Assembly: GCF_000419585.1 (NCBI RefSeq)
Contig: NZ_ATTH01000001.1
Span: forward strand, 1-64,000
DNA length: 64,000 bases
Source of the DNA: Salisaeta longa DSM 21114
Lineage (GTDB): Bacteria; Bacteroidota; Rhodothermia; Rhodothermales; Salinibacteraceae
Direction: 5' to 3'
Shown piece by piece: positions 1 to 64,000 of this stretch. The translations under genes and the position numbers were made by a program. The notes beneath the pieces were generated by a model, which did not search any database, was not told the DNA's origin, and worked only from the letters and a program-made list of their open reading frames with translations. Position 1 is the first letter of the stretch; each line of letters opens with the position of its first letter.

Positions 1-114
1 ACGCACGCCGCGGGCCGCGGGGGGCCAGTGGGCGACGGCGTCGTCAAACGTGGCATGCGCCTGTCGTTTGGTGAGCTGATGCAGTACGTGCTCGCGGAGC
101 GTTTGGGCGGGCAT
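1..114 (-). CDS. DinB-like protein, N-terminal part (cut by window edge)
   Basis: An open frame of 38 codons starts at an ATG at 114 and runs leftward off the window. It reads MPAQTLREHVLHQL, followed by AHATFDDAVAHWPPAARG. A short leading helix followed by an AH-x-FD-x-AV-x-x-x-PP-x-x-RG pattern is what I know from the start of small DinB-superfamily proteins, which form four-helix bundles and often bind a metal through histidines further downstream. The gene diverges from the NFACT gene at 223. The identification rests on the N-terminus only. Confidence 0.5.
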   Translation of the reverse strand, partial: MPAQTLREHVLHQLTKRQAHATFDDAVAHWPPAARGVR

Positions 115-222
115 AGGCAAGGGGGAAGCGGTGCAGGAAAGCCGTTGGGTGCGGGACCGATTCGCCGATCGGGTCGTTCCCCACGGCCCGCGCTGTACGC
201 TCCTCATCTGCCCCCGTTCTCG

Positions 223-1863
223 ATGCACGACAGCTTCTTTACCTTTGCAGCGCTGGTCCGCGAGTGGACAAACGACTTCGTGGGCGCCACCGTGCACGAT
301 GCGTACTCGCAGGTCAAAAACGAGTGCACGGTCGTGCTGGCGGCGGACGATACGCACTGGACGCTTCGCTGCTCGGTGCAGCAGCCCTTCATCTATCTGT
401 TTCGAACGGAGGGCTATCACAAGGCGCGCCGCAACGTGGCGTCCGTCTTTGCGGATGTGGTGGGTCGGGTGGTGGCCGATGTGCACATGGCGCCGCTCGA
501 CCGGATGTTGTTTATGGACTTTGCGGACGGCTCGCGGCTGCAGTGGCAACTGTTTGGCAGCCGGGCCAACATCTTCTGGGTGGTGGACGACACGGTGCAG
601 GCGGCCTTTCAGCGAAGCGAGGCGCTACGGGGCACCGCGCCGCCCACCCCGCGGCCCGCGCCCATGCCCACCACGCGTGCAGACTTCGAGGCGCGCTGGC
701 GCCCCAACCGCAACAAGACGCGGCAGGCGGTGCAATCGGCCGTGCCCCTCTTCGGACCGCTCCTGGCCCGCGAGACCCTGCACCGGGCCGGCGTGTCGAC
801 CGCCGACCCAGCGGACTGCTCGGCCGAGGAACGGGCGCGCCTGTTCGATGCCGCGCAAGCGATTCAGGCGGATCTGCAGACGCCGCAGCCCGTCATCTAC
901 GGCCCCGATCCGTTCCCGGCGGCGTTCGCCCTGTGTCCGTTGCAGCACCGCACCGACCCCAGCGCGCGCTTCGATACGGTCGACGCAGCGGTGGCCACCT
1001 ACGTGAAGCGAACGCTGGCCAAGCAGCACTTCCATCGCCTGTACGACCCGCTCCACGACGCCCTCACCGACGCCGCGGCCCACTACCAGCAGAGCGCCGA
1101 GCAGATGCTGGAGGCGCTCACAGCGCCCAGCCGCGCGGCCCGCTACGAGCACTGGGCGCACCTGCTCATGGCTCAGCCCGAGGAGGTGCCGCCGGGCGCC
1201 GAGGAGGGTGTGCTCCCCGATCTGTTTGCCGATGGCGCGCCCGTTACCATCCCCCTCGACCCGGCGCGCTCGCCCATCGAAAACGCCGAGCGGTATTACG
1301 ACAAGGCCCGCCGCACGCGCCGCTCGCGCGAGGAGGCCGAGGCCCGCCTGATGGAGACGCAGGCCCGCGCCGAGGCTGCTCAGGAGTTGCTGGAGGCCCT
1401 AAGGGACGTGTCGTCGCTCGACGGCATCAAGGCGTTCCGGGAGCAGCACGCTGACGCGCTGGCGCCCTTCGTGCAGCAAAAAGACGAGGCCATCGACGAC
1501 TTCCCGTTCCGGCGCTTCGACCTGGGGGACGGCTACGAGGTGTGGGTGGGCAAGAATGCGCGGCAGAATGACGACCTGACGTTTCACTGGGCGCAAAAAT
1601 ACGACCTGTGGATGCACGCGCGCGGCGTGCCCGGCTCGCACACCATCTTGCATGTGCCCAACCGCGACGCGCAGCCCGGCAAGCACCGCCTGCACACCGC
1701 CGCCCGCATTGCCGCCTACTACAGCAAGGCGCGGGGCAGCGGGGTGGTGCCGGTGATGGTCACCGAGCGGAAGTACGTCACGAGTCCGAAGGGGAGCGCG
1801 CCCGGTGCGGTGCGCGTGCAGCGCGAGGATGTGCTGTTGGTGGAGCCGGGGCTTCCGTCCTAA
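223..1863 (+). CDS. NFACT family protein (Rqc2/FbpA-like, ribosome quality control)
   Basis: This cytosolic protein of 546 residues has the NFACT layout: an N-terminal NFACT-N domain beginning [15 protein letters not shown], a central helical or coiled-coil part with an Arg/Glu-rich segment around residues 350-410, and a C-terminal NFACT-R (DUF814) domain with [11 protein letters not shown] and [12 protein letters not shown]. Bacterial members (RqcH/FbpA) bind obstructed 50S subunits and direct alanine tailing of stalled peptides. I chose the ATG at 223 because family homology begins there; the frame stays open upstream to 28 without homology. It is followed after about 75 bases by the ars genes and is unlikely to be functionally tied to them. 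Confidence 0.85.
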
Positions 1864-1916
1864 TGTGGGCTGCGGAACCCATTTGTGGCCCACAACTACA
1901 ATCCGTCGGTGCTTTA

Positions 1917-1932
1917 ATCGATCATCGTCGAT
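1917..1932 (+). promoter_or_regulatory. Putative ArsR operator in front of arsR
   Basis: The 16-mer ATCGATCATCGTCGAT has perfect 5-bp inverted arms (ATCGA/TCGAT). It ends 5 bases before the arsR start codon. A 14/16 identical copy sits at exactly the same distance from the arsM start (2795-2810). Autoregulation by ArsR through short inverted repeats is usual for the family. A 13-bp palindrome TTGTGGCCCACAA at 1883-1895 is an alternative or additional site. Confidence 0.5.
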
Positions 1933-1937
1933 ATATC

Positions 1938-2309
1938 ATGGCAACCCTTAGGCGGAATAAATCCGATCAGTTTGATGCGGCGCACGCGGCGCTCTCGGAG
2001 CGTACCAAAGCGCTCACCCACCCGGCCCGGCTGGCGATCCTGCAGGTGCTGGCGCAGCGCGAAACCTGCATTTGTGGCGATCTGGTCGATGAACTACCGC
2101 TGGCGCAATCGACGGTGTCGAACCATCTGAAGGTGCTGCGCGACGCGGGCCTCGTGCAGGGCACCATCGACGGCCCGCGGGTGTGCTATTGCATAGACCC
2201 CGAGGGCCTACGCGCGCTCCATGAGCAATGGACGGCCTTCGTACAGCCGCTGCTGAACGGCCCTGCGGTGCAGTCGTCTTCGAAGGCTTCGACCACCGAC
2301 TGCTGTTAA
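1938..2309 (+). CDS. arsR: ArsR-family metalloid-responsive repressor
   Basis: This is a winged helix-turn-helix repressor of 123 residues. It shows the ArsR core: [13 protein letters not shown], then [20 protein letters not shown], then [12 protein letters not shown]. The CxC pair in ETCIC lies where ArsR proteins bind As(III), and further cysteines follow (VCYC and a terminal CC). It is expected to dissociate from DNA when As(III) binds. It is the first gene of arsR-arsC-arsM-acr3, and the next gene starts 3 bases after its stop. I chose the ATG at 1938, next to an inverted repeat, over in-frame upstream starts that would overlap the NFACT gene. Confidence 0.88.
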
Positions 2310-2312
2310 CCT

Positions 2313-2741
2313 GTGCCTGATGATCGCCCCCACGTGCTGTTTGTATGCACGCACAACGCGGCCCGCTCGCAAATGGCCGAAGGATGGATGCGCCACCACC
2401 ACGGCAACCGCGTTCGCGTGTCCAGCGCGGGCGTTGAGCGGAGCTACGTGCGCCCGCATGCCATCGCCGTCATGAAAGAAGTGGGCATCGACATCTCGGC
2501 GCATGCCTCCAAGCATGTTGACGACCTCGACGAGCCGTTTGATTACGTGATCACGGTGTGCGACCATGCCCGCGAGGTGTGTCCGTATGTACCGGCACGC
2601 GTGAAGAACCTGCACCACAGCTTTCCCGACCCGTCGGCAGCGACCGGAACTGAGGCAGACCAGCAGGCCGTCTTTCGGGCCGTGCGGGATGCGATAGGCG
2701 CATGGATTGATGAACGTCTCATCCCGCAACTGCAGGAATAG
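2313..2741 (+). CDS. arsC: Arsenate reductase, thioredoxin-coupled (LMW-PTP fold)
   Basis: This 142-residue enzyme reduces As(V) to As(III) in the cytosol. The P-loop VCTHNAARS carries nucleophile Cys12, and a second pair, Cys83 and Cys90 (TVCDHAREVC), matches the Cys10/Cys82/Cys89 relay of thioredoxin-dependent ArsC. That pattern separates it from plain tyrosine phosphatases. It starts at a GTG 3 bases after the arsR stop, so it is probably translated from the same mRNA. Its product As(III) is the substrate of both ArsM and Acr3 encoded just downstream. Confidence 0.9.
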   Translation: MPDDRPHVLFVCTHNAARSQMAEGWMRHHHGNRVRVSSAGVERSYVRPHAIAVMKEVGIDISAHASKHVDDLDEPFDYVITVCDHAREVCPYVPARVKNLHHSFPDPSAATGTEADQQAVFRAVRDAIGAWIDERLIPQLQE

Positions 2742-2794
2742 TGCGTTGCCGAAGGTATGGCCACAGGCCATTCCAAAATCATTTTTCCTCTTTC

Positions 2795-2810
2795 ATCGAA
2801 CATCGTAGAT
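2795..2810 (+). promoter_or_regulatory. Putative second ArsR operator in front of arsM
   Basis: The 16-mer ATCGAACATCGTAGAT differs from the arsR-proximal site at only two positions. Like that site it ends exactly 5 bases before a start codon (2816). This suggests that arsM has its own ArsR-controlled promoter inside the operon. The preceding stretch 2773-2794 is AT-rich, which would suit a promoter. Confidence 0.45.
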
Positions 2811-2815
2811 AAACC

Positions 2816-3661
2816 ATGAATGACAAACAACAGTCATTAACGGATTACGCAGATGACCCCGCAGCCCTTCGTGAAGCGGTGCGGGCCAAGTACCAGTCCA
2901 TTGCAGAGGCAGCAGGAACGTCCGAGGAGTCATCATGCTGCGGCCCCACGTCGTGTTGCGGCCCCACAGATGCCGATGTACCGGTGAACATGATTGGTGC
3001 ATCGTATGCCGAGATAGAGGGACACGTAGCGGCGGCCGACTTGAACCTGGGCTGCGGCGTGCCCACCGATGCGGCCCAGCTGCAGACCGGCGACACCGTA
3101 GTGGATTTGGGCGCGGGTGCGGGGAACGATGCCTTCGTTGCGCGTCATGAAGTGGGGCCTTCCGGCGAGGTGATCGGGGTGGATTTTGCCCCTGCCATGG
3201 TGCAAAAGGCGCGGCGTAATGCCGAAACGCTCGGCGTTACGAACGTGCGCTTCGTCGAGGGCCCCATTGAAGCCCTTCCGCTTGCGGACGGCATTGCAGA
3301 CGTGGTGCTTTCCAACTGCGTGCTCAACCTTGTACCAGAGAAGGCCAAAGCATTTGCAGAGATTCACCGCATCCTGCGCGTCGGCGGCCACTTCTGCGTG
3401 TCAGACATCGTCACGCGCGGCGCGTTACCCCCGGCTGTACGTCGCTCGGCCGACCTCTATGCCGGATGCGTCGCGGGAGCCATTGCGCAGCCCGACTACC
3501 TTGCGCACATCGAAGCGGCTGGGTTCACGGACGTTACGGTGGTTGCGGAGCGCACCATCAACCTCCCCGATACGCTTATCTCCGAGGCCGCATCAAGTGC
3601 GTCCGCAGCATCGCTGCACGATGTGCTGTGGAGCATTACGGTTCGCGGCGTCAAGGCGTAA
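2816..3661 (+). CDS. arsM: Arsenite methyltransferase
   Basis: This 281-residue class I SAM-dependent methyltransferase converts As(III) to methylated arsenicals. The SAM site [11 protein letters not shown] is at about residues 97-107. The conserved arsenic-binding cysteines are present: Cys80 (LNLGCGVP), Cys168 (SNCVLN) and Cys218 (YAGCVAG). The N-terminal part carries a doubled vicinal pair, [10 protein letters not shown], at residues 41-50. The gene lies 74 bases after arsC, behind an operator-like site, and is followed by acr3. Confidence 0.9.
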
Positions 3662-3708
3662 TCCCAGGCAGAGGGCCTGTCGTCTGCATTTCATTCGCCT
3701 ATTTCCGT

Positions 3709-4863
3709 ATGTCTTCTACTGCTTCATCGGCGGCTGTATCGCAGCAAATGGCACCCCTCGATCGGTACCTCACGGTATGGATTTTTGTGGCGATGGGCGT
3801 GGGCGTGGCGCTTGGCACCTTCTGGCCGGGGCTGCCCACGTCCATCAATCAACTGCGTGTTGGCACAACCAACGTGCCGCTGGCCATTGGCCTTATTCTG
3901 ATGATGTATCCACCGCTGGCCAAGGTGAAGTACCAGGCGCTGCCGCACGTTTTTCGAAACGGAGAGGTCCTTGCGCTTTCGCTGCTTCAGAACTGGGTGA
4001 TCGGGCCGGTGCTCATGTTCGCGCTGGCCGTCACGTTTCTTGCCGATTTGCCGGCCTACATGACGGGACTGATTTTAGTGGGGCTGGCGCGATGCATTGC
4101 CATGGTGTTGGTGTGGAACGAGTTGGCCGACGGAAGTAACGCGTACGCCGCTGGCCTTGTAGCCCTCAATAGCGTCTTTCAGGTTGTCTTTTACGGCGTA
4201 TACGCCTGGGTTTTCATCACCGTATTGCCGCCGCTGCTGGGCATTGAAGGCGCGACGGTCGACATCACCATTGGCGAGACCTTCCGCAGCGTGATGCTGT
4301 ACCTGGGCGTGCCCTTTGCTGCCGGCATGCTGAGCCGTTGGCTGCTGCCCCGGTGGAAAAGTACGGAGTGGTACGAAACGGTTTTCCTTCCGTCAATCAG
4401 TCCCCTCACACTCATCGCACTGCTCGCCACAATTGTGCTCATGTTCAGCCTGAAAGGCGACATGATTGTGTCTGTGCCGCTGGATGTTATGCGCATCGCC
4501 CTTCCCCTCACCATCTACTTTGTGGTGATGTTTGGCGTGAGTTTGTGGATGGCCTACGCGCTGGGCGCCGACTATTCGAAATCGGCCACCTTAGCGTTTA
4601 CCGCTTCGGGTAACAACTTTGAGCTGGCCATTGCCGTGGCCATCAGTGTATTCGGGCTGAACTCCGGCCAGGCGTTTGCAGCGGTTATCGGTCCGCTTAT
4701 TGAGGTGCCGGTGCTGATTGGATTGGTGCACGTGGCACGGTGGGCACGACGCAGGTACTTTGGGGCAGGGGCCGATGGCACCATCCCGCAGCCGGCCGAG
4801 AATCTTACGTGTGATACCACGACGGCGGTGCAGCGCGCTGTTCAAGCGCGTTCAGAGGCGTAG
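3709..4863 (+). CDS. acr3: Arsenite efflux transporter Acr3
   Basis: This inner-membrane As(OH)3 exporter has 384 residues and about ten hydrophobic helices. It contains the family signature [18 protein letters not shown] with the conserved transport cysteine, and later [18 protein letters not shown]. The length fits bacterial Acr3 and not ArsB. I chose the ATG at 3709, 47 bases after arsM; the frame is open upstream, but that part overlaps arsM. The gene completes a reduce-methylate-export arsenic pathway. Confidence 0.9.
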
Positions 4864-4955
4864 CGTGCGCTACGGCCCGGCGGGTCCTGTATGAGGCGGC
4901 AGCGCATGAACGAGCCCGCACGGCACGTTCTGGCCCCGCGTCAACCGTCGAGGGC

Positions 4956-6338
4956 CTACAGGTAGAAGAATTGCGCGACGAAGAAGTACAGCGTGAGCCC
5001 GATGATGTCGTTGAGAGTTGTTACAAACGGCCCCATGGCGCTGGCTGGGTCAACCCCGAATTTCTTCAAGACAAACGGAATGAGTGCGCCGTTCGTGGTA
5101 GCTACCAGGCTCACCAGAAGCATGGTGAGGCCGATGGTGAGCATCAGCCGCTGCACATTACCCATGTTGAAAAGAAACACGCCGCCGCACAAAATTGAGG
5201 CAATGACCAGCCCGTTGAGCAGCGCCACGGCCATTTCTTTGGTGATGCGCGGCAGGATGTCGCCCATCCACAGCCGGCCCGAGCTGAGGCCCTGCACAGC
5301 GATGGCCGCGCTTTGCACCGCCGCATTGCCGCCCATGGCCGTAACAACGGGGATAAACGTGGCGAGCACCACGGCTTGCTGCAGCTGCACCTCGAACGAG
5401 TGAATGACGGTGCCGGAAAGGGCCGACCCCAAAAGGCCAATGAGCAGCCACGGGAGGCGGCCCTGGCTCACGCGAAAGACCGAGTCGCGCGTGCCCTCGT
5501 CGCCGGTGAGGCCGCTCATGATCTGGATGTCCTCTTCCGCCTCATCGCGGATCACATCCACGACGTCGTCGATGGTTATGCGGCCCATCAGGCGGCCGCG
5601 CTCGTCGAGCACGGGAAGCGACACGAGGTCGTAGCGCTGCACCACGCGGGCCACTTCCTCCTGATCGATGTCGGTGGTTACCGAGATGAAGTTCGGCTCC
5701 ATGAGGCTGCTCACGAGCCGGTCGGCGGGGGCCAGCAGCAGATCTTTGAGCGACACCACGCCCAGCAGCACGCCATCGGCATCCACCACGAAGGCCGCGT
5801 ACATCTCGTCGACGTCGGGGGCCTGCGCGCGCACCGCTTCGGTCACCTCGGCAAGGGTCCAGGTAGGAGGCACGGCCACAAACTCGCGAGCCATGAGGCC
5901 GCCCGCCGTTTCGGGGCCGTAGTCCAGCAGCTCGGTGAGGTCGTCGGTGTCCTCCAGGGCGGGCAGCACGCGCAGCGCCACCTCGTCGGGCAGCTCGGCC
6001 AGCAGGTCGGCCGCATCGTCAGTGTCCAGCGCATCGAGCAGGTCGGTGAGCGCCGGCTCGTCAATCTCGTGCAGCAGAAAGCGCCGTAGGTCTTCTTCCA
6101 GCTCGGTGAGCGTGTCGCTGGCTTGGGTAGGCGGCAGCCAGGAAAACAGGCGCTGGGCCACGTCGCGCGGCACGTGCCGCAGCAGCAACGCCAGGTCGGC
6201 CGGATACAGGTCGGCGGCCAGGTTGCGCACCATGCCCTCCTGGTCGTTGCGTACCAGGGCGGCAATGTCATCGACGAGGGCTTCGTCCACTTCAAGAAGC
6301 CCGCCGGGACGGGTGGTGGTCGGGGCGCCGTTGGTCAT
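4956..6338 (-). CDS. mgtE: Magnesium transporter MgtE
   Basis: A 460-residue Mg2+ channel/transporter. It shows the usual order: an N-terminal acidic helical domain (residues 1-125, with LEDTDDLTELLDYGPETAGGL), two CBS domains (about 130-250), a connecting helix, then five transmembrane helices from about residue 285 to the end. The cytosolic domains close the pore when Mg2+ is high. It follows rsmA on the same strand with a 6-base gap, so the two are probably co-transcribed. The first M-T-N codons and the absence of a longer homologous lead support this start. Confidence 0.9.
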   Translation of the reverse strand: MTNGAPTTTRPGGLLEVDEALVDDIAALVRNDQEGMVRNLAADLYPADLALLLRHVPRDVAQRLFSWLPPTQASDTLTELEEDLRRFLLHEIDEPALTDLLDALDTDDAADLLAELPDEVALRVLPALEDTDDLTELLDYGPETAGGLMAREFVAVPPTWTLAEVTEAVRAQAPDVDEMYAAFVVDADGVLLGVVSLKDLLLAPADRLVSSLMEPNFISVTTDIDQEEVARVVQRYDLVSLPVLDERGRLMGRITIDDVVDVIRDEAEEDIQIMSGLTGDEGTRDSVFRVSQGRLPWLLIGLLGSALSGTVIHSFEVQLQQAVVLATFIPVVTAMGGNAAVQSAAIAVQGLSSGRLWMGDILPRITKEMAVALLNGLVIASILCGGVFLFNMGNVQRLMLTIGLTMLLVSLVATTNGALIPFVLKKFGVDPASAMGPFVTTLNDIIGLTLYFFVAQFFYL

Positions 6339-6344
6339 GAGCGA

Positions 6345-7139
6345 TTACGCCGTGTGAGAGTTCAGATAGCGCGCGAGGGTGGCAAACTCGTCGGGCGTGA
6401 GGGCTTCGGCGCGGCGGCGGCCCCAGTCGTTGGGCAGCGTTAGGCCGCGATCTTTGGTCCAGGCGTGCAGGCTGTTGCGCAGCATCTTGCGGCGCTGGTT
6501 AAACGCGGCGCGCACCACCGGCCGCACGTCGTCGAGCGTAAGATCGGGCGGACGGGCGTCGCTGTCAAATCGGATGTGCACCGCCGCACTGGTGATGTCG
6601 GGCTGCGGGTAGAAGACGTGCCGCGAGATGGTAAACGCCTCGGTCGGGGTTGCAAAAAGCTGCACGAGCACGCTCAAAATGCCGTAGGCCTTGGTGCGGG
6701 GCGCGGCCACGAGGCGGTCGGCCACGGCTTTTTGCATCGTGAGCACCGCTTCGGCCACGGCACCCTCGGCCTCCAGCAATGCAAACAGCAGCTCCGAGGT
6801 GAGGTAGTAGGGCGTGTTGCTAATGATGTGCAAGGGGGCCCCCGCTTCGGCGGCCAGGGCCTCCCAGGGCGTCTCGCGCAAATCCTCCTGGCGGATGGGC
6901 AGGTCGGGGAGCTTCTCGCGGAGGACGGCGACGGCGCGTTCGTCGATCTCGATGGCGGTAAACTGCGGATAGCGGGCGGCGAGGCCCTCGGTGAGCGCGC
7001 CCGTCCCGGCACCCACTTCTACCACAGGATCCTCGGGCGCAGCCTGCAGCGTGTCAATCAGCTTGCGGATGGTGTTGGGGTCGCGCATGAAGTTCTGCCC
7101 GAGGCTTTGCTTCGGGCGAAACGGAACACGGCGCGACAT
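6345..7139 (-). CDS. rsmA: 16S rRNA dimethyladenosine transferase
   Basis: RsmA/KsgA dimethylates two adjacent adenines in helix 45 of 16S rRNA during 30S maturation. The 264-residue protein begins MSRRVPFRPKQSLGQNFMRD, and the KQSLGQNF motif is diagnostic. SAM-binding VEVGAGTGALTEG follows, then the catalytic NTPYYLTS (NLPY-type motif IV). I preferred the ATG at 7139 because homology begins there; an ATG 27 bases further upstream is in frame. mgtE follows 6 bases after its stop. Confidence 0.92.
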   Translation of the reverse strand: MSRRVPFRPKQSLGQNFMRDPNTIRKLIDTLQAAPEDPVVEVGAGTGALTEGLAARYPQFTAIEIDERAVAVLREKLPDLPIRQEDLRETPWEALAAEAGAPLHIISNTPYYLTSELLFALLEAEGAVAEAVLTMQKAVADRLVAAPRTKAYGILSVLVQLFATPTEAFTISRHVFYPQPDITSAAVHIRFDSDARPPDLTLDDVRPVVRAAFNQRRKMLRNSLHAWTKDRGLTLPNDWGRRRAEALTPDEFATLARYLNSHTA

Positions 7140-7180
7140 AGGCACGGGGCAGTAGAATGAGCACAAGCAGCGGAGGCTAT

Positions 7181-7342
7181 GAACCTGTTTTAATGGCGCC
7201 GCAGACGGCGAGCGCGAGCAACGATGGTGCGAAAATCGCCCTCCGGTCGCAGTTTGTAGTGGGGCTACGGTCCACGACCAGGGGGCGCTTGGGAGTCCAC
7301 CGGGGCCGCGCGGAGCCCAGACGCATGAATTAAAACAGATTC
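7181..7342. repeat. Intergenic segment bounded by a 14-bp inverted repeat
   Basis: Bases 7181-7194 (GAACCTGTTTTAAT) and 7329-7342 (ATTAAAACAGATTC) are inverted copies with one mismatch, 134 bases apart. They lie in the gap between the VWA gene and rsmA. The AT-rich arms stand out against the GC-rich interior. I found no open frame inside. It could be a long hairpin RNA or the remnant of a small mobile element; I saw no target duplication. Confidence 0.4.
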
Positions 7343-7352
7343 TACAACCAGC

Positions 7353-8465
7353 TTACCGCACGTTTTTGCGGCGGTTGCGTACATAATCCTCGAAGAGGAA
7401 CGAGCCCAGGTCGTTGAGGTCGGCGTAGTAGGCGCGGCCGCGGTTGGCCTCGGTGAGCTCGCGCACAAAGTTTTGCAGGTACGGATCGCGCGCAATCATG
7501 AACGTGGTGATGGTGATGCCCTCGCGCCGGCAGGCCACGCCCTCGTCGAGCACCTTGTTTACGATGCGCCGGTCGAGCCCGTAGGCATTCCGGTACATGC
7601 GGCCGTCCTCAAAATGGCAGCTGGGCTTGCCATCGGTGATCATGAAGATTTGCTTGTTCTGGTTTTTGCGGCGGTGTAGCAGGTCGCGGGCACGCTGCAG
7701 CCCGGCGCGCGTGTTGGTGTAGTAGGGCCCCACGTTCAGGTACGGCAGCTCCTTTACGGAAACCTCCCATGCGTCATTGCCAAAGGCCACAATGTCGAGC
7801 GTGTCTTTGGGGTACTCCGTCATGATGAGTTCGGAGAGGGCGAGGGCCGTTTTGCGGGCCGGCGTGATGCGGTCTTCGCCGTAGAGCACCATCGAGTGCG
7901 ACAGGTCGATCATCAAGACGGTGGCTACCGTGGCCTGGTGGTTGGTTTGGTGCACGCGCAGGTCATCTTCGCGCATCGTCCAGTCGCGGGCGCCGCCGGA
8001 GCGCCGTAGCGCGTTGTGCACGGTGCCGGTTACATCGAGGTGCGTGAGGTCGTCGCCAAACTGCCAGCGGCGCGTCTCGGGCAGGCGATCGGTGCCGCGG
8101 CCGGCGTGGGGCGTGTCGTGGTTGCCCCGGCCGTTTTTCTTCAGGTCATGAAAGATTTCGTCGAGGGCCGCCTGGCGAAGCGACCGCTCGGTGCGCGCGG
8201 TAATCTCGATGCGCTGGCCCTCGCCATCGGCCTCATCGCGCAGGTAGCCGCGCTTCTTCAGCTCCTCGATGAAGTCGTCAAGGTCCATGTCGGCCCCGTC
8301 GGTGAGGCCGTACTTGGCATCGAGCTGCCGCATCCAATCGAGCGCCTCCTCGGCGTCGCCCGCGGTGTGCTGCAGCAGCTTTTGAAAGAGATCGAACAGT
8401 TGATCAAAGACCGGCCCGGCGGTGCCGTGGCGGGCCGGGTCCCACTCGGTGTAGTGTAGGCGCAT
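7353..8465 (-). CDS. VWA-domain protein (CoxE/ChlD-like)
   Basis: This is a 370-residue soluble protein. The C-terminal half is a von Willebrand A domain with a complete MIDAS start, Asp187-x-Ser189-x-Ser191 (MIDLSHSM), and a later MITDGKPS. The N-terminal half is helical and charged, with EITARTERSLRQAALDEIF. In the family such proteins usually work with a MoxR or Mg-chelatase-type AAA+ ATPase as metal-dependent adaptors. No such ATPase is visible here, so the partner and the function remain unknown. Confidence 0.75.
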   Translation of the reverse strand: MRLHYTEWDPARHGTAGPVFDQLFDLFQKLLQHTAGDAEEALDWMRQLDAKYGLTDGADMDLDDFIEELKKRGYLRDEADGEGQRIEITARTERSLRQAALDEIFHDLKKNGRGNHDTPHAGRGTDRLPETRRWQFGDDLTHLDVTGTVHNALRRSGGARDWTMREDDLRVHQTNHQATVATVLMIDLSHSMVLYGEDRITPARKTALALSELIMTEYPKDTLDIVAFGNDAWEVSVKELPYLNVGPYYTNTRAGLQRARDLLHRRKNQNKQIFMITDGKPSCHFEDGRMYRNAYGLDRRIVNKVLDEGVACRREGITITTFMIARDPYLQNFVRELTEANRGRAYYADLNDLGSFLFEDYVRNRRKNVR

Positions 8466-8563
8466 GGCGCAGCCCGTGCTTCAGGGAAAGGACATCACAC
8501 ATGCGGTACGCCGCGTGCGCACCGGATGTTTGTCCAAAAGTCGGAAGGGAATAGCGCGCGTGC

Positions 8564-9730
8564 TCATCCCGCGTAGGGATCGTTCAGGTAGCGCCGGGCG
8601 CGCTCGTGGGCCCCGTGGGCATCTTGCATGCCAAGCACGTGGCGGTAGCGCCCCTTGGCCAGGGCACGGCGGCCCTGCGCGTCGTACACCATGCCCTGGT
8701 ACAGGTAGCCCAGCACGCGCAGGTCGGGTTGCACCGCGCCACTGGCGGTGAGCGCCTCCAGGTAGGCCAGGTGCACGAGGGCCTCGTCGTACGCATTGGC
8801 GTAGAGGCGGTCGCGGGCAAGGTAGAAGCGCGCGGTGGCCGTCAGATAATCGGTGTATCCCGTCCAGTGGTGGCCGTGCCGCTTCACGACCGACGCAAAG
8901 ACGCGCCGCGCCTCCGTCCAGCGCCCCCAGCGCGCGTAGATGCGCCCGGCCAGCACCTGAAAGTAGGGGTTGCGGGGGTGCTCCCGCAGGAGCCATTCGG
9001 CATAATGGCGGCTCTTTGAAAAATCCTCTTCGTAGAGGTAGTAGATTTGCGTGAGGAAATAGGTCGCTTCGGTTTGCACGTACCATCCGTTGCGGGCGGC
9101 ACGTTGCAACAGGCGCAGGCCGCGGGAGCGGTCGCCGTCGGGCAGCATCCACATGAGCGCTTTCGAGACCGGGTATTCCTTGGGAATGATGGCCGCGTAG
9201 TAGTCGTACATGCCCTTGCCAAACGCAAAATCGGGGGTGCCGGGCGCCTGCTCGGCCGCCGTGCGGATGTATCCGATGGCGCGCTTGCCGTTGAGCGTAG
9301 CCGCAAGCCAGTCGCCGCGGTTGGACTGCAGGCGCGCTTTGAAGGCCAGCGCGGTGCCCTTCAGGAACTGCGCGTCGAAGCTGTTCGGATGTTCGCGGAG
9401 CAGCGCCTCGCACCGCGCGATGACGGTGTCCATGAGGTGGTAGAACCGATCGTCGTGCGAGCGGTCGCCCAGGTTGGGGAGGATCTTCCACCAGAGGCTA
9501 AGGCCCTGCAGAAACGGCGCGATGGGGTGGTTGGGAAAGCGGGCCTCGATGGCGGCAAACAGCGGGCGCGCTTTCTCAAACTGCATGTTGTAGAGGTAAT
9601 TGAGCCCGGCCCGTCCGTTGTGCCGCACAAGTGAATCCTGCAGCACCGAGTGGGGAGCGGCCCGTTGCGCATGCGCAGGCGGCGAAGCCGTTACGCTCCA
9701 CAACAAAACAGACAGAAGGAGCACACGCAT
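8564..9730 (-). CDS. Exported TPR-repeat protein
   Basis: This 388-residue protein starts with a signal peptide (MRVLLLSVLLWSVTASPPAHAQ). The remainder is helical and TPR-like: recurring segments such as FEKARPLFAAIEARFPNHP and HYAEWLLREHPRNPYFQVL have the spacing of tetratricopeptide repeats. It is presumably a periplasmic or outer-membrane-associated scaffold; no enzyme motif is visible. I chose the ATG at 9730 because the signal peptide begins there, although in-frame ATGs exist at 9745 and 9772. It diverges from the DUF3078 gene. Confidence 0.6.
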   Translation of the reverse strand: MRVLLLSVLLWSVTASPPAHAQRAAPHSVLQDSLVRHNGRAGLNYLYNMQFEKARPLFAAIEARFPNHPIAPFLQGLSLWWKILPNLGDRSHDDRFYHLMDTVIARCEALLREHPNSFDAQFLKGTALAFKARLQSNRGDWLAATLNGKRAIGYIRTAAEQAPGTPDFAFGKGMYDYYAAIIPKEYPVSKALMWMLPDGDRSRGLRLLQRAARNGWYVQTEATYFLTQIYYLYEEDFSKSRHYAEWLLREHPRNPYFQVLAGRIYARWGRWTEARRVFASVVKRHGHHWTGYTDYLTATARFYLARDRLYANAYDEALVHLAYLEALTASGAVQPDLRVLGYLYQGMVYDAQGRRALAKGRYRHVLGMQDAHGAHERARRYLNDPYAG

Positions 9731-9961
9731 AACGCAACGTACCATTAGGATCTGGGCTCGTGGGGTGTGCAACCAACCGCGAAAATTGGCTGTTCCATAC
9801 GCTCAGGCCGCGCCGCTGGGTGTAAACACGAGAAGATCACGGTTCGCCCCTGCATTTGGGGCGCGTCGCATTGTATGCTACGCATGTGCTTTTGTACATG
9901 TGCGCCCTGTGATGCACGGGGGCCTCCATTGCGTTCTTCAAGCTAATCTACGGTACATTCT

Positions 9962-10879
9962 ATGACGGTGCGTTGCGCGCTTTTTCTCGTTGCATTTCTC
10001 GGATGGTGGTGGGCCGGCGGTGGCGAACGCGCGCAGGCGCAGGATGCCGCGCCCACAGACACCGTGGACACCTGGACGACCGACGTTACCGGCTCGCTTG
10101 CCGGCTCGCAGGCCGCATATCGCAACTGGCAGCAAGGCGGGCTGAACACGATCGCCTTTACGGCCTCACTCGATGCGAAAGCCCAGCGCCAGGCTACACA
10201 CTGGAGCCAGACCTTTGAGGGGCGGTTTGCCCTCGGTTTCTTGCGGCAGGAGGAGCAAGACCCGGCCCTGCGCAAGGCCGACGACCTGATTCGCCTGCGC
10301 ACGAAGATGCAGTACCGCGGCGAGGACTTTTGGCGGACGTTTCAGCCTACGATTGCTGCGGAGCTGCGCACCCAGTTTGCTTCCGGGTTCAGCTACAGCG
10401 AGAACCCCTTCCCCGACACGTCGCCGCTGGCCGATGCCAACGTGCCGGTGAAAACGTCCGCCTTCTTCGCGCCGGCCTACATCACCGAATCGTTGGGGCT
10501 GTCGTACGAGCCCAATGATTGGTTTTCGACGCGCCTGGGTGTGGCCGCGAAGCAGACGTACGTGGGCCTGCGCGAGCTGCGGGTGCTCTACGGCCTCGAT
10601 CCGTCCAACACGGTGCTGTTTGAGGGCGGCATTGAGTCGACAACCAGCGTGAACAAGGAAATTTTCGAGAACGTGCGGTACCAAAGCACGCTGGGGCTCT
10701 TTCAGACGCTCAACCGCCAGACGCCCGTCGACGTGACGTGGGAGAACCTGGTGGTGATGAAGGTAAACAGCTGGCTGAGCACGCAGCTGGAGTTTGTGGC
10801 CATCTACAACAAAGACACCATCGACAAGCTGCAGATTAAAGAGGTGCTGTCGCTTGGGGTGTCGTTCCAGTTGATTTGA
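9962..10879 (+). CDS. DUF3078 outer-membrane protein; stop codon supplied by IS element
   Basis: A 305-residue protein with a signal peptide ending near AQAQD, then the DUF3078 hallmark AAYRNWQQGGLNTIAF and alternating beta strands to the end, consistent with a Bacteroidetes-type outer-membrane barrel. The role of the family is not known to me. The stop TGA (10877-10879) lies inside the right end of the adjacent IS200/IS605 element. Joining the sequence across the element gives ...TTGAT/ACTGTAA, so the uninterrupted gene would end one residue later (L-I-L-stop). The product is therefore nearly intact. Confidence 0.7.
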   Translation: MTVRCALFLVAFLGWWWAGGGERAQAQDAAPTDTVDTWTTDVTGSLAGSQAAYRNWQQGGLNTIAFTASLDAKAQRQATHWSQTFEGRFALGFLRQEEQDPALRKADDLIRLRTKMQYRGEDFWRTFQPTIAAELRTQFASGFSYSENPFPDTSPLADANVPVKTSAFFAPAYITESLGLSYEPNDWFSTRLGVAAKQTYVGLRELRVLYGLDPSNTVLFEGGIESTTSVNKEIFENVRYQSTLGLFQTLNRQTPVDVTWENLVVMKVNSWLSTQLEFVAIYNKDTIDKLQIKEVLSLGVSFQLI

Positions 10880-10881
10880 CA

Positions 10882-10903
10882 CTCCCCCGGCTAAAGCCGG
10901 GAG
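10882..10903 (-). other. Right-end hairpin of the IS element, likely 3' part of the reRNA/omega RNA
   Basis: CCCGGC/GCCGGG arms with a short TAAA loop form a stable stem just downstream of tnpB. In this family the tnpB 3' end and the right end are transcribed as the guide RNA, and the guide is the flank beyond the right tip. Here the flank is ATCAACTGGAACGACACC on the minus strand, inside the DUF3078 gene. The stem may also stop transcription coming from that gene. Confidence 0.5.
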
Positions 10904-10913
10904 ATTCTACCGT

Positions 10914-12101
10914 TCATCGACCGCTGCCATGAAGCCGGAACGCTCCAATGGTCTTACGCTGATCTCCGGGTGCTTTTGAAGCAATCGCTTCAGTTCGGGC
11001 CTGTCCGACCCTACTGAGGTTCTTGGCCGCGTTCACGTCTCTATCGTGGACACAGCCGCATTCGGTGCACGTCCATTCCCTGACGTGTAAGGGTTTGCGT
11101 TCGCCTACGTGTCCGCAGTCAGAGCAGCGCTTCGTGGACGGAAACCACCGATCCACCTTCACCAAGGTCTTGTCGTACCACTTTGCCTTGTATTCAAGCT
11201 GGCGTATGAACTCACTCCACGCGGCGTCGCTGATCGCTTTTGCCAGCGAGCGGTTCTTCTGCATGTTCTTCACCGAAAGGGTCTCAACAGTGATTACGTC
11301 GAACGCGCAGACGAGGCGCGTCGAGAGTTTGTGCAGGAAGTCTTTGCGGCGATCGGCCACCTTCGCGTAGGCTTTCGCCACGCGCCTCTTTTGACGCTCC
11401 CAATTATTCGAGCCTTTCTCCTTGCGAGAGAGCGCCTTCTGCTCCTTGCGAAGGCGGCGGTAGGCGTCTTCAAGAAAGCGTGGATTGCCCACCTTCTCGC
11501 CGGTCGAGAGCGTGATGTAGGATTCGAGCCCTACGTCTACGCCCACGGCTTTCCCGGTCTTGGGCTTGTCCTGGACAGGCGCTTTGAACTCAATGCTGAC
11601 GAAGTAGCGGCCCGCTGGGTCTTTAGAGATCGTGACTGCGGTTGGTTCTCCGCGCAGTTCACGAAAGGACGACCCTCGTCCCCAGTTGACCTTGAGCGTA
11701 CCGGGCACCTTCGCCAGCTTGAGTGTGCGGGTGTCGGCGTCGTAGCTAAACGCCGCCTTCGTGTGTCGGGCCGTTTGGGTTCCACGCTTTTGCTTGAAGG
11801 AGGGGTACCCGGCGCGGCCTTCAAAGAAGTTGGTGAACGCCTGCTCCTGATTGCGGAGCGACTGCTGAAGGACAACACTCGACGGCTTTTTAAGCCACTC
11901 GTGTTCGTCGTCCTTCTTGAGTTGGGTCAGGCGCTTACACATAGCCGCAAAGCCGAGCGACTCGCCTTCATCGTGATAGACATTTGTGCGATGCTCCAAT
12001 GCCCAGTTCCAAACATACCGCGCACAACCGAAGGTCTGCGCCAGAAAGCGACGCTGCTCCTTCGTTGGGTACACGCGGTATTTGTAGGCCATGTGCTCCA
12101 T
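10914..12101 (-). CDS. tnpB: TnpB RNA-guided nuclease, IS200/IS605 family
   Basis: This 395-residue protein is intact. The N-terminal helix-turn-helix/OrfB part starts YKYRVYPTKEQRRFLAQTF. RuvC motifs follow: Asp189 in GVDVGLES, Glu273 in VETLSVKNM, and HDRDVNAAKN at 352-361. Between motifs II and III lies a zinc ribbon with CSDCG (326-330) and CTECG (345-349). TnpB proteins are programmable DNA nucleases guided by an RNA made from the element's right end, and help retain the element. No tnpA is adjacent, so movement would need TnpA in trans. ATGs at residues 1 and 4 are both possible starts. Confidence 0.9.
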   Translation of the reverse strand: MEHMAYKYRVYPTKEQRRFLAQTFGCARYVWNWALEHRTNVYHDEGESLGFAAMCKRLTQLKKDDEHEWLKKPSSVVLQQSLRNQEQAFTNFFEGRAGYPSFKQKRGTQTARHTKAAFSYDADTRTLKLAKVPGTLKVNWGRGSSFRELRGEPTAVTISKDPAGRYFVSIEFKAPVQDKPKTGKAVGVDVGLESYITLSTGEKVGNPRFLEDAYRRLRKEQKALSRKEKGSNNWERQKRRVAKAYAKVADRRKDFLHKLSTRLVCAFDVITVETLSVKNMQKNRSLAKAISDAAWSEFIRQLEYKAKWYDKTLVKVDRWFPSTKRCSDCGHVGERKPLHVREWTCTECGCVHDRDVNAAKNLSRVGQARTEAIASKAPGDQRKTIGAFRLHGSGR

Positions 12102-12284
12102 CGCTTAATATCACACGCCGGTAGCTTTAGGGTTTCGGCTCAAGGCATTGAACCTCTCACCGAAACGTGGAGGGGTCCATGTATCCCGCGCTCAAAAGCG
12201 CGAGCTTTATAGCACCTTCACGCCTCCCCACTACTGTAAAGCGGCGGTGCGGCGTGTAGGCGGCAGACAAAGCAGCCGTCACAC

Positions 12285-12314
12285 AAAAAAGCCCCATACC
12301 GAAAGGCATGGGGC
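12285..12314 (-). terminator. Rho-independent terminator of tRNA-Arg
   Basis: On the minus strand a perfect GCCCCAT/ATGGGGC stem, extended by a mostly paired inner part, is followed by TTTTTT (12285-12290). It begins 6 bases past the tRNA 3' end. Confidence 0.85.
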
Positions 12315-12319
12315 GTCAG

Positions 12320-12393
12320 TGCGCTCGGGAGGATTCGAACCCCCGACCTTTGGAACCGGAATCCAACGCTCTATCCAACTGAGCTACGAGCGC
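12320..12393 (-). tRNA. tRNA-Arg (anticodon CCG)
   Basis: A 74-base cloverleaf. The acceptor arms GCGCTCG/CGAGCGC pair perfectly. There is a D-arm GCTC...GAGC, an anticodon stem TTGGA/TCCAA with loop TTCCGGT (anticodon CCG), a T-arm with GTTCGAATC, and discriminator A. CCA is not encoded. It decodes CGG, a codon used in GC-rich genomes. Confidence 0.95.
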
Positions 12394-12542
12394 GCGTCAG
12401 GCTATGAGCGCCTATCAAAAGGCGATACGTGGTATGCTGCGCGCCCGCCGGTTTGTTCCAGCAAAGATTACGCGAAGGCCAAACCGCACCCGAGGCGCGC
12501 GCTACCATACCCACCGTCTCTTTCGATCACGCCCCGCTTGCC

Positions 12543-13526
12543 ATGCCGAACGCCGAACGCCGCCCGGTCCTCCCCGACGCGTGGGCCGCGGCCGGTCGCA
12601 TTCCATTAAATGGGCCGCTGGAGCGCGTGCCCCGCGGCGCCCTGTTCAGCGCCGGCATGGGCATGTTTGGCCTCTTGGCCTCCTTCGTATTTTTTCAGGT
12701 GCTGGTGGCGCCGGTGGCGCTGGCGGTGCAGGTGATGGCGAGCGGCGGGCTCGATGCGCTGCAGCAAATGGCCTCGCCCGATGCGCTCCTGAATACGTAC
12801 ACAACCGAGCTCATCATCAGCAACTCGGTGGGGCAGGTGCTGGGCCTTGCCGCCGCGGCGGTGGCCCTGGCGCGCTTGCATACCACCGAGGCGGGCGCGC
12901 TGCTGCGCATGCGCGGCGTCGACCTGCGCCTGGTGGGAGGGGCCCTGGCGGGCCTCGTGGCGCTCACGCCGGTGGTGCAGTGGTTGGGCCAGGTGAACCA
13001 ATCCCTTCCGCTGCCGGACGCCCTGCGGGCGCTGGAGCAGACGCAGCTTCAGCTCATCGCACAAGTGCTTAACAGCGGCCTCGGCGTCGGATTCAATCTG
13101 GTCATGCTTGCCGTCGTCCCGGCGCTTTGCGAGGAACTCATCTTTCGCGGCTATGCCCAGCGGCAGTTTGAGCGAGCCTTTGGCGCGGTGGGCGGCATCG
13201 TGGTGGTGGGCCTGCTGTTTGGGATGTACCACGTGCGCCCGTCGCAATTCCTTCCGCTTGCCCTGCTGGGGATCTATCTTGCCTACCTGACGTGGCGTAC
13301 GGGAAGCCTGTGGCCCGCAATTGCCGTGCACTTTGCAAACAATGCGTTTGCGGTGGCAGCGGCCGAGTACGTGCAGCAGCATCCGGCCTACGATATGCAA
13401 ACCGTACAGCAGATGAGCATTCCCTGGTACGGCGTACTCAGCGGATTCGTGTTTTTCTGCGGCATCGCCTATGTTTTGCATCGCTACGCAGCACAGCGCA
13501 GGCCACACTCGTCTCCTTCTTCTTAA
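12543..13526 (+). CDS. CPBP-family intramembrane protease
   Basis: This 327-residue membrane protein belongs to the CPBP/Rce1-like glutamic protease family. The catalytic motifs lie in membrane helices: Glu197-Glu198-x3-Arg202 in CEELIFRGYAQRQFER, His230 in GLLFGMYH, and His263 with an Asn in HFANN. Related proteins process prenylated or hydrophobic peptides, but the substrate here is unknown. It begins a plus-strand run that includes cdsA and mutL. The next gene starts 13 bases after its stop. I chose the ATG at 12543 over upstream in-frame codons without homology. Confidence 0.8.
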   Translation: MPNAERRPVLPDAWAAAGRIPLNGPLERVPRGALFSAGMGMFGLLASFVFFQVLVAPVALAVQVMASGGLDALQQMASPDALLNTYTTELIISNSVGQVLGLAAAAVALARLHTTEAGALLRMRGVDLRLVGGALAGLVALTPVVQWLGQVNQSLPLPDALRALEQTQLQLIAQVLNSGLGVGFNLVMLAVVPALCEELIFRGYAQRQFERAFGAVGGIVVVGLLFGMYHVRPSQFLPLALLGIYLAYLTWRTGSLWPAIAVHFANNAFAVAAAEYVQQHPAYDMQTVQQMSIPWYGVLSGFVFFCGIAYVLHRYAAQRRPHSSPSS

Positions 13527-13539
13527 TCTCTTGTGTGCT

Positions 13540-13920
13540 ATGGCTACTTACGAAGATTGGGTGTCGGTGTATCGCACCGGTACCGACTACGACGCCGACA
13601 TTGTGCGCGATCGCCTCGACGATAGCGGCATTCCGGCCGTGGTGCTTACGCAGCGCGACCATGCCTTTAACCTGACCGTGGGCGACCTGGCCACGGTGCA
13701 CGTCATGGTACCGCCGGACCACGTGGACGATGCGCTGGCGTTGCTTGAACAGCGGCTGACCGATGAGGAGCTGGAGGAAGCCGCGTTGGGCGCGGTCTAC
13801 GAAGACGACGATGATGCGCACACGCCCGAGGAAAACTCGAAGCTCGACTCGGCCCATGAGCACATGAACTTCGACGCGCCGAGCGACGAAGCGCCCGACG
13901 ATGACGACCAACCGGCCTGA
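13540..13920 (+). CDS. DUF2007-type small protein with acidic tail
   Basis: This is a soluble protein of 126 residues. Residues 1-75 form a DUF2007-like alpha/beta ferredoxin-type fold: WVSVYRTGTDYDADIVRDRL, then SGIPAVVL and a VHVMVPPDHVDDALALL strand-helix. The remaining third is very acidic (EDDDDAHTPEENS ... DEAPDDDD), as expected in a salt-in halophile. DUF2007 is often described as a putative signal-transducing domain, without a known ligand. It sits between the CPBP protease and cdsA, 12 bases before the latter. Confidence 0.6.
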   Translation: MATYEDWVSVYRTGTDYDADIVRDRLDDSGIPAVVLTQRDHAFNLTVGDLATVHVMVPPDHVDDALALLEQRLTDEELEEAALGAVYEDDDDAHTPEENSKLDSAHEHMNFDAPSDEAPDDDDQPA

Positions 13921-13932
13921 CGACTGCGTAGC

Positions 13933-14748
13933 GTGACGGACTCTTGGCAACGCATTGGAACGGCTCTGCTGGCGGCTCCTATCGCCATCGGACTGACGTA
14001 CCTGGGCGGCTGGTACATGGCGCTGCTCATTGGCGTCATTGGCGGCATGGCGCAGCGCGAGTTTTACGCGATGGCGGCGGGTGCGGGCGCTCCGCCATGG
14101 CGATGGGCGGGCTACGGCTTGGGGGGACTACTCGTTGTTCTTCCGCTGTGGTCGGGGGCTGCGCCGCTGCTTGTGCTGGGCGTGGTGGCTGTGGTGGTTG
14201 CCGTTCCCTTTCGGTGGCCGCAACAGGCCCTCACGGGGCTTGCCGCTACGCTCGCGGGCGCGGTCTATCCCACCGGCTTGCTGAGTGCGCTGGTTGCGCT
14301 CCGCGTGGCGCGCGGGCCCCTGATGGATGATCTGCAGGCGTTCTGGCTGACGCTTACCACGCTGCTAGTGGTGTGGGCGACCGACATCTTTGCGTACTAC
14401 GCGGGCCGCGCGTTTGGGCGCCGGGCGCTGGCGCCGCGCATCTCGCCCAATAAAACCTGGGAGGGGAGCGTGGGCGGCGTACTGGCTGCTTTGGTTGTGG
14501 CCGTTGGGTGCAAGCTGACGGTGCTTGAGGGCCTGGCCTGGACGCACGTGGCCGCGCTCGTCGTCATCGGCGGCATGGTGAGTCAGCTGGGCGACCTGGC
14601 CGAGAGTCAGATGAAGCGATCGACCGGGCTGAAGGACACCGGCACGGCCCTGCCGGGCCACGGGGGCTTTCTTGACCGCTTCGATGCGATGGCCGCAGCG
14701 GCCCCGCTGGTCTACTTGTACCTGCGCTACGTGGCCCACTTGTTTTGA
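13933..14748 (+). CDS. cdsA: Phosphatidate cytidylyltransferase
   Basis: CdsA makes CDP-diacylglycerol from phosphatidate and CTP at the inner membrane, the precursor for PssA (encoded at 46.1 kb) and other phospholipids. The 271-residue protein has about seven membrane helices, ISPNKTWEGSVGG, and the C-terminal signature with MKRSTGLKDTG, then PGHGGFLDRFD. The start is a GTG at 13933, 12 bases after the previous gene. Confidence 0.9.
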   Translation: MTDSWQRIGTALLAAPIAIGLTYLGGWYMALLIGVIGGMAQREFYAMAAGAGAPPWRWAGYGLGGLLVVLPLWSGAAPLLVLGVVAVVVAVPFRWPQQALTGLAATLAGAVYPTGLLSALVALRVARGPLMDDLQAFWLTLTTLLVVWATDIFAYYAGRAFGRRALAPRISPNKTWEGSVGGVLAALVVAVGCKLTVLEGLAWTHVAALVVIGGMVSQLGDLAESQMKRSTGLKDTGTALPGHGGFLDRFDAMAAAAPLVYLYLRYVAHLF

Positions 14749-14866
14749 CGGCTGGTTGACGGCGCCGTACGGGCCGTTCTGTGCCGGGCGCCGGCGGACA
14801 AGAGGAACGACGGCGCCGTAGGCTTCGTGCCATCTCCGCATGCCGTATCACAACCGCGCCGGACCG

Positions 14867-15070
14867 ATGAGCTTCTTCTCGCCGTCCAACAAGCCCCGGT
14901 CGTTTTCCTACGACCCGCGGCACTACGATCCCTCGAAAGAAAAAGAGCTGCGTCGCCGGTTGCACGTGCGCCGCAAGATGCGCAGCAGTCGCCGCAGCCC
15001 CACGCACCTGTTCTACCTGGCCTTGCTGCTAGGCTTCGCCATCTATCTGTACCAGAGCCTAGGCGCGTAG
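14867..15070 (+). CDS. Small conserved single-pass membrane protein upstream of mutL
   Basis: This 67-residue protein reads MSFFSPSNKPRSFSYDPRHY with DPSKEKELRRRL next, a very basic stretch, and one C-terminal membrane helix (HLFYLALLLGFAIYLYQS). Small proteins of this type with an R-x-F-x-Y-x-P-R-x-Y-D-P start sit next to mutL in several Bacteroidetes, sometimes mislabelled as riboflavin synthase beta subunit. I see no enzyme motif. An ATG at 14840 is an alternative start. The stop overlaps the mutL GTG (TAGTG), suggesting translational coupling. Confidence 0.65.
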   Translation: MSFFSPSNKPRSFSYDPRHYDPSKEKELRRRLHVRRKMRSSRRSPTHLFYLALLLGFAIYLYQSLGA

Positions 15071-16980
15071 TGGCCGACCACGAAGAGCCGGGCAGCGGCA
15101 TCATCCGCACGATGGATGCCCCGCTGGCCAACAAAATTGCCGCGGGCGAGGTGGTGCAGCGGCCGGCGTCGGTGGAAAAAGAGCTGCTGGAAAACGCCAT
15201 CGACGCGGGGGCCACATCCATTGAGGTGATCGTGCAGGATGCGGGCAGCACGCTCGTGCAGGTGGTGGACGACGGCTGCGGCATGAGCGCGGCCGATGCC
15301 GAGCAATGCTTTGCGCGGCATGCCACCAGCAAGATTCGGGGGATCGACGACCTGGAGCGCATCCGCACGCTGGGCTTCCGGGGCGAGGCGCTGGCCTCCA
15401 TTGCGGCCGTCGCGCAGGTGGAGCTGAAGACGAAGCGCGTGGAAGACGACGTGGGCACCGCTGTGCGCATCGAGGGCGGCGAGGTGATGCACGTGCGGCC
15501 GTGCGCTGCCCCCAACGGCACGTCGATGGCCGTGCGCAACCTGTTCTACAATGTGCCTGCGCGGCGCAACTTCCTCAAAACGCCCAGCACCGAGCTGAAG
15601 CACCTGCTGGAGACGTTCCAGTTTTTGGCGTTGTCGCACCCGGAGGTCGCGTTCTCGTTCGCGCACAATGACCATACCCACTACGACCTGCCGGCGGCCC
15701 GCACCTCCGATTTCTTTGCGGCGACGCGGCGGCGCATCCGCGACCTGATGGGCGCACGCTACGACGATGGGCTGGTGCGCGTGGAGCGCTCCATGAGCGA
15801 CGCCACCCTCCGCGGCTTTGTGAGCGCGCCGTCGGCCCACCGGAAGACGCGCGGCGATCAGTTTCTGTTTGTCAACGACCGCTACGTGCGCGATCGGTAC
15901 CTGAGTCATGCTGTGCGCACCGGCTACGGCGACCTGCTGCCGGAGGGGGCGTTTCCGTTCTTCGCGCTCTTTCTCTCGGTCGACCCGCGCCGGGTGGACG
16001 TGAACGTGCATCCGACGAAGGCCGAGGTGAAGTTTGACGACGAGAGCGGCCTCTACAACGTGCTGCGCGTGGCCGTTCGTGAAGCGGTGCGCGCCGAGGC
16101 GCAGGCGCCGCGCCTATCGGCCGACGACAGCGCAGGCCCCGACGCGTCCCCCGACGATCCGCCATCGTTCCAGCCGCGGGCCGCGCCGGCTGAAGGGGCT
16201 CGTTCGGCCACGCAGCCCGCCGCCCGCTCCGCGCCCAACGCGGCCTCGCCACAAGACGCCACGGCAAAGCGCAAGCCCCGCCCCGACGCCCGCTCAACCG
16301 CCCCGACGCCCGGCGCGTCGTCCGATGCGCTGTACCGTCCGGTGGAGGCGCCGGCCGACGACGCTGAGACAACTGCAGGCGACAACGCCTCGCTGCAGGA
16401 GGCCCCCTCCGGCGAAGCCCCGCTCTGGAGCGTGCACGGGCGGTACCTGCTACAGCCGGTGGCGGACGGGCTGCTGCTTGTGGATCAGCGCGCGGCGCAT
16501 CGGCGGGTGTGCTACGAGCAAGCCCTCGACCGCATGGCGGCCACGGAGGCCGGGGCTTCGCAGCAGCTCCTGTTTCCGCACACCATGGATTTGTCTGCCG
16601 CAGAGGCGACGTGGCTGGAGGCGTGGGAGGAGACCTTGCGCGGGCTCGGGTTCGACCTGGAGCGCCTGAGTGGGGCAACGTGGACGGTGCGCGGCGTGCC
16701 GCCCGATGTGCCGCCGGGCCGCGAAACTTCGGTCCTGGAAGCCGTGATGGACGACCTCAAAACGTCGGGCACGCCGGCGGCCGAGCAGCGTCGCGAGGCC
16801 CTGGCCCAAACGTGGGCCACCCGCGTGGCGGTACCGCACGGCACCACCCTGCCGCTCCCCGCGCGGCGCGCGCTCCTGCGCGACCTGCACGCATGCGACA
16901 TGCCCTACGCGGCCCCCGACGGCCAGCCTACGTTCCGGACGGTTTCCCTGGAGGAGTTGCAGGCGTTTCTGGAAGCCTAG
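15070..16980 (+). CDS. mutL: DNA mismatch repair protein MutL
   Basis: MutL couples mismatch recognition by MutS to strand incision. The 636-residue protein has an intact N-terminal GHKL ATPase: ELLENAIDAGATSIEV, DDGCGM, RHATSKI and GFRGEALASIAAV. A low-complexity linker (about residues 350-455) leads to the C-terminal dimerization domain. There the endonuclease motif DQHAxxExxxxE reads DQRAAHRRVCYE, and the usual CPHGRP reads APDGQP, so the metal site looks lost. The start is the GTG at 15070 overlapping the previous stop; homology (GIIRTMDAPLANKIAAGEVV) begins soon after. Confidence 0.92.
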   Translation: MADHEEPGSGIIRTMDAPLANKIAAGEVVQRPASVEKELLENAIDAGATSIEVIVQDAGSTLVQVVDDGCGMSAADAEQCFARHATSKIRGIDDLERIRTLGFRGEALASIAAVAQVELKTKRVEDDVGTAVRIEGGEVMHVRPCAAPNGTSMAVRNLFYNVPARRNFLKTPSTELKHLLETFQFLALSHPEVAFSFAHNDHTHYDLPAARTSDFFAATRRRIRDLMGARYDDGLVRVERSMSDATLRGFVSAPSAHRKTRGDQFLFVNDRYVRDRYLSHAVRTGYGDLLPEGAFPFFALFLSVDPRRVDVNVHPTKAEVKFDDESGLYNVLRVAVREAVRAEAQAPRLSADDSAGPDASPDDPPSFQPRAAPAEGARSATQPAARSAPNAASPQDATAKRKPRPDARSTAPTPGASSDALYRPVEAPADDAETTAGDNASLQEAPSGEAPLWSVHGRYLLQPVADGLLLVDQRAAHRRVCYEQALDRMAATEAGASQQLLFPHTMDLSAAEATWLEAWEETLRGLGFDLERLSGATWTVRGVPPDVPPGRETSVLEAVMDDLKTSGTPAAEQRREALAQTWATRVAVPHGTTLPLPARRALLRDLHACDMPYAAPDGQPTFRTVSLEELQAFLEA

Positions 16981-17094
16981 CGTTGGGGCGTCTCCACGGA
17001 TCTCCGTCGGCCGTGCCGGGGAACTGCCGGTTGGGCCTGGGGTTTGGCTGGTGCTTCGTTGGCGCGCTCTTCTCCTAATGGCTTTCTGGGTCTC

Positions 17095-19224
17095 GTGACG
17101 TTCCTCAATCCGCTGGCGTTGTTGGCGCTGGCCGCCGTGGGCGTTCCGCTGGTGCTGCACCTGCTCAACCTGCGCAAACCCCAGCGCGTCGACTTCAGCT
17201 CGTTGGCCTTTGTGGAGGCGCTTAAGGAGACCGCCGTGCAGCGCGTTCGCGTAAAGCGGTGGATCTTGCTCGCGTTGCGCATGCTGGCCATTGCGTGCCT
17301 GGTGCTGGCGTTTGCCCGGCCCACGGTGGAACGTGCGTGGATGGGCACGGCGGCGCCCACGGCCCGCACGGCGCATGCCCTGGTCGTCGACAACTCAATG
17401 TCGATGGGGCGTACGGCGCCCACCGGCGGGACGCTGCTCGACCAAGCGCGGGCGGCGGCAAACGGCGTGCTGGGGGCGGCCACCACCGACGACGTCGTGG
17501 CGCTGCAGCCGACGGCTGCGACCGAGGCAACCGCCATTGGGCGCACGGCGAGCCTGGACCGCGTGCGTGCGGGGCTGGAGCGTTTGGAGCCTTTGGCGGG
17601 CGCCGCGTCGCTGGCCGAGCGCATGACCACCGCGGCCCGCGCGCTAACCGATGCCCCGCTGCCGCGCCGCGTCGTGTATGGCATCAGCGATGGGCAAGCA
17701 ACGCAACTGGGCGACTCGCTCCAACAGCCGTGGCCCGCCGGCGTCCAGCCGGTGCTGCTTCCGCTGCCCTCCGCCGCCACGGCCAACGTCGCCGTCACCG
17801 GCGTGCGCATCGTCAGCCGCATCATCGAGCGCGGGCAGCCCGTCACCATCGAGGCGACGCTGATGAACCATGGCCCGCAGACGGTGCGCGACGTGGTCGC
17901 CAGTGCGTACCTCGCCGACGCCCGCGTGGCGCAAGCAACCGCTACGCTGCCGCCTAACGACTCGACCACCGTAACCTTTACGGCAACGCCCAGCCGGCGC
18001 GGCTGGCTGCGCGGTCGCATCGCCATCGACGCGGATCCGTTTACGGCCGATAACGAGCGGTTCTTTACGCTGCACGTGCCGCGCATGCGCCGCGTGCTGC
18101 TGGTGCGCGGGCAAGGCACCGATGCGATGCGCTATGTATCGCTGGCCCTGGCGCGGCCCCTCACCAACGAACGGATTGGCTTTCGTACCACCACCATTGC
18201 AGAGAGCGCCCTCTCGGCCACGGCGCTGGGGCGCTACGACGCCGTGGTGCTCGTTGGCCCGCGCGATCTGTCGAGCGGCGAGGTGCAGGCGCTGGCGCGG
18301 TACGTGCGTAACGGCGGCGGCTTGCTGTTCTTTCCCAACGCGCAGGCCCAACCGGCCGACTACACCGCGCTGCTGCAGGCCTTAGGCCAGGGGCGCGTGG
18401 TGGGCTTCAGCGGGGCACTGGGCGGACGCGCGTCGGTGGCGTCGTTTGCGAACGTGGCGCTTAAGCATCCGCTGTTTGAGGGCGTGTTTGCTTCGCGGCG
18501 CGGCGGCGTGCGGGTCGAGTCGCCGGCGCTGTACTACCTGCTCAACATGCGGTTTGGCGGCGGGCAGCAGCAGGCGCTCATCACGCTGTCCAACGGCTAT
18601 CCCTTGCTTACCGATATGCGCCACGGCACGGGGCGCGCGCTTTTTATGGCCGCTGCACCCGCGCCGCGTTGGACGGACCTGCCCCTGCGCGGGCTGTTTG
18701 TGCCGCTGCTCTACCGGTCGGTGTTTTACTTGTCGTCGGGGGGGCGCGCCGCATCGCCCGCACTCATTGCAGGGCGCACGGGCGAGCTCCGGCTGCCGGG
18801 CGTACCGCCCGATGCCGTCGTGCGGCTCGTAGGACCCGCGGGCCGCGAGTGGCGTCCGTCGCAGCGCCGCGCCTTCGGGGCCACCGTCCTGAGCGTGGGC
18901 GCTAACCTGCATACCACCGGCTGGTACGACGTGCGCACCGCCGATTCGCTTGTGCAGCGCGTGGCCGTCAATCTCGCGCCCGAGGAGTCGAACCTGCGCG
19001 CCCTCGCCCCCGACAGCATCGCGCAGCACCTGTCGGCTGTGTTCGGACAATCGGTGCAGGTGGTTGCCCCGGAGAACCTGCAGGCCGCAACTGTAACCAG
19101 CGCCCTGCGCGCCAGCCAAACCGGCACCGAAATCTGGAACGTGTTTTTGCTCCTGGCGTTGCTATGCTTGGTTGCAGAGATGCTCTTGGTACGCTACTGG
19201 ACGCCAGAAGAAGCCGCTGCGTAG
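17095..19224 (+). CDS. BatA-domain membrane protein
   Basis: The 709-residue protein begins VTFLNPLALLALAAVGVPLV, the BatA N-terminal anchor, followed by LHLLNLRKPQRVDFSSL and a second helix near residue 65 (WILLALRMLAIACLVLAFA). A VWA-like part with VDNSMSMGR follows, then a long extracytoplasmic region including a glutamine-amidotransferase-like segment (YVRNGGGLLFFPN), and a last helix near the C-terminus. BatA proteins are linked to envelope stress and aerotolerance, but the mechanism is unclear. The GTG at 17095 is the likely start because the family begins at this TFLNP motif. Confidence 0.75.
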   Translation: MTFLNPLALLALAAVGVPLVLHLLNLRKPQRVDFSSLAFVEALKETAVQRVRVKRWILLALRMLAIACLVLAFARPTVERAWMGTAAPTARTAHALVVDNSMSMGRTAPTGGTLLDQARAAANGVLGAATTDDVVALQPTAATEATAIGRTASLDRVRAGLERLEPLAGAASLAERMTTAARALTDAPLPRRVVYGISDGQATQLGDSLQQPWPAGVQPVLLPLPSAATANVAVTGVRIVSRIIERGQPVTIEATLMNHGPQTVRDVVASAYLADARVAQATATLPPNDSTTVTFTATPSRRGWLRGRIAIDADPFTADNERFFTLHVPRMRRVLLVRGQGTDAMRYVSLALARPLTNERIGFRTTTIAESALSATALGRYDAVVLVGPRDLSSGEVQALARYVRNGGGLLFFPNAQAQPADYTALLQALGQGRVVGFSGALGGRASVASFANVALKHPLFEGVFASRRGGVRVESPALYYLLNMRFGGGQQQALITLSNGYPLLTDMRHGTGRALFMAAAPAPRWTDLPLRGLFVPLLYRSVFYLSSGGRAASPALIAGRTGELRLPGVPPDAVVRLVGPAGREWRPSQRRAFGATVLSVGANLHTTGWYDVRTADSLVQRVAVNLAPEESNLRALAPDSIAQHLSAVFGQSVQVVAPENLQAATVTSALRASQTGTEIWNVFLLLALLCLVAEMLLVRYWTPEEAAA

Positions 19225-19287
19225 CGACGCCTACGCATCCTGCAAGCGCTTTTCTCTCCGACAACTGTCCGCCACGCTCATGGGCCG

Positions 19288-19878
19288 ATGACGTCGTCAA
19301 TGCTTGCATGGCTCCACATAGGGCTCATTGGTGCCTTCGTGACGGCTACGTCGCTCACGCTGAGCGTTGCCGTGGTGCGCCGCCTGCGGGTGCGCCGGCC
19401 CCTGATGACGTGGACCTGCGGCCCGGTAACGTGCATTCCGCTGGGGCCCACGCTCTTTTTGCTGCTTGTGGGCGTTGGGGTGGCCTATCAGGTGAGTCAG
19501 GGCGGGGCCCCGCCGCGCTACGTGGTGCTGGGCTATCCGGTGGGGGGCCTGTGCTGGTGGGCTGCGACCTGGATTGCCCGCACCCGCATCGTCTCGGCCT
19601 ACGGCCTCATCCCTGAGCTTTCGGCGCCAGAACGCAGCGTGGCCTGGAGCCAGATCCGCGACTACGTGCAAACGACCCGCGACGGACGTACCTACTACCG
19701 TTTCTTCTACGTCGATAGCAACGACCAGTGGCAGCGTCTTGACTGGTTCGTTCCCGCCTCGCACGAGGCCGCTTTTGCAGCGTTGGTCCAGGAGAAGTTG
19801 GACGCCCGCTTTGCGCCAACGGAGGAGCTGCCCAGCATTGACCTCACCACGCTTCGCGACGAATCGAAGTCGTCGTAA
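19288..19878 (+). CDS. Membrane protein with PH-like soluble part, unknown function
   Basis: 196 residues. Three hydrophobic helices (about 5-30, 46-70, 78-98) are followed by a soluble domain beginning RIVSAYGLIPELSAPERSVA and WSQIRDYVQTTRDGRTYY. The W-x-x-I-x-x-Y-V strand pattern resembles bacterial PH domains found after membrane helices. No enzyme motif is visible. It ends the plus-strand run that starts at 12.5 kb. Confidence 0.5.
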   Translation: MTSSMLAWLHIGLIGAFVTATSLTLSVAVVRRLRVRRPLMTWTCGPVTCIPLGPTLFLLLVGVGVAYQVSQGGAPPRYVVLGYPVGGLCWWAATWIARTRIVSAYGLIPELSAPERSVAWSQIRDYVQTTRDGRTYYRFFYVDSNDQWQRLDWFVPASHEAAFAALVQEKLDARFAPTEELPSIDLTTLRDESKSS

Positions 19879-19909
19879 TGTGCGTCACTCGCTCGCGACG
19901 CCGACCTTT

Positions 19910-20476
19910 TCACGATGCCGGATGAAACGCGTCCGTCTTTGCGCTGGACGGCTGCTCGTTCCACAGGTAGCCCAGAATAACGGCGCCCGGCAGCGGGGCG
20001 GCAAGCAAAACCAGGGAAACGATCCCTGTAACGGTCGTCCGTTCTAACAAATCAAGAGGCGACGTAAGCGGAAGCACCGGCAACAGGTTGTACAAGCCGG
20101 CCCCAATGACGAGCGCAAGCGCCACGCTCCACGTCCAAACCGCGGACGTGTGGGCCGTGTACACCGCATGCAGCCGCCGTGCAGGCTCTTTGGGTGCATC
20201 GAAGCCGTGAACGTGCACCAGAAGCCGCAGCCGCTTATCGTCTATCGTCTCCTGACGGGCTTGGTGGGCGGCGAAGGCACAGGCTGCGGCAGCCAGCGCG
20301 AGCAACACGAGGCCAGCGATGCCGCCTAGCCATCCCACAAGAGCCCCGGTCGTTGCTGTCGCCGGTCTAAAAACGTAAGGGAGCCCTACCAGGAGCAGGC
20401 CCACGGCAACGGAATGCCGATCTGCAGTGTAGCGAAATATGTCCCATGTGATGTCTCCCCACGATAGATCGTTCAT
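19910..20476 (-). CDS. Hypothetical four-helix membrane protein
   Basis: 188 residues with four predicted membrane helices (about 23-40, 45-68, 112-132, 146-172). A charged cytoplasmic loop of about 40 residues between helices 2 and 3 contains RQETIDDKRLRLLVHVHGFD. I recognise no family. It is convergent with the preceding membrane protein gene and divergent from the DMT transporter gene. Coding is supported by length, hydrophobic pattern and lack of a better frame. Confidence 0.5.
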   Translation of the reverse strand: MNDLSWGDITWDIFRYTADRHSVAVGLLLVGLPYVFRPATATTGALVGWLGGIAGLVLLALAAAACAFAAHQARQETIDDKRLRLLVHVHGFDAPKEPARRLHAVYTAHTSAVWTWSVALALVIGAGLYNLLPVLPLTSPLDLLERTTVTGIVSLVLLAAPLPGAVILGYLWNEQPSSAKTDAFHPAS

Positions 20477-20692
20477 TATGTGCAGCAGATCAAGGAAATT
20501 AGTAAAGCGACGTTAAGGTGAGCGTGGACTTTTATTGTAAGGAATAGCGGCTTGCCTGTCAAAACTGCGGTTGCGCTTCCGTCAGTGTGTTTTCGTGCGC
20601 AAGAGACGGTGGACAAACGGGCCGGTGCAGAAACGCAGGTGTTGCGCATCCGGTACAGGCCGTTCCGTTTTTCTCACCAACAATGCTTCCTG

Positions 20693-21625
20693 ATGGACAG
20701 CAAACCGGTTCTCTATGGCGCGTTGGCAGCGGGCGTTCTGAGCTTCATCTGGGCGCCCATTTTTGTGCGATGGGCGGGCGACGTCCCGGGGCTCGCGCTG
20801 GCCACGTGGCGCACCGTAACCGCGGCCGTCGTGCTGTGGCCGTGGTGGATTCGCGCGCAGCGGCAGGGGACGATGCGTGCCCTCAGCGGCCGCGAGTGGG
20901 TGTTCATCGGGGCAGCGGGCGCCCTCCTTGGGCTTCACTTTGTCGCCTGGATCGAGTCGCTGCAGTACACCTCGGTGGCGAGCGCCTCGGTACTGGTAAC
21001 CACGAGCCCCATCTTTTTGGCGGGTCTCGGCTACGTGGTGCTCGGGGAGCGGCTGCGGTGGGCGACGCTGGGGGCCATCGTGGTGGCGGTTGCCGGAGCG
21101 GCCTGCATTGGATGGGCCGATGCGGGCGCGGGCCCCGGTGGAACCCTGTGGGGCAACGGGCTGGCGCTGGGGGCGGCCCTGCTGGTGAGCGTCTACTTGC
21201 TCATTGGACGGGTGGTGCGGCAGCGGGTGGACTGGTTGGCTTACGTCACGCCGCTGTACACTGTAGCCGCGGCGGTTACGGTGGGGCTGGCGTGGAGCAA
21301 CGACGTTCCGCTCCTGGGCTATTCGGCATGGCCGTATGCCATGGGCATTGCGCTGGCGCTGGGGCCGCAGATCATTGGGCACGGGGCCTTCAACTATGCC
21401 GTGAAGGCCGTTCCGGCGGCGCTGGTGGCGATGCTTGCCTTGCTGGAGCCGGTAGGGGCTTCGCTGCTGGCGTACGGACTCTTCGGCGAGGTGCCCAAGC
21501 CGCTTGCCGTAGCGGGCATGCTGCTGGTGCTTGTGGGCGTTGCGGCGGTGGTGCAGCTACGCCGCGGCGCGGATGGACGTGAAGTGGCGGCGGGGGAGCG
21601 CGTCGAACGTTCGGAGGCCGCGTAG
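20693..21625 (+). CDS. EamA/DMT-superfamily transporter
   Basis: This 310-residue inner-membrane protein has ten hydrophobic helices in two EamA repeats (for example VLSFIWAPIFVRWAGDVPG and, in the second half, ALEPVGA-type LLEPVGASLLAYGLFGE). Family members export amino acids or other small metabolites; the substrate cannot be told from sequence. I chose the ATG at 20693 because the first repeat starts there. Its last 69 bases overlap the 3' end of the glycosyltransferase gene on the opposite strand. Confidence 0.85.
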   Translation: MDSKPVLYGALAAGVLSFIWAPIFVRWAGDVPGLALATWRTVTAAVVLWPWWIRAQRQGTMRALSGREWVFIGAAGALLGLHFVAWIESLQYTSVASASVLVTTSPIFLAGLGYVVLGERLRWATLGAIVVAVAGAACIGWADAGAGPGGTLWGNGLALGAALLVSVYLLIGRVVRQRVDWLAYVTPLYTVAAAVTVGLAWSNDVPLLGYSAWPYAMGIALALGPQIIGHGAFNYAVKAVPAALVAMLALLEPVGASLLAYGLFGEVPKPLAVAGMLLVLVGVAAVVQLRRGADGREVAAGERVERSEAA

Positions 21626-22588
21626 AAAATAGTCGGCGGCGATGAGGCGGCGGTAGGGCATGCGCACGGCCGAGCGGCGGGGCGGCGTGTAGTAGGAGCG
21701 GAGGCGGTGCGCGTCGCGGTAGGCCCGCACCACCGCGCGGGCGCCGGCGGCTTCGCCCTGCAGGAGCATGCGGGCGGCGGCGATGCCGTCGAGGGCGACG
21801 CGCTGCGGAAACACGCGGGCCCACCGGGCCGGGGGCAGGTTTTTGTAGAGCATGAGCAGGCTGTTGCGGAAGTTGTAGTAGATCTTCCGCGGCGTGCCCT
21901 GGGGCAGCGAGGCACCGCCGATGTGGTACACCGTGCTGGATGGAAGGGCGCGCACGCGGTATCCGGCCCGCCACAGGCGCCAGCACAGGTCAATTTCTTC
22001 CATGTGCATCTCGAAGCGCTCGTCGAACCGTCCCACCGCGTCGAAGGCCGCGCGGCGCACCATGCACGCGGCCCCCGTGGCCCAAAAGACATCGCGCGGG
22101 GTGTCGTACTGCCCGCGATCGGGCTCCATGGTGTCGAACACGCGGCCGCGGGTGAACGGATAGCCCAGGCGATCGATGAAGCCGCCCGCCGCCCCCGCAT
22201 ACTCGAAGCGGTCGCGCCGGTCGTACTGCAGCAGCTTGGGTTGCACCGCGCCCAGGGTGGGCTGCGCCTCCATCGCCTCGACCAGCGGATCGAGCCAGCC
22301 GGGCGGCACTTCTACGTCGTTGTTCAGAAACAGCAGGTAGCGCCCGGTGGCGCGCTGCACGGCCGCGTTGTTGCCGCGGGCAAAGAGCCAATTGTCGGGG
22401 TGCTGCACGATGCGAACGTCGGGAAAGGCGGTGCGCACCCAGGGAATGGAGCCGTCGGCGGAGGCGTTGTCGGCCAGGATAATTTCCACATTGGGATACG
22501 TGGTGGCCACCACCGAGGGGAGGCATTGCTGGAGCAGATCGAGGCCGTTCCAGGTGACGATGATGATGGAGACGCGCGGGGCGGGCAT
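21557..22588 (-). CDS. Glycosyltransferase family 2
   Basis: 343 residues. The GT-A fold is clear: VSIIIVTWNGLDLLQQCL at the start, ADNASADGS, a metal-binding LFLNNDVEVPP in place of DXD, and the acceptor-side motif MHMEEIDLCWRLWRAGYRV. This subclass (rhamnosyl/WbbL-like) adds sugars in O-antigen or exopolysaccharide synthesis. No other polysaccharide genes are adjacent. The ATG at 22588 precedes the fold directly; an in-frame ATG at 22606 is possible. It diverges from recQ. Confidence 0.85.
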   Translation of the reverse strand: MPAPRVSIIIVTWNGLDLLQQCLPSVVATTYPNVEIILADNASADGSIPWVRTAFPDVRIVQHPDNWLFARGNNAAVQRATGRYLLFLNNDVEVPPGWLDPLVEAMEAQPTLGAVQPKLLQYDRRDRFEYAGAAGGFIDRLGYPFTRGRVFDTMEPDRGQYDTPRDVFWATGAACMVRRAAFDAVGRFDERFEMHMEEIDLCWRLWRAGYRVRALPSSTVYHIGGASLPQGTPRKIYYNFRNSLLMLYKNLPPARWARVFPQRVALDGIAAARMLLQGEAAGARAVVRAYRDAHRLRSYYTPPRRSAVRMPYRRLIAADYFLRGLRTFDALPRRHFTSIRAAA

Positions 22589-22674
22589 GGGCAGCGGTGG
22601 GCACATGAAAGAAGCGTCGACGTGTAAGGCACGTGCCGGCAACCGTTCCAATCGTGAACTCCCAACAGGTATCC

Positions 22675-24612
22675 ATGCACGCGCACACCCTCCACGCGGC
22701 CCGCGAGGTGCTCCAGCAGCATTGGGGATACGACACCTTTCGCCCGGGACAAAAGGCCATTTTGGGGGCACTTTTTCAGGGACACGACGTGCTGGGCGTA
22801 CTGCCCACCGGCGGCGGAAAGTCCATTTGCTACCAGGTGCCCGCGCTGATGAGCGAGGGGCTGGTGCTGGTTATCTCGCCGCTCATTGCCCTGATGCACG
22901 ACCAGGTGGAGCAGCTGCAGGACCGCGGCATTGCGGCGGCGTACCTCGACAGCACGCTGGGGTACCGCGAGGTGGAGCAGCGCCTCACCGACAGCGAGCA
23001 CGGCCGCTACGATTTGTTGTACGTGGCCCCGGAGCGGCTCGACACGCGCCTGTTTAGCGCGCGCCTCGATTACCTCAACATCAGCCTGCTGGCGGTGGAC
23101 GAGGCCCACTGCGTGAGCGAGTGGGGGCATCATTTTCGCCCGGCGTACCGACAGATTGGCGACGCGCGCGACGCGATGGGCACCCCGCCCGTACTGGCCG
23201 TGACCGCCACGGCCACGCCCGATGTGCGCCGCGACGTGATAGAGCAGCTACAGCTGCGTGATGCGCGGGCGGTGGTGCACGGGTTCGACCGGCCCAACCT
23301 CACGTGGACGGTCTTTCAGGACGCCAACAAGCGCCGCCGCGTGCGTGCGGTGCTCAATGGCGTGCCGGGCACCAGCCTCATCTACGGCAACACGCGGCGC
23401 TCGGTGGAGGAGTGGGCGCAGTGGTTGCAGCACGAGGGCATCAGCGCCGAGCCGTACCACGCCGGACTCTCGGCGCGGCAGCGGGGTGCCGTGCAGCACC
23501 GGTGGATCAGCAACGAGACGCGGGTGGTGGTCGCCACCAACGCTTTTGGCATGGGCATCGACAAGCCCGACGTGCGCTCGGTGATCCACGTCGAAATGCC
23601 GTCATCGGTGGAGTCGTACTATCAGGAGGCAGGCCGCGCGGGCCGCGATGGGGAGCGCGCCCACGCCGTGCTGTTGTACCATCCAAACGACGTAGAGACG
23701 CAGGAGGCGCTGATTGAATCCTCGCATCCCACCGCCAGCGAGACGCGCCGCGTGTACGATGCGGCGTGCAGCATCGGACAGATTCCCGTTGGCACCATGC
23801 CCGACGACCCGGTGCCCATCTCGATGGAAGCGATGCAGCGCGTCACATCGTTTGCGCCGGGCAAGATTCGCACGGCGATGGAGCTTTTGGAGCGGCAGGA
23901 AGCCTGGAAGCGGCTGCCCATCCGGAAGCACACCGGGCGCGTTCGGTTTTTGCAGACGCCGCGCGCCCTGCGGCAGTTCGCGGATCAGTCGTCGAGCGAG
24001 GTGGTGCGGTCGTTTGTGTACACGCTCTTGCGCACCGTGCACGCGGATGCGTTCCGGGACTGGTGGCCGCTGGATGTGCGGCGGCTGGTACGGCGTTCGT
24101 CCCTCTCGCGGGCCCGCGTGATGAACGGCCTCGACTTTTTGGCCGAACGCGGGCTGCTGCGGTGGAACCGCCCCAGCACGGCCGGGCAAATCCAGCTCCT
24201 CGCGCCGCGCGCGCAACAGTGGCCGGTAGACGATGCAACGGTGCGCGCTGCCCGCAAACGTGCCGAGGCGCGGCTGCGCTACATGCAGCGCTACGCCACC
24301 GCCGTCACCTGCCGCCGTCACTTTTTGCTTACGTACTTTGGCGAGGCCCATAGCGAGCGCTGCGGCCAGTGCGACGTGTGCTTGGGGCGCCACCGCCCCG
24401 AGGCCGTGCGGCCTAGCGACGAGTCGGCCCTGCAGCAGATGCTTCGCTACGTGGCCGACGACCGGCCCCGTACGGCTTGGGACGACCTACCCGCCGCGCA
24501 CCGTACCGATGAGCTGCTGCGCTGGCTCCTCACCGAGGACTACCTCGACCTCGACGACCCGCTGGAGGGCCGCTACGTACTCACCGAGAAGGCGAAGCTC
24601 TACATGAAGTAG
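22675..24612 (+). CDS. recQ: ATP-dependent DNA helicase RecQ
   Basis: 645 residues. A superfamily 2 core with Walker A LPTGGGKSICYQ, motif II DEAHCVSEWGHHFRP and motif VI QEAGRAGRDG. A RecQ-Ct zinc-binding part holds the Cys residues of AVTCRRHF and ERCGQCDVCLG, and a winged helix follows. A canonical HRDC domain is not evident at the C-terminus. The enzyme unwinds DNA 3' to 5' in recombination and fork repair. The ATG at 22675 is preferred; a GTG at 22633 is in frame. Confidence 0.9.
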   Translation: MHAHTLHAAREVLQQHWGYDTFRPGQKAILGALFQGHDVLGVLPTGGGKSICYQVPALMSEGLVLVISPLIALMHDQVEQLQDRGIAAAYLDSTLGYREVEQRLTDSEHGRYDLLYVAPERLDTRLFSARLDYLNISLLAVDEAHCVSEWGHHFRPAYRQIGDARDAMGTPPVLAVTATATPDVRRDVIEQLQLRDARAVVHGFDRPNLTWTVFQDANKRRRVRAVLNGVPGTSLIYGNTRRSVEEWAQWLQHEGISAEPYHAGLSARQRGAVQHRWISNETRVVVATNAFGMGIDKPDVRSVIHVEMPSSVESYYQEAGRAGRDGERAHAVLLYHPNDVETQEALIESSHPTASETRRVYDAACSIGQIPVGTMPDDPVPISMEAMQRVTSFAPGKIRTAMELLERQEAWKRLPIRKHTGRVRFLQTPRALRQFADQSSSEVVRSFVYTLLRTVHADAFRDWWPLDVRRLVRRSSLSRARVMNGLDFLAERGLLRWNRPSTAGQIQLLAPRAQQWPVDDATVRAARKRAEARLRYMQRYATAVTCRRHFLLTYFGEAHSERCGQCDVCLGRHRPEAVRPSDESALQQMLRYVADDRPRTAWDDLPAAHRTDELLRWLLTEDYLDLDDPLEGRYVLTEKAKLYMK

Positions 24613-24739
24613 CGTGTCTGCTACAACAACAATCTGCGCATCCGGCAAGCAGCACTGCACTATTGGGTATTGAGATTGCGGGGATTATCCTGTACGTTGC
24701 GTATTGCTTATCAATTTATTCGTATCACTCCATTCTATC

Positions 24740-26110
24740 ATGATGTACGTTTTATCTGCTAGTGTTGGTCTGCTGTTGGGAGGTGTGGTTGCCTACTTAT
24801 ACGCTGCTCAGCAAACCGCAAAGGCGGAGTCGGCACGCAAGGCCCTGCGTGATCAAATCGACAATCAGGCGGCCCAGCACGAAAGGCACCTACAGCAGCA
24901 GCGAGAAACGTACGAACAGCGTATTGAGAAGCTCGTGGACGAGCGAAACACGTTGGAGGAGCGTGTAAACGAGCTCTCTGAAGAAAGGGGCGAACTGCGA
25001 AGTGCAAACGAAGAACTGGAGCAGCAGCTGAAAACGCAGGAAAGTTCGCTCGAAGCGCAACAAGAACGGCTGCGGGAGCAGTTTGAGAACCTAGCGAACG
25101 ACATTTTGGAAAAGAAGAGCGAAACCTTCATTGCGCGCAACGAGAAAAATATTAATACGTTGCTGAAGCCTCTTAACAAAAAGATGAAGGATTTTCGGGA
25201 GGTGGTGCAGGAGACGTACGAGAAAAATCTAGAAGGCCGCAGCGCGCTCAAAACGGAGATTCATACGCTGACCAAGCTCAACCAGGAGATGAGCCAGCGC
25301 GCGAGCGACTTAGCAACGGCGCTCGAAGGGCAATCCAAAACGCAGGGCGACTGGGGTGAGATGATCCTGGAGCGCATCCTCGAAGAATCGGGGCTTACCA
25401 AGGGCCGGGAGTACGAAACGCAAGTTAGCGAAACGGTGGATGGGAGGAGGCTGCGGCCCGATGTGGTGGTTAAGCTCCCAAACGACCGGTTCGTGGTCGT
25501 CGACGCCAAGGTTTCCATTACCGCCTACCGGCGCTACGTCTCGGCAAAAGGCGACGGGGAGCGCGCGGGCGCCGAGGAAGACGGAGAACAAACCTCCGAA
25601 AAGCATCTCCAGCAGCATATTGAATCGGTGCGCAACCACGTGCAGACGTTAAGTGGAAAGCCATACGATCGCTTATACGACGACCGTAGCCCCGACTTTG
25701 TCCTGCTGTTTATGCCTATTGAACCGGCGTTTGCACTGGCCTTGCAGCACGACGAGCAACTTTACCAGGATGCCTTCGACAAGCACGTCATTATCGTAAG
25801 TCCGACGACGCTGCAGGCTACACTGGCTACCATTGCAAACATCTGGCGACATGAACATCAGAGCCGCAACGCGCAAAAGATTGCAGAACGAGGTGGAAAA
25901 CTCTACGACAAGTTCGTTTTGTTTGCGGAGGCACTCGAGGATGTGGGCAAGCGCATCGACCAAGTCCAGGAGAGCTACCAAACGGTGCGCAATCGATTGG
26001 TGGATGGAAGAGGAAACCTCACGCGACAGGTAGAAATGCTGCAAGAACTAAGGGTTGACAGCAAAAAGTCGCTTCCCGAATCGGTGGCCCGCGATGCGTT
26101 AGACACATGA
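24740..26110 (+). CDS. rmuC: RmuC-like DNA recombination protein
   Basis: 456 residues. One N-terminal membrane helix (YVLSASVGLLLGGVVAYLY), a long coiled coil (about residues 25-140) rich in Glu, Arg and Gln, then the RmuC nuclease-like domain with GDWGEMILERILEESGL, RPDVVVKLPNDRFVVVDAKV and HVIIVSPTTLQATL. RmuC limits inversion at short inverted repeats; a PD-(D/E)xK-like fold is assumed. The gene follows recQ by about 130 AT-rich bases and seems less GC-rich than its neighbours. The start at 24740 lies just before the membrane helix. Confidence 0.85.
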   Translation: MMYVLSASVGLLLGGVVAYLYAAQQTAKAESARKALRDQIDNQAAQHERHLQQQRETYEQRIEKLVDERNTLEERVNELSEERGELRSANEELEQQLKTQESSLEAQQERLREQFENLANDILEKKSETFIARNEKNINTLLKPLNKKMKDFREVVQETYEKNLEGRSALKTEIHTLTKLNQEMSQRASDLATALEGQSKTQGDWGEMILERILEESGLTKGREYETQVSETVDGRRLRPDVVVKLPNDRFVVVDAKVSITAYRRYVSAKGDGERAGAEEDGEQTSEKHLQQHIESVRNHVQTLSGKPYDRLYDDRSPDFVLLFMPIEPAFALALQHDEQLYQDAFDKHVIIVSPTTLQATLATIANIWRHEHQSRNAQKIAERGGKLYDKFVLFAEALEDVGKRIDQVQESYQTVRNRLVDGRGNLTRQVEMLQELRVDSKKSLPESVARDALDT

Positions 26111-26167
26111 CTGATGGCACCACGGGCCCGCCGAGCACAATATCCGAAAAGAGTCTTCAGACAGCGG

Positions 26168-26875
26168 CTATTCGGTGGCGCCGGCTTCCCACCCTTCCGT
26201 GATGATCCGGTCCTCGGGGATGCCGCGTTCGGCAAGCGCGTCGGTGGTTTGGACCACCATCTCGGGCACGCCGCACACGTAGATGTCTGCGCTGTCGAGG
26301 GCATCGCTCCAGTCGTTCAGGTGCTCCTGCACGAAGCCCGTCCGGCCGCTCCACTCCTCATCCGACAGCACGAAGTCGACGGAAAGGGATGCGTAGTCGG
26401 TGGACAGGTGGTCGAGCGTCTCGCGATAGATCAGGTCGTCCTGGGTGCGCTCGCCGTGTACAAACAGGGCGTTGCCGGTGCCTTCGTTCAGGTAATGCTT
26501 TAGCAGCGCCATCATGGGGGTGATGCCCGTGCCGGTGGAGAAAAACACCGCATCGCGGGCGGGCTCCCGCAAGTACAGGTTTCCGGATAGATCCGTGATG
26601 GTTACGGTGTCGCCAATCCTGCGGGTGTCCATCCACGAGGATACGGTGCCGTCGGGGTAGCGCTTAATGGTGAGCGCAATAGACGAGGTTCCAGGAAGCG
26701 TGACGGGCGTGTAGGGGCGCAGCACGGGCGCGTCCTCGTCCGGCTGTTCGATCCGGATTTGCGTGTGTTGGCCCGGCTGGAAGTCGAAGGTGTGGCCGGG
26801 CACCTCCAAGATGAACTGCTTGACGTGGGGCGTGATGGGGTGGATGGAGGTGATTGTGGCTTCGTGGGTCGTCAT
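26168..26875 (-). CDS. Ferredoxin-NADP reductase-like FAD/NAD(P)H oxidoreductase
   Basis: 235 residues, the minimal FNR module: FAD-binding barrel with RPYTPVTLPG (RxYS/T motif at about residues 53-56) and the phosphate-binding GDTVTITDLSGNLYL, then a nucleotide-binding half with FFSTGTGITPMMALL and C-terminal YVCGVPEMV. No 2Fe-2S domain is fused, so electrons must pass to a separate ferredoxin or other acceptor. The start is the ATG at 26875, directly at the barrel. Confidence 0.8.
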   Translation of the reverse strand: MTTHEATITSIHPITPHVKQFILEVPGHTFDFQPGQHTQIRIEQPDEDAPVLRPYTPVTLPGTSSIALTIKRYPDGTVSSWMDTRRIGDTVTITDLSGNLYLREPARDAVFFSTGTGITPMMALLKHYLNEGTGNALFVHGERTQDDLIYRETLDHLSTDYASLSVDFVLSDEEWSGRTGFVQEHLNDWSDALDSADIYVCGVPEMVVQTTDALAERGIPEDRIITEGWEAGATE

Positions 26876-26995
26876 AAACCAAGGGGACGTTTGTGATTGA
26901 TGGTTACGAACAGTATGCTTACCGCGTGTAGTCTTGCATGATACATGGCTGCTGTGACGTATCGGTGATCCTCCCCCGGCGGCCCGCCCCCGTCC

Positions 26996-28666
26996 ATGCA
27001 CAACGCGCGACAACGTATCGGCCTCGGACTGGCTCTGCTGGCGCTCGTGTGGAGTGCCTGCAGCGCCCGTGTGGTGGCGCAAGTAGGCGGTGCGCCATCG
27101 GTGCAGCGCCCGGTGCAGGCCGTCACCCAACTGTTTGCGTCGATCGACCTGCAGCACTCCACGCTTGCCGTGCAGGTGCAGCTTCCGGCGGATTGGGAGC
27201 TGCAGCGCGTGGCGCTTCTGCGCTTTGGCACGACGCCCGCCGCTGTGCGCGTCGTACCAGGGCAAGCGGACGGCGCGTACCGCCTCGAAGCGCGCGCCAG
27301 GCTTCGGGGCCCCTACCAGCTCGTGGTTCGCGTGCGCACCGGCCGGCAGCCGGGGGCCACGCGGTGGTCGGTGGCCACGCTCGACCGCACCGCGAACGGG
27401 TGGCAGCGCGGGCGGACGGTGGCCGCGCAACGCATCCGGCTGCATGCGCAGCCGCGGGCGTCGCGTGGTACAGCCCATCCGGCCCTGGTCTTTTCGGATG
27501 AGGCCGCGCAGCCGGTGGCGCTGCCGCTGCAGGACGCGCGGCGTTCGGGGGAGGGACGCGCTTCGTTTGGTGGCGCGTTTTGGATCCGTACCCTCGCTCG
27601 TGATGCCGTGGTGCTCTCGCGCTGGACGGGCGTCGAGGGGCAGCGGTATCCGCTGGAGGTGGTTATCGACCGCGCCGGACGGTTGCGGTACTACTTCAGC
27701 CGCGGCGCGCGCCATCACGTGGCCCTTACGAAAGCGCCCGTGGCCGATGGGCAGTGGCATCACGTTGCCTTCGCGTACGCCGATGCCTCAGAGCAGCTTA
27801 CGCTGTGGCTTGACGGGCAACCGGTCGACTCGTTACGGCAGCCGATGGGGCCGGTGGCTCGGGGCGCGCTGGCACTAGGCGGACGCCCCGAAGCGCAGCG
27901 GGCGGCGTTTGTGGGCACGGTGGCCGCGCTCCGCCTGTGGTCGCAAGCCCCTACCCCCGCCATGATTGCCGCCGCCCGGTGGCGCCGCGATACCGCATCC
28001 ACAGCACGCCGTCCCTTGCGCGGTGTCACGTCGCTGCCGGACGGCGTATCGGAGACACCTGTTGCGTTGCCCGTGCCGCCGTCCATTCGAAACCTGCGGG
28101 CGGCCGTCACCGACGGCCGGGTGCGCCTGCAATGGCAAACGACGGCCGCGGGCATCGACGCCTTTGTGATTGAGCGGTCGCCCCGCGGCCAAGCCTTCAA
28201 CGTGATCGCACAGCGCCCGCCCGACGACGTGCGGGTCGGGTCTTCCGCCCGTTTCGTGTTCTACGACGACCCGCCCAGCGCGGGCGTCGTGTACTACCGG
28301 ATTCGGCAGCGCCTGTCGGGGCAGGCCGCCCAAACGTCGGGGGTGCTTAAAGTCGGCGTGGGGGCGCCGGCCGAGTCGCAGTTGGCCAAGAATGCCCAGA
28401 TGGCGCCGATGGAGCTGTTGGGCAACGCGCCCAATCCCTTTGCTACGCGCACCACCATCCAGTACCGCGTGAGGCGTGCAACTCCGCTCACCATCACCGT
28501 GTGGAGCGTGATGGGACGGCGCGTGGCGACGCTCGTGGATAAGAAGCATGCGCCCGGCACCTACGCCCTCACGTTCAATGCACAGCAGCTTGCAAGCGGC
28601 ACGTACTTCCTGCGTGCCGAGACGCCCACCTACACAGCGACCGATCGCCTGTCGGTGGTGCAGTAG
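26996..28666 (+). CDS. Secreted LamG-like protein with C-terminal sorting tail
   Basis: 556 residues. A signal peptide with predicted cleavage near VVAQ starts the protein. A concanavalin/LamG-like domain spans about residues 170-320 (GQWHHVAFAYADASEQLTLW, then LDGQPVD). A fibronectin-like segment follows (DAFVIERSPRGQAF ... YYRIRQ). The final about 80 residues form a Por-type sorting tail: LLGNAPNPFATRTTIQYRV, VWSVMGRRVATL, SGTYFLRAET. This tail marks type IX secretion cargo in Bacteroidetes-like phyla. Its substrate is probably a surface glycan or protein; that is inference. Confidence 0.75.
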   Translation: MHNARQRIGLGLALLALVWSACSARVVAQVGGAPSVQRPVQAVTQLFASIDLQHSTLAVQVQLPADWELQRVALLRFGTTPAAVRVVPGQADGAYRLEARARLRGPYQLVVRVRTGRQPGATRWSVATLDRTANGWQRGRTVAAQRIRLHAQPRASRGTAHPALVFSDEAAQPVALPLQDARRSGEGRASFGGAFWIRTLARDAVVLSRWTGVEGQRYPLEVVIDRAGRLRYYFSRGARHHVALTKAPVADGQWHHVAFAYADASEQLTLWLDGQPVDSLRQPMGPVARGALALGGRPEAQRAAFVGTVAALRLWSQAPTPAMIAAARWRRDTASTARRPLRGVTSLPDGVSETPVALPVPPSIRNLRAAVTDGRVRLQWQTTAAGIDAFVIERSPRGQAFNVIAQRPPDDVRVGSSARFVFYDDPPSAGVVYYRIRQRLSGQAAQTSGVLKVGVGAPAESQLAKNAQMAPMELLGNAPNPFATRTTIQYRVRRATPLTITVWSVMGRRVATLVDKKHAPGTYALTFNAQQLASGTYFLRAETPTYTATDRLSVVQ

Positions 28667-28854
28667 CCCTTGGCCCAGCCGCAGCCTGGCAAAAGGAACC
28701 GCAGGGTGCAGGTGTCGTTCGGGATAGCGGCAGAACAGAGCGCCCGTAGGCCGCTCAATTTCGTTGTATTTTTCCTGGCGATGGTCTGCCCGGTCGCGTA
28801 CCTTGGCACATGCGCGTTGCCATCGGCAGCAGTCTTTAATTACGAGGTCATGCT

Positions 28855-29154
28855 ATGCTCGGGAGCTTTGGATTTGGCGAGCTAATTCTTATTTTTCTAG
28901 TCGTGCTGCTCATCTTTGGCGCCAACCGGATTCCGGAAATTGCGCGCGGGCTGGGCAAGGGCATCCGCGAGTTCAAGGATGCCACCAACGAGATATCGCG
29001 CGAGCTGAATGCGGAGGATCAGCGGCGGCGCATCGACAAGCCGCAGGCCCCCCAAGGCGCCACGCAGCCGCAAACGTCGGACGCGTCACGTCCGGAGCCG
29101 GCGCCCGAGCCGGCCCGCGCCGACGATCCATCGCGTACGTCGGGGAGCGAGTGA
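28855..29154 (+). CDS. tatA: Twin-arginine translocase subunit TatA/E
   Basis: 99 residues. It has the TatA layout: a short N-terminus with FGFGELILIFLVVLLIFGAN (one membrane helix), the FG hinge, and an amphipathic helix RIPEIARGLGKGIREFKDAT. A Pro/Ala/Glu-rich tail makes up the last 40 residues. TatA oligomers form the passage for folded proteins exported by the Tat pathway. tatC is not in the window. A second ATG at 28850 is out of frame. TACCTTGG at 28799-28806 resembles the Bacteroidetes -7 box, weakly. Confidence 0.88.
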   Translation: MLGSFGFGELILIFLVVLLIFGANRIPEIARGLGKGIREFKDATNEISRELNAEDQRRRIDKPQAPQGATQPQTSDASRPEPAPEPARADDPSRTSGSE

Positions 29155-29207
29155 GCCCCGTGCGTCCTGTTTCTGCTACGACGCTTTTCTGAAGGCCCGT
29201 TGTAGGT

Positions 29208-30656
29208 ATGAAATATAAAACATTTGCCGCGGCCCGCCAGGCCCTGGTGCATGGAGAGACCAGTTGCGAAGCGCTGGTCTCTTCTTTTTTGGAGCGGATT
29301 GATGCCCGCAACGACGACCTGAACGCCTTCTTGAGCGTCGACCGCGACGGCGCGCTCAACCACGCGCGCTACCTCGACAGCCAGCGCCAGCGCGGTAACG
29401 AACGCCCCCTCGACGGCCTCGTGCTGGGCGTTAAAGACACCATCAGCATTCGCGGGCAGCAGCTCACCTGCGGCTCGAAAATGCTGGCCGACTTCACGTC
29501 CTCCTACGACGCTACGGTCATTGCGCGGCTGCGCGAAGCCGGCGCCATCTTCATTGGCAAAACGAACTGCGATGCCTTTGGGATGGGGTCGACCAACGAA
29601 ACCTCCTATTTTGGCCCCGTGGCCCATCCGCAACAAGCCGACTACGTGCCCGGCGGCTCCTCGGGCGGCTCGGCAGCGGCCGTTGCGGCCGGTTTGTGTC
29701 ACGCCGCGTTGGGCTCCGACACCGGCGGGTCGGTCCGGCAACCGGCGGCGTTTTGTGGCGCGGTGGGCCTAAAACCCACCTACGGCCGCGTCAGCCGCTA
29801 CGGACTCGTGGCCTACGCCTCGTCGCTCGACACCATCGGGCCGCTTACGCACAGCGTGCAGGATGCAGCGACCCTGCTGGGGTGCCTCGCGGGCCGCGAC
29901 GGGCACGATGCCACAACGGCTTCCGTGCCATGCCCCGACTACAGCGCCGCTTGCTCTCAGCCCATCGACGGCCTCGCGGTGGGTCTCCCCCAGGAGTATT
30001 TCGATGATGCGCTCGATGCCGACATCGAACGCATGATCCAGGCGCAGGTGGAGGCGCTGCAAGACGCCGGCGCCACCGTGACGCACGTGTCGCTGCCGCA
30101 TACCGCGTACACGGTGCCCACGTACTACGTGCTGGCCACCGCCGAGGCGTCGAGCAACCTGGCCCGGTACGACGGCGTGCGCTATGGCCATCGCACCAAC
30201 ACCGCCCCGCCCGCCGATGCCGATGCGCTGGAGCACCTCTACCGTCAAACGCGCACCGAAGGGTTTGGCGACGAAGTAAAACGGCGCATCATGGTGGGCA
30301 CGTACACCCTTTCGACCGGGGCCTACAAAGCCTACTACGACAAAGCGCAGCGCGTACGGCGCCTCATCCGAAACGACTTTGACCGCGTCTTTGATACGGT
30401 CGATGTGCTGCTTGCGCCCGTCACGCCAGGTACGGCGTTCCGAAAGCAGGCAGCCGACGACCCCCTGGCGATGTATCGCAGCGACCGTTACACCGTCGCC
30501 GCCAATCTGGCCGGCGTACCGGGCCTTGCGCTGCCCATTGGGGCGCACCCAACGCCGCCGCATCTGCCGGTCGGACTCCAATTGTTGGGGCGTCCCTTCG
30601 ACGAAGCCACCCTACTGCAGGTCGGCGCGCACCTTGAGCGTGCCAACGCAGCATAG
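29208..30656 (+). CDS. gatA: Asp/Glu-tRNA amidotransferase subunit A
   Basis: 482 residues. GatA releases ammonia from glutamine or asparagine for GatB, which amidates Glu-tRNA(Gln) or Asp-tRNA(Asn). The amidase-signature triad is present: Lys76 (VLGVKDTIS), Ser151 ([11 protein letters not shown]) and Ser175 ([11 protein letters not shown]), the same spacing as in characterised GatA. gatB and gatC are not adjacent. The gene starts 53 bases after tatA. Confidence 0.92.
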
Positions 30657-30690
30657 ATCACACCCTTATCATCAACGACTTCATCTACGC

Positions 30691-31560
30691 ATGAGCATTC
30701 TCGTCGACAACGACACGCGCCTGGTAGTGCAGGGCATTACCGGCCAGGAAGGCAGCTTCCACGCCGAGCAAATGATTGAGTACGGCACCAACGTGGTGGC
30801 GGGCGTTACGCCGGGTAAAGGCGGCACCACCCACCTCGATCGGCCCGTGTTTAACACGGTAGCGGAAGCGGTGGCGCAGGAAGGCGCAAACACCTCCATT
30901 ATCTTCGTGCCCCCGCCGTTTGCTGCCGATGCGGTGCAGGAAGCCGCCGAAGCCGGCATTGAGGTAATCATCTGCATCACCGAGGGCATTCCGGTGAAGG
31001 ACATGAAGCCCACCTATCACTACGTGCAAAAGATGGGCGCTCACCTGATTGGCCCCAACTGCCCGGGGCTCATTACGCCGGGTGAATGCAAGGTCGGCAT
31101 CATGCCGGCGATGATCTTTGAGCCGGGGCCCATTGGCGTGATCTCGCGCTCGGGCACGCTTACCTACGAGGCGGTTGATCAGCTGACGCGCGCCGGGTTT
31201 GGCCAAAGCACGGCCGTAGGCATCGGCGGCGATCCCATCATTGGCACGCGCTTCGTGGACGCGCTGAAGCTGTTTGAGGCCGACGACGATACCGAGGGCG
31301 TGGTGCTCATTGGCGAGATTGGCGGATCGGCTGAGGAAGAAGCGGCCACCTACATCAAGGAGCACATGAGCAAGCCGGTCTTTGGCTTCATCGCCGGACA
31401 AACGGCACCTCCCGGCCGCCGCATGGGCCACGCGGGCGCCATTGTATCGGGCGGCAGCGGAACGGCCGAAGCCAAGTTTGCGGCGCTCGAAGCCGCGGGC
31501 GCTACGGTGGTGAAAAACCCGGCGCTCATTGGGCAAACCGTGCACGACACGCTGGGCTAA
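30691..31560 (+). CDS. sucD: Succinate-CoA ligase (ADP-forming) alpha subunit
   Basis: 289 residues. SucD carries the CoA-binding Rossmann domain ([20 protein letters not shown]) and the active-site phosphohistidine His247 in [14 protein letters not shown]. With SucC it interconverts succinyl-CoA and succinate with ATP formation in the TCA cycle. sucC is not in the window. It lies 34 bases after gatA and is the last gene of this plus-strand run. Confidence 0.93.
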
Positions 31561-31589
31561 GTCCGGTGCGAAACGCTGACGTGTGGATG

Positions 31590-31684
31590 CGCCCGGGACG
31601 GACTTCGATGTTGCAAGGCATGCGGGGCAGTTGTACGAGCGCCCCGATAGTGCCAGGAAATGCAGCAGCAGTCCGTCTCGGGCG
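31590..31684. repeat. Nested inverted repeats downstream of sucD
   Basis: Arms 31590-31604 (CGCCCGGGACGGACT) and 31670-31684 (AGTCCGTCTCGGGCG) pair with one mismatch over 15 bp, enclosing an inner perfect stem CGGGGC (31623-31628) / GCCCCG (31641-31646). No open frame explains it. It may be a structured 3' end of the sucD transcript or a separate small RNA; no T-run follows. Confidence 0.4.
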
Positions 31685-31729
31685 TCGTCTGCGGAATGGC
31701 AGAGCGAAGCGCCGTGTCTTTCCAGCGGC

Positions 31730-32293
31730 TCAGTCCGTTTGTGGAGGGGCCAAGCACTCGGCGGCCACTAGAAACTCGTGGCAGAGATAGGCGCGGTACG
31801 TGGCACCGTCCACAAAGGCGTCCCAAACGGATTTCGGCACCGTCTTCACTTGTTCGGCGGCTGTTACCGTACGCCCATCGGGTCGTTCGGTGGCCTGTAC
31901 GTTGAGCCACACATGATACTCAAAAGCAGGCCCTGTATCTCCAGCCCTGGACGTGCGATGGAGCGCGACAGGACCGCTAATGATCGTGCACGCGCCCTCG
32001 CGGCTGATGGCTTGCCGTTGGTGCCCGTACGCGCCGAGTGCCCGCAACCCAAAAGCGCCCGCCGCGGCCATCAGCGCGATGATGCCAAGCATGGGCTCAT
32101 AAAATAGCCCAACGATCCCTGCAACACCGACCGCCAGGCTGAAATAAAGCAATTGCTTGGACTGCCGGCTGCGTTGTCCTTCCAGGGTGCTTCTCTGGGC
32201 GTCCGAGAGCTTGCCCTGTCGATTCAGGGCGAGGTCTTCGTCGGTAAACGCCAATTCTTTGCGGAGCCGTTCGGTCAGTCCGTGTCGAGTCAT
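31730..32293 (-). CDS. Hypothetical membrane protein
   Basis: 187 residues. A charged N-terminal helix (RLRKELAFTDEDLALNRQGK) is followed by two membrane helices (about 47-63 and 67-88) and a C-terminal soluble beta-rich domain with FEYHVWLNVQATERPDGR. I recognise no family. The arrangement (two helices then a soluble strand-rich part) resembles small bacterial envelope proteins without known function. It is convergent with sucD. Confidence 0.5.
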   Translation of the reverse strand: MTRHGLTERLRKELAFTDEDLALNRQGKLSDAQRSTLEGQRSRQSKQLLYFSLAVGVAGIVGLFYEPMLGIIALMAAAGAFGLRALGAYGHQRQAISREGACTIISGPVALHRTSRAGDTGPAFEYHVWLNVQATERPDGRTVTAAEQVKTVPKSVWDAFVDGATYRAYLCHEFLVAAECLAPPQTD

Positions 32294-32516
32294 GGGGATC
32301 AGGAGGGGCGTTCCTATGGGCGAGTTAACAGTATCGTAACAATAGGGGAGAAATGCGAAAGGTCAGACGCCAAGGTTTTCGTTGCTAGCCATCGGGGGCG
32401 CAGCGATCTGAAGGCCTCCCACGCATCCTTGACACAATTTGCAAGGAACCGAAGCGCGCGCTGCGTCTTTGATAGCGCGCTGTGACGCCTCGTGCGCCGC
32501 AGCCGGTGCTATCCAC

Positions 32517-32601
32517 GCCCAAGTGGCGGAACTGGTAGACGCGCTGGCTTCAGGAGCCAGTGGGCATTGCGCCCGTGGAGGTTCGAATCCTCTCTTGGGC
32601 A
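32517..32601 (+). tRNA. tRNA-Leu (anticodon CAG)
   Basis: An 85-base class II tRNA. Acceptor arms GCCCAAG/CTTGGGC, D-loop with GGTAGAC, anticodon stem CTGGC/GCCAG with loop TTCAGGA (anticodon CAG), a long variable arm (GGGCATTGCGCCC), and a T-arm with GTTCGAATCC. Discriminator A; CCA is not encoded. Confidence 0.95.
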
Positions 32602-32624
32602 CCGCACAACGAAACGCCAATCGA

Positions 32625-32657
32625 AGCGCTTGGGCCGTTAAGGCTCAGGCGCTTTTT
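32625..32657 (+). terminator. Rho-independent terminator of tRNA-Leu
   Basis: AGCGCTTGGGCC and GGCTCAGGCGCT pair over 12 positions (two G-T wobbles) around a GTTAA loop, followed by TTTTT. It starts about 24 bases past the tRNA. Confidence 0.85.
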
Positions 32658-32826
32658 GCATGGTGCCCCTTCTTCGTCGAATCGTTGGGTCGATCGTTGG
32701 TACGGCCGGGCAGAACGCGTGCATGTACGGAGGCGTCGCTACACGTCCGTAACACTCTGGAAACAGGGCATTCCTTAAACGGTTGGCGCGTGGTGGTTCG
32801 TCCTCCGCTCCAAGTATGCAACGTCA

Positions 32827-34713
32827 ATGCCCGCCCAGGTCGCCTTCAACACGATCCCGCAGTTGTTCACCCGCCTCGCCGATCATTACGACGGCGCGCA
32901 GCACACGGCCCTGCGGCATAAGGCCAACGACACCTGGGTGAACATTCCGTGGGAGCGCTTGCAGGACGAAGTGCATGCGGTGGCGGGCTACTTGGCTTCA
33001 GAAGGCGTTATGCCGGGCGATCGCGTGGCGCTGCTGTCCGAAAATCGCCCCGAGTGGGCCATCACAGACCTGGCGACGCAAATTCTAGGCGGCGTGAACG
33101 TGTCCATTTACACGTCGCTTCCGCCCGCCAAGGTGGGGTACATCCTGCGAGATGCCGGGGCCGAGACGCTGGTTGTGTCGGTGCCCGTACAGCGCAAAAA
33201 GGTGGAATCCATCTTCGAGGCGTGTCCCGACCTGAAGCGCGTGGTGGTGATGGATGCGCTTCCGGACGATCCGCCGGACTGGATGACGGCGTGGGCGGAG
33301 GCGCGGGCCACGGGGGCCGAGTACTGGCGGGCCCACACCGATGCGTTGGAACAGCGCGCCCGCGACGTGACGCCCGACGACACGAGCGCGCTCATTTACA
33401 CAAGCGGCACCACGGGCGAGCCCAAAGGGGTGATCCTCACGCATCGCAACTTTTGCTCGAACGTAAAGGCTGCCCTGCAGCGCGTACCCTTCAACGATGA
33501 CGATCACCACCTGTCGTTTTTGCCGCTCTGCCACGCCTTTGAGCGCACGGCGGGATTCACGGCGGTGCTCTCGGCCGGCGGCACCATCAGCTATGCGGAG
33601 AGCATTGAGGCGGTATCGCAGAACCTGCTCGAAACAAAGCCCACCGTAATGATCTCGGTGCCGCGCATGTTCGAGAAGGTGTACAACCGCGTGACCAAGC
33701 AAGCATCGGAAGGCAGCGCCCTGCAGCAGTCGGTGTTTGACTGGGCCGTGCGCATCGGCAAGCGCTACGCCGCGGCGCGCCGTCCGGGGGCGTGGCTGCG
33801 GGCACAGTACAAGCTGGCGCATACGCTCGTGTTTTCGAAGCTCCATGAGAAGCTGGGTGGCAACCTCAAGTTTGCGGTGTCGGGCGGGGCCGCCCTTCCG
33901 AAAGAGATTGGCACGTTCTTTCAGGCGGCGGGCGTGACCATCATTGAAGGCTACGGCCTGACGGAGACTGCCCCGGTGATGGCCGTGAATCCGCTTGAGG
34001 AGCCGCGCTACGGCACCGTGGGCCACGTGCTGCCGGGCGTGGAGGTGGGCATTATGGATCTGGAGAGCGAGGCGCTGATTGGCACGCAGCATGGCGACGA
34101 CTACCCCTCGGCGCTCACAACGGCCGAAGGGGAGATTGTGGTGAAGGGCCCCAACGTGATGAGCGGGTATTGGAAGCGCCCCGAGGAAACGCGGGCCGCG
34201 TTTGATTCGGACGGCTGGTACCACACCGGCGACGTGGGGCGCTTCGACGACGGCTACCTGATGGTGACCGACCGCATCAAGCACATGATCGTGTCGCGCG
34301 GCGGGAAAAATATCTACCCGGGGCCCATCGAGGACCAGTTCAAGACGAAGGGCTGGATCGACCAGATCGTGGTGATTGGCGAGGACCGGCCGTTCCTCAC
34401 GGCCCTCGTGGTGCCAGATCTGGAGACGCTGCGCATGCATGTGCGCGACGCGGAAGACGCCGAAGTGGCGGTGAGCGACGAGGCCCTGCTCACCGATCCA
34501 GCGGTTGAGCGCTTGGCCAAGGAAACCTTCAACGCCTTCAACCACGACGCGGCGGCGCACGAAAAAATCCGCAACTACCACCTGCTGGCCACCCCGTTCA
34601 CGGTGGAGGAAGGCACCCTAACGCCCACGATGAAGCTGAAGCGCGCAGCCATTGAGGAGCAGTACGCGGACGCGATTGATGCGATGTACGCCAAGTTTGA
34701 GCGGTTTGGGTGA
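32827..34713 (+). CDS. Long-chain acyl-CoA synthetase (AMP-forming)
   Basis: 628 residues. It activates fatty acids to acyl-CoA via an acyl-adenylate. ANL-superfamily motifs are complete: the P-loop IYTSGTTGEPKGVILTHRN, GYGLTETAPV, TGDVGRFDDGYLMVTDRIKH and VSRGGKNIYPGPIE. The length and the linker class match bacterial long-chain (FadD15/FAA-like) ligases. It stands alone, starting about 170 bases after the tRNA-Leu terminator. Confidence 0.88.
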   Translation: MPAQVAFNTIPQLFTRLADHYDGAQHTALRHKANDTWVNIPWERLQDEVHAVAGYLASEGVMPGDRVALLSENRPEWAITDLATQILGGVNVSIYTSLPPAKVGYILRDAGAETLVVSVPVQRKKVESIFEACPDLKRVVVMDALPDDPPDWMTAWAEARATGAEYWRAHTDALEQRARDVTPDDTSALIYTSGTTGEPKGVILTHRNFCSNVKAALQRVPFNDDDHHLSFLPLCHAFERTAGFTAVLSAGGTISYAESIEAVSQNLLETKPTVMISVPRMFEKVYNRVTKQASEGSALQQSVFDWAVRIGKRYAAARRPGAWLRAQYKLAHTLVFSKLHEKLGGNLKFAVSGGAALPKEIGTFFQAAGVTIIEGYGLTETAPVMAVNPLEEPRYGTVGHVLPGVEVGIMDLESEALIGTQHGDDYPSALTTAEGEIVVKGPNVMSGYWKRPEETRAAFDSDGWYHTGDVGRFDDGYLMVTDRIKHMIVSRGGKNIYPGPIEDQFKTKGWIDQIVVIGEDRPFLTALVVPDLETLRMHVRDAEDAEVAVSDEALLTDPAVERLAKETFNAFNHDAAAHEKIRNYHLLATPFTVEEGTLTPTMKLKRAAIEEQYADAIDAMYAKFERFG

Positions 34714-34871
34714 TCCGCCCACGCCCGGGGTGGAAGCCGTAGGTGCACGGCGCTCAAAGCAGCTGTAACGAGGCTACAGCGATGCAGAACAACGCAGCAG
34801 CAGCGGCTGTCCAACCGGATGCGGTCCGCGAGGCGTTTTCACACACGGCCTAAGCATCCGTTTCTTCTGTT

Positions 34872-35195
34872 ATGGCTACGTCCTCCTTTTTTGATCGCGT
34901 GTACGATGTGGTGGCCCAAATCCCCGCGGGCCGCGTGGCTACGTACGGCGACATCGCAGAAGCCGTCGGGCAGCGCAGCGCCGCCCGCACGGTGGGATGG
35001 GCCTTAAAGGCCGCGGTAGATAGCGGGCTGCCGTGCCACCGCGTGGTAAACCGCCACGGTGCCCTGACGGGCAAGCGGCACTTTCCGTCGCCTACGTTCA
35101 TGGAGGAGTGCTTGCGCAGCGAGGGCGTCACATTCACCGACGACGGCCGCGTAGACCTGGAGCAGCACCGCTGGACGCCCGAAGGATTGCGCTAA
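34872..35195 (+). CDS. Short MGMT-family (alkyltransferase-like) protein
   Basis: 107 residues: only the C-terminal DNA-binding/active-site domain of O6-alkylguanine-DNA alkyltransferase. IPAGRVATYGDIAEAVGQRS is the recognition helix region with the arginine finger context (SAARTVGWAL), and LPCHRVVNRHG holds the reactive cysteine. Classical ATL proteins replace that Cys, usually with Trp; here it is kept. It could repair alkylated guanine or flag it for excision repair. No N-terminal Ogt domain is encoded upstream. Confidence 0.82.
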   Translation: MATSSFFDRVYDVVAQIPAGRVATYGDIAEAVGQRSAARTVGWALKAAVDSGLPCHRVVNRHGALTGKRHFPSPTFMEECLRSEGVTFTDDGRVDLEQHRWTPEGLR

Positions 35196-35218
35196 CTCCG
35201 CGAGTGGCCCACAAGCAA

Positions 35219-35248
35219 GCGGCCCGCTGCATTCATGCAACAGGCCGC
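35219..35248. terminator. Possible bidirectional hairpin between convergent genes
   Basis: GCGGCC/GGCCGC outer arms with an inner TGCAT/ATGCA stem lie between the MGMT-like gene and the porin gene, which converge here. No T-run follows on either strand, so this is only a candidate. Confidence 0.4.
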
Positions 35249-35279
35249 CTGAACCACCGATACGTGCGAAGTCCGGGGG

Positions 35280-36617
35280 TTAGAAGTTTACGGCAATCTC
35301 GGCCACCACGCCATAGAACGTCGGGTCGGTGGCGAGGTCGAGGCTGCGAAGGCGCGCCGCATTCGGTGCAAAGTCGCTGGCCCACTGGTTGACGTATTCG
35401 ACCTTGAACAGCAGCTGTTTCGGGACAACCCACAAGCCAAATCCGGCCTGTACGCGTTGCACGGTGCCCTCGGCGCTAGCATCGCCAAGTGTTTGGGCCG
35501 CGGCGGCGTTGTAGCGGGCCGCCACGTACAGCGGCTTGGCCACGTAGTACTGCGCCGTCACGCCGTAGTACATCCACTCATCGGTCGGATTGCCGTCGTC
35601 GCCGGTGCGCCCGGCGCCGGGGTTCACGAAAAAGCCGTTCGTGTCGTCGTCCTGAAACCAGCCGTACACGCCCGAGAGCGTAAAGCCCTCCGCCGGTGTG
35701 GCGCGGCCGTCAATTTGATACGCCGTCACATCTTGTCCGCCGCCCAGCGTAAGCTGACCCGCCGTCGCGCTGCCGTCCCAGATGGCTGCGTAGCGCGAGC
35801 CGCTGAAGTTGCCGGCGAACAGGTTCGACGAGGAACCGCCCAGCGGGTAGCCCGGGCCGTTGCGCGATTGGTTCACCCGGTAAAACGATCCTGACAGGCG
35901 GTACGGCCCCTCCAGGCGTCCCAAGGCTACCTTGCCCAGCCAGGCATTGCGGTGGCCGTCGGTAAAGTCGCCCGTGGTGGCGCCGCTGTTGTAGCCTATC
36001 ATGGCCGTCACCGGACCGGCAAAGCCGTACAGCTCAACGCCCACGCCAATCGTGTTGGGATCAACGATGTAGTTGCCAATCAGCGGGTTGTCCATCACCT
36101 GGGCGACATCCGAGCGGTAGTAATGCTCGTCGCCAAAGTTGAGCTCCATGTGGCCAGCCTTCAGGTCGACGTATTTGAACAGACCATTGACCGGTCCAAA
36201 CAGCTCCGGAAGGTAGTCGATGTAGAGGTAGCCCTCGCGGTCGTACACGTCGCCCTGATGGTTGGGGCTGCTCAGGTAGAGCTCGGCGTACACGTCAATG
36301 CCATCGGTGATGCGGGCATCGAGCGTGAGGTTACCGGCAGCGCTCTGAAAGCCGCCCTCAATGTCGGGCAGGGTGTTACCGTCGTTACTTTGCGAGAGCA
36401 GCTGCATGACGCCCACGGCTTGTACGCCAATCTTGAGGCGCTCGCCTTCGTCGTACGAGGGCGTGTTGAGGCGTTCTTGGCGGGCATCGTCGGCCTGCTT
36501 CCACGCCGCCCGCTCTTGGGCGTAGGCGTTGGGGGCCGTCAGCGCGCCGATGGAAAGGAGCGCGGCCATGAGCAGCGCAAAAAAGCGTGGGGGATGCTGT
36601 TGGTTGCGTTGTTGCAT
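35280..36617 (-). CDS. Outer-membrane porin-like beta-barrel protein
   Basis: 445 residues. A signal peptide ends near NAYAQE. The mature part has many alternating strands rich in Tyr, Gly and aromatic belts and ends in phenylalanine (VVAEIAVNF), as barrels recognised by BamA do. I see no TonB box or plug. It is the last gene of a minus-strand group with two YceI-family genes; the gap to the nearer one is 18 bases. It may be a porin for small solutes; specificity is unknown. Confidence 0.65.
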   Translation of the reverse strand: MQQRNQQHPPRFFALLMAALLSIGALTAPNAYAQERAAWKQADDARQERLNTPSYDEGERLKIGVQAVGVMQLLSQSNDGNTLPDIEGGFQSAAGNLTLDARITDGIDVYAELYLSSPNHQGDVYDREGYLYIDYLPELFGPVNGLFKYVDLKAGHMELNFGDEHYYRSDVAQVMDNPLIGNYIVDPNTIGVGVELYGFAGPVTAMIGYNSGATTGDFTDGHRNAWLGKVALGRLEGPYRLSGSFYRVNQSRNGPGYPLGGSSSNLFAGNFSGSRYAAIWDGSATAGQLTLGGGQDVTAYQIDGRATPAEGFTLSGVYGWFQDDDTNGFFVNPGAGRTGDDGNPTDEWMYYGVTAQYYVAKPLYVAARYNAAAAQTLGDASAEGTVQRVQAGFGLWVVPKQLLFKVEYVNQWASDFAPNAARLRSLDLATDPTFYGVVAEIAVNF

Positions 36618-36635
36618 GATAACCTCGGGGAATGA

Positions 36636-37295
36636 TTAGTTTGAAGAACAGGATGGTGTGGGGGCCGGTGCCGTCACCGCGGCCACCGCAGGCGTTGCCG
36701 AAGCAACCTGCACGGCCAGGTCGAAATGCACCTGGATGCGATCGTGCACCTCAATCAGCCCCATGAACTTGGTTGGTGGCGTGATGCCGAAGTACGTCAT
36801 GTGAAGCGGCTTGCAGCCGGTGACGCGATACGTTCCGGGCCCCAGGCGTTGCCCGCGGGCCGACACGCGCACCAGGCGCTCGGTGCCTGCCACGGTAAGG
36901 GTGCCCAGCACGTGCAGGCGGTACCAGCCGCCGGTGGTGTCGGGCGGCACGACGCGTTCCACGCGTTGCAGTTGAAATCGAATCGTGGGATGCGCCTGCG
37001 CCTTCAGCGTCTCTTTCAGATCGTTTGTCATGCGGTCGTTGCCGCAGTCGAAGCGCTGCACCGGCACCGCAAGGCGGGGCTGCAGGCTGTCGGGGCGGGC
37101 GCGTACCGGCTGCGACAGGGGCAGCCTGCCCGCGGCGCGTACGTAGGGAGCCCGGCAGGTGAACGTATTGACCGACGACGTGCCGCGAATCCAGAAGCGG
37201 CTGGCATCCAGCAGCTCGAAGGACTGTGCGTGGGCCCCGGTCGGTTCGACCGCGATGACCAACAGCAGCAGTAAGCAGGCGCGTAAACGGTTCAT
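36636..37295 (-). CDS. YceI-family periplasmic protein (divergent copy)
   Basis: 219 residues. A signal peptide (MNRLRACLLLLLVIAVEPTG) precedes a YceI lipocalin-like barrel with FWIRGTSSVNTFTCRA, VPVQRFDCGNDRMTNDLKET, and HPTIRFQLQRVE. YceI proteins bind isoprenoid or lipid-like molecules in the periplasm. Its C-terminal end adds an Ala/Pro-rich tail. It lies between the second YceI gene and the porin gene. The ATG at 37295 is preferred; a GTG-type start at 37307 is in frame. Confidence 0.75.
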   Translation of the reverse strand: MNRLRACLLLLLVIAVEPTGAHAQSFELLDASRFWIRGTSSVNTFTCRAPYVRAAGRLPLSQPVRARPDSLQPRLAVPVQRFDCGNDRMTNDLKETLKAQAHPTIRFQLQRVERVVPPDTTGGWYRLHVLGTLTVAGTERLVRVSARGQRLGPGTYRVTGCKPLHMTYFGITPPTKFMGLIEVHDRIQVHFDLAVQVASATPAVAAVTAPAPTPSCSSN

Positions 37296-37334
37296 GGGAT
37301 CCACCAAAAAGGGACAGAAGGAGCGGGTGGCGGG

Positions 37335-37946
37335 TTAGCGCGACGGGGCCGCGAGGATGTCGAACCCGATCGTCACGCGGTCGCCGGTGGTGATGGTACC
37401 CAGCATGACGCTCGGCGGCTCAACGCCCCACGTCGACATCTTGAAGGACACGTCGCCCACAATGCGCAGCTGGCCGTCGGGCTGTCGCTGCACCGTGCCC
37501 GGTACCGTCAGCTTGTGCCGTGTGCCGCCAATGATAAGCGTGCCGGTCGCCTGCGCACTTGACCATGCCCCGGCAGAATCTGGGAGGGCCGTCAGTTCGG
37601 CGCTCTCGATCATATAAAAGATGGTGGGGTAGGCCTCGGCACGCAGCGCGTCGCGAAGGTTGTTGTTCATGCGGTCTTTGCCGCACTCGATGGCCGCGAC
37701 CGGGACGCGCAGTTGTCCGCCGCTGATGGCGGCAACAGCCGCTGCGGAAGAATCGGCCGGGGCGGCGCGGAGCGTGCCCTCAAACGACTGAACGTCGCAT
37801 GTCCAATCGTGCAGGGTCGACGTGCCGGCAATCGTGAGCGTGCTATGATCGGGCAGAATGGTGTACGGCGTAGGTGCGGCCGGCGGGGGAGAGGCGCCGA
37901 TGAATAGGATGCCGCTGGCGAGAATCGAAAGAAGAATGCGGAGCAT
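37335..37946 (-). CDS. YceI-family periplasmic protein
   Basis: 203 residues. Signal peptide MLRILLSILASGILFIGASP, then the canonical YceI barrel: STLTIAGTSTLHDWTCDVQS, VAAIECGKDRMNNNLRDALR, and YPTIFYMIESAEL. It shares the C-G-x-D-R-M-x-N-x-L core with the neighbouring copy, so the pair probably arose by duplication and diverged strongly. It is the first gene of the YceI-YceI-porin group and diverges from the Lrp regulator gene. Confidence 0.85.
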   Translation of the reverse strand: MLRILLSILASGILFIGASPPPAAPTPYTILPDHSTLTIAGTSTLHDWTCDVQSFEGTLRAAPADSSAAAVAAISGGQLRVPVAAIECGKDRMNNNLRDALRAEAYPTIFYMIESAELTALPDSAGAWSSAQATGTLIIGGTRHKLTVPGTVQRQPDGQLRIVGDVSFKMSTWGVEPPSVMLGTITTGDRVTIGFDILAAPSR

Positions 37947-38204
37947 GGGCCTATGGCGTTATGGGGGCCACAATGGATTGCGGATGTAACTTCGGCGCTG
38001 CGAGGGGCGGGTGTTGCCCGCAAGATCCGCACAAGCCCTTGGACAAATGCCACATGCGCGTGTCAGGGCACGCGCCAGGGCCGTGTGGGGGAAATGCGTA
38101 CACGGCCGAGCAGCTGTGCTAGCGGAAGCGGTTGCATTTCCCCGGACTTCGCTGCACTTTGTAGTCATGTGTTGTTCGCCGCTGCCCTCCACCCCATTTC
38201 GCCT

Positions 38205-38681
38205 ATGGCTCTGCTTGACGATACCGACTACGCCATCCTCCGCGCCATGCAGCGCGACGCGCGCATCCAGAACAAGACGCTGGCCGAGGAGGTGGGCGTG
38301 GCCGAGTCGACGTGCTTAGAGCGCGTGCGCCGGCTGCGCGAGAACGGCGTCCTGACGGGCTTTCACGCCACGGTGGATGCCGCGGCGGTGGGCATTCAGC
38401 TGCAGGCGATGATAACGGTGCAGCTCAGCAAGCACTCGCAGTACACCGTCGACCGCTTCCGCTCGACCGCTAACGACCGGCCCGAAGTGCTTGCGGTGTA
38501 TCACCTGGGCGGCCGCACGGACTTCATGCTGCACGTGGCCGTACGTGGCTCCGAACACCTGCGCGATTTTATCTTGAGTGCGCTCACCACGCGCCCCGAG
38601 GTGCAAAACGTAGAAACGTCCATCATCTTCGACCAGGCCCACTCACGCACAAAGCCCATTTATCCTGATCAGGCCCGGTAG
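38205..38681 (+). CDS. Lrp/AsnC-family transcriptional regulator
   Basis: 158 residues: N-terminal HTH (DDTDYAILRAMQRDARIQN, VAESTCLERVRRLRENGVL) and a C-terminal RAM/effector domain (VLAVYHLGGRTDFMLHVAVR). Such proteins form octamers and respond to amino acids. It diverges from the YceI-porin group, which is a plausible but unproven target. Confidence 0.88.
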   Translation: MALLDDTDYAILRAMQRDARIQNKTLAEEVGVAESTCLERVRRLRENGVLTGFHATVDAAAVGIQLQAMITVQLSKHSQYTVDRFRSTANDRPEVLAVYHLGGRTDFMLHVAVRGSEHLRDFILSALTTRPEVQNVETSIIFDQAHSRTKPIYPDQAR

Positions 38682-38788
38682 CCGCGGGCGGCGGGGCGTA
38701 GCAGGCCTGCCGCCCCAAGCGCCCATGCACCGCCCGATCGTTGTGGGCCGCACGCACACACTCGTTCACACACTGCCCCCTTTTGCCG

Positions 38789-39166
38789 ATGCCCACACTG
38801 ACCATCAAGGATGTTGGTACCTTCGACGTTGAACATGGCACGCGCCTCGTACGGGCGATGGCCGAACACATCGACATTGGCCATCGCTGCGGCGGCCACG
38901 CCCAGTGCACCACGTGCCGGGTGCGCTTCGCAGCGGGCGAGCCCGAGGTGATGACCCAGGCCGAGCACGAAAAGCTGCACGACATCAAGCAGCACGGCAG
39001 CTTCCGGCTGGCCTGTCAGATTGTGGTGGACCGTGACATGACCGTCGAGCCGCTCATGACGGCCCGCGCGCAAGGATGGGACGACCCCGGCCCCGAGCCG
39101 GCCCCGCACGTTGAGCCAACCGCCGAGTGGCACGACCCAAAAGAACTCTCGGATCAGGCGGATTAG
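38789..39166 (+). CDS. 2Fe-2S ferredoxin
   Basis: 125 residues. The cluster ligands follow C-x5-C-x2-C-xn-C (RCGGHAQCTTC ... LACQ), the spacing of adrenodoxin/ISC-type ferredoxins. The barrel part is MPTLTIKDVGTFDVEHGTRL. An acidic, proline-rich tail of about 30 residues follows. It could serve as an electron carrier for reductases such as the FNR-like protein at 26.2 kb; that link is inference. Confidence 0.85.
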   Translation: MPTLTIKDVGTFDVEHGTRLVRAMAEHIDIGHRCGGHAQCTTCRVRFAAGEPEVMTQAEHEKLHDIKQHGSFRLACQIVVDRDMTVEPLMTARAQGWDDPGPEPAPHVEPTAEWHDPKELSDQAD

Positions 39167-39253
39167 GCGTAACCTTTGGGTCTGCGCTCTGAACCTGACG
39201 CACGGTATGGCATTGGCATGCCGGACGGATTTCTTCTACCGAACGGATGTTTT

Positions 39254-42016
39254 ATGGCTGGCTGGCTTTCCAACCGCGGCGTACAAGCCCTTTTGGCTGT
39301 TGTAGGGCTCATGCTCACGGGTCTTCTCGTGGGCTCAAACATCATCGTAAAGTACTTGTGGATGGACGCGCTCACGTTTGCGTCTGTCTACAGCACCATT
39401 TTGCAGCTCAAGGTGGGGCTATTTGTGGGCATGTTTGTGGTGGCCACGGCCTACTTTGGGATCAACGTGGCGTGGGTGATCCGCACGATGCCCCCGCTGT
39501 GGGCGTCGCAATGGGCACAGCAGGGCGAGGCGCCACGCGTGGGCGGCAAGCCGCTCACCAAGGCCCGCTTGCGGCGCGTGGGGTATCTGATGTCCGGCGG
39601 CCTCGGGCTGCTTTTTGCGCTCGGGTTTTCGAGCCAGTGGGATGCGCTCGTGCGGTACTGGCAGGCCACGCCCTACGGTCAAACCGATCCGCTGTATGGG
39701 CTTGACCTCTCGTTCTATCTGCTGGAGCTGCCGTTCATCCAGATCTTGCAGAGCGCGTGGGTGGGCCTGGCCGTGCTTGCGCTGATGGCCGTGGTAACGG
39801 CCTACTTGCTCACGGGCACCATCGGCATTGAGGAAGGGCAGTTTAAGCTGCGCCCCGCCGTGGTGCGCCACGTGGGATGGAACGTCATGCTGCTGCTGGT
39901 GGGATGGGCGTGGGGGTACTACCTCGATCGCTACGAACTGCTGCTCAACGCCAGCGGCACGGTGTACGGCGCCAGCTACACCGACGTGTATGTCACGCTG
40001 CCGGCCCTGTGGATGATGGTTGCGGCCACGGTGGTGCTCATCGGCGTGGTGGGCTATAGCGTCTACCAAACCGCGTGGCTCACCCTGGGGTGGGGCATCG
40101 GCGGCTATGTGGTGCTCCTTGCCGCGGGCCTCGTGGCGGCGCCCGCGCTCGTCCAGCAGGTGTACGTGGTGCCCAACGAGCTGAACGTGGAGCGCCCCTA
40201 CATTGAATACAACATTGCCAACACGCGCGAGGCCTACCGCCTCAACACCATTGAAGAACGCTCGTACGCCGCGCGCACCAACCTGACGCGTCAAGACATC
40301 GAAACGAACCAGTCGACGCTGCGCAACATCCGCCTGTGGGACCCGCGGCTGCTCATCGACACGTACATTCAGCTGCAGCAGATTCGCCCGTACTACCGCT
40401 TCTACAACGTCGATGTTGACCGCTACATGGTGAACGGCGACTACCGCCAGGTCATGCTCGCGGCCCGCGAGTTGACGCAGACGCTGCCGGGCAATGCCAA
40501 CACATGGTTCAACCGTCACCTGCAGTTTACCCACGGCTACGGCGCCGTAGCCAACCTCGTAGCGCGCGAGGGCACCGAAGGGTCGCCGGAGTTCCTGGTG
40601 AAAGACCTGCCGCCCGTAACCACCGACTCCAGCTTTGCCGTTAAGGAGCCGGCCATCTACTACGGCGAGGCCGTGCCTACCTACCGCATCGTCAGTACGT
40701 CGGCACAGGAACTGGCCTACCCCAAGGGCGACGACAACGTCTACATCTCCTACAAGGGCACCGGCGGCGTCTCGCTCGCGTCCGGATGGCGGCAGCTGCT
40801 CTTTGCCTACGAGCTTGGCGACTACAACATTTTGCTGTCGGACTACCTGACCAGCGATTCGAGGATCCAGTTTTGGAATCGGATCACCGAGCGGGTGCAA
40901 AAGATTGCGCCGTTTCTGCGGCTCGACAGCGATCCGTACTTTGTGATGGGCGACGACCGGCAGTACTGGATCATCGACGCCTACACCACGAGTCAGTCGT
41001 TCCCCTATGCCGAGCCCGTGCAGAGTGGACGCTTTCGCGGGACGAAGTACATCCGCAATGCGGTGAAGATTGTGGTGGACGCGTACAACGGCGACGTATC
41101 GTTCTACGTCAACCGGCCCAACGACCCGATCCTGAAGGCGTACCAGGCGGCGTTTCCCTCGCTCTTTGAGCCGATCGATGCCATGCCGCCCACGCTTCGC
41201 GACCACGTGCGCTATCCCGAAGACCTGTTCACCATTCAGGTCGAAAAGTACAACCGGTATCATATGATGTCGCCGCAAGTGTTCTACAACAACGAGGACT
41301 TGTGGGAGCGGCCGATGGAGCAGTACGCGGGGCAGCAGCAGGTCATTGAGCCGTACTACGTCTTAACGCGCTTGCCCGATGAGAAGCGCCTGCAGTTTCT
41401 CTTGATGACACCGCTTACGCCAGCCAACCGCGACAACATGATTGCCTGGGTGGCGGCCAAGAGCGACCCGCCCAATTACGGCGAGCTTGTGGCGTACAAG
41501 CTCCCTAAGGAGAAGCTGATTTATGGCCCCAACCAGGTCGAGTCGCGCATCGACCAGAACACCGACATTTCGCGGCAGCTGTCGCTGTGGGATCAGCGGG
41601 GCTCGCGGGTGGTGCGCGGCAACCTGATTGTGGTGCCCATCGAGGAGTCGTTCCTCTACGTGGAGCCGATCTTTCTCATCGCGCAAAACATCAGCATTCC
41701 GCAGCTGCGCCGCGTGATTGTGTCGTACGGCGAGGAGGTGGCCATGGAGCCCACGCTGGAGCAGGCCCTCAACGCCGTGTTCGAGGGGCAGCTCCTGCCC
41801 ACACCGGGCGTAGAGTCCGACGGCCCGCAACAGGGCGATGCCACGCAAGCTACGCCGGTGCGCCGCGTCGACCGATCGGCGGCGGAGCTTCAGCGGGCGC
41901 GTCAGCTGCTGCAAGAGGCCCGCGAGGCCCTGCAGCAGGGCGACTTCTCCACGTTCGGCGAGCGACTGCGCGCGCTAGAGCAGGCCCTCGCGCCAGATAC
42001 CACCGGCGGTTCGTGA
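39254..42016 (+). CDS. UPF0182-family large membrane protein
   Basis: 920 residues. Seven hydrophobic helices within the first 330 residues are followed by a long extracytoplasmic domain typical of UPF0182/COG1615: NELNVERPYIEYNIANTREA, QLQQIRPYYRFYNVDVDRY, and NRYHMMSPQVFYNNEDLWE. A charged C-terminal coil follows. The function of the family is not established. I chose the ATG at 39254, just before the first helix; an in-frame ATG at 39218 is possible. Confidence 0.85.
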   Translation: MAGWLSNRGVQALLAVVGLMLTGLLVGSNIIVKYLWMDALTFASVYSTILQLKVGLFVGMFVVATAYFGINVAWVIRTMPPLWASQWAQQGEAPRVGGKPLTKARLRRVGYLMSGGLGLLFALGFSSQWDALVRYWQATPYGQTDPLYGLDLSFYLLELPFIQILQSAWVGLAVLALMAVVTAYLLTGTIGIEEGQFKLRPAVVRHVGWNVMLLLVGWAWGYYLDRYELLLNASGTVYGASYTDVYVTLPALWMMVAATVVLIGVVGYSVYQTAWLTLGWGIGGYVVLLAAGLVAAPALVQQVYVVPNELNVERPYIEYNIANTREAYRLNTIEERSYAARTNLTRQDIETNQSTLRNIRLWDPRLLIDTYIQLQQIRPYYRFYNVDVDRYMVNGDYRQVMLAARELTQTLPGNANTWFNRHLQFTHGYGAVANLVAREGTEGSPEFLVKDLPPVTTDSSFAVKEPAIYYGEAVPTYRIVSTSAQELAYPKGDDNVYISYKGTGGVSLASGWRQLLFAYELGDYNILLSDYLTSDSRIQFWNRITERVQKIAPFLRLDSDPYFVMGDDRQYWIIDAYTTSQSFPYAEPVQSGRFRGTKYIRNAVKIVVDAYNGDVSFYVNRPNDPILKAYQAAFPSLFEPIDAMPPTLRDHVRYPEDLFTIQVEKYNRYHMMSPQVFYNNEDLWERPMEQYAGQQQVIEPYYVLTRLPDEKRLQFLLMTPLTPANRDNMIAWVAAKSDPPNYGELVAYKLPKEKLIYGPNQVESRIDQNTDISRQLSLWDQRGSRVVRGNLIVVPIEESFLYVEPIFLIAQNISIPQLRRVIVSYGEEVAMEPTLEQALNAVFEGQLLPTPGVESDGPQQGDATQATPVRRVDRSAAELQRARQLLQEAREALQQGDFSTFGERLRALEQALAPDTTGGS

Positions 42017-42032
42017 GCGGGCCGCCGCGGGG

Positions 42033-43277
42033 CTACGCGCCCGGCGGGTTGCTGTACGCGTGCAGGTCAAGCGTCAGCTCCTCGCTGTAGGCGCGGTAGC
42101 CCGTAACGAGAATGGCCGTGGTGGGCACCGCCACAAACAGGCCAAAGGCGCCCATGAACGAGCCAAAGACGAGCAGCGAGAACAGGACGAGCACCGGGTG
42201 CAGGCCCACCTGATACTGCATCACGTTGGGCGTAAGCAGGCTTTGCTCCAGGGTGTACTGGCCGAGGAGCACGCCCACCACGACGGCCGCGCTCACCCAG
42301 CCGCTAAAGGCAAAGGCAAGCAGCGCGCCGACGCCCGTGTTGATGAGCGCGCCAATGTTGGGGATGAAGTTGAGCACGCCCGTAAGCAGGCCAATCAGCA
42401 GCCAAAACGGCACATCGAACAGGTAAAGCGCCACCGACACGTTCAACGTCGCAATGCCGCTGATGATGAGCTGCCCGCGCAGGTACCGCCCCACGATGCC
42501 GCCCGCCTTCAGCAGGTAGTCGCGCCGGCCGTTGGCTGTGGGAGAGAGTGCGATCAGCGCATCGCGGATGCGCGGGTAGTCCTTGAGCGTGTAAAACAGC
42601 AGCACGGGCACCAGTGCCACGAGCGTGAGCGCGCCCAGCACCGAGCCCACCGACTGCATCAGGTCTTCGATGGTGCTCGGAAGCTGCTCCACCTGCTGCT
42701 CGATGAGCGCCGCGCCCTGATCCAACAGGCGCTGCTTCGACAGGCCGCTCGCCTCAGCCACCCGCTCAATGATGTTCGTGGTGCCAAGCCAGGCACGTAC
42801 CTCCTCGACGGCCGTGATGAGACGCTGCGAGAGGCTGTCGAGCTGGCCGACGAGGTTGGGGGCCACCACGAAAAAGAACAGAACCAGCGCGCCCACCGCA
42901 AGCAGCGTGGTGGTGAGGGACGACGCCCAGCGGGGAATGCCCCGACGCTCGTGAAGGTGCGTAACGACCGGATTCAGCAGGTAGGCAAGCAGATAAACCG
43001 CCACAAACGGAATGAGGATGCCGCTTACGGTGTCCAGAATCCACAGCAGCAACAGCGTACCGCCCGACACCAGCAGGGCCTGCACAGCCGGCCGCTTGCG
43101 CAGCGGCCACAGCAAGATAACGCCCGCCAGCGCCACCAGCGGCGGGTTCAGGAAGCTCCCATCGCGCGGCGGCACCTCCATCTCGTACAGCAGCACCAGA
43201 AAGAGCGCCAGCCCCCCCACCGCCATAATCAGCTGCAGGGCATCGTTCCACGTATCGTTTGAGGGGGCAGCAGCCAC
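42033..43277 (-). CDS. AI-2E/PerM-family transporter
   Basis: 414 residues. The protein has several membrane helices in the usual AI-2E arrangement: two short N-terminal pairs, a helix near residue 115, a soluble stretch (about 150-220), then four clustered helices with LKDYPRIRDALIALSP before them and LLTPNVMQYQVGLHPVLVL near the end. Family members move AI-2, Na+ or other small compounds; the substrate is uncertain. It follows the L-2-hydroxyglutarate oxidase gene on the same strand, 28 bases on. Confidence 0.8.
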   Translation of the reverse strand: MAAAPSNDTWNDALQLIMAVGGLALFLVLLYEMEVPPRDGSFLNPPLVALAGVILLWPLRKRPAVQALLVSGGTLLLLWILDTVSGILIPFVAVYLLAYLLNPVVTHLHERRGIPRWASSLTTTLLAVGALVLFFFVVAPNLVGQLDSLSQRLITAVEEVRAWLGTTNIIERVAEASGLSKQRLLDQGAALIEQQVEQLPSTIEDLMQSVGSVLGALTLVALVPVLLFYTLKDYPRIRDALIALSPTANGRRDYLLKAGGIVGRYLRGQLIISGIATLNVSVALYLFDVPFWLLIGLLTGVLNFIPNIGALINTGVGALLAFAFSGWVSAAVVVGVLLGQYTLEQSLLTPNVMQYQVGLHPVLVLFSLLVFGSFMGAFGLFVAVPTTAILVTGYRAYSEELTLDLHAYSNPPGA

Positions 43278-43305
43278 GGCACAAAGCGTTCGGGTGCAGG
43301 AGGAC

Positions 43306-44529
43306 TTACGCCGCCGTAGCCGTCACCGAAGACAGGCGCTGTTCGAGGTAGCGCGTGACGATAAGCTGTCCGATGCTCAGCGAGGCGGTGGCGGCCGGCG
43401 ACGCCGCGTTGATGACGTTCACGACGCGGTCGGTGGTCTTGATCCAGAAGTCATCCTCCAGCGTGCCATCCGGGTGCAGCGCTTGCGCCCGCACGCCCGA
43501 CGGTGCCGGTTCGAAATCGTCGACCGTTACCTCTGGAATCAGGTGGCGGGCCTTGTGGACGTAGTAGCGTTTGCTGAGCGACTGCACCAGTTCCATCAGC
43601 CCCTTTTGCCAGTGGGTGGCGCTTAGGCGCCAGAAGCCCGGATACGTGAGGATGTCCCACAGCTCGGGCCAGTTCACATCGGTGAGGCGATACCCCTCGC
43701 GGGCAAACGCGAGCACCGCGCTGGGGCCGCACTCCACGCGCCCGTCAATCATCTGCGTAAAGTGGACGCCGAGGAACGGATACGCCGGATCGGGGACGGG
43801 ATAGATGAGCGTGTTGCACAAGTGGCGCCGCTCGGGAACGAGCTGATAGTACTCGCCGCGAAAGGGCACCACCTTGGCTTCGGGGTCTTGCCCGCTCATT
43901 TGCGCGATGCGATCGGCGTAGAGCCCCGCGCAGTTTACCACGTAGCGCGCCTGCACGTCGCCCGCGGTGGTTTGCAGCGTCACGCCGGTGCGGGCCGTGT
44001 GCAGGGTGCGTACGGCAGTGTTCAGCAGAATGTCGTGGCCGGCCTCGCGGATGATGCGCGCAAGCGCTTCGCTCATGCCGGTATAGTCTACGATGCCCTC
44101 GTTGGGCACGTGCAGCGCCGCCAGCCCGCGCGTGTGCGGCTCAATCTCGCGGAGGCGTTCGGGGCCAATCCGCTCAAACGCAATCTTGTTTTGGCGTCCG
44201 GTGGCCTCCAACCGTTGAAGGATGGGCAGCTCCTCTTCGCGGGTGGCGACAATCACCTTGCCGCACAGGTCGTACGCCACGCCCTCGCGCTCGCAAAACT
44301 CGACGAGCATGCGGCGCCCTTCGCGGCAGTTTTTGGCCTTGAGCGACCCCGGCGTGTACGACAGTCCGGCGTGGATGACGCCCGAGTTGCGCCCGGTTTG
44401 GTGCGCCGCCACACGGCTTTCCTTCTCCAGCACCACCACCGACGCATCGGGGGCGCGTTGCGTGAGCCGGTAGGCGGTGGCAAGGCCCACAATGCCGCCT
44501 CCGATGATGGCGACGTCGTACGTAGACAT
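43306..44529 (-). CDS. lhgO: L-2-hydroxyglutarate oxidase
   Basis: 407 residues. An FAD-dependent DAO-family enzyme: dinucleotide motif DVAIIGGGIVGLATAYRL, the HQTGRNSGVIHAGLSYTPGS signature, and C-terminal NVINAASPAATASLSIG. LhgO oxidises L-2-hydroxyglutarate, a side product of malate dehydrogenase, to 2-oxoglutarate and passes electrons to the membrane. I chose the ATG at 44529 (MSTYDVAIIGGG) over an upstream start at 44559. Confidence 0.88.
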   Translation of the reverse strand: MSTYDVAIIGGGIVGLATAYRLTQRAPDASVVVLEKESRVAAHQTGRNSGVIHAGLSYTPGSLKAKNCREGRRMLVEFCEREGVAYDLCGKVIVATREEELPILQRLEATGRQNKIAFERIGPERLREIEPHTRGLAALHVPNEGIVDYTGMSEALARIIREAGHDILLNTAVRTLHTARTGVTLQTTAGDVQARYVVNCAGLYADRIAQMSGQDPEAKVVPFRGEYYQLVPERRHLCNTLIYPVPDPAYPFLGVHFTQMIDGRVECGPSAVLAFAREGYRLTDVNWPELWDILTYPGFWRLSATHWQKGLMELVQSLSKRYYVHKARHLIPEVTVDDFEPAPSGVRAQALHPDGTLEDDFWIKTTDRVVNVINAASPAATASLSIGQLIVTRYLEQRLSSVTATAA

Positions 44530-44719
44530 AGGCGTGGCGCGTGATGAGTAGAGCAACACCCAATGAAACCGGGCAACGGGTGCGGAAGGATCCCCGCCGC
44601 AGGCGACGCATCCGAAAAATTACGCAAATTATGACGGGCGCGCTGTGCGCACGAACCTTTGCCTCTACGGAAGGTACAGCATACGCTCGTTCATTTATGC
44701 CCATCAACCCTCATTTTCC

Positions 44720-45355
44720 GTGGCTACCGACACGACCGCTACGCCCGATGTGAAGCGGGCCGACACCCACCATAGCATTGACGCGCCCTTTCGTAACCGG
44801 TTTAGTCCGCGGGCCTTTGCCGACCGCGTGGTGCCTGCGGAGACGCTCCGCGAGGTGCTGGAGGCGGCGCGCTGGACGATGTCGTCGTACAACGAGCAGC
44901 CGTGGCGCTACATCATTGCGCGCCGTGACGGTGATGCTGCCCACTACGAAGCGGTGCTCTCGTGCTTGAATTCGTTCAACCAGGCGTGGGCCCAAACGGC
45001 GCCGGTGCTCCTGCTGGGCCTGGTGCGTACGACCTTTGCGAAAAATGGACGGTCGAATCCGCACGCGCGCCACGACTTGGGCGCGGCCTCGGCGGCGCTC
45101 ACCCTGCAAGCCACCATGCGTGGGCTATACGTGCACCAGATGGCGGGCATCGAGCCGGACGTAATCCACGAAACGTTTGATCTGCCGGAGGACGTGGAGC
45201 CGGTGACGGGCCTTGCGCTGGGCTACCTGGGCGATCCGGAGCAGCTGCCCGAAAAGATGCAAGCCGGCGAAACGGCCCCGCGCTCGCGCAAGACGCTGGC
45301 CGACTTCGTGTTTGGCGCGACGTGGGGCACGGCGGCTCCGCTCGTGCAGCAGTAG
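44720..45355 (+). CDS. Nitroreductase-family protein
   Basis: 211 residues. FMN-binding nitroreductase fold: RFSPRAFADRVVPAETLREV, EAARWTMSSYNEQPWRYI (phosphate and flavin contacts), and the C-terminal VEPVTGLALGYLGDP. It probably reduces quinones or nitro compounds with NAD(P)H; the substrate cannot be predicted. The GTG at 44720 is the likely start; the frame is open upstream without homology. Confidence 0.82.
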   Translation: MATDTTATPDVKRADTHHSIDAPFRNRFSPRAFADRVVPAETLREVLEAARWTMSSYNEQPWRYIIARRDGDAAHYEAVLSCLNSFNQAWAQTAPVLLLGLVRTTFAKNGRSNPHARHDLGAASAALTLQATMRGLYVHQMAGIEPDVIHETFDLPEDVEPVTGLALGYLGDPEQLPEKMQAGETAPRSRKTLADFVFGATWGTAAPLVQQ

Positions 45356-45391
45356 CGCCTCCTCGTATCATCGCTCTCCCGACCCCTCGAT

Positions 45392-46108
45392 TTGTCTGTG
45401 ATTGCTCGCGAAGGCTATTCGCTTATTGCCGGTGCTACGGTGCTGGCGCTTCTTTTGGGTATCGGTTCGCTGTGGCTGCAGTCGTGGATGACGCGCGCGC
45501 CGGTGCTTGTGCTGGCTGTGGCCCTGGTGGCCTTCACGGTGTACTTCTTTCGTGATCCCGACCGCACCACGCCGCCGGTGGCCCGCAACGGCGAAGCGTT
45601 TGTGGCACCGGCCGATGGCCGCGTGGTAGAGGTTGTGCAGGAGAACGAGCCCCTGTACCTCAAGGGGCCGTCTACACGCATTTCCATCTTTCTCTCGCCG
45701 CTCGATGTGCACGTAAACCGCGCGCCGGCCAACGGCGTCGTTGAGTACGTAAAGTACCGGCCGGGCGATTACCTGGTGGCGTGGCACCCAAAGGCGAGCG
45801 AGAAGAACGAGCGCTCCGAGATTGGCACCCGCCACCCCAGCGGCTCCAAGGTGCTGTTTAAGCAAATTGCCGGTGCCGTGGCGCGGCGCATCGTCTTTCA
45901 TGTGGAGACCGGCGATACGCTGCGGGCGGGCGAGCGCTTCGGGATCGTGAAGTTTGGATCGCGCATGGACGTACACGTGCCGCCGGGCGTGGAGGTTACC
46001 GCTACCGTGGACGATGTGGTGCGGGCGGGTGAAACCGTGCTGGGGACGTTCCCCGATGCGCCCCCGGCGGCTGCCGATGCTTCTGAACAGACCGCCACCA
46101 CGCCCTAA
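45392..46108 (+). CDS. psd: Phosphatidylserine decarboxylase
   Basis: 238 residues, the short form of Psd. Two N-terminal membrane helices precede APADGRVVEVVQ, then IFLSPLDVHVNRAP, and the self-cleavage site VKFGSRMDV, where Ser190 should become the pyruvoyl group. It forms phosphatidylethanolamine from phosphatidylserine. The start is a TTG at 45392 or the GTG two codons on. Its stop overlaps the pssA start (TAATG), so the two steps of PE synthesis are translationally coupled. Confidence 0.9.
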   Translation: MSVIAREGYSLIAGATVLALLLGIGSLWLQSWMTRAPVLVLAVALVAFTVYFFRDPDRTTPPVARNGEAFVAPADGRVVEVVQENEPLYLKGPSTRISIFLSPLDVHVNRAPANGVVEYVKYRPGDYLVAWHPKASEKNERSEIGTRHPSGSKVLFKQIAGAVARRIVFHVETGDTLRAGERFGIVKFGSRMDVHVPPGVEVTATVDDVVRAGETVLGTFPDAPPAAADASEQTATTP

Positions 46109-46986
46109 TGCCTGCTTCCGATTCCTCGTCGCCCGGCGCCCGCTCCGATCCGCGGCGCATTCGGCATCGATACAAGGCCTACCGCTCGGCCCGGCGCGAG
46201 CAGCGCGGCGAACGCCCGCCCCCGCGCGTGGCGGTGCCGTCGTTCTTTACGCTCATGAACCTGTTCAGCGGCTTCTTGGCCCTTACGCAGATTCATGAGG
46301 GGGCGTACGTCATGGCTGCGTGGCTCATCATCCTGGCGGCGTTCTTCGACTTGCTCGACGGGATGACCGCGCGCCTCGCCAACGCCGCCAGTCCGTTTGG
46401 CGTAGAGCTCGACTCGCTCAGCGATGTGGTGTCGTTTGGGGTGGCACCGGCGTACCTCGTGTACACCTACGGCCTGCACGACCTTGAGCCCATCGGCATG
46501 ATCGTGGCCGCGCTGCCGGCGCTTTGCGGGGCGGTGCGCCTGGCGCGCTACAACATGAGCTACGACGGCGAGCGCAAAGACTATTTCGAAGGACTGCCCA
46601 TTCCCGGGCAAGGCATCGCGCTGGTGGCCCTCATCCTGGCCGCCGAGCAGTCGGCCTGGGCCGATACGCTGCGCCTTGATACCGCGTCGGTCATGATCCC
46701 CGTGGTGGTGGCCCTCTCGGCGCTCATGGTGTCGAGCATCGAGTTTGACAGCATCCCTACCCCAACGGTCGATTACGTGCGGGCCCATCCCCAAAAGACG
46801 GCCCTGTACGTGCTGGCGGGCGTGCTCATCGTGGGGTTGCAGGCCCTGGGGTTGTTCATTGTGCTGATGGTGTACCTGGCGCACGGGGTGGGCCGTGCCA
46901 TCTACCAGCTGGGGAAGGCCCTGGCCACGCCGGCGCCCATCGAGCAGGGCCCCTCCGACGGTGCGCGGGCGCCGGGGGAGGAGTGA
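46108..46986 (+). CDS. pssA: CDP-diacylglycerol-serine O-phosphatidyltransferase
   Basis: 292 residues. The CDP-alcohol phosphotransferase signature D-G-x2-A-R-x8-G-x3-D-x3-D runs from Asp84 to Asp106 (LLDGMTARLANAASPFGVEL). About six to eight membrane helices surround it, with a basic N-terminus (residues 11-40). It makes phosphatidylserine from CDP-diacylglycerol (CdsA product) and serine, feeding Psd encoded immediately upstream. Confidence 0.92.
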   Translation: MPASDSSSPGARSDPRRIRHRYKAYRSARREQRGERPPPRVAVPSFFTLMNLFSGFLALTQIHEGAYVMAAWLIILAAFFDLLDGMTARLANAASPFGVELDSLSDVVSFGVAPAYLVYTYGLHDLEPIGMIVAALPALCGAVRLARYNMSYDGERKDYFEGLPIPGQGIALVALILAAEQSAWADTLRLDTASVMIPVVVALSALMVSSIEFDSIPTPTVDYVRAHPQKTALYVLAGVLIVGLQALGLFIVLMVYLAHGVGRAIYQLGKALATPAPIEQGPSDGARAPGEE

Positions 46987-47101
46987 GCACCGGGGGCCTC
47001 GCGGGCCCTGCGAAGCGCGGTGAACGTGCCGTGCGCGTGAACCCGCAGCGCATACCGCTCGTACGTCTGCCGTCCGCTTTCCATGCTCAAGCTTCTGTGT
47101 T

Positions 47102-47365
47102 ATGTACAAAGCCACGATTGCCGTTACGCTGCGCCCGTCCATCCTCGATCCCGAAGGGAAAGCCGTGCACCACGCGCTCGACAACCTGGGCTATCCGCAG
47201 GTCGAAGACGTGCGCATGGGCAAGCGGGTGGAGCTGACCATCGACGCCGCCGATGCCGAAGCGGCTCGCGCCGTTGCGGAAGCCGCCTGCGAAAAGTTGC
47301 TCGCCAACCCGGTGACGGAGAATTACACGATTACTGTAGCGGCCGTTGATGCCGCTGCGGCTTAG
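47102..47365 (+). CDS. purS: Phosphoribosylformylglycinamidine synthase subunit PurS
   Basis: 87 residues. PurS bridges PurL and PurQ in purine synthesis. The protein reads YKATIAVTLRPSILDPEGKA, LGYPQVEDVRMGKRVEL, and LANPVTENYTI, all typical. purQ and purL are not adjacent. It ends 43 bases before clpS. Confidence 0.92.
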   Translation: MYKATIAVTLRPSILDPEGKAVHHALDNLGYPQVEDVRMGKRVELTIDAADAEAARAVAEAACEKLLANPVTENYTITVAAVDAAAA

Positions 47366-47408
47366 CCTCCAACGTTCGCTGCTCGCTCGTCTTAGCGCCC
47401 GTAGTTCC

Positions 47409-47720
47409 ATGCCCGAAGCACCGTCTCCCACCATCGAACCGGCCACGCCCGACGTAACCACCGAAGAGCGTACCGACGACGGTACCGGCACCGATAAGCC
47501 CTGGGCGGTGATCCTGTACAACGATGACGTGCACACCTTCGAGGAGGTGATCGGTCAGCTGGTGAAGGCCACGGGATGCTCGCGCAGTCAGGCCGAAAAG
47601 CATGCCTGGACGGTGCATACGCAGGGCAAGGCCACGGTGTACGAGGGCACCTTCGAGGAGTGCTTCGAGGTGCAAGCCGTGCTCAAAGAGATTGAGCTGG
47701 TCACGGAAATTCAAGGATAG
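47409..47720 (+). CDS. clpS: ATP-dependent Clp protease adaptor ClpS
   Basis: 103 residues. After a 30-residue disordered acidic N-terminus the ClpS core starts WAVILYNDDVHTFEEVIGQL; the N-D-D-x-H-T motif forms the N-degron pocket. EKHAWTVHTQGKATVYEG follows. It delivers proteins with destabilising N-termini to ClpAP-type proteases. No clpA is present here. The ATG at 47409 is preferred. Confidence 0.9.
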   Translation: MPEAPSPTIEPATPDVTTEERTDDGTGTDKPWAVILYNDDVHTFEEVIGQLVKATGCSRSQAEKHAWTVHTQGKATVYEGTFEECFEVQAVLKEIELVTEIQG

Positions 47721-47736
47721 CACCTGCCGCGCCGGG

Positions 47737-47765
47737 ATGACACTCTCCGGCCGGAGCGTTATATT
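47737..47765 (+). promoter_or_regulatory. Sigma70-like promoter with internal palindrome, upstream of ald
   Basis: ATGACA (47737-47742), a 17-base spacer and TATATT (47760-47765) each match the consensus at 5 of 6 positions. The start codon is 62 bases downstream. The spacer contains a perfect 12-bp palindrome CTCCGGCCGGAG (47745-47756), well placed for an operator. Confidence 0.55.
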
Positions 47766-47826
47766 ACCCGGTAGGCCCCAGCATCCGGCGCGGGGCATAC
47801 CTGTCTTTTGGCAATCAACTGCGTTT

Positions 47827-49047
47827 ATGGAAATCCCTTCGCTGCAGGGCCTTGCGAGCGAGCAAGGCCTCATGACGATGGAACGGCGCCTAAAGCGCTC
47901 CAGCGATCACGAAGCGTTGCGTATTGGGGTGCCCCGCGAGGTGGCCAACGAGGAGCGCCGCGTGGCGCTTACGCCCACCGGCGCCAGCACCCTGGTGGCC
48001 AATGGACACGAGGTGTACGTGGAGCAAGGCGCGGGCCGGCAGGCGCACTTTCAGGACGACGAGTACATGGAGGCGGGCGCCGAGCTGATGGACGGGCCGG
48101 GCGACCTGTACGGCCATTGCGACCTCATCGTGAAGGTGGGCCCGCCCGGGGACGACGAGCTCGGCTATCTGCAGGAGCGTCAGTTGCTCATCTCGGCGCT
48201 GAACCTGGGCGGCACCACGCCCGATTTTTTGAAGCACCTGATGGACCATCGCATCACGGGCGTCGGGTTCGAGTTCATCCGCGACCCGGACGGTACGTTT
48301 CCGCTTATCCGTATGATGCACGAGATTACCGGCTCGATGGCCATCCAGGTGGCGGGGCGCTACCTGGAGAGCAATGCGGGCGGAAAGGGCGTCATGCTGG
48401 GCGGCATCTCGGGCGTGCCGCCGGCGACGGTTGTCATTTTGGGCGCGGGCGTGGTGGGCGAGTGGGCCGCGCGGACGGCGCTGGGCTACGGCGCCCACGT
48501 CATTGTGCTGGACACCGAGCTCGGCCAGCTGCGCACGCTAGAGCACTACCTCGACCGCCGCGTGACGACGGCCATGGCCAGCGAGCAGTACATCCGGCAG
48601 GCGGTGCGCTCGGCCGATGTCGTCATTGGGGCGATGATGTCGGACGGCCAGCGGTCGCCCATGCTCGTGACGGAAGACATGGTGGCCGAGATGACCGCGG
48701 GCGGCGTGGTGGTCGATGCGGTGATGGACCAGGGCGGCTGCATCGAGACGAGCCGCCCCACCACCCACTCGAAGCCCATCTTCCGCCGGCACGACATCAT
48801 TCATTACTGCGTCCCCAACATGCCTTCGAACGCGGCGCGCACGGCCAGCTATGCGCTCACGCACGTGCTGGTGCCGTACCTCATCCGCATCGGCGAGGCG
48901 GGCTCCATCAACGAGGCGTTATGGCGCGACGAAGGATTGCGCAATGGCACCTACGTGTACCGCCAGCATCTCACCAAAAAGAGCCTGGCGACCATGTTTG
49001 GCATGAGCCACCGCGACATCGAACTCCTCATCGCCTCCGGCATCTGA
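47827..49047 (+). CDS. ald: Alanine dehydrogenase
   Basis: 406 residues, slightly longer than the usual 370 because of a 30-residue lead. The enzyme interconverts L-alanine and pyruvate with NAD. Motifs: RIGVPREVANEERRVALTP (substrate Arg/Lys region), NAD-binding VVILGAGVVGEWAARTALGY, and CVPNMPSNAARTASYALT near the active site. It ends 16 bases from the end of zwf on the other strand. The first in-frame ATG of the homologous frame after the promoter is 47827; a later ATG at 47872 is an alternative. Confidence 0.88.
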   Translation: MEIPSLQGLASEQGLMTMERRLKRSSDHEALRIGVPREVANEERRVALTPTGASTLVANGHEVYVEQGAGRQAHFQDDEYMEAGAELMDGPGDLYGHCDLIVKVGPPGDDELGYLQERQLLISALNLGGTTPDFLKHLMDHRITGVGFEFIRDPDGTFPLIRMMHEITGSMAIQVAGRYLESNAGGKGVMLGGISGVPPATVVILGAGVVGEWAARTALGYGAHVIVLDTELGQLRTLEHYLDRRVTTAMASEQYIRQAVRSADVVIGAMMSDGQRSPMLVTEDMVAEMTAGGVVVDAVMDQGGCIETSRPTTHSKPIFRRHDIIHYCVPNMPSNAARTASYALTHVLVPYLIRIGEAGSINEALWRDEGLRNGTYVYRQHLTKKSLATMFGMSHRDIELLIASGI

Positions 49048-49063
49048 CGGCCGTCGGGAGCGC

Positions 49064-50518
49064 CTACGCGGCGGCTCCTTCGGACGCGGGCACCGCGCCG
49101 TTCGTCCAGCGCGGCAGCAACTGCGCTACCGCCTCCGGCCCCCAGCTTCCGGCCGGGTAGGTGTGCACCGGCAGGTCGGCCGCCAAGAGGGGCGTGTACA
49201 GGCGCCACGATGCTTCTACCTCGTCACTATGCACGAACAGCGTCTGATCGCCCGTGATGATGTCGCGGATCAACGTGCTGTATGCGTCGGGAATGGGGCC
49301 AAACGCATCTTTGTATCGAAAGTCGAGGCGCTGTGTGGCCAGTTGCATCCCGTCGCCGGGCTTCTTCACCTCAAAGTGCAGATCGAAGCCCTCGTTGGGC
49401 TGCAAGGTGATGACGAGCACGTTGGGGTTGACGTCGCACGCGCCGCCGGTTTCCGTTTCAAAGATGGAGACGGGCGCGCAGCGGAAGTGCACGGCAATCT
49501 GGGTGCGCTTTTCGGGCAGGCGCTTGCCGGTGCGGAGGTAAAACGGCACGCCCTGCCACCGCCAGTTGTCAACGTACAGCGGAAGGGCCACAAACGTCTC
49601 GGTGTCCGAGTCGTCGGGCACGCCGTCTTCGGCGCGGTAGGCGGGCACCTCTTCGTCGGCTACGGTACCGGCATCGTACTGGCCAAAGACAACCTGTGAC
49701 TTGTCAATGGCCCGCGTGGCCCGCAGCACCTTCACCTTCTCGCCGCGGATGGCGTCTGCACCAAAGGTGGCCGGCGGCTCCATGGCCACAAGCGTAAAGA
49801 GCTGCGTGAGGTGGTTTTGCACCATGTCGCGCAGGTGGCCGGCGTCGTCGTAGTACCCGGCGCGCGTGCCCACGCCCAGCGGCTCGGCCACGGTGACCTC
49901 GACGCGCTCGATGCGGTCGCGATTCCAGAGCGACTCGAAGATGGCATTGCCAAACCGAAAGGCCAGCAGGTTCTGGACGGTTTCTTTGCCCAGGTAGTGG
50001 TCGATGCGGTAGATTTCGTCCTCGGAGAAGTGCCGGTGGATGCGCTCGTTGAGCTGCTGCGCCGAGGCCAGGTCGTGCCCAAACGGCTTTTCGATGACGA
50101 CGCGCGTCCACCCGTCGCTCGCGTTGAGTCCCACCTCGCCGATGGCCTCCACCGTGTCGCCGTACACCGCCGGCGGCAGCGAGAGGTAAAATACGCGGTT
50201 GCCGGGCAGGTCGTGCGCGGCCTCCAGCGCCTCCACGCGGTCGCGGAGGGCATCGTAGCGCTGCGAGTTGGAGCCAATGGATTGGTAGAACAGATGCTCG
50301 TCGCACCAGTGGCCCAGCTCCTCGTCCGCGAGCGCATCGCGGGCCTCGGCGCGGAAGTCGTCGTCCGACCACTCCGAGCGGGCCACGCCCAGGATGTAGC
50401 ACTGCTCGGCGACGCCGGCCTCTTGCATGAGGTGGTACAGCGCGGGCAGCAGCTTGCGCTTGGTGAGGTCGCCGGTGGCGCCAAAGATGACAAACAGGTG
50501 CGGATCGATCGGGGCCAT
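49064..50518 (-). CDS. zwf: Glucose-6-phosphate 1-dehydrogenase
   Basis: 484 residues. NADP-binding FVIFGATGDLTKRKLLPALY and the substrate/catalytic motif YRIDHYLGKETVQNLLAFRF are complete. It catalyses the first step of the oxidative pentose-phosphate pathway. It is the last gene of tal-pgi / tauE-like / HAD / gnd / zwf, all minus strand; gnd is 65 bases upstream. Confidence 0.94.
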   Translation of the reverse strand: MAPIDPHLFVIFGATGDLTKRKLLPALYHLMQEAGVAEQCYILGVARSEWSDDDFRAEARDALADEELGHWCDEHLFYQSIGSNSQRYDALRDRVEALEAAHDLPGNRVFYLSLPPAVYGDTVEAIGEVGLNASDGWTRVVIEKPFGHDLASAQQLNERIHRHFSEDEIYRIDHYLGKETVQNLLAFRFGNAIFESLWNRDRIERVEVTVAEPLGVGTRAGYYDDAGHLRDMVQNHLTQLFTLVAMEPPATFGADAIRGEKVKVLRATRAIDKSQVVFGQYDAGTVADEEVPAYRAEDGVPDDSDTETFVALPLYVDNWRWQGVPFYLRTGKRLPEKRTQIAVHFRCAPVSIFETETGGACDVNPNVLVITLQPNEGFDLHFEVKKPGDGMQLATQRLDFRYKDAFGPIPDAYSTLIRDIITGDQTLFVHSDEVEASWRLYTPLLAADLPVHTYPAGSWGPEAVAQLLPRWTNGAVPASEGAAA

Positions 50519-50583
50519 GGTTGAATGTCTTGTTCGATTGGTGGGTTACGGACACCGATGGGTCATGCGGCGCGCCAACATCA

Positions 50584-51495
50584 TCAGTCGTTGCTCTCCT
50601 TCACGTCGTGGCCGCCAAACTGATTGCGCATGGCTGCCAGCAGCTTGTGCGTGTAGGAGTCTTCCACGCGGGAATTCAGGCGGCTGATGAGCGCATCGGT
50701 AATGACCGGCGCCGGCACGTCGAGGTCAATGGCCTCCTTCACGGTCCAGCGGCCCTCGCCCGAGTCGTCCACCCACGGCGCGATGTCGTCCAGGGCATCG
50801 CCGTCTTCCAGGGCGCGGGCGGTCAGGTCGAGCAGCCACGAGCGAATGACCGAGCCAAAGCGCCACGTCTCGGCCACCTGATGGAGGTCGAGGTCGAAGT
50901 CGTCTTTGGCCTGCAGGATGTCAAATCCTTCGGCATACGCCTGCATGACGCCGTATTCGATGCCGTTGTGCACCATCTTGACGAAGTGCCCGCTGCCCAC
51001 GGCGCCCATATGCCCCCAGCCCTTGTTGGGCCCCGGCGCGAGCGTTTCGAGGGCCGGACGGAGGACATCGACGGCTTCGTCGGAGCCGCCCACCATCATG
51101 CTGTAGCCTTGCTCCAGCCCCCACACGCCGCCCGAGGTGCCCACATCGACGTAGTGAAGGTCCGCGTCGTGCACGCGCTCGGCGCGGCGGAGCGTGTCTT
51201 TGTAGTTCGAGTTGCCGCCATCGACGAGGATGTCACCCGCCTCTAGCAGCGGAAGCAACGTGTCGATGGTTTGGTCGACGGGATCGCCGGCCGGCACCAT
51301 GATCCAGCAGACGCGCGGTGCGTCGAGCCGGTCGACGAGAGCCTCCAGCGTGGGGGCGCCGGCGGCTCCTTCGTCCGTAATGGCGGCGACGGCGTCCTCA
51401 TTCAGGTCGAAGCCCACCACGTCGTGATCGTCTTGCAAGAGGCGGCGCGTCATGTTGGCACCCATCTTGCCAAGTCCTACCATTCCAAGCGTCAT
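50584..51495 (-). CDS. gnd: 6-phosphogluconate dehydrogenase, short (decarboxylating) type
   Basis: 303 residues, the short GntZ/YqeC-type, clearly smaller than the 470-residue form. MTLGMVGLGKMGANMTRRL is the dinucleotide site; VDGGNSNYKDTL, GTSGGVWGLEQGYSMMVGG and KMVHNGIEYGVMQ are the catalytic segments. Short forms often prefer NAD over NADP. It converts 6-phosphogluconate to ribulose-5-phosphate and CO2. The HAD gene upstream ends 5 bases before it. Confidence 0.92.
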   Translation of the reverse strand: MTLGMVGLGKMGANMTRRLLQDDHDVVGFDLNEDAVAAITDEGAAGAPTLEALVDRLDAPRVCWIMVPAGDPVDQTIDTLLPLLEAGDILVDGGNSNYKDTLRRAERVHDADLHYVDVGTSGGVWGLEQGYSMMVGGSDEAVDVLRPALETLAPGPNKGWGHMGAVGSGHFVKMVHNGIEYGVMQAYAEGFDILQAKDDFDLDLHQVAETWRFGSVIRSWLLDLTARALEDGDALDDIAPWVDDSGEGRWTVKEAIDLDVPAPVITDALISRLNSRVEDSYTHKLLAAMRNQFGGHDVKESND

Positions 51496-51500
51496 ACGGA

Positions 51501-52253
51501 TTAGGCGTCTGATGATTGAGTGTCGAGGAGGGATTGAACCGCTGTTGGCAGCGTGTTCGGATCGTCGACGATCCGGTCGCTGGGCAACAAATCGGCGTCG
51601 TACAAGGCGTTTCGGGTAAAGTCTGTCGCAACGGCTATGCAATGCAAGCCGGCGGTTCGGGCAGCCTGCACGCCTGCCGGCGAGTCTTCGATAGCCAACA
51701 AATGATCGGGACGAATGCCAAGCGTAACAGCAACGAGCCGATAAATCTCGGGGTGCGGCTTGGTTGCTTGCACGTCATCGGCGGTGGCGATGCAGTCAAA
51801 CGCATCAGCAAGGCCGAGGGCCTCAAGGACGCGCTCGGTCTGGTCGCGCCGCGAGGTGGTAGCCAGCGCCACGGCACACTGGTTGGAGCGGGCGGCCTGC
51901 AACAGGCCGATGGTGTGCGTCCACCGGTGGTCGCGAATGGTGTCGGGGTTGCGCATCATGGCATTGTAGTAGCCGAGACGCACGTTGACGAAGGCCTGCC
52001 AGGGTGCGTGTGCTTCACCATCCTGCGCCTCCATGTACTCGTGGGCCGCGTCGGTCAGGTCAAAGCGTTCCATGAGCGTGGTGGCCACATGCTCACGCGA
52101 GCGCCCCACCACGTCTCTGTAAGCATTGAGGACAGCGTCTTCAGAGAGGCCATTGGGGCATAGCTCCTCCGCGGCTTGTGCATATGAGCGGGCCTTTAGG
52201 CGCTCGGTCTGCACCAGGGTGCCGTCGAGGTCAAACACAAAAGCATCAATCAT
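51501..52253 (-). CDS. HAD-superfamily phosphatase/phosphomutase (beta-PGM-like)
   Basis: 250 residues. HAD motifs: I VFDLDGTLVQTE, II ALATTSRRDQ, III KPHPEIY and IV IEDSPAGVQAA, with a helical C1 cap. Its place directly before gnd in a sugar-phosphate cluster suggests a sugar-phosphate substrate, such as beta-phosphoglucomutase or a phosphoglycolate-type phosphatase, but the exact reaction cannot be read from sequence. Confidence 0.8.
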   Translation of the reverse strand: MIDAFVFDLDGTLVQTERLKARSYAQAAEELCPNGLSEDAVLNAYRDVVGRSREHVATTLMERFDLTDAAHEYMEAQDGEAHAPWQAFVNVRLGYYNAMMRNPDTIRDHRWTHTIGLLQAARSNQCAVALATTSRRDQTERVLEALGLADAFDCIATADDVQATKPHPEIYRLVAVTLGIRPDHLLAIEDSPAGVQAARTAGLHCIAVATDFTRNALYDADLLPSDRIVDDPNTLPTAVQSLLDTQSSDA

Positions 52254-52265
52254 AGCACGTGAGAA

Positions 52266-53126
52266 TTAGGTCAGAGCCACTTCGGCCAGGAGGATGCCCG
52301 AAACCAGGAGAAACAGCACGCCCATCCCGAGCTCTAGCACGCGGTCGGGGATGCGCTCGGCCACCGCAGGCCCCACTTGTCCGCCCACCACCACGCCGGG
52401 CACCACCCACAGCAGCAGGTGCAGCAACTGCGTAAGCTGATCGCCGCCGGCACGCACAAACTCGACGACGTGCCCGGCCGAGGCCACGAGGGCCGTTACG
52501 GCCACCACAAAGACGCTCGTAGCAATGGCCACGCGGGAGGGAATGCGGCAGCGCTGCAGGAGCAAGTACCCGTTCATCTCGCCTAGACCGGTGGATACCA
52601 TTCCAATAAACAACCCGCCAATGCCACCGGTGAAGAGTCCTTCAGTGCGATTGAAGACGCGGTAACAGACTTCCTCTCCATCGGAGGGGGTCACGCAGCG
52701 CTCGGCTTCGTCGGCATCTACAACGGCATCGTCATTCAGCGCGCTGACTGTTTCCGCATCGGGCGTGCGCACAAAACTGATGGCAACGGCGACCAAGCCC
52801 ATGCCAAGGATGGTTTTTAGAATGTCGTCGGCGATGAAGTGCGCCGCGTACGTGCCTGCCAGAGCCATAGGTACAGCCACGGCCAAAAGCTGTCCGCCCA
52901 TTCGATAGTCGATGAGGCGACGGCGGACGTACGAATACAGTCCGCTGCTAAAGCCAAACACTTCGGTGATGAGCCCCGCCCCGATGGCCGTCATGGGGTC
53001 GAGGCCCAGCACCAGGATGAAAAACGGCGAGAAAAACGTGGCCCCTTCCACGCCCGAACCAAGCGCCACGGTGGCAAAGACGACGGAAACCGGCAGCATG
53101 TACCAGAACTCAAAGAGTCCGTTCAT
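52266..53126 (-). CDS. TauE/SafE-family membrane transporter
   Basis: 286 residues with about eight membrane helices in two bundles. GSGVEGATFFSPFFILVLGL and IGMVSTGLGEMNGYLLLQR are the repeated family motifs. An acidic loop of about 45 residues (near 130-175) with SALNDDAVVDADEAE separates the bundles. Family members move sulfite, sulfoacetate or other anions. Its location inside a pentose-phosphate cluster is unusual. The start at 53126 follows tal-pgi by 46 bases. Confidence 0.8.
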   Translation of the reverse strand: MNGLFEFWYMLPVSVVFATVALGSGVEGATFFSPFFILVLGLDPMTAIGAGLITEVFGFSSGLYSYVRRRLIDYRMGGQLLAVAVPMALAGTYAAHFIADDILKTILGMGLVAVAISFVRTPDAETVSALNDDAVVDADEAERCVTPSDGEEVCYRVFNRTEGLFTGGIGGLFIGMVSTGLGEMNGYLLLQRCRIPSRVAIATSVFVVAVTALVASAGHVVEFVRAGGDQLTQLLHLLLWVVPGVVVGGQVGPAVAERIPDRVLELGMGVLFLLVSGILLAEVALT

Positions 53127-53172
53127 AGTGTGGTTGGTGGGCGTGGAAAGGAGCGTAACGAGCGTGTGGTGG

Positions 53173-55938
53173 CTACGCTGTCGCTTGGGCCTGTGCATCT
53201 TCCAGCGCGGCGATCAGCACAGAGAGCCGCGATGCGGGATCGGGGCCCAGGTGGATGCGCAGCACCGTGCGGTCTTGGTCGCGCAGCGCGTGGTAATCGC
53301 CCAGGGCCTGCGCGCGGATCAGCGCCTCGAAGGTGAAGTCCGTTTCAGGCACCGGCACATCGGCCGTGGGCGTGTCCACCAGTTGCAGCACGCGCACCGT
53401 GTTGGGGCCGCCCTTGTGCAGCTGCCCGGTCGAGTGCAGGAAGCGCGGGCCGTAGCCCAGGGTGGTGGCTGCCTGCAGGCGGTCGCGCAGGCGGGCTTGC
53501 AGGGTATGCAAGGCGTCATCGGTGGAAGCATTCGGGGCGAGATAGGCCTGAACCGACAGGTAGTCGCCCGGCTGCACGGTGCCCATCCACATGCGCAGCG
53601 CGTCGGTAAGGGCGGCCGTGTCGGTGCCATCGACGGTGGAGACGGCGTCGCCGGCGGGGTCGTCGCCCGTCATGGCGGCCTTGGCGTGCTTCTTGGCGGC
53701 CTCCACGTTCGGCTGGTTGAACGGCTGAATGCCCATCACGGCCCCGGCAGCGGCCACGGCGACCTCCCACACGTACATCTCGCGGGCGAGGTCGGTGGTG
53801 TCGCGCAGGGCGATGCGCAGGACCGGGTGGCCGGCTGCTTCGAGCGCATCGAGGGTCTCGTGCAGCGCCTCGTCCTCCGCGCCCTCCAGGTGAAAGTGGA
53901 TGAACACGCGATCGTCGTCGTAGGCGTCGGGCCCGGCGAGGGGTTCGCCGGCCACCGGCACGAGGCCCACATCATCCTTGCCGGTGCTCTCGGCAATCAG
54001 TTGTTCGTGCCAGGCCGGAAGCGCCGCAAGGCCCGCGCTGGGCACAAACGTCAGCTTATCGCGGCCGTCGTTCCAGAGCGCGCCCAGCACCGCGCCCAGT
54101 TTGAGGCCGTCGTGCGGAGCTGTCGCGGGCGCCGCGAAGCCCTCCGCCGTTGCCTTGAGGCCCGCCCGAAACAGCAGCCCGTGCAGGTCGGCGCCCATGA
54201 GCGCAGCCGGCACGAGGCCAAAGTGCGTGAGTGCCGAGTACCGCCCGCCCACGTCGGGCATGGCTGTAAACACGCGTCGGAAGTTGCGCTCTGCGCCCAA
54301 CGCCACGAGCTTTGAGCCCGGATCGGTGACCGCGGCGAAGTGGTCGCCCGGCGTGTCGGTAAGGGCCTGTACGCGATCCCAGAAGAAGCGGAAGAACGAG
54401 AGCGTTTCAACGGTGGTGCCGCTCTTCGACGCAATCAGAAACAGCGAGCGGTTGAGGTCGAGCGTATCGGCCAGGGCCTCCAGGTGCTCGGGGTGCGTGC
54501 TGTCGAGCACGGTGAGCGACGGATAGCCCTCCGCTGCGCCAAACACATCGCTGTACACCTCCGGGGCGAGGCTAGAGCCGCCCATGCCGCACACCACCAC
54601 GTGGTCAATAGTATCGCGGACGGCATCGGCGAAGGCCGTCAGGTCGGCCAGGTGGCGATTCATGCGGGCGGGCAGCGTGAGCCAGCCCATGCGGTTGGCC
54701 AGCTCGGGGGTGTCCACATCGGCCCACAGCGTGGGATCGTGCCGCCAGAAGCGCGCGCCGAAGTCCGCGGCATCCCAGGCCGCCAGTTGCTCCTCAACCG
54801 CCGATTCGGTGTCTGCGCTGAGGGCGTAGCGTGCCGGTCCGGTACCGCCTGCAAGCTGCGCGCGCTTCTCCTCAATGGCGTCGAGGAGGTTGTCGAAGGG
54901 GCGCACAAATTTGTCGATGCCCTCTTCCTGTAGCGCCTCGGTGACGTCGTCGAGGTCGATGCCGGCGTCGGCCAGCCCAGACAGGACCGCGCGGGCGTCG
55001 TCGAGGGTTTCGGTGACGGTCGCCCCGCGCACGGTGCCGTGGTCGCGGAAGGCATCCAGCGTATCCGGCGGAATGGTGTTGACCGTTTCGGGGCCGATGA
55101 GCTCCTCTACGTACTGCACATCGGAGCGCTCGGGGTGCTTGGTGCTGGTGGAGGCCCACAGCGGGCGCTGCACGAGCGCGCCTTCCGCGCGGAGGGCGGC
55201 AAAGCGATCGCCATGAAAGATTTCTTGGAAGCGCTGATACGCCATCTTGGCGTTGGCAATGGCCACGTCACTTCCGTTGAAGTCGACATCGACATCCTTT
55301 TCGTCGAGCAGATCGTCGACCATCACCGCCACGCGGCTCACAAAGAACGAAGCCACCGAGTGGATGCCCGTGGGGTCGTTGGCGCGCTCCAGCCCGCGGA
55401 TGTAGGCCTCGGCGGTCGCTTCGTAGTGGTCGAGCGAAAACATCAGGGTGATGTTCACATTGATGCCCTCGCTGATGAGCTGCTCGATAGCCGGGATGCC
55501 GGCGTCGGTGGCGGGCACCTTAATCATCAGGTTGGGGCGGTTGACGGCGTGCCACAGGCGGCGGGCCTCGGTGATGGTGCCCTCGGTATCGCGGGCCAGG
55601 TGGGGCGACACCTCCAGGCTCACGAGGCCGTCGGTGCCGGTCTCCTCAAACACGGGCCGCATGATGTCGGCGGCGCGCTGGATGTCGGCAATGGCGATTT
55701 GTTCGTAGAGCGCCTCGGCGGGCGCGTCGGGCTGCGCCTCCACCAGGGCGTGCAGGTCGGCGTCGTACTCGCCGGTGCCGCCAATGGCTTTCTGAAAGAT
55801 GGACGGGTTGGAGGTCATGCCGCGCAGGTTGTCCTCCGCAATGAGGCGATGCAAGTCGCCGCTTTGCATGAGGCTGCGGCGGATGTAGTCGAGCCAAATC
55901 GACTGATCTTCGGCGCGGATGGCATCGGTCGGGGTCAT
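53173..55938 (-). CDS. tal-pgi: Bifunctional transaldolase / glucose-6-phosphate isomerase
   Basis: 921 residues. Residues 1-about 365 are a transaldolase with GMTSNPSIFQKAIGG and Schiff-base Lys140 in LMIKVPATDAGIPAIEQL. Residues about 375-921 are a phosphoglucose isomerase with VVVCGMGGSSLAPEV and FLIASKSGTTVETLSFF. The fusion links the non-oxidative pentose-phosphate pathway to glucose-6-phosphate, the substrate of Zwf in the same cluster. Such fusions are known in some bacteria and I recall them in Salinibacter. It is the first gene of the cluster. Confidence 0.93.
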   Translation of the reverse strand: MTPTDAIRAEDQSIWLDYIRRSLMQSGDLHRLIAEDNLRGMTSNPSIFQKAIGGTGEYDADLHALVEAQPDAPAEALYEQIAIADIQRAADIMRPVFEETGTDGLVSLEVSPHLARDTEGTITEARRLWHAVNRPNLMIKVPATDAGIPAIEQLISEGINVNITLMFSLDHYEATAEAYIRGLERANDPTGIHSVASFFVSRVAVMVDDLLDEKDVDVDFNGSDVAIANAKMAYQRFQEIFHGDRFAALRAEGALVQRPLWASTSTKHPERSDVQYVEELIGPETVNTIPPDTLDAFRDHGTVRGATVTETLDDARAVLSGLADAGIDLDDVTEALQEEGIDKFVRPFDNLLDAIEEKRAQLAGGTGPARYALSADTESAVEEQLAAWDAADFGARFWRHDPTLWADVDTPELANRMGWLTLPARMNRHLADLTAFADAVRDTIDHVVVCGMGGSSLAPEVYSDVFGAAEGYPSLTVLDSTHPEHLEALADTLDLNRSLFLIASKSGTTVETLSFFRFFWDRVQALTDTPGDHFAAVTDPGSKLVALGAERNFRRVFTAMPDVGGRYSALTHFGLVPAALMGADLHGLLFRAGLKATAEGFAAPATAPHDGLKLGAVLGALWNDGRDKLTFVPSAGLAALPAWHEQLIAESTGKDDVGLVPVAGEPLAGPDAYDDDRVFIHFHLEGAEDEALHETLDALEAAGHPVLRIALRDTTDLAREMYVWEVAVAAAGAVMGIQPFNQPNVEAAKKHAKAAMTGDDPAGDAVSTVDGTDTAALTDALRMWMGTVQPGDYLSVQAYLAPNASTDDALHTLQARLRDRLQAATTLGYGPRFLHSTGQLHKGGPNTVRVLQLVDTPTADVPVPETDFTFEALIRAQALGDYHALRDQDRTVLRIHLGPDPASRLSVLIAALEDAQAQATA

Positions 55939-56240
55939 GGCGATAGGCGCATCGTGTCAGAAAGTGGCGTGGGGGCGAGGCAGGCGCACCGCCTCGCACG
56001 GAAGTAATATCCCACGAGCCGCGCGACAGGTCCGCCTGCAATGTTACGTTATCCGACCGGGCCGGGCGTTACACGACGGGGCCGATGAAAAGGGTGAGTT
56101 GTTTCCGTGCGCTGCGCGTGCAGCTGGGCAGACCACCCCGAATAGCCATCTGAACCATCGACGCTCTATTTTTCATCAACCGCTGTTGTCATTGCGAGCG
56201 AACGCAGTGAGCGTGGGGGCCTTTAGGTCATCCTGAAAGC

Positions 56241-56366
56241 GCAATCTCCCCAGCCGGGCAATCTCCCCAGCCGGGCAATCTCCGCAGTCGGGCAATCTCC
56301 GCAGTCGGGCAATCTCCGCAGTCGGGCAATCTCCCCAGCCGGGCAATCTCCGCAGTCGGGCAGTCC
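56241..56366. repeat. 17-bp tandem repeat, 7 copies plus a partial eighth
   Basis: Units start at 56241, 56258, 56275, 56292, 56309, 56326 and 56343; a degenerate eighth starts at 56360. Two versions occur: A = GCAATCTCCCCAGCCGG and B = GCAATCTCCGCAGTCGG, in the order A-A-B-B-B-A-B. The period is not a multiple of three, so this is not a coding repeat. Confidence 0.95.
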
Positions 56367-56411
56367 ACCGCGCCCGTCAGCCCACCGCACAGAAAAAGTG
56401 GGCCGCGGCGC

Positions 56412-56440
56412 TTGACATTCTCCAGCCGCTTACATACCCT
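56412..56440 (+). promoter_or_regulatory. Possible promoter of the CRISPR leader
   Basis: A perfect TTGACA (56412-56417), a 17-base spacer and TACCCT (56435-56440) lie 280 bases upstream of the first CRISPR repeat, on the strand expected for array transcription. The -10 matches at 3 of 6 positions only. A 12-bp palindrome CAACGCGCGTTG follows at 56482-56493, and a 7-bp stem ATGGCTT/AAGCCAT at 56582-56601. Confidence 0.4.
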
Positions 56441-56720
56441 GCAATCGTGTGGCGTTGAAATCAGTGCTATGCCATTGAATTCAACGCGCGTTGCAGACCT
56501 AAAATGTCCGCTCAAGGCGGGGGGTCTGCGGCACACGCGCAAGATGTTCTTTTACATAGGGTTGCGCAAAATGCCTTCACGATGGCTTCATCAAAAGCCA
56601 TGAAGCAAGCGCATGCTAGCACAGGGTCTGCGGAAATGACGCCTCCGAGCTACGACCAACGGCCTGCAGCGGCCGCAACCGCTGCCTTTCGCACCGGTAT
56701 TCACCTCTCTTTCAGGTACC

Positions 56721-57143
56721 GTCGGAAGTCTTGCCTCCATTCCAAGAGGATTGAAACCAGATGCGTGACGTGTTGAGAACGTGGCTGACCACGCGTCGGA
56801 AGTCTTGCCTCCATTCCAAGAGGATTGAAACACCCACTGTTCCTCGACCTGCCCCGCCTCATCGGCGTTTTCGTCGGAAGTCTTGCCTCCATTCCAAGAG
56901 GATTGAAACCCCAAAAAGACGTGCCCTATCTCGTGCATGAGTGTGAGCGTCGGAAGTCTTGCCTCCATTCCAAGAGGATTGAAACCACGCGCGGCGTACG
57001 TGCTTCTCCGGCACGATGCCCTCGGCAGGTCGGAAGTCTTGCCTCCATTCCAAGAGGATTGAAACTAAAATGACCACTCCATATCTTTTTTATAGGCTTC
57101 TTTTACGTCGGAAGTCTTGCCTCCATTCCAAGAGGATTGATGT
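56721..57143 (+). CRISPR. CRISPR array, 6 repeats of 37 bp and 5 spacers
   Basis: Repeats start at 56721, 56795, 56873, 56949, 57029 and 57107. Each begins GTCGGAAGTCTTGCCTCC and ends GAGGATTGAAAC; the first five are identical over 37 bp. The sixth loses its last three bases (...GATTGATGT), marking the leader-distal end, so the array reads left to right. Spacers are 37, 41, 39, 43 and 41 bp. The ATTGAAAC end is the 5' handle found in many type I and III crRNAs. No cas genes are in the window. Confidence 0.97.
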
Positions 57144-57321
57144 CTTCCGGCGATGAGGCCTGACCGACGTTTGCGCAGTACCTGTTGTAAATACACAAAC
57201 GCCTGTCCGCTGCTGCGGGCGGGCGTTTGGTGTTTGGGGGCGATGCGTGCACACCTGCCGTGCGGGCACTCTCCGCAATCGGCCGTTGCCTTCGTACCCG
57301 GAGATCGCACCATACATAGAA

Positions 57322-57393
57322 CATAGATATGACCTTCGGCCCCACCACGGGCATGACCTCTGGCCCCATCATAGATATGACCTCCGGCCCCCA
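57322..57393. repeat. 24-bp direct repeat, three copies
   Basis: Units 57322-57345, 57346-57369 and 57370-57393 share CAT/C..GG/AT.ATGACCTYYGGCCCC with a few changes. They follow the CRISPR array by about 180 bases. No gene covers them convincingly. Confidence 0.8.
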
Positions 57394-57508
57394 CGTCATT
57401 CCCGCCGGTCGTTGCTCGCGATGACAAGACGGTTAAGCTGTTTTGGGCGTTGGGCGTGCCGTTGCCCCTACCGATCCGAGGGGCCGTTTGGCCATCCCTA
57501 ACACGTTG

Positions 57509-58273
57509 TTACTGTGGGGCGCGGAGCTGCTGGATGACCGCGCGGCTTTTGAGGCGGTAGGCGTCCTCGAAGTGGTAGCGGAGGTAGTCGTCGATGAGCT
57601 GCCCCACCTCGGCGCGCACATCGGGGGCGAGGCGCATGCGCAGCACATCGGCGAGGGCGGCGCGGGCGAAGACGGCAAAGGCGCGCAGCGCTTCACGCGA
57701 GGCCTTGGTGCCGGCCCGCGGACGGCCGTCGAGCGGGTACACGTTGCCGTTGGCGAGCGAGAGCCAGCCGCGGTCGTCGGTGATGGCCGTAATGGAGGCG
57801 CGCGTGACGGCGGGCGCCACCCCCATCGCGCCCGACAGGCGGAGCTGCGCGAAGGGCCACACGTTGGCGAGGCGCGGGCCGCCGCGGTGCAGGGCCCGCA
57901 AAATATCGATAGCGATATTCAGAACCGGCGGCTGCGGGTCTTCGTCCTCCAGGAGCTGATCGAGCAGCTCCATCACCTGCAGGCCGAGCGTGATGGGCTC
58001 GAGCGCGTCGCTGATGCGGTGGAGCGGTTCCACCAGGCTGCTCTCGCTGAGCGTTTGGAGCGTGCGGGTGGGCTTATGATAAAAGACCACCTCGGCATGG
58101 GCCATAGGCTGCAACGAAGCGCCGTAGGGGCTCTTGGGGCGGCGCGCGCCGCGGGCCATGACGGCCACCTTGCCGCGCTCGCGGGTAAAGAGCGTGACGA
58201 TGGCGCTCGTCTCGCCGTAGGCCAAACGGCGCAAAACCAGGGCATCGGTACGAACGATGGAGCGTCCGGGCAT
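57509..58273 (-). CDS. recO: DNA repair protein RecO
   Basis: 254 residues. N-terminal OB fold (VRTDALVLRRLAYGETSAIV, TRERGKVAVMARGARRPKS) and a helical C-terminal domain. RecO loads RecA onto SSB-coated DNA with RecR. The protein has no cysteine at all, so the zinc finger present in many RecO proteins is absent, as in the E. coli protein. It ends 81 bases past the repeat island. Confidence 0.88.
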   Translation of the reverse strand: MPGRSIVRTDALVLRRLAYGETSAIVTLFTRERGKVAVMARGARRPKSPYGASLQPMAHAEVVFYHKPTRTLQTLSESSLVEPLHRISDALEPITLGLQVMELLDQLLEDEDPQPPVLNIAIDILRALHRGGPRLANVWPFAQLRLSGAMGVAPAVTRASITAITDDRGWLSLANGNVYPLDGRPRAGTKASREALRAFAVFARAALADVLRMRLAPDVRAEVGQLIDDYLRYHFEDAYRLKSRAVIQQLRAPQ

Positions 58274-58346
58274 GGGGCGTTACAATGGGCAAGGAGCGTG
58301 TGTCTGACGTATACGATGCATACCCCTCAGATGTCCACCGGAAGCG

Positions 58347-58766
58347 ATGCAATGGCTTTACGATGTACAGCACCGCCTGTCGATCACGCGCCGGGAAGCG
58401 ATGGCGCTCCTCACGGTGTCCGCGCTGTTTTGGGGCGGCCTGCTGGTGCAAGAGGCGCAGGAGCGGTGGGCCGTGCCCAAGCGCCCGCCCGCGCTCTACC
58501 AAACGGTCAAGGCATCGGGCGTGCCGCCGTCCATGACCGTCCGCACCGCGCCGCGCAAGGTGAACGTGAACACGGCCCCGGCGGCCGCGCTCGAGCGACT
58601 GCCCGAGATTGGCCCGGCCCTGGCCCGCCGCATCATGCGCTACCGCGCCGAGCACAACGGCTTTGCCACCGTCGACGAACTCGATGCGGTGAGCGGCATC
58701 GGCCCCAAGACGCTCGCTACGCTGCGCCCCTTGGTGGTGCTGCGCGACTCGGCCGCGGCCCGGTAA
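58347..58766 (+). CDS. ComEA-like helix-hairpin-helix membrane-anchored protein
   Basis: 139 residues. One N-terminal membrane helix (MALLTVSALFWGGLLV) and a C-terminal double helix-hairpin-helix: VNVNTAPAAALERLPEIGPA, RIMRYRAEHNGFATVDEL, and SGIGPKTLATLRP. This is the ComEA DNA-binding module; in competence it binds incoming DNA in the periplasm. No other competence genes are nearby, so a repair or structural role is possible. Confidence 0.8.
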   Translation: MQWLYDVQHRLSITRREAMALLTVSALFWGGLLVQEAQERWAVPKRPPALYQTVKASGVPPSMTVRTAPRKVNVNTAPAAALERLPEIGPALARRIMRYRAEHNGFATVDELDAVSGIGPKTLATLRPLVVLRDSAAAR

Positions 58767-58788
58767 GCAGGCGCGCCGGTCCTCCCGG

Positions 58789-60069
58789 CTATGCCGCCTG
58801 GGCCGCCTCGGGCACCGTGCCCGCCAGCGTGATGTGGAGATCGTCGGGACGTAGGTAGCGGCGCACGGCGCTGTTCACATCGTCAAGGGAGAGCGCCCGC
58901 ACGTCGTCGGGGAAGCGGTCGAGGTACGTCATTGGGAAGCCGCGTTCCGCGTTGGTCAGGATGGCGTGGGCGAGGCGGCGCGTGGTGGAGAGGCCCACCA
59001 CGTACGATCCGGTGATGGTGGTTTTTTTGGCGTCGAGTTCCTCGGCCGTCGCGCCCTCGTCGACGAAGCGGCGAATCTCGTTGCGCGTGGCCGCGATGCC
59101 GGGCGCGCAGGCCTCCTGGCTGAGCGCGACCGAGATGCGCCAGTGGCCGCTGTAGCGCGTGGTGATGCCCTGGAGGCCCGAGCCAATGCCGTAGGTAAGG
59201 CCTTTTTCGTCACGCACATGGGCCATGAGGCGCGCCGAAAAGTTGCCGCCCAGGATGTAGTTGCCCACGTAGAGCGCCACGTAGTCGTCGCTGTCGCGGC
59301 GCAGCGGCAGGGCGTGGCCCATGCGCACGTCGATGCTGTCGCGGTCGGGCATGGCGTACACCGCGCGGCCCGCGGGCTCCGGATCGGCGGCGGTGGCATG
59401 CGACGGCGTGGCGTCGTGCGGGGCCCAGTCGCCAAAGGCAGCGCGCACGGCCCCTTCCACATGGGAGCGGTCCAGGTCGCCCACCACGGCAAGCGCAAAG
59501 TCGGTCGCGCCCACGTGGGCGGCGTGATACTGCTGCACGTCCTCCACCGTAAGGTCCTGCAGGGCGGCGACTTGCTCCTCCAGCGGGGCGTTGTAGTTGG
59601 GATGCGCGGGGGGGTAGAGGCGCCGCGTAAGCAGGCCGTGCGCCTGCGTGCCGGTATCTTGCATCTGCTGCTGCAGGTTGGCCAGGGCTTGCGCCTTCGC
59701 CTTCTCAAACTCGGCCGCGTCAAAGGCAGGCGTTCGGAGCATCTCGGCCAATAGCTCCAGCACCACCGGCACATCCTCGGCGAGGGCCCGCCCGGAGACG
59801 TCCACGTACAGGCCGTCGCTCGATACGTTGAGCTGCGCGCCGGTGTCCTCCAAGACCCGCGAAAGCGCAAACCGATCGCGCTGCTCGGTGCCTTTGTCCA
59901 GCATTGCAACCATCAGCTGCTGGGTGAGGTCGTCGCCCGCGCGGATGTTTGGGTAGGTGAGGAACGAGCCGCGCCACGACACCACGCGGTCGACGGGCGT
60001 TTCGAGGGTGAGCAGGCGGCACGGGCCCACGGAGCGATCGTGGATGCGTTCAGCAAAGGGAGCAGACAT
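58789..60069 (-). CDS. M16-family peptidase-like protein lacking the zinc motif
   Basis: 426 residues. Two M16 domains are visible: FSARLMAHVRDEKGLTYGIG is the conserved R-x-E-x-G-x-x-Y region of the second half. At the place of the HxxEH zinc motif in the first half (before the K-G-T) the sequence reads LTQQLMVAMLDKGTE, so no zinc ligands remain. Such inactive members usually pair with an active M16 subunit. That partner is not encoded next to it here. Confidence 0.8.
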   Translation of the reverse strand: MSAPFAERIHDRSVGPCRLLTLETPVDRVVSWRGSFLTYPNIRAGDDLTQQLMVAMLDKGTEQRDRFALSRVLEDTGAQLNVSSDGLYVDVSGRALAEDVPVVLELLAEMLRTPAFDAAEFEKAKAQALANLQQQMQDTGTQAHGLLTRRLYPPAHPNYNAPLEEQVAALQDLTVEDVQQYHAAHVGATDFALAVVGDLDRSHVEGAVRAAFGDWAPHDATPSHATAADPEPAGRAVYAMPDRDSIDVRMGHALPLRRDSDDYVALYVGNYILGGNFSARLMAHVRDEKGLTYGIGSGLQGITTRYSGHWRISVALSQEACAPGIAATRNEIRRFVDEGATAEELDAKKTTITGSYVVGLSTTRRLAHAILTNAERGFPMTYLDRFPDDVRALSLDDVNSAVRRYLRPDDLHITLAGTVPEAAQAA

Positions 60070-60179
60070 GAACGAAGAGCTTGGTAAACAAAACGTGCGG
60101 ACCGTCCATCATACGCATAGCGCACGGGAAGGTCCGCACGAGGGCGGCACGTCATGATGCGGTAGCGGCTGCGACGGCT

Positions 60180-60737
60180 TTACGGCTGCCGGTGCCGCAC
60201 GGGCTTCGGGTCGGTGAGGTTAAAGCGCTTCGCCACCGCCTCGTAGTTCGACCAGTCGACGGTTGCGTAGTTGACGTTTGCATCGCCGTCGAGGATGACG
60301 AACTTCACCACGGTCTGCTCGGGCAGCGTGTCAAACGCAATTTCATTGGACACCTCGTAGAACACATCCACGAACCCCTGCTCGAAGGCATAGCCAAGCG
60401 TCACGGTGTAATCGACGGCCGGCAGATCGGGCGACTCGACGCCATAGGTGTAGGGCAGGGCGGTCCAGGTGCCCTGCTCGCGGAAGTAGGCCTGCACGAG
60501 GCCGTTGCGCACGACGCTCGGCGTTATCTCGGGCGCGTCGTACCGGATGGAGGCCACCGTGCCGTTGAAGGCTGCCTCGCTCAGGAAGAAATCGACCACA
60601 AAGCTGGTGGTTGATGCATCGCCCGGCGGTCCGGGCGGCCCAGGAGGCCCCGGCGGCCCGGGCGGGCCCTGATCGCAGGCCAAAAGCCCGAGGACAAGAA
60701 CGGCAAGCGTGGCAAGGCGTGTTAGCAAGCGGCGCAT
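60180..60737 (-). CDS. Lipoprotein with collagen-like Gly-Pro-Pro stretch
   Basis: 185 residues. Signal peptide with lipobox LGLLAC (Cys21). Directly after it comes DQ and then five uninterrupted GPP triplets ending GD. A beta-rich globular part follows (VVDFFLSEAAFNGTVASIRY ... VVKFVILDGDANVNY). Short collagen-like Gly-X-Y runs next to the lipid anchor occur in other Bacteroidetes lipoproteins; the function of this one is unknown. Confidence 0.75.
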   Translation of the reverse strand: MRRLLTRLATLAVLVLGLLACDQGPPGPPGPPGPPGPPGDASTTSFVVDFFLSEAAFNGTVASIRYDAPEITPSVVRNGLVQAYFREQGTWTALPYTYGVESPDLPAVDYTVTLGYAFEQGFVDVFYEVSNEIAFDTLPEQTVVKFVILDGDANVNYATVDWSNYEAVAKRFNLTDPKPVRHRQP

Positions 60738-60856
60738 GCGTTGGTTGGCGAGTGATGAAACGGGTGACGATCCCCACGTTGGGTGGGGCCCATCAAGCCG
60801 CTGGCAGTGCGGCGATCGTCACACCGCCAGCGGCGCAGGTCTTCGCGCGGAGGGCG

Positions 60857-61104
60857 TCATGGGCACACAGGTGGCGCGGCCGACGGGTCGGGGGCGGCGC
60901 CAAACCATACCACGGCGAAGCCCTCGTGCATGCCCACGCCCATGGCCTTCCAGTCCATGTCCCGCCACGAGCCGGCGTTGACTAACACGCGGTTGTGGGC
61001 GGGGCTATCCTTCCAGAGGGCGAGGGCTGCGGTGGGCGTGCCAACCCCTTCCGCCGCTATCTCATAACCTTTTCCTTGGTACCCCGCGATCTCCTGCGGC
61101 TTGT
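60857..61104 (-). pseudogene. CAP-domain gene, 3' fragment (cut off by IS element copy 2)
   Basis: On the minus strand the frame reads KPQEIAGYQGKGYEIAAEG, then ALALWKDSPAHNRVLVN, and WKAMGVGMHEGFAVVWFG, ending with a TGA at 60859-60857. These are the late motifs of the CAP (SCP/PR-1-like) domain: S-P-x-H-x-x-x-L/V-x-N and G-V-G. The frame has no start; its 5' part lies on the far side of the tnpB element at 62476-62758. Confidence 0.85.
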
Positions 61105-61240
61105 AGTATTGGGAGAGCGCGAGAGGGCTGTAAAACCCCCGCTTTTAGGCGGGTGATGCAGGACCCTCTCGCTGTGAGTACGCGAGTTCGCATGCGAGCG
61201 CACAAAACCTTACAGGTATGTGCTCACTTAAGAAAACACC

Positions 61241-62425
61241 ATGCGATACAACACAGCCTACAAGTTTCGTTTCTATCCAACCGCCGAGCAGAAGGTGGCG
61301 CTGGCCGAGGTGTTCGGCCACACGCGCTATGTCTGGAACTGGGCGCTCAATCTTCGCACGCGGAGCTACTACGACGAAGGAAAAAGCCTCACCTACACGG
61401 CGACCTCGAAGCGTCTCACCAAATTGAAACGCGACGACGACCACCAGTGGCTTCGCAACGTGTCGAGCGTCGCGCTGCAACAGAAACTCCGTGACCTGGA
61501 ACAGGCGTTTCAGAACTTTTTCGGCGGCAGAGCGGGCTACCCCAACTTCAAACGCAAGCATGGGAAGCAGACGGCCCGCTTCGCCTCCAACGCCTTCACG
61601 CTCTACGGGAAGAGCCTGAGCGTAGCGAAGGTGCCGGGCGAACTCAACGTGCGGTGGAGCCGGGATCTCCCGGACACCTGCAAAGTCACGAGCGTCACGC
61701 TCACGAAAAACCCGTCGGGCCGCTACTTCGTGAGCCTCACCTGCACCGAAGAGAAAGAGCCGCTGCCGGAGACCGACACAGCCGTCGGCATTGACCTCGG
61801 CATCACCGATGTCGTCGTGACCTCCGATGGCTCCAAGAGCGGCAACCCGAAGCACCTCAAAGAAGACCTGCATCGTCTTCGCAAAGCACAACGTCGGCTG
61901 TCGCGCAAAAAGAAAGGAAGCGAAAACTGGAAAAAGCAGAAACGCAGAGTAGCGCGTCTGCACGCGAAGATTGCGGACAAACGAAACGACTTCCTTCACA
62001 AGCTTTCCCGCAAAATCGTTGACGAAAACCAAGTCATCGCGCTGGAGACGTTGAATGTGAAGGGGATGCAGCAAAATAGAAATCTGTCCCGATCTATTGC
62101 CGACACCGGCTGGTCTACGCTCGTTCGATACATCGAATACAAAGCCAAGTGGGCCGGTCGCACCGTCGTCAAGATCGACCGTTGGTTTCCGTCCACGAAG
62201 CGGTGCTCCGAATGCGGGCACGTCGGGGAGACGAAACCGCTGTCGGTTCGGCATTGGCAATGTGAAGCGTGCGGCGAACGTCATGATCGGGACGTAAACG
62301 CTGCGAAAAACATTCGTACCGCCGGGCTGGCGGGAGCGCAGAAATCTCTGCGCGAGGACTGTGAAGGACGCGGTAAGACCCACAAAGCCTTTGTGCGAAG
62401 TGGGCACGGTCCGGTGAAGCAGTAA
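61241..62425 (+). CDS. tnpB: TnpB RNA-guided nuclease, IS200/IS605 family
   Basis: 394 residues, intact. HTH/OrfB N-terminus YKFRFYPTAEQKVALAEVF, RuvC motifs GIDLGITD, ALETLNVKGM and HDRDVNAAKN, and a zinc ribbon with CSECG and CEACG. It is clearly related to copy 1 (shared VWNWAL, KAKW, KVDRWFPSTKRCS-type blocks) but diverged through much of its length, so the two are separate family members and not recent duplicates. No tnpA is present. Confidence 0.92.
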   Translation: MRYNTAYKFRFYPTAEQKVALAEVFGHTRYVWNWALNLRTRSYYDEGKSLTYTATSKRLTKLKRDDDHQWLRNVSSVALQQKLRDLEQAFQNFFGGRAGYPNFKRKHGKQTARFASNAFTLYGKSLSVAKVPGELNVRWSRDLPDTCKVTSVTLTKNPSGRYFVSLTCTEEKEPLPETDTAVGIDLGITDVVVTSDGSKSGNPKHLKEDLHRLRKAQRRLSRKKKGSENWKKQKRRVARLHAKIADKRNDFLHKLSRKIVDENQVIALETLNVKGMQQNRNLSRSIADTGWSTLVRYIEYKAKWAGRTVVKIDRWFPSTKRCSECGHVGETKPLSVRHWQCEACGERHDRDVNAAKNIRTAGLAGAQKSLREDCEGRGKTHKAFVRSGHGPVKQ

Positions 62426-62446
62426 GTCTTTTGCGTGAGCAAGAAT

Positions 62447-62466
62447 CCTCGCTCTTTAGGGCGGGG
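62447..62466 (+). other. Right-end hairpin of IS copy 2, likely 3' part of the reRNA/omega RNA
   Basis: A stem of CTCGC against GCGGG (one wobble) closes a TCTTTAGG-type loop, 22 bases after the tnpB stop. The expected guide is the flank after GTCAA, TCCACATGCATTGTGCCT, which is CAP-gene sequence. Confidence 0.5.
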
Positions 62467-62475
62467 AGAAGTCAA

Positions 62476-62758
62476 TCCACATGCATTGTGCCTGTGCATG
62501 ACCGGGGGGGTAGCAGCAGGCCGACCACGGGCCATCAGCCGACCAGCTGTGCAGGTTGCAGGCGTCGCACCCAAATGCGCCGCCCTTGTGGGGGGCATGC
62601 GTGGCCAGATCGCGCACGTGAGCGCGGGCTACGGTGGGAAGCTTCGCAGAGGGTGGTACCGGCGAGAGGCCCTGAGTGCGGCGGTATGCCTGGGTGCGCT
62701 TAACCAGGCGCTGCTCGCGGCCGGAGAGGCAGGCGACTGCTTGGGTTGCTGCAACCGG
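62476..62758 (-). pseudogene. CAP-domain gene, 5' fragment without a start codon
   Basis: On the minus strand the frame reads ACLSGREQRLVKRTQAYRRT, then SAKLPTVARAHVRDLATH, CNLHSWSADGPWSACCY and HAQAQCMW, the early motifs of a CAP domain, and then meets the IS element. Going upstream there is no ATG or GTG before an in-frame TAG at 62761-62759, which is also the stop of the lipoprotein gene. The gene is therefore doubly broken, or was once the C-terminal part of that lipoprotein. Confidence 0.8.
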
Positions 62759-63325
62759 CTAGGGGTGTGGGGGCCGGCAGACGTTAGCGCGGCATTGGGC
62801 CGCTTCGTCGCAGCGCCGGCCGCCGCACCGGATTACATCATAGCCTACGGGATCTTGCATGTACGTTGCGATCGTACCCACCGAAGCGGCCACATCGGTC
62901 ATGAGCGACCAGGCGCCGCTGCCGCGTCCCGGCTGCTTGCCCCATGACACCCGCTGCCAGCTCGTGGGGCGGTACCGGTGGGCAAACTGCCCGGCAATTT
63001 CTACGGTCGCCGAATCGGTAACGACGACGTTGAGCCGCACAAGAAGGGTGTCGTTCATCGCAACGCCCTCGGTGCGCAGGTAGCGGGCCTCGCGGTCGAC
63101 GACATCGAGGGGCAAGGAGGCGCGGCGCGCGACTTTCACGACGCGATCCATGGCCATGCGCGGGGTAGCGGTGCTACCCGCCATTGCGACAACCACGTCG
63201 TCGCCGTCAAACACCCAGCCGCCCTGGGCCAGCATTCCGCCACTTCGGCATCCGATAAGACCGAGCAGGAGCAGGGGTGTGCAAAGGAGAACAAAGCGAT
63301 TGTAGCGCTGGACACGTGAGGGCAT
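62759..63325 (-). CDS. Hypothetical lipoprotein
   Basis: 188 residues. A basic N-terminus and hydrophobic segment lead to lipobox LGLIGC (Cys26). The mature part is beta-rich, with GDDVVVAMAGSTATPRMAMD and VRLNVVVTDSATVEIAGQF, and ends in a short Cys/Arg-rich stretch (IRCGGRRCDEAAQC). No family is recognised. The stop TAG is directly followed, in the same frame, by CAP-domain sequence. The ATG at 63325 begins the signal peptide. Confidence 0.6.
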   Translation of the reverse strand: MPSRVQRYNRFVLLCTPLLLLGLIGCRSGGMLAQGGWVFDGDDVVVAMAGSTATPRMAMDRVVKVARRASLPLDVVDREARYLRTEGVAMNDTLLVRLNVVVTDSATVEIAGQFAHRYRPTSWQRVSWGKQPGRGSGAWSLMTDVAASVGTIATYMQDPVGYDVIRCGGRRCDEAAQCRANVCRPPHP

Positions 63326-63466
63326 AGGAAAGCCCCTGCAATGTGGATAGGGAAATATGAAGTATGCGTTGGGTGTGTAGATAGAAATGCAACGAGAGAA
63401 GATCAAAGGGACCGCTAGATCCAACGGGGAGCGAGCGTGGATCAAGCGGTACCGGCGGTGTGCATT

Positions 63467-64000
63467 TTAGGGTGTAAGCAGCGCCTCCCGCGCGGCGGGC
63501 CGCAAGTTGTACGGCAGGCTCATGCTGGCGCCGTACGCGCCCACGGTGCTGATCAGCAGCACATCGCCGGGGGCCGTGTCGGGCAGGCGGCGGCTGCGCC
63601 CCAGCACGTCGCCGCTCTCGCAGATGGGGCCCACCACCTGCACGGTGTGTGCGGCCGGGGCGTCGAGCCGGGAAAGGTTCACGATGGGATGGTACGATCC
63701 GTACAGCGCGGGCCGCAAGAGGGTGTGCATGCCCGCATCGAGGCCCACATAGTGCACGGGCCCCTTCGTCTTGGTCTGCGTGACGCGAGCCAGCAGCACG
63801 CCGGCCTCCGCCACCAAAAAGCGACCGGGCTCCATCCAAAGCGCCAGGTGCGGGTGCTCGCGCTTAAACGCCGTGAGCTGTTCGTCGAGGGCCGCAAGGT
63901 CGAGCCCGGGGGCGCCGGGTGCGCGGGGCACGCCCAGCCCGCCGCCCACATTGAGCGTCTCGACGTGCGGAAAGGCATCGGCCAGCGATGCGAGAAAACG
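63467..64000 (-). CDS. lysA: Diaminopimelate decarboxylase, C-terminal part (cut by window edge)
   Basis: The frame is open from the right edge to the stop at 63467 (177 codons). It reads FPHVETLNVGGGLGVP (glycine loop binding PLP phosphate), LWMEPGRFLVAEAGVLL, GPICESGDVLG (catalytic Cys region) and STVGAYGASMSLPYNLR. LysA makes L-lysine from meso-diaminopimelate. The C-terminus resembles the LysA half of aspartate kinase-LysA fusion proteins, which I recall from related bacteria; the start is outside the window, so this cannot be judged. Confidence 0.85.
   Translation of the reverse strand, partial: RFLASLADAFPHVETLNVGGGLGVPRAPGAPGLDLAALDEQLTAFKREHPHLALWMEPGRFLVAEAGVLLARVTQTKTKGPVHYVGLDAGMHTLLRPALYGSYHPIVNLSRLDAPAAHTVQVVGPICESGDVLGRSRRLPDTAPGDVLLISTVGAYGASMSLPYNLRPAAREALLTP

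Follow-up and report, generated by a model that had tools for sequence, protein, structure and literature searches.

Type III CRISPR complexes bind RNA, and the crRNA that guides them must be antisense to the target transcript. Of the type III spacers that a large survey could map, 65% corresponded to the coding strand, a ratio of about 2:1 (PMC8482600). The proteins of interest as targets here are zinc metallopeptidases with an HExxH active-site helix. In canonical metzincins this motif is extended to HExxHxxGxxH, with Gly at position 8. The ImmA/IrrE family (Pfam PF06114, Peptidase_M78) has an FTLxHE[LI][GA]H-type helix instead, and ImmA-type proteases control integrative elements such as ICEBs1 and TnSmu1 (PMC10233336). 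Our analysis of a 64,000-nucleotide stretch of the Salisaeta longa DSM 21114 genome (the window; positions 1 to 64,000 of contig NZ_ATTH01000001.1) suggests that a spacer in a small CRISPR array derives from such a gene. We give a probability of roughly 60% to the reading that spacer 3 is an ordinary type III (III-D-like) spacer taken from a zinc-metallopeptidase gene, probably of the ImmA/IrrE (M78) family, on a phage or mobile element absent from sequence collections.

The array (Table 1) is built of 37-nt repeats with the unit GTCGGAAGTCTTGCCTCCATTCCAAGAGGATTGAAAC, which start at positions 56721, 56795, 56873, 56949, 57029 and 57107; the final repeat ends ...GATTGATGT. The spacers are, in order, 37, 41, 39, 43 and 41 nt long. 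The locus therefore has the regular, identical repeats and unique spacers of similar length (37-43 nt) of a CRISPR array, as well as a leader beside the first repeat that is kept between arrays and a degenerate terminal repeat. The hairpin in the trailer is probably the array terminator.

Table 1. Features of the CRISPR locus, in window coordinates
Feature	Position	Strand	Description
CRISPR leader	56461..56720	+	~260 bp or more; kept upstream of other arrays with the same repeat (MAFFT of leaders A-G; blastn 82-87% to array regions)
CRISPR array	56721..57143	+	Six repeats, five spacers; 3' end of last repeat degenerate (distal end)
Spacer 3	56910..56948	- (reading)	39 nt, third of five; minus strand LTLMHEIGHVFL(G), HExxH zinc-metallopeptidase active-site helix; crRNA = + strand
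Trailer with strong GC-rich hairpin	57144..57240	+	Near-identical trailer at array E; hairpin -36.7 kcal/mol, z -8.1

A 17-bp tandem repeat of 7.2 copies (window 56241-56362) and a dispersed intergenic element (window 56108-56252) are both found near other arrays as well. Further upstream, a 921-aa transaldolase-phosphoglucose isomerase fusion is encoded at window 53173-55938, near genes for glucose-6-phosphate dehydrogenase and a 6-phosphogluconate dehydrogenase-like protein.

The window array belongs to a type III system. Its repeat occurs in 43 copies in the 3.4-Mb genome, distributed over small dispersed arrays at ~0.057, 0.919, 0.938, 0.941, 1.919, 3.178 and 3.182 Mb and a lone repeat at 0.952 Mb. 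The same repeat flanks the cas genes of the 918-952 kb region, in arrays at 918.8-919.3, 937.7-937.8 and 940.6-941.0 kb. This region encodes Cas10 (923,996-925,633) and, with it at 924-935 kb, RAMP proteins, a Csx10-like protein and two Csx1 (CARF-HEPN) proteins; Cas1, Cas2 and Cas6 are also found between or beside the 0.92-0.95 Mb arrays. By its gene content the system appears most like type III-D, with which it shares Cas10, several Cas7-like RAMPs, the Csx10-like protein, Csx1 effectors, ATTGAAAC at the 3' end of the repeat and spacers of 37-47 nt. However, the Csx10 match (TIGR02674) has an E value of 4e-42 but scores 144.8 bits against a cut-off of 177.3, and most Csx7 matches also lie below the curated cut-offs, one RAMP being above that of TIGR02581. 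It differs, too, in that the arrays are scattered over the genome, with the window array far from the cas genes.

At each array, ~260 bp ahead of the first repeat are conserved; in most the last repeat is degenerate, and in several the conserved hairpin trailer follows. The seven dispersed arrays have repeat and leader in common, and several the trailer, and they lie in intergenic DNA full of repeats; as a set they resemble copies of a cassette made up of leader, array and terminator. One of them (genome 3,177,671-3,178,254; L013 9672-10255) contains a 503-bp tandem duplication that took in the leader and two spacers and ended 17 nt into a further spacer, which holds the breakpoint. At genome 952,223-954,451 (L011 2223-4451), leader-like sequence is followed by ~1.7 kb of different DNA, in which there is a 411-aa open reading frame without a Pfam match, and then by a single repeat with trailer, which looks like an interrupted or decayed array.

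The leader lies at the low-coordinate end of the window array and the degenerate repeat at the opposite end, which sets transcription on the + strand and makes the spacer 3 crRNA antisense to the HEIGH frame described below. This orientation fits an RNA-targeting type III system. It is weak evidence, because it would be right half the time by chance and because a codon model built from a Salisaeta phage gives the opposite strand a mild preference here. Of the type III spacers read from the genome, 19 of 32 look antisense to coding sequence (p = 0.38); among strong calls the figure is 11 of 14 (p = 0.06, with a threshold set post hoc), and spacer 3 itself is assigned the opposite orientation. 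The antisense tendency of the whole set is suggestive only.

The reverse complement of spacer 3 is GCTCACACTCATGCACGAGATAGGGCACGTCTTTTTGGG. Its first frame, from the first minus-strand base, reads AHTHARDRARLFG; the second reads LTLMHEIGHVFL without a stop and ends in a partial codon GG., so that the 13th residue is Gly whatever base follows. The initial annotation had placed spacer 3 at these coordinates with a HEIGH reading in an open minus-strand frame, and both the coordinates and the frame are exact. Four of the six frames are open (two on each strand), so openness alone carries no information. This leaves room for the view that HEIGH is a coincidence, and that the protospacer is a plus-strand gene (for example one encoding ...QKDVPYLVHECE...) or non-coding DNA. 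The codon model slightly favors the QKDVPYLVHECE frame over the HEIGH frame (2.37 versus 0.74), and for about a third of type III spacers the published survey found no coding-strand match (PMC8482600).

The motif itself, however, is rarely produced by chance. Among random spacers of the same composition, HE..H appears in any of six frames in ~0.16%, and HE[hydrophobic][GAS]H in 0.016%; spacer 3 is the only one of the 32 type III spacers read from the genome to contain the latter. To take in the flanking residues we used a 13-position M78 profile of 27 distinct HE..H sites, from Pfam-found M78 loci in the organism's family and order, which left out every sequence found by pattern. The spacer 3 peptide scores 21.6 bits on this profile. 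None of 150,000 simulated spacers reaches that score (maximum 11.9), and when ~200 kb of host and phage DNA was scanned in six frames, the top score was 14.3 bits. The exact tail probability under independent bases is ~5e-8 per random spacer, or ~2e-6 over the 32. The claim that the minus strand of spacer 3 encodes a zinc-metallopeptidase active site is thus well supported statistically. A metallopeptidase gene is the better explanation of the motif, even allowing generously for other recognizable motifs, and we regard a coincidental reading as quite improbable.

Which family of metallopeptidases the gene would belong to is a separate question. The helix in spacer 3 carries M78 flanking residues, and its 21.6 bits border on the lower end of the leave-one-out scores of the M78 members themselves, which mostly lie at 21.7-43.4 bits. 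Other cellular families fit clearly worse: M43 gives 13.3-13.7 bits and M48 8.9-12.8 bits (the ranges covering two profile versions), and DUF2201 gives 11.9 bits on a small profile of three sequences, the HE[VI]LH flanks typical of DUF2201_N (PF13203) being absent from spacer 3. In addition, two natural proteins with [LF]TLMHEIGHV are M78 by Pfam. The closest viral TLMHEIGHV protein (L027, FTLMHEIGHVYLG) is two residues apart from it, and an HTH-M78 protein of Erythrobacter (L040, FTLMHEIGHVLLH), on the only genome contig found to encode [LF]TLMHEIGHV, is three residues apart.

An origin from a zinc metallopeptidase of another family, such as a metzincin-like protein, a polyvalent protein of phages or a metalloprotease of the phrog_87 type, is rather unlikely. 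Two viral proteins, the metzincin-like L019 (LTIAHEIGHVFLL; a weak archaemetzincin match, with 29 of 39 bases identical to spacer 3) and the polyvalent protein L021 (LVLAHEIGHVFLN), each have 10 of 13 residues in common with the spacer 3 peptide; on the M78 profile they reach 23.4 and 22.9 bits, respectively. The profile can therefore tell M78 apart from cellular M43 and M48, but it does not discriminate against these viral peptidases, and passing it is necessary, not sufficient, for ImmA/IrrE membership. Moreover, position -4 is Phe in nearly all collected M78 sequences and Leu in spacer 3, and the Met at -1 is not M78 consensus. When padded with X, the 13-residue peptide has no Pfam hit, whereas the L040 peptide padded alike matches Pfam M78 (E 8e-4). 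A canonical metzincin is in turn disfavored by position 8, which is Leu (HEIGHVFLG) rather than Gly; positions 10-11 fall outside the spacer. The comparison with ImmA/IrrE is confined to 13 residues, the HTH partner, flanking gene and third zinc ligand lying beyond what 39 nt can display. M78 is thus the best-fitting cellular family among those compared and our leading guess, not proven. The ImmA/IrrE label of the initial annotation holds as the best single family, but not as a unique one.

A protospacer for spacer 3 was sought in several collections. No match was found in IMG/VR viral contigs (queried with the whole spacer and with two 20-nt segments of it), in INPHARED phages (blastn of the spacers), in PLSDB plasmids (blastn of all five spacers of the array) or in 113 genomes of the same order (up to three mismatches). 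Likewise, no protospacer emerged when the padded peptide was run by tblastn or when relatives were searched for patterns at the DNA and protein level, including the back-translated peptide. TLMHEIGHVF had no hits in viral contigs, MHEIGHVFLG had none in 84,980 species genomes, and Salisaeta phage SSIP-1 has no match to the spacers of the window array. The best blastn match, of 22 nt to Rhizobium phage RHph_N38 (E = 6), lies in frame in a DUF2201 metallopeptidase gene; it is not significant, its motif differs (TVFMHELWHVARL), and we rejected it as chance plus motif codons. A nucleotide match inside an ImmA/IrrE-like gene, to which the initial annotation had looked for support, was thus not obtained in these collections, and the target gene stays a hypothesis because viral contigs, phages, plasmids, the genome itself and the 113 relatives yielded no protospacer. 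A mobile-element origin is the default expectation for any spacer. The converse, that spacer 3 targets a gene of the host chromosome, draws on the one M78 protein of the genome (1,406,322-1,406,639). However, the analysis detected no HE..H motif there, and at up to three mismatches spacer 3 occurs nowhere else in the genome. Self-targeting is largely refuted and very improbable, although a copy could hide in a missing piece of the assembly.

If spacer 3 does derive from a metallopeptidase gene, established knowledge of type III systems suggests how it may act. Cas6 would process the + strand transcript of the array into crRNAs, and that of spacer 3 would be complementary to the predicted metallopeptidase mRNA. 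The Cas10-RAMP complex could then bind and cut this mRNA and could also synthesize cyclic oligoadenylates and thereby activate the two Csx1 (CARF-HEPN) ribonucleases. A more specific version, which we consider speculative and unlikely, is that type III immunity records here an early-expressed, ImmA-like lysogeny-switch protease of a halophilic temperate phage or integrative element, in which case the crRNA would be directed at the mRNA governing induction of that element. Should the metallopeptidase reading be true, 13 residues and a profile test will have sufficed to name a probable target gene for a spacer that matches nothing in the databases, and the reading predicts that Salisaeta-like halophiles are infected by an unsampled phage or integrative element with an M78 gene. 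Otherwise, spacer 3 is a routine spacer. Overall we see it as an ordinary one whose reading frame is unusually legible.

The genome also contains a separate type I-E array at ~1.578 Mb, with 31 repeats and genes for Cas1, Cas6e and Cas7e. A small sample of the open literature contained no mention of a match between a spacer of this array and Salisaeta icosahedral phage 1. One of its spacers (genome 1,578,202-1,578,234; L041 8203-8235) matches this phage in 32 of 33 bases, at NC_017983 6539-6571, inside a gene (5886-6572) annotated as ORF 10. Together with the genus being a singleton in its family, this match points to Salisaeta as the organism; the near identity points to past exposure to Salisaeta icosahedral phage 1 or a close relative.
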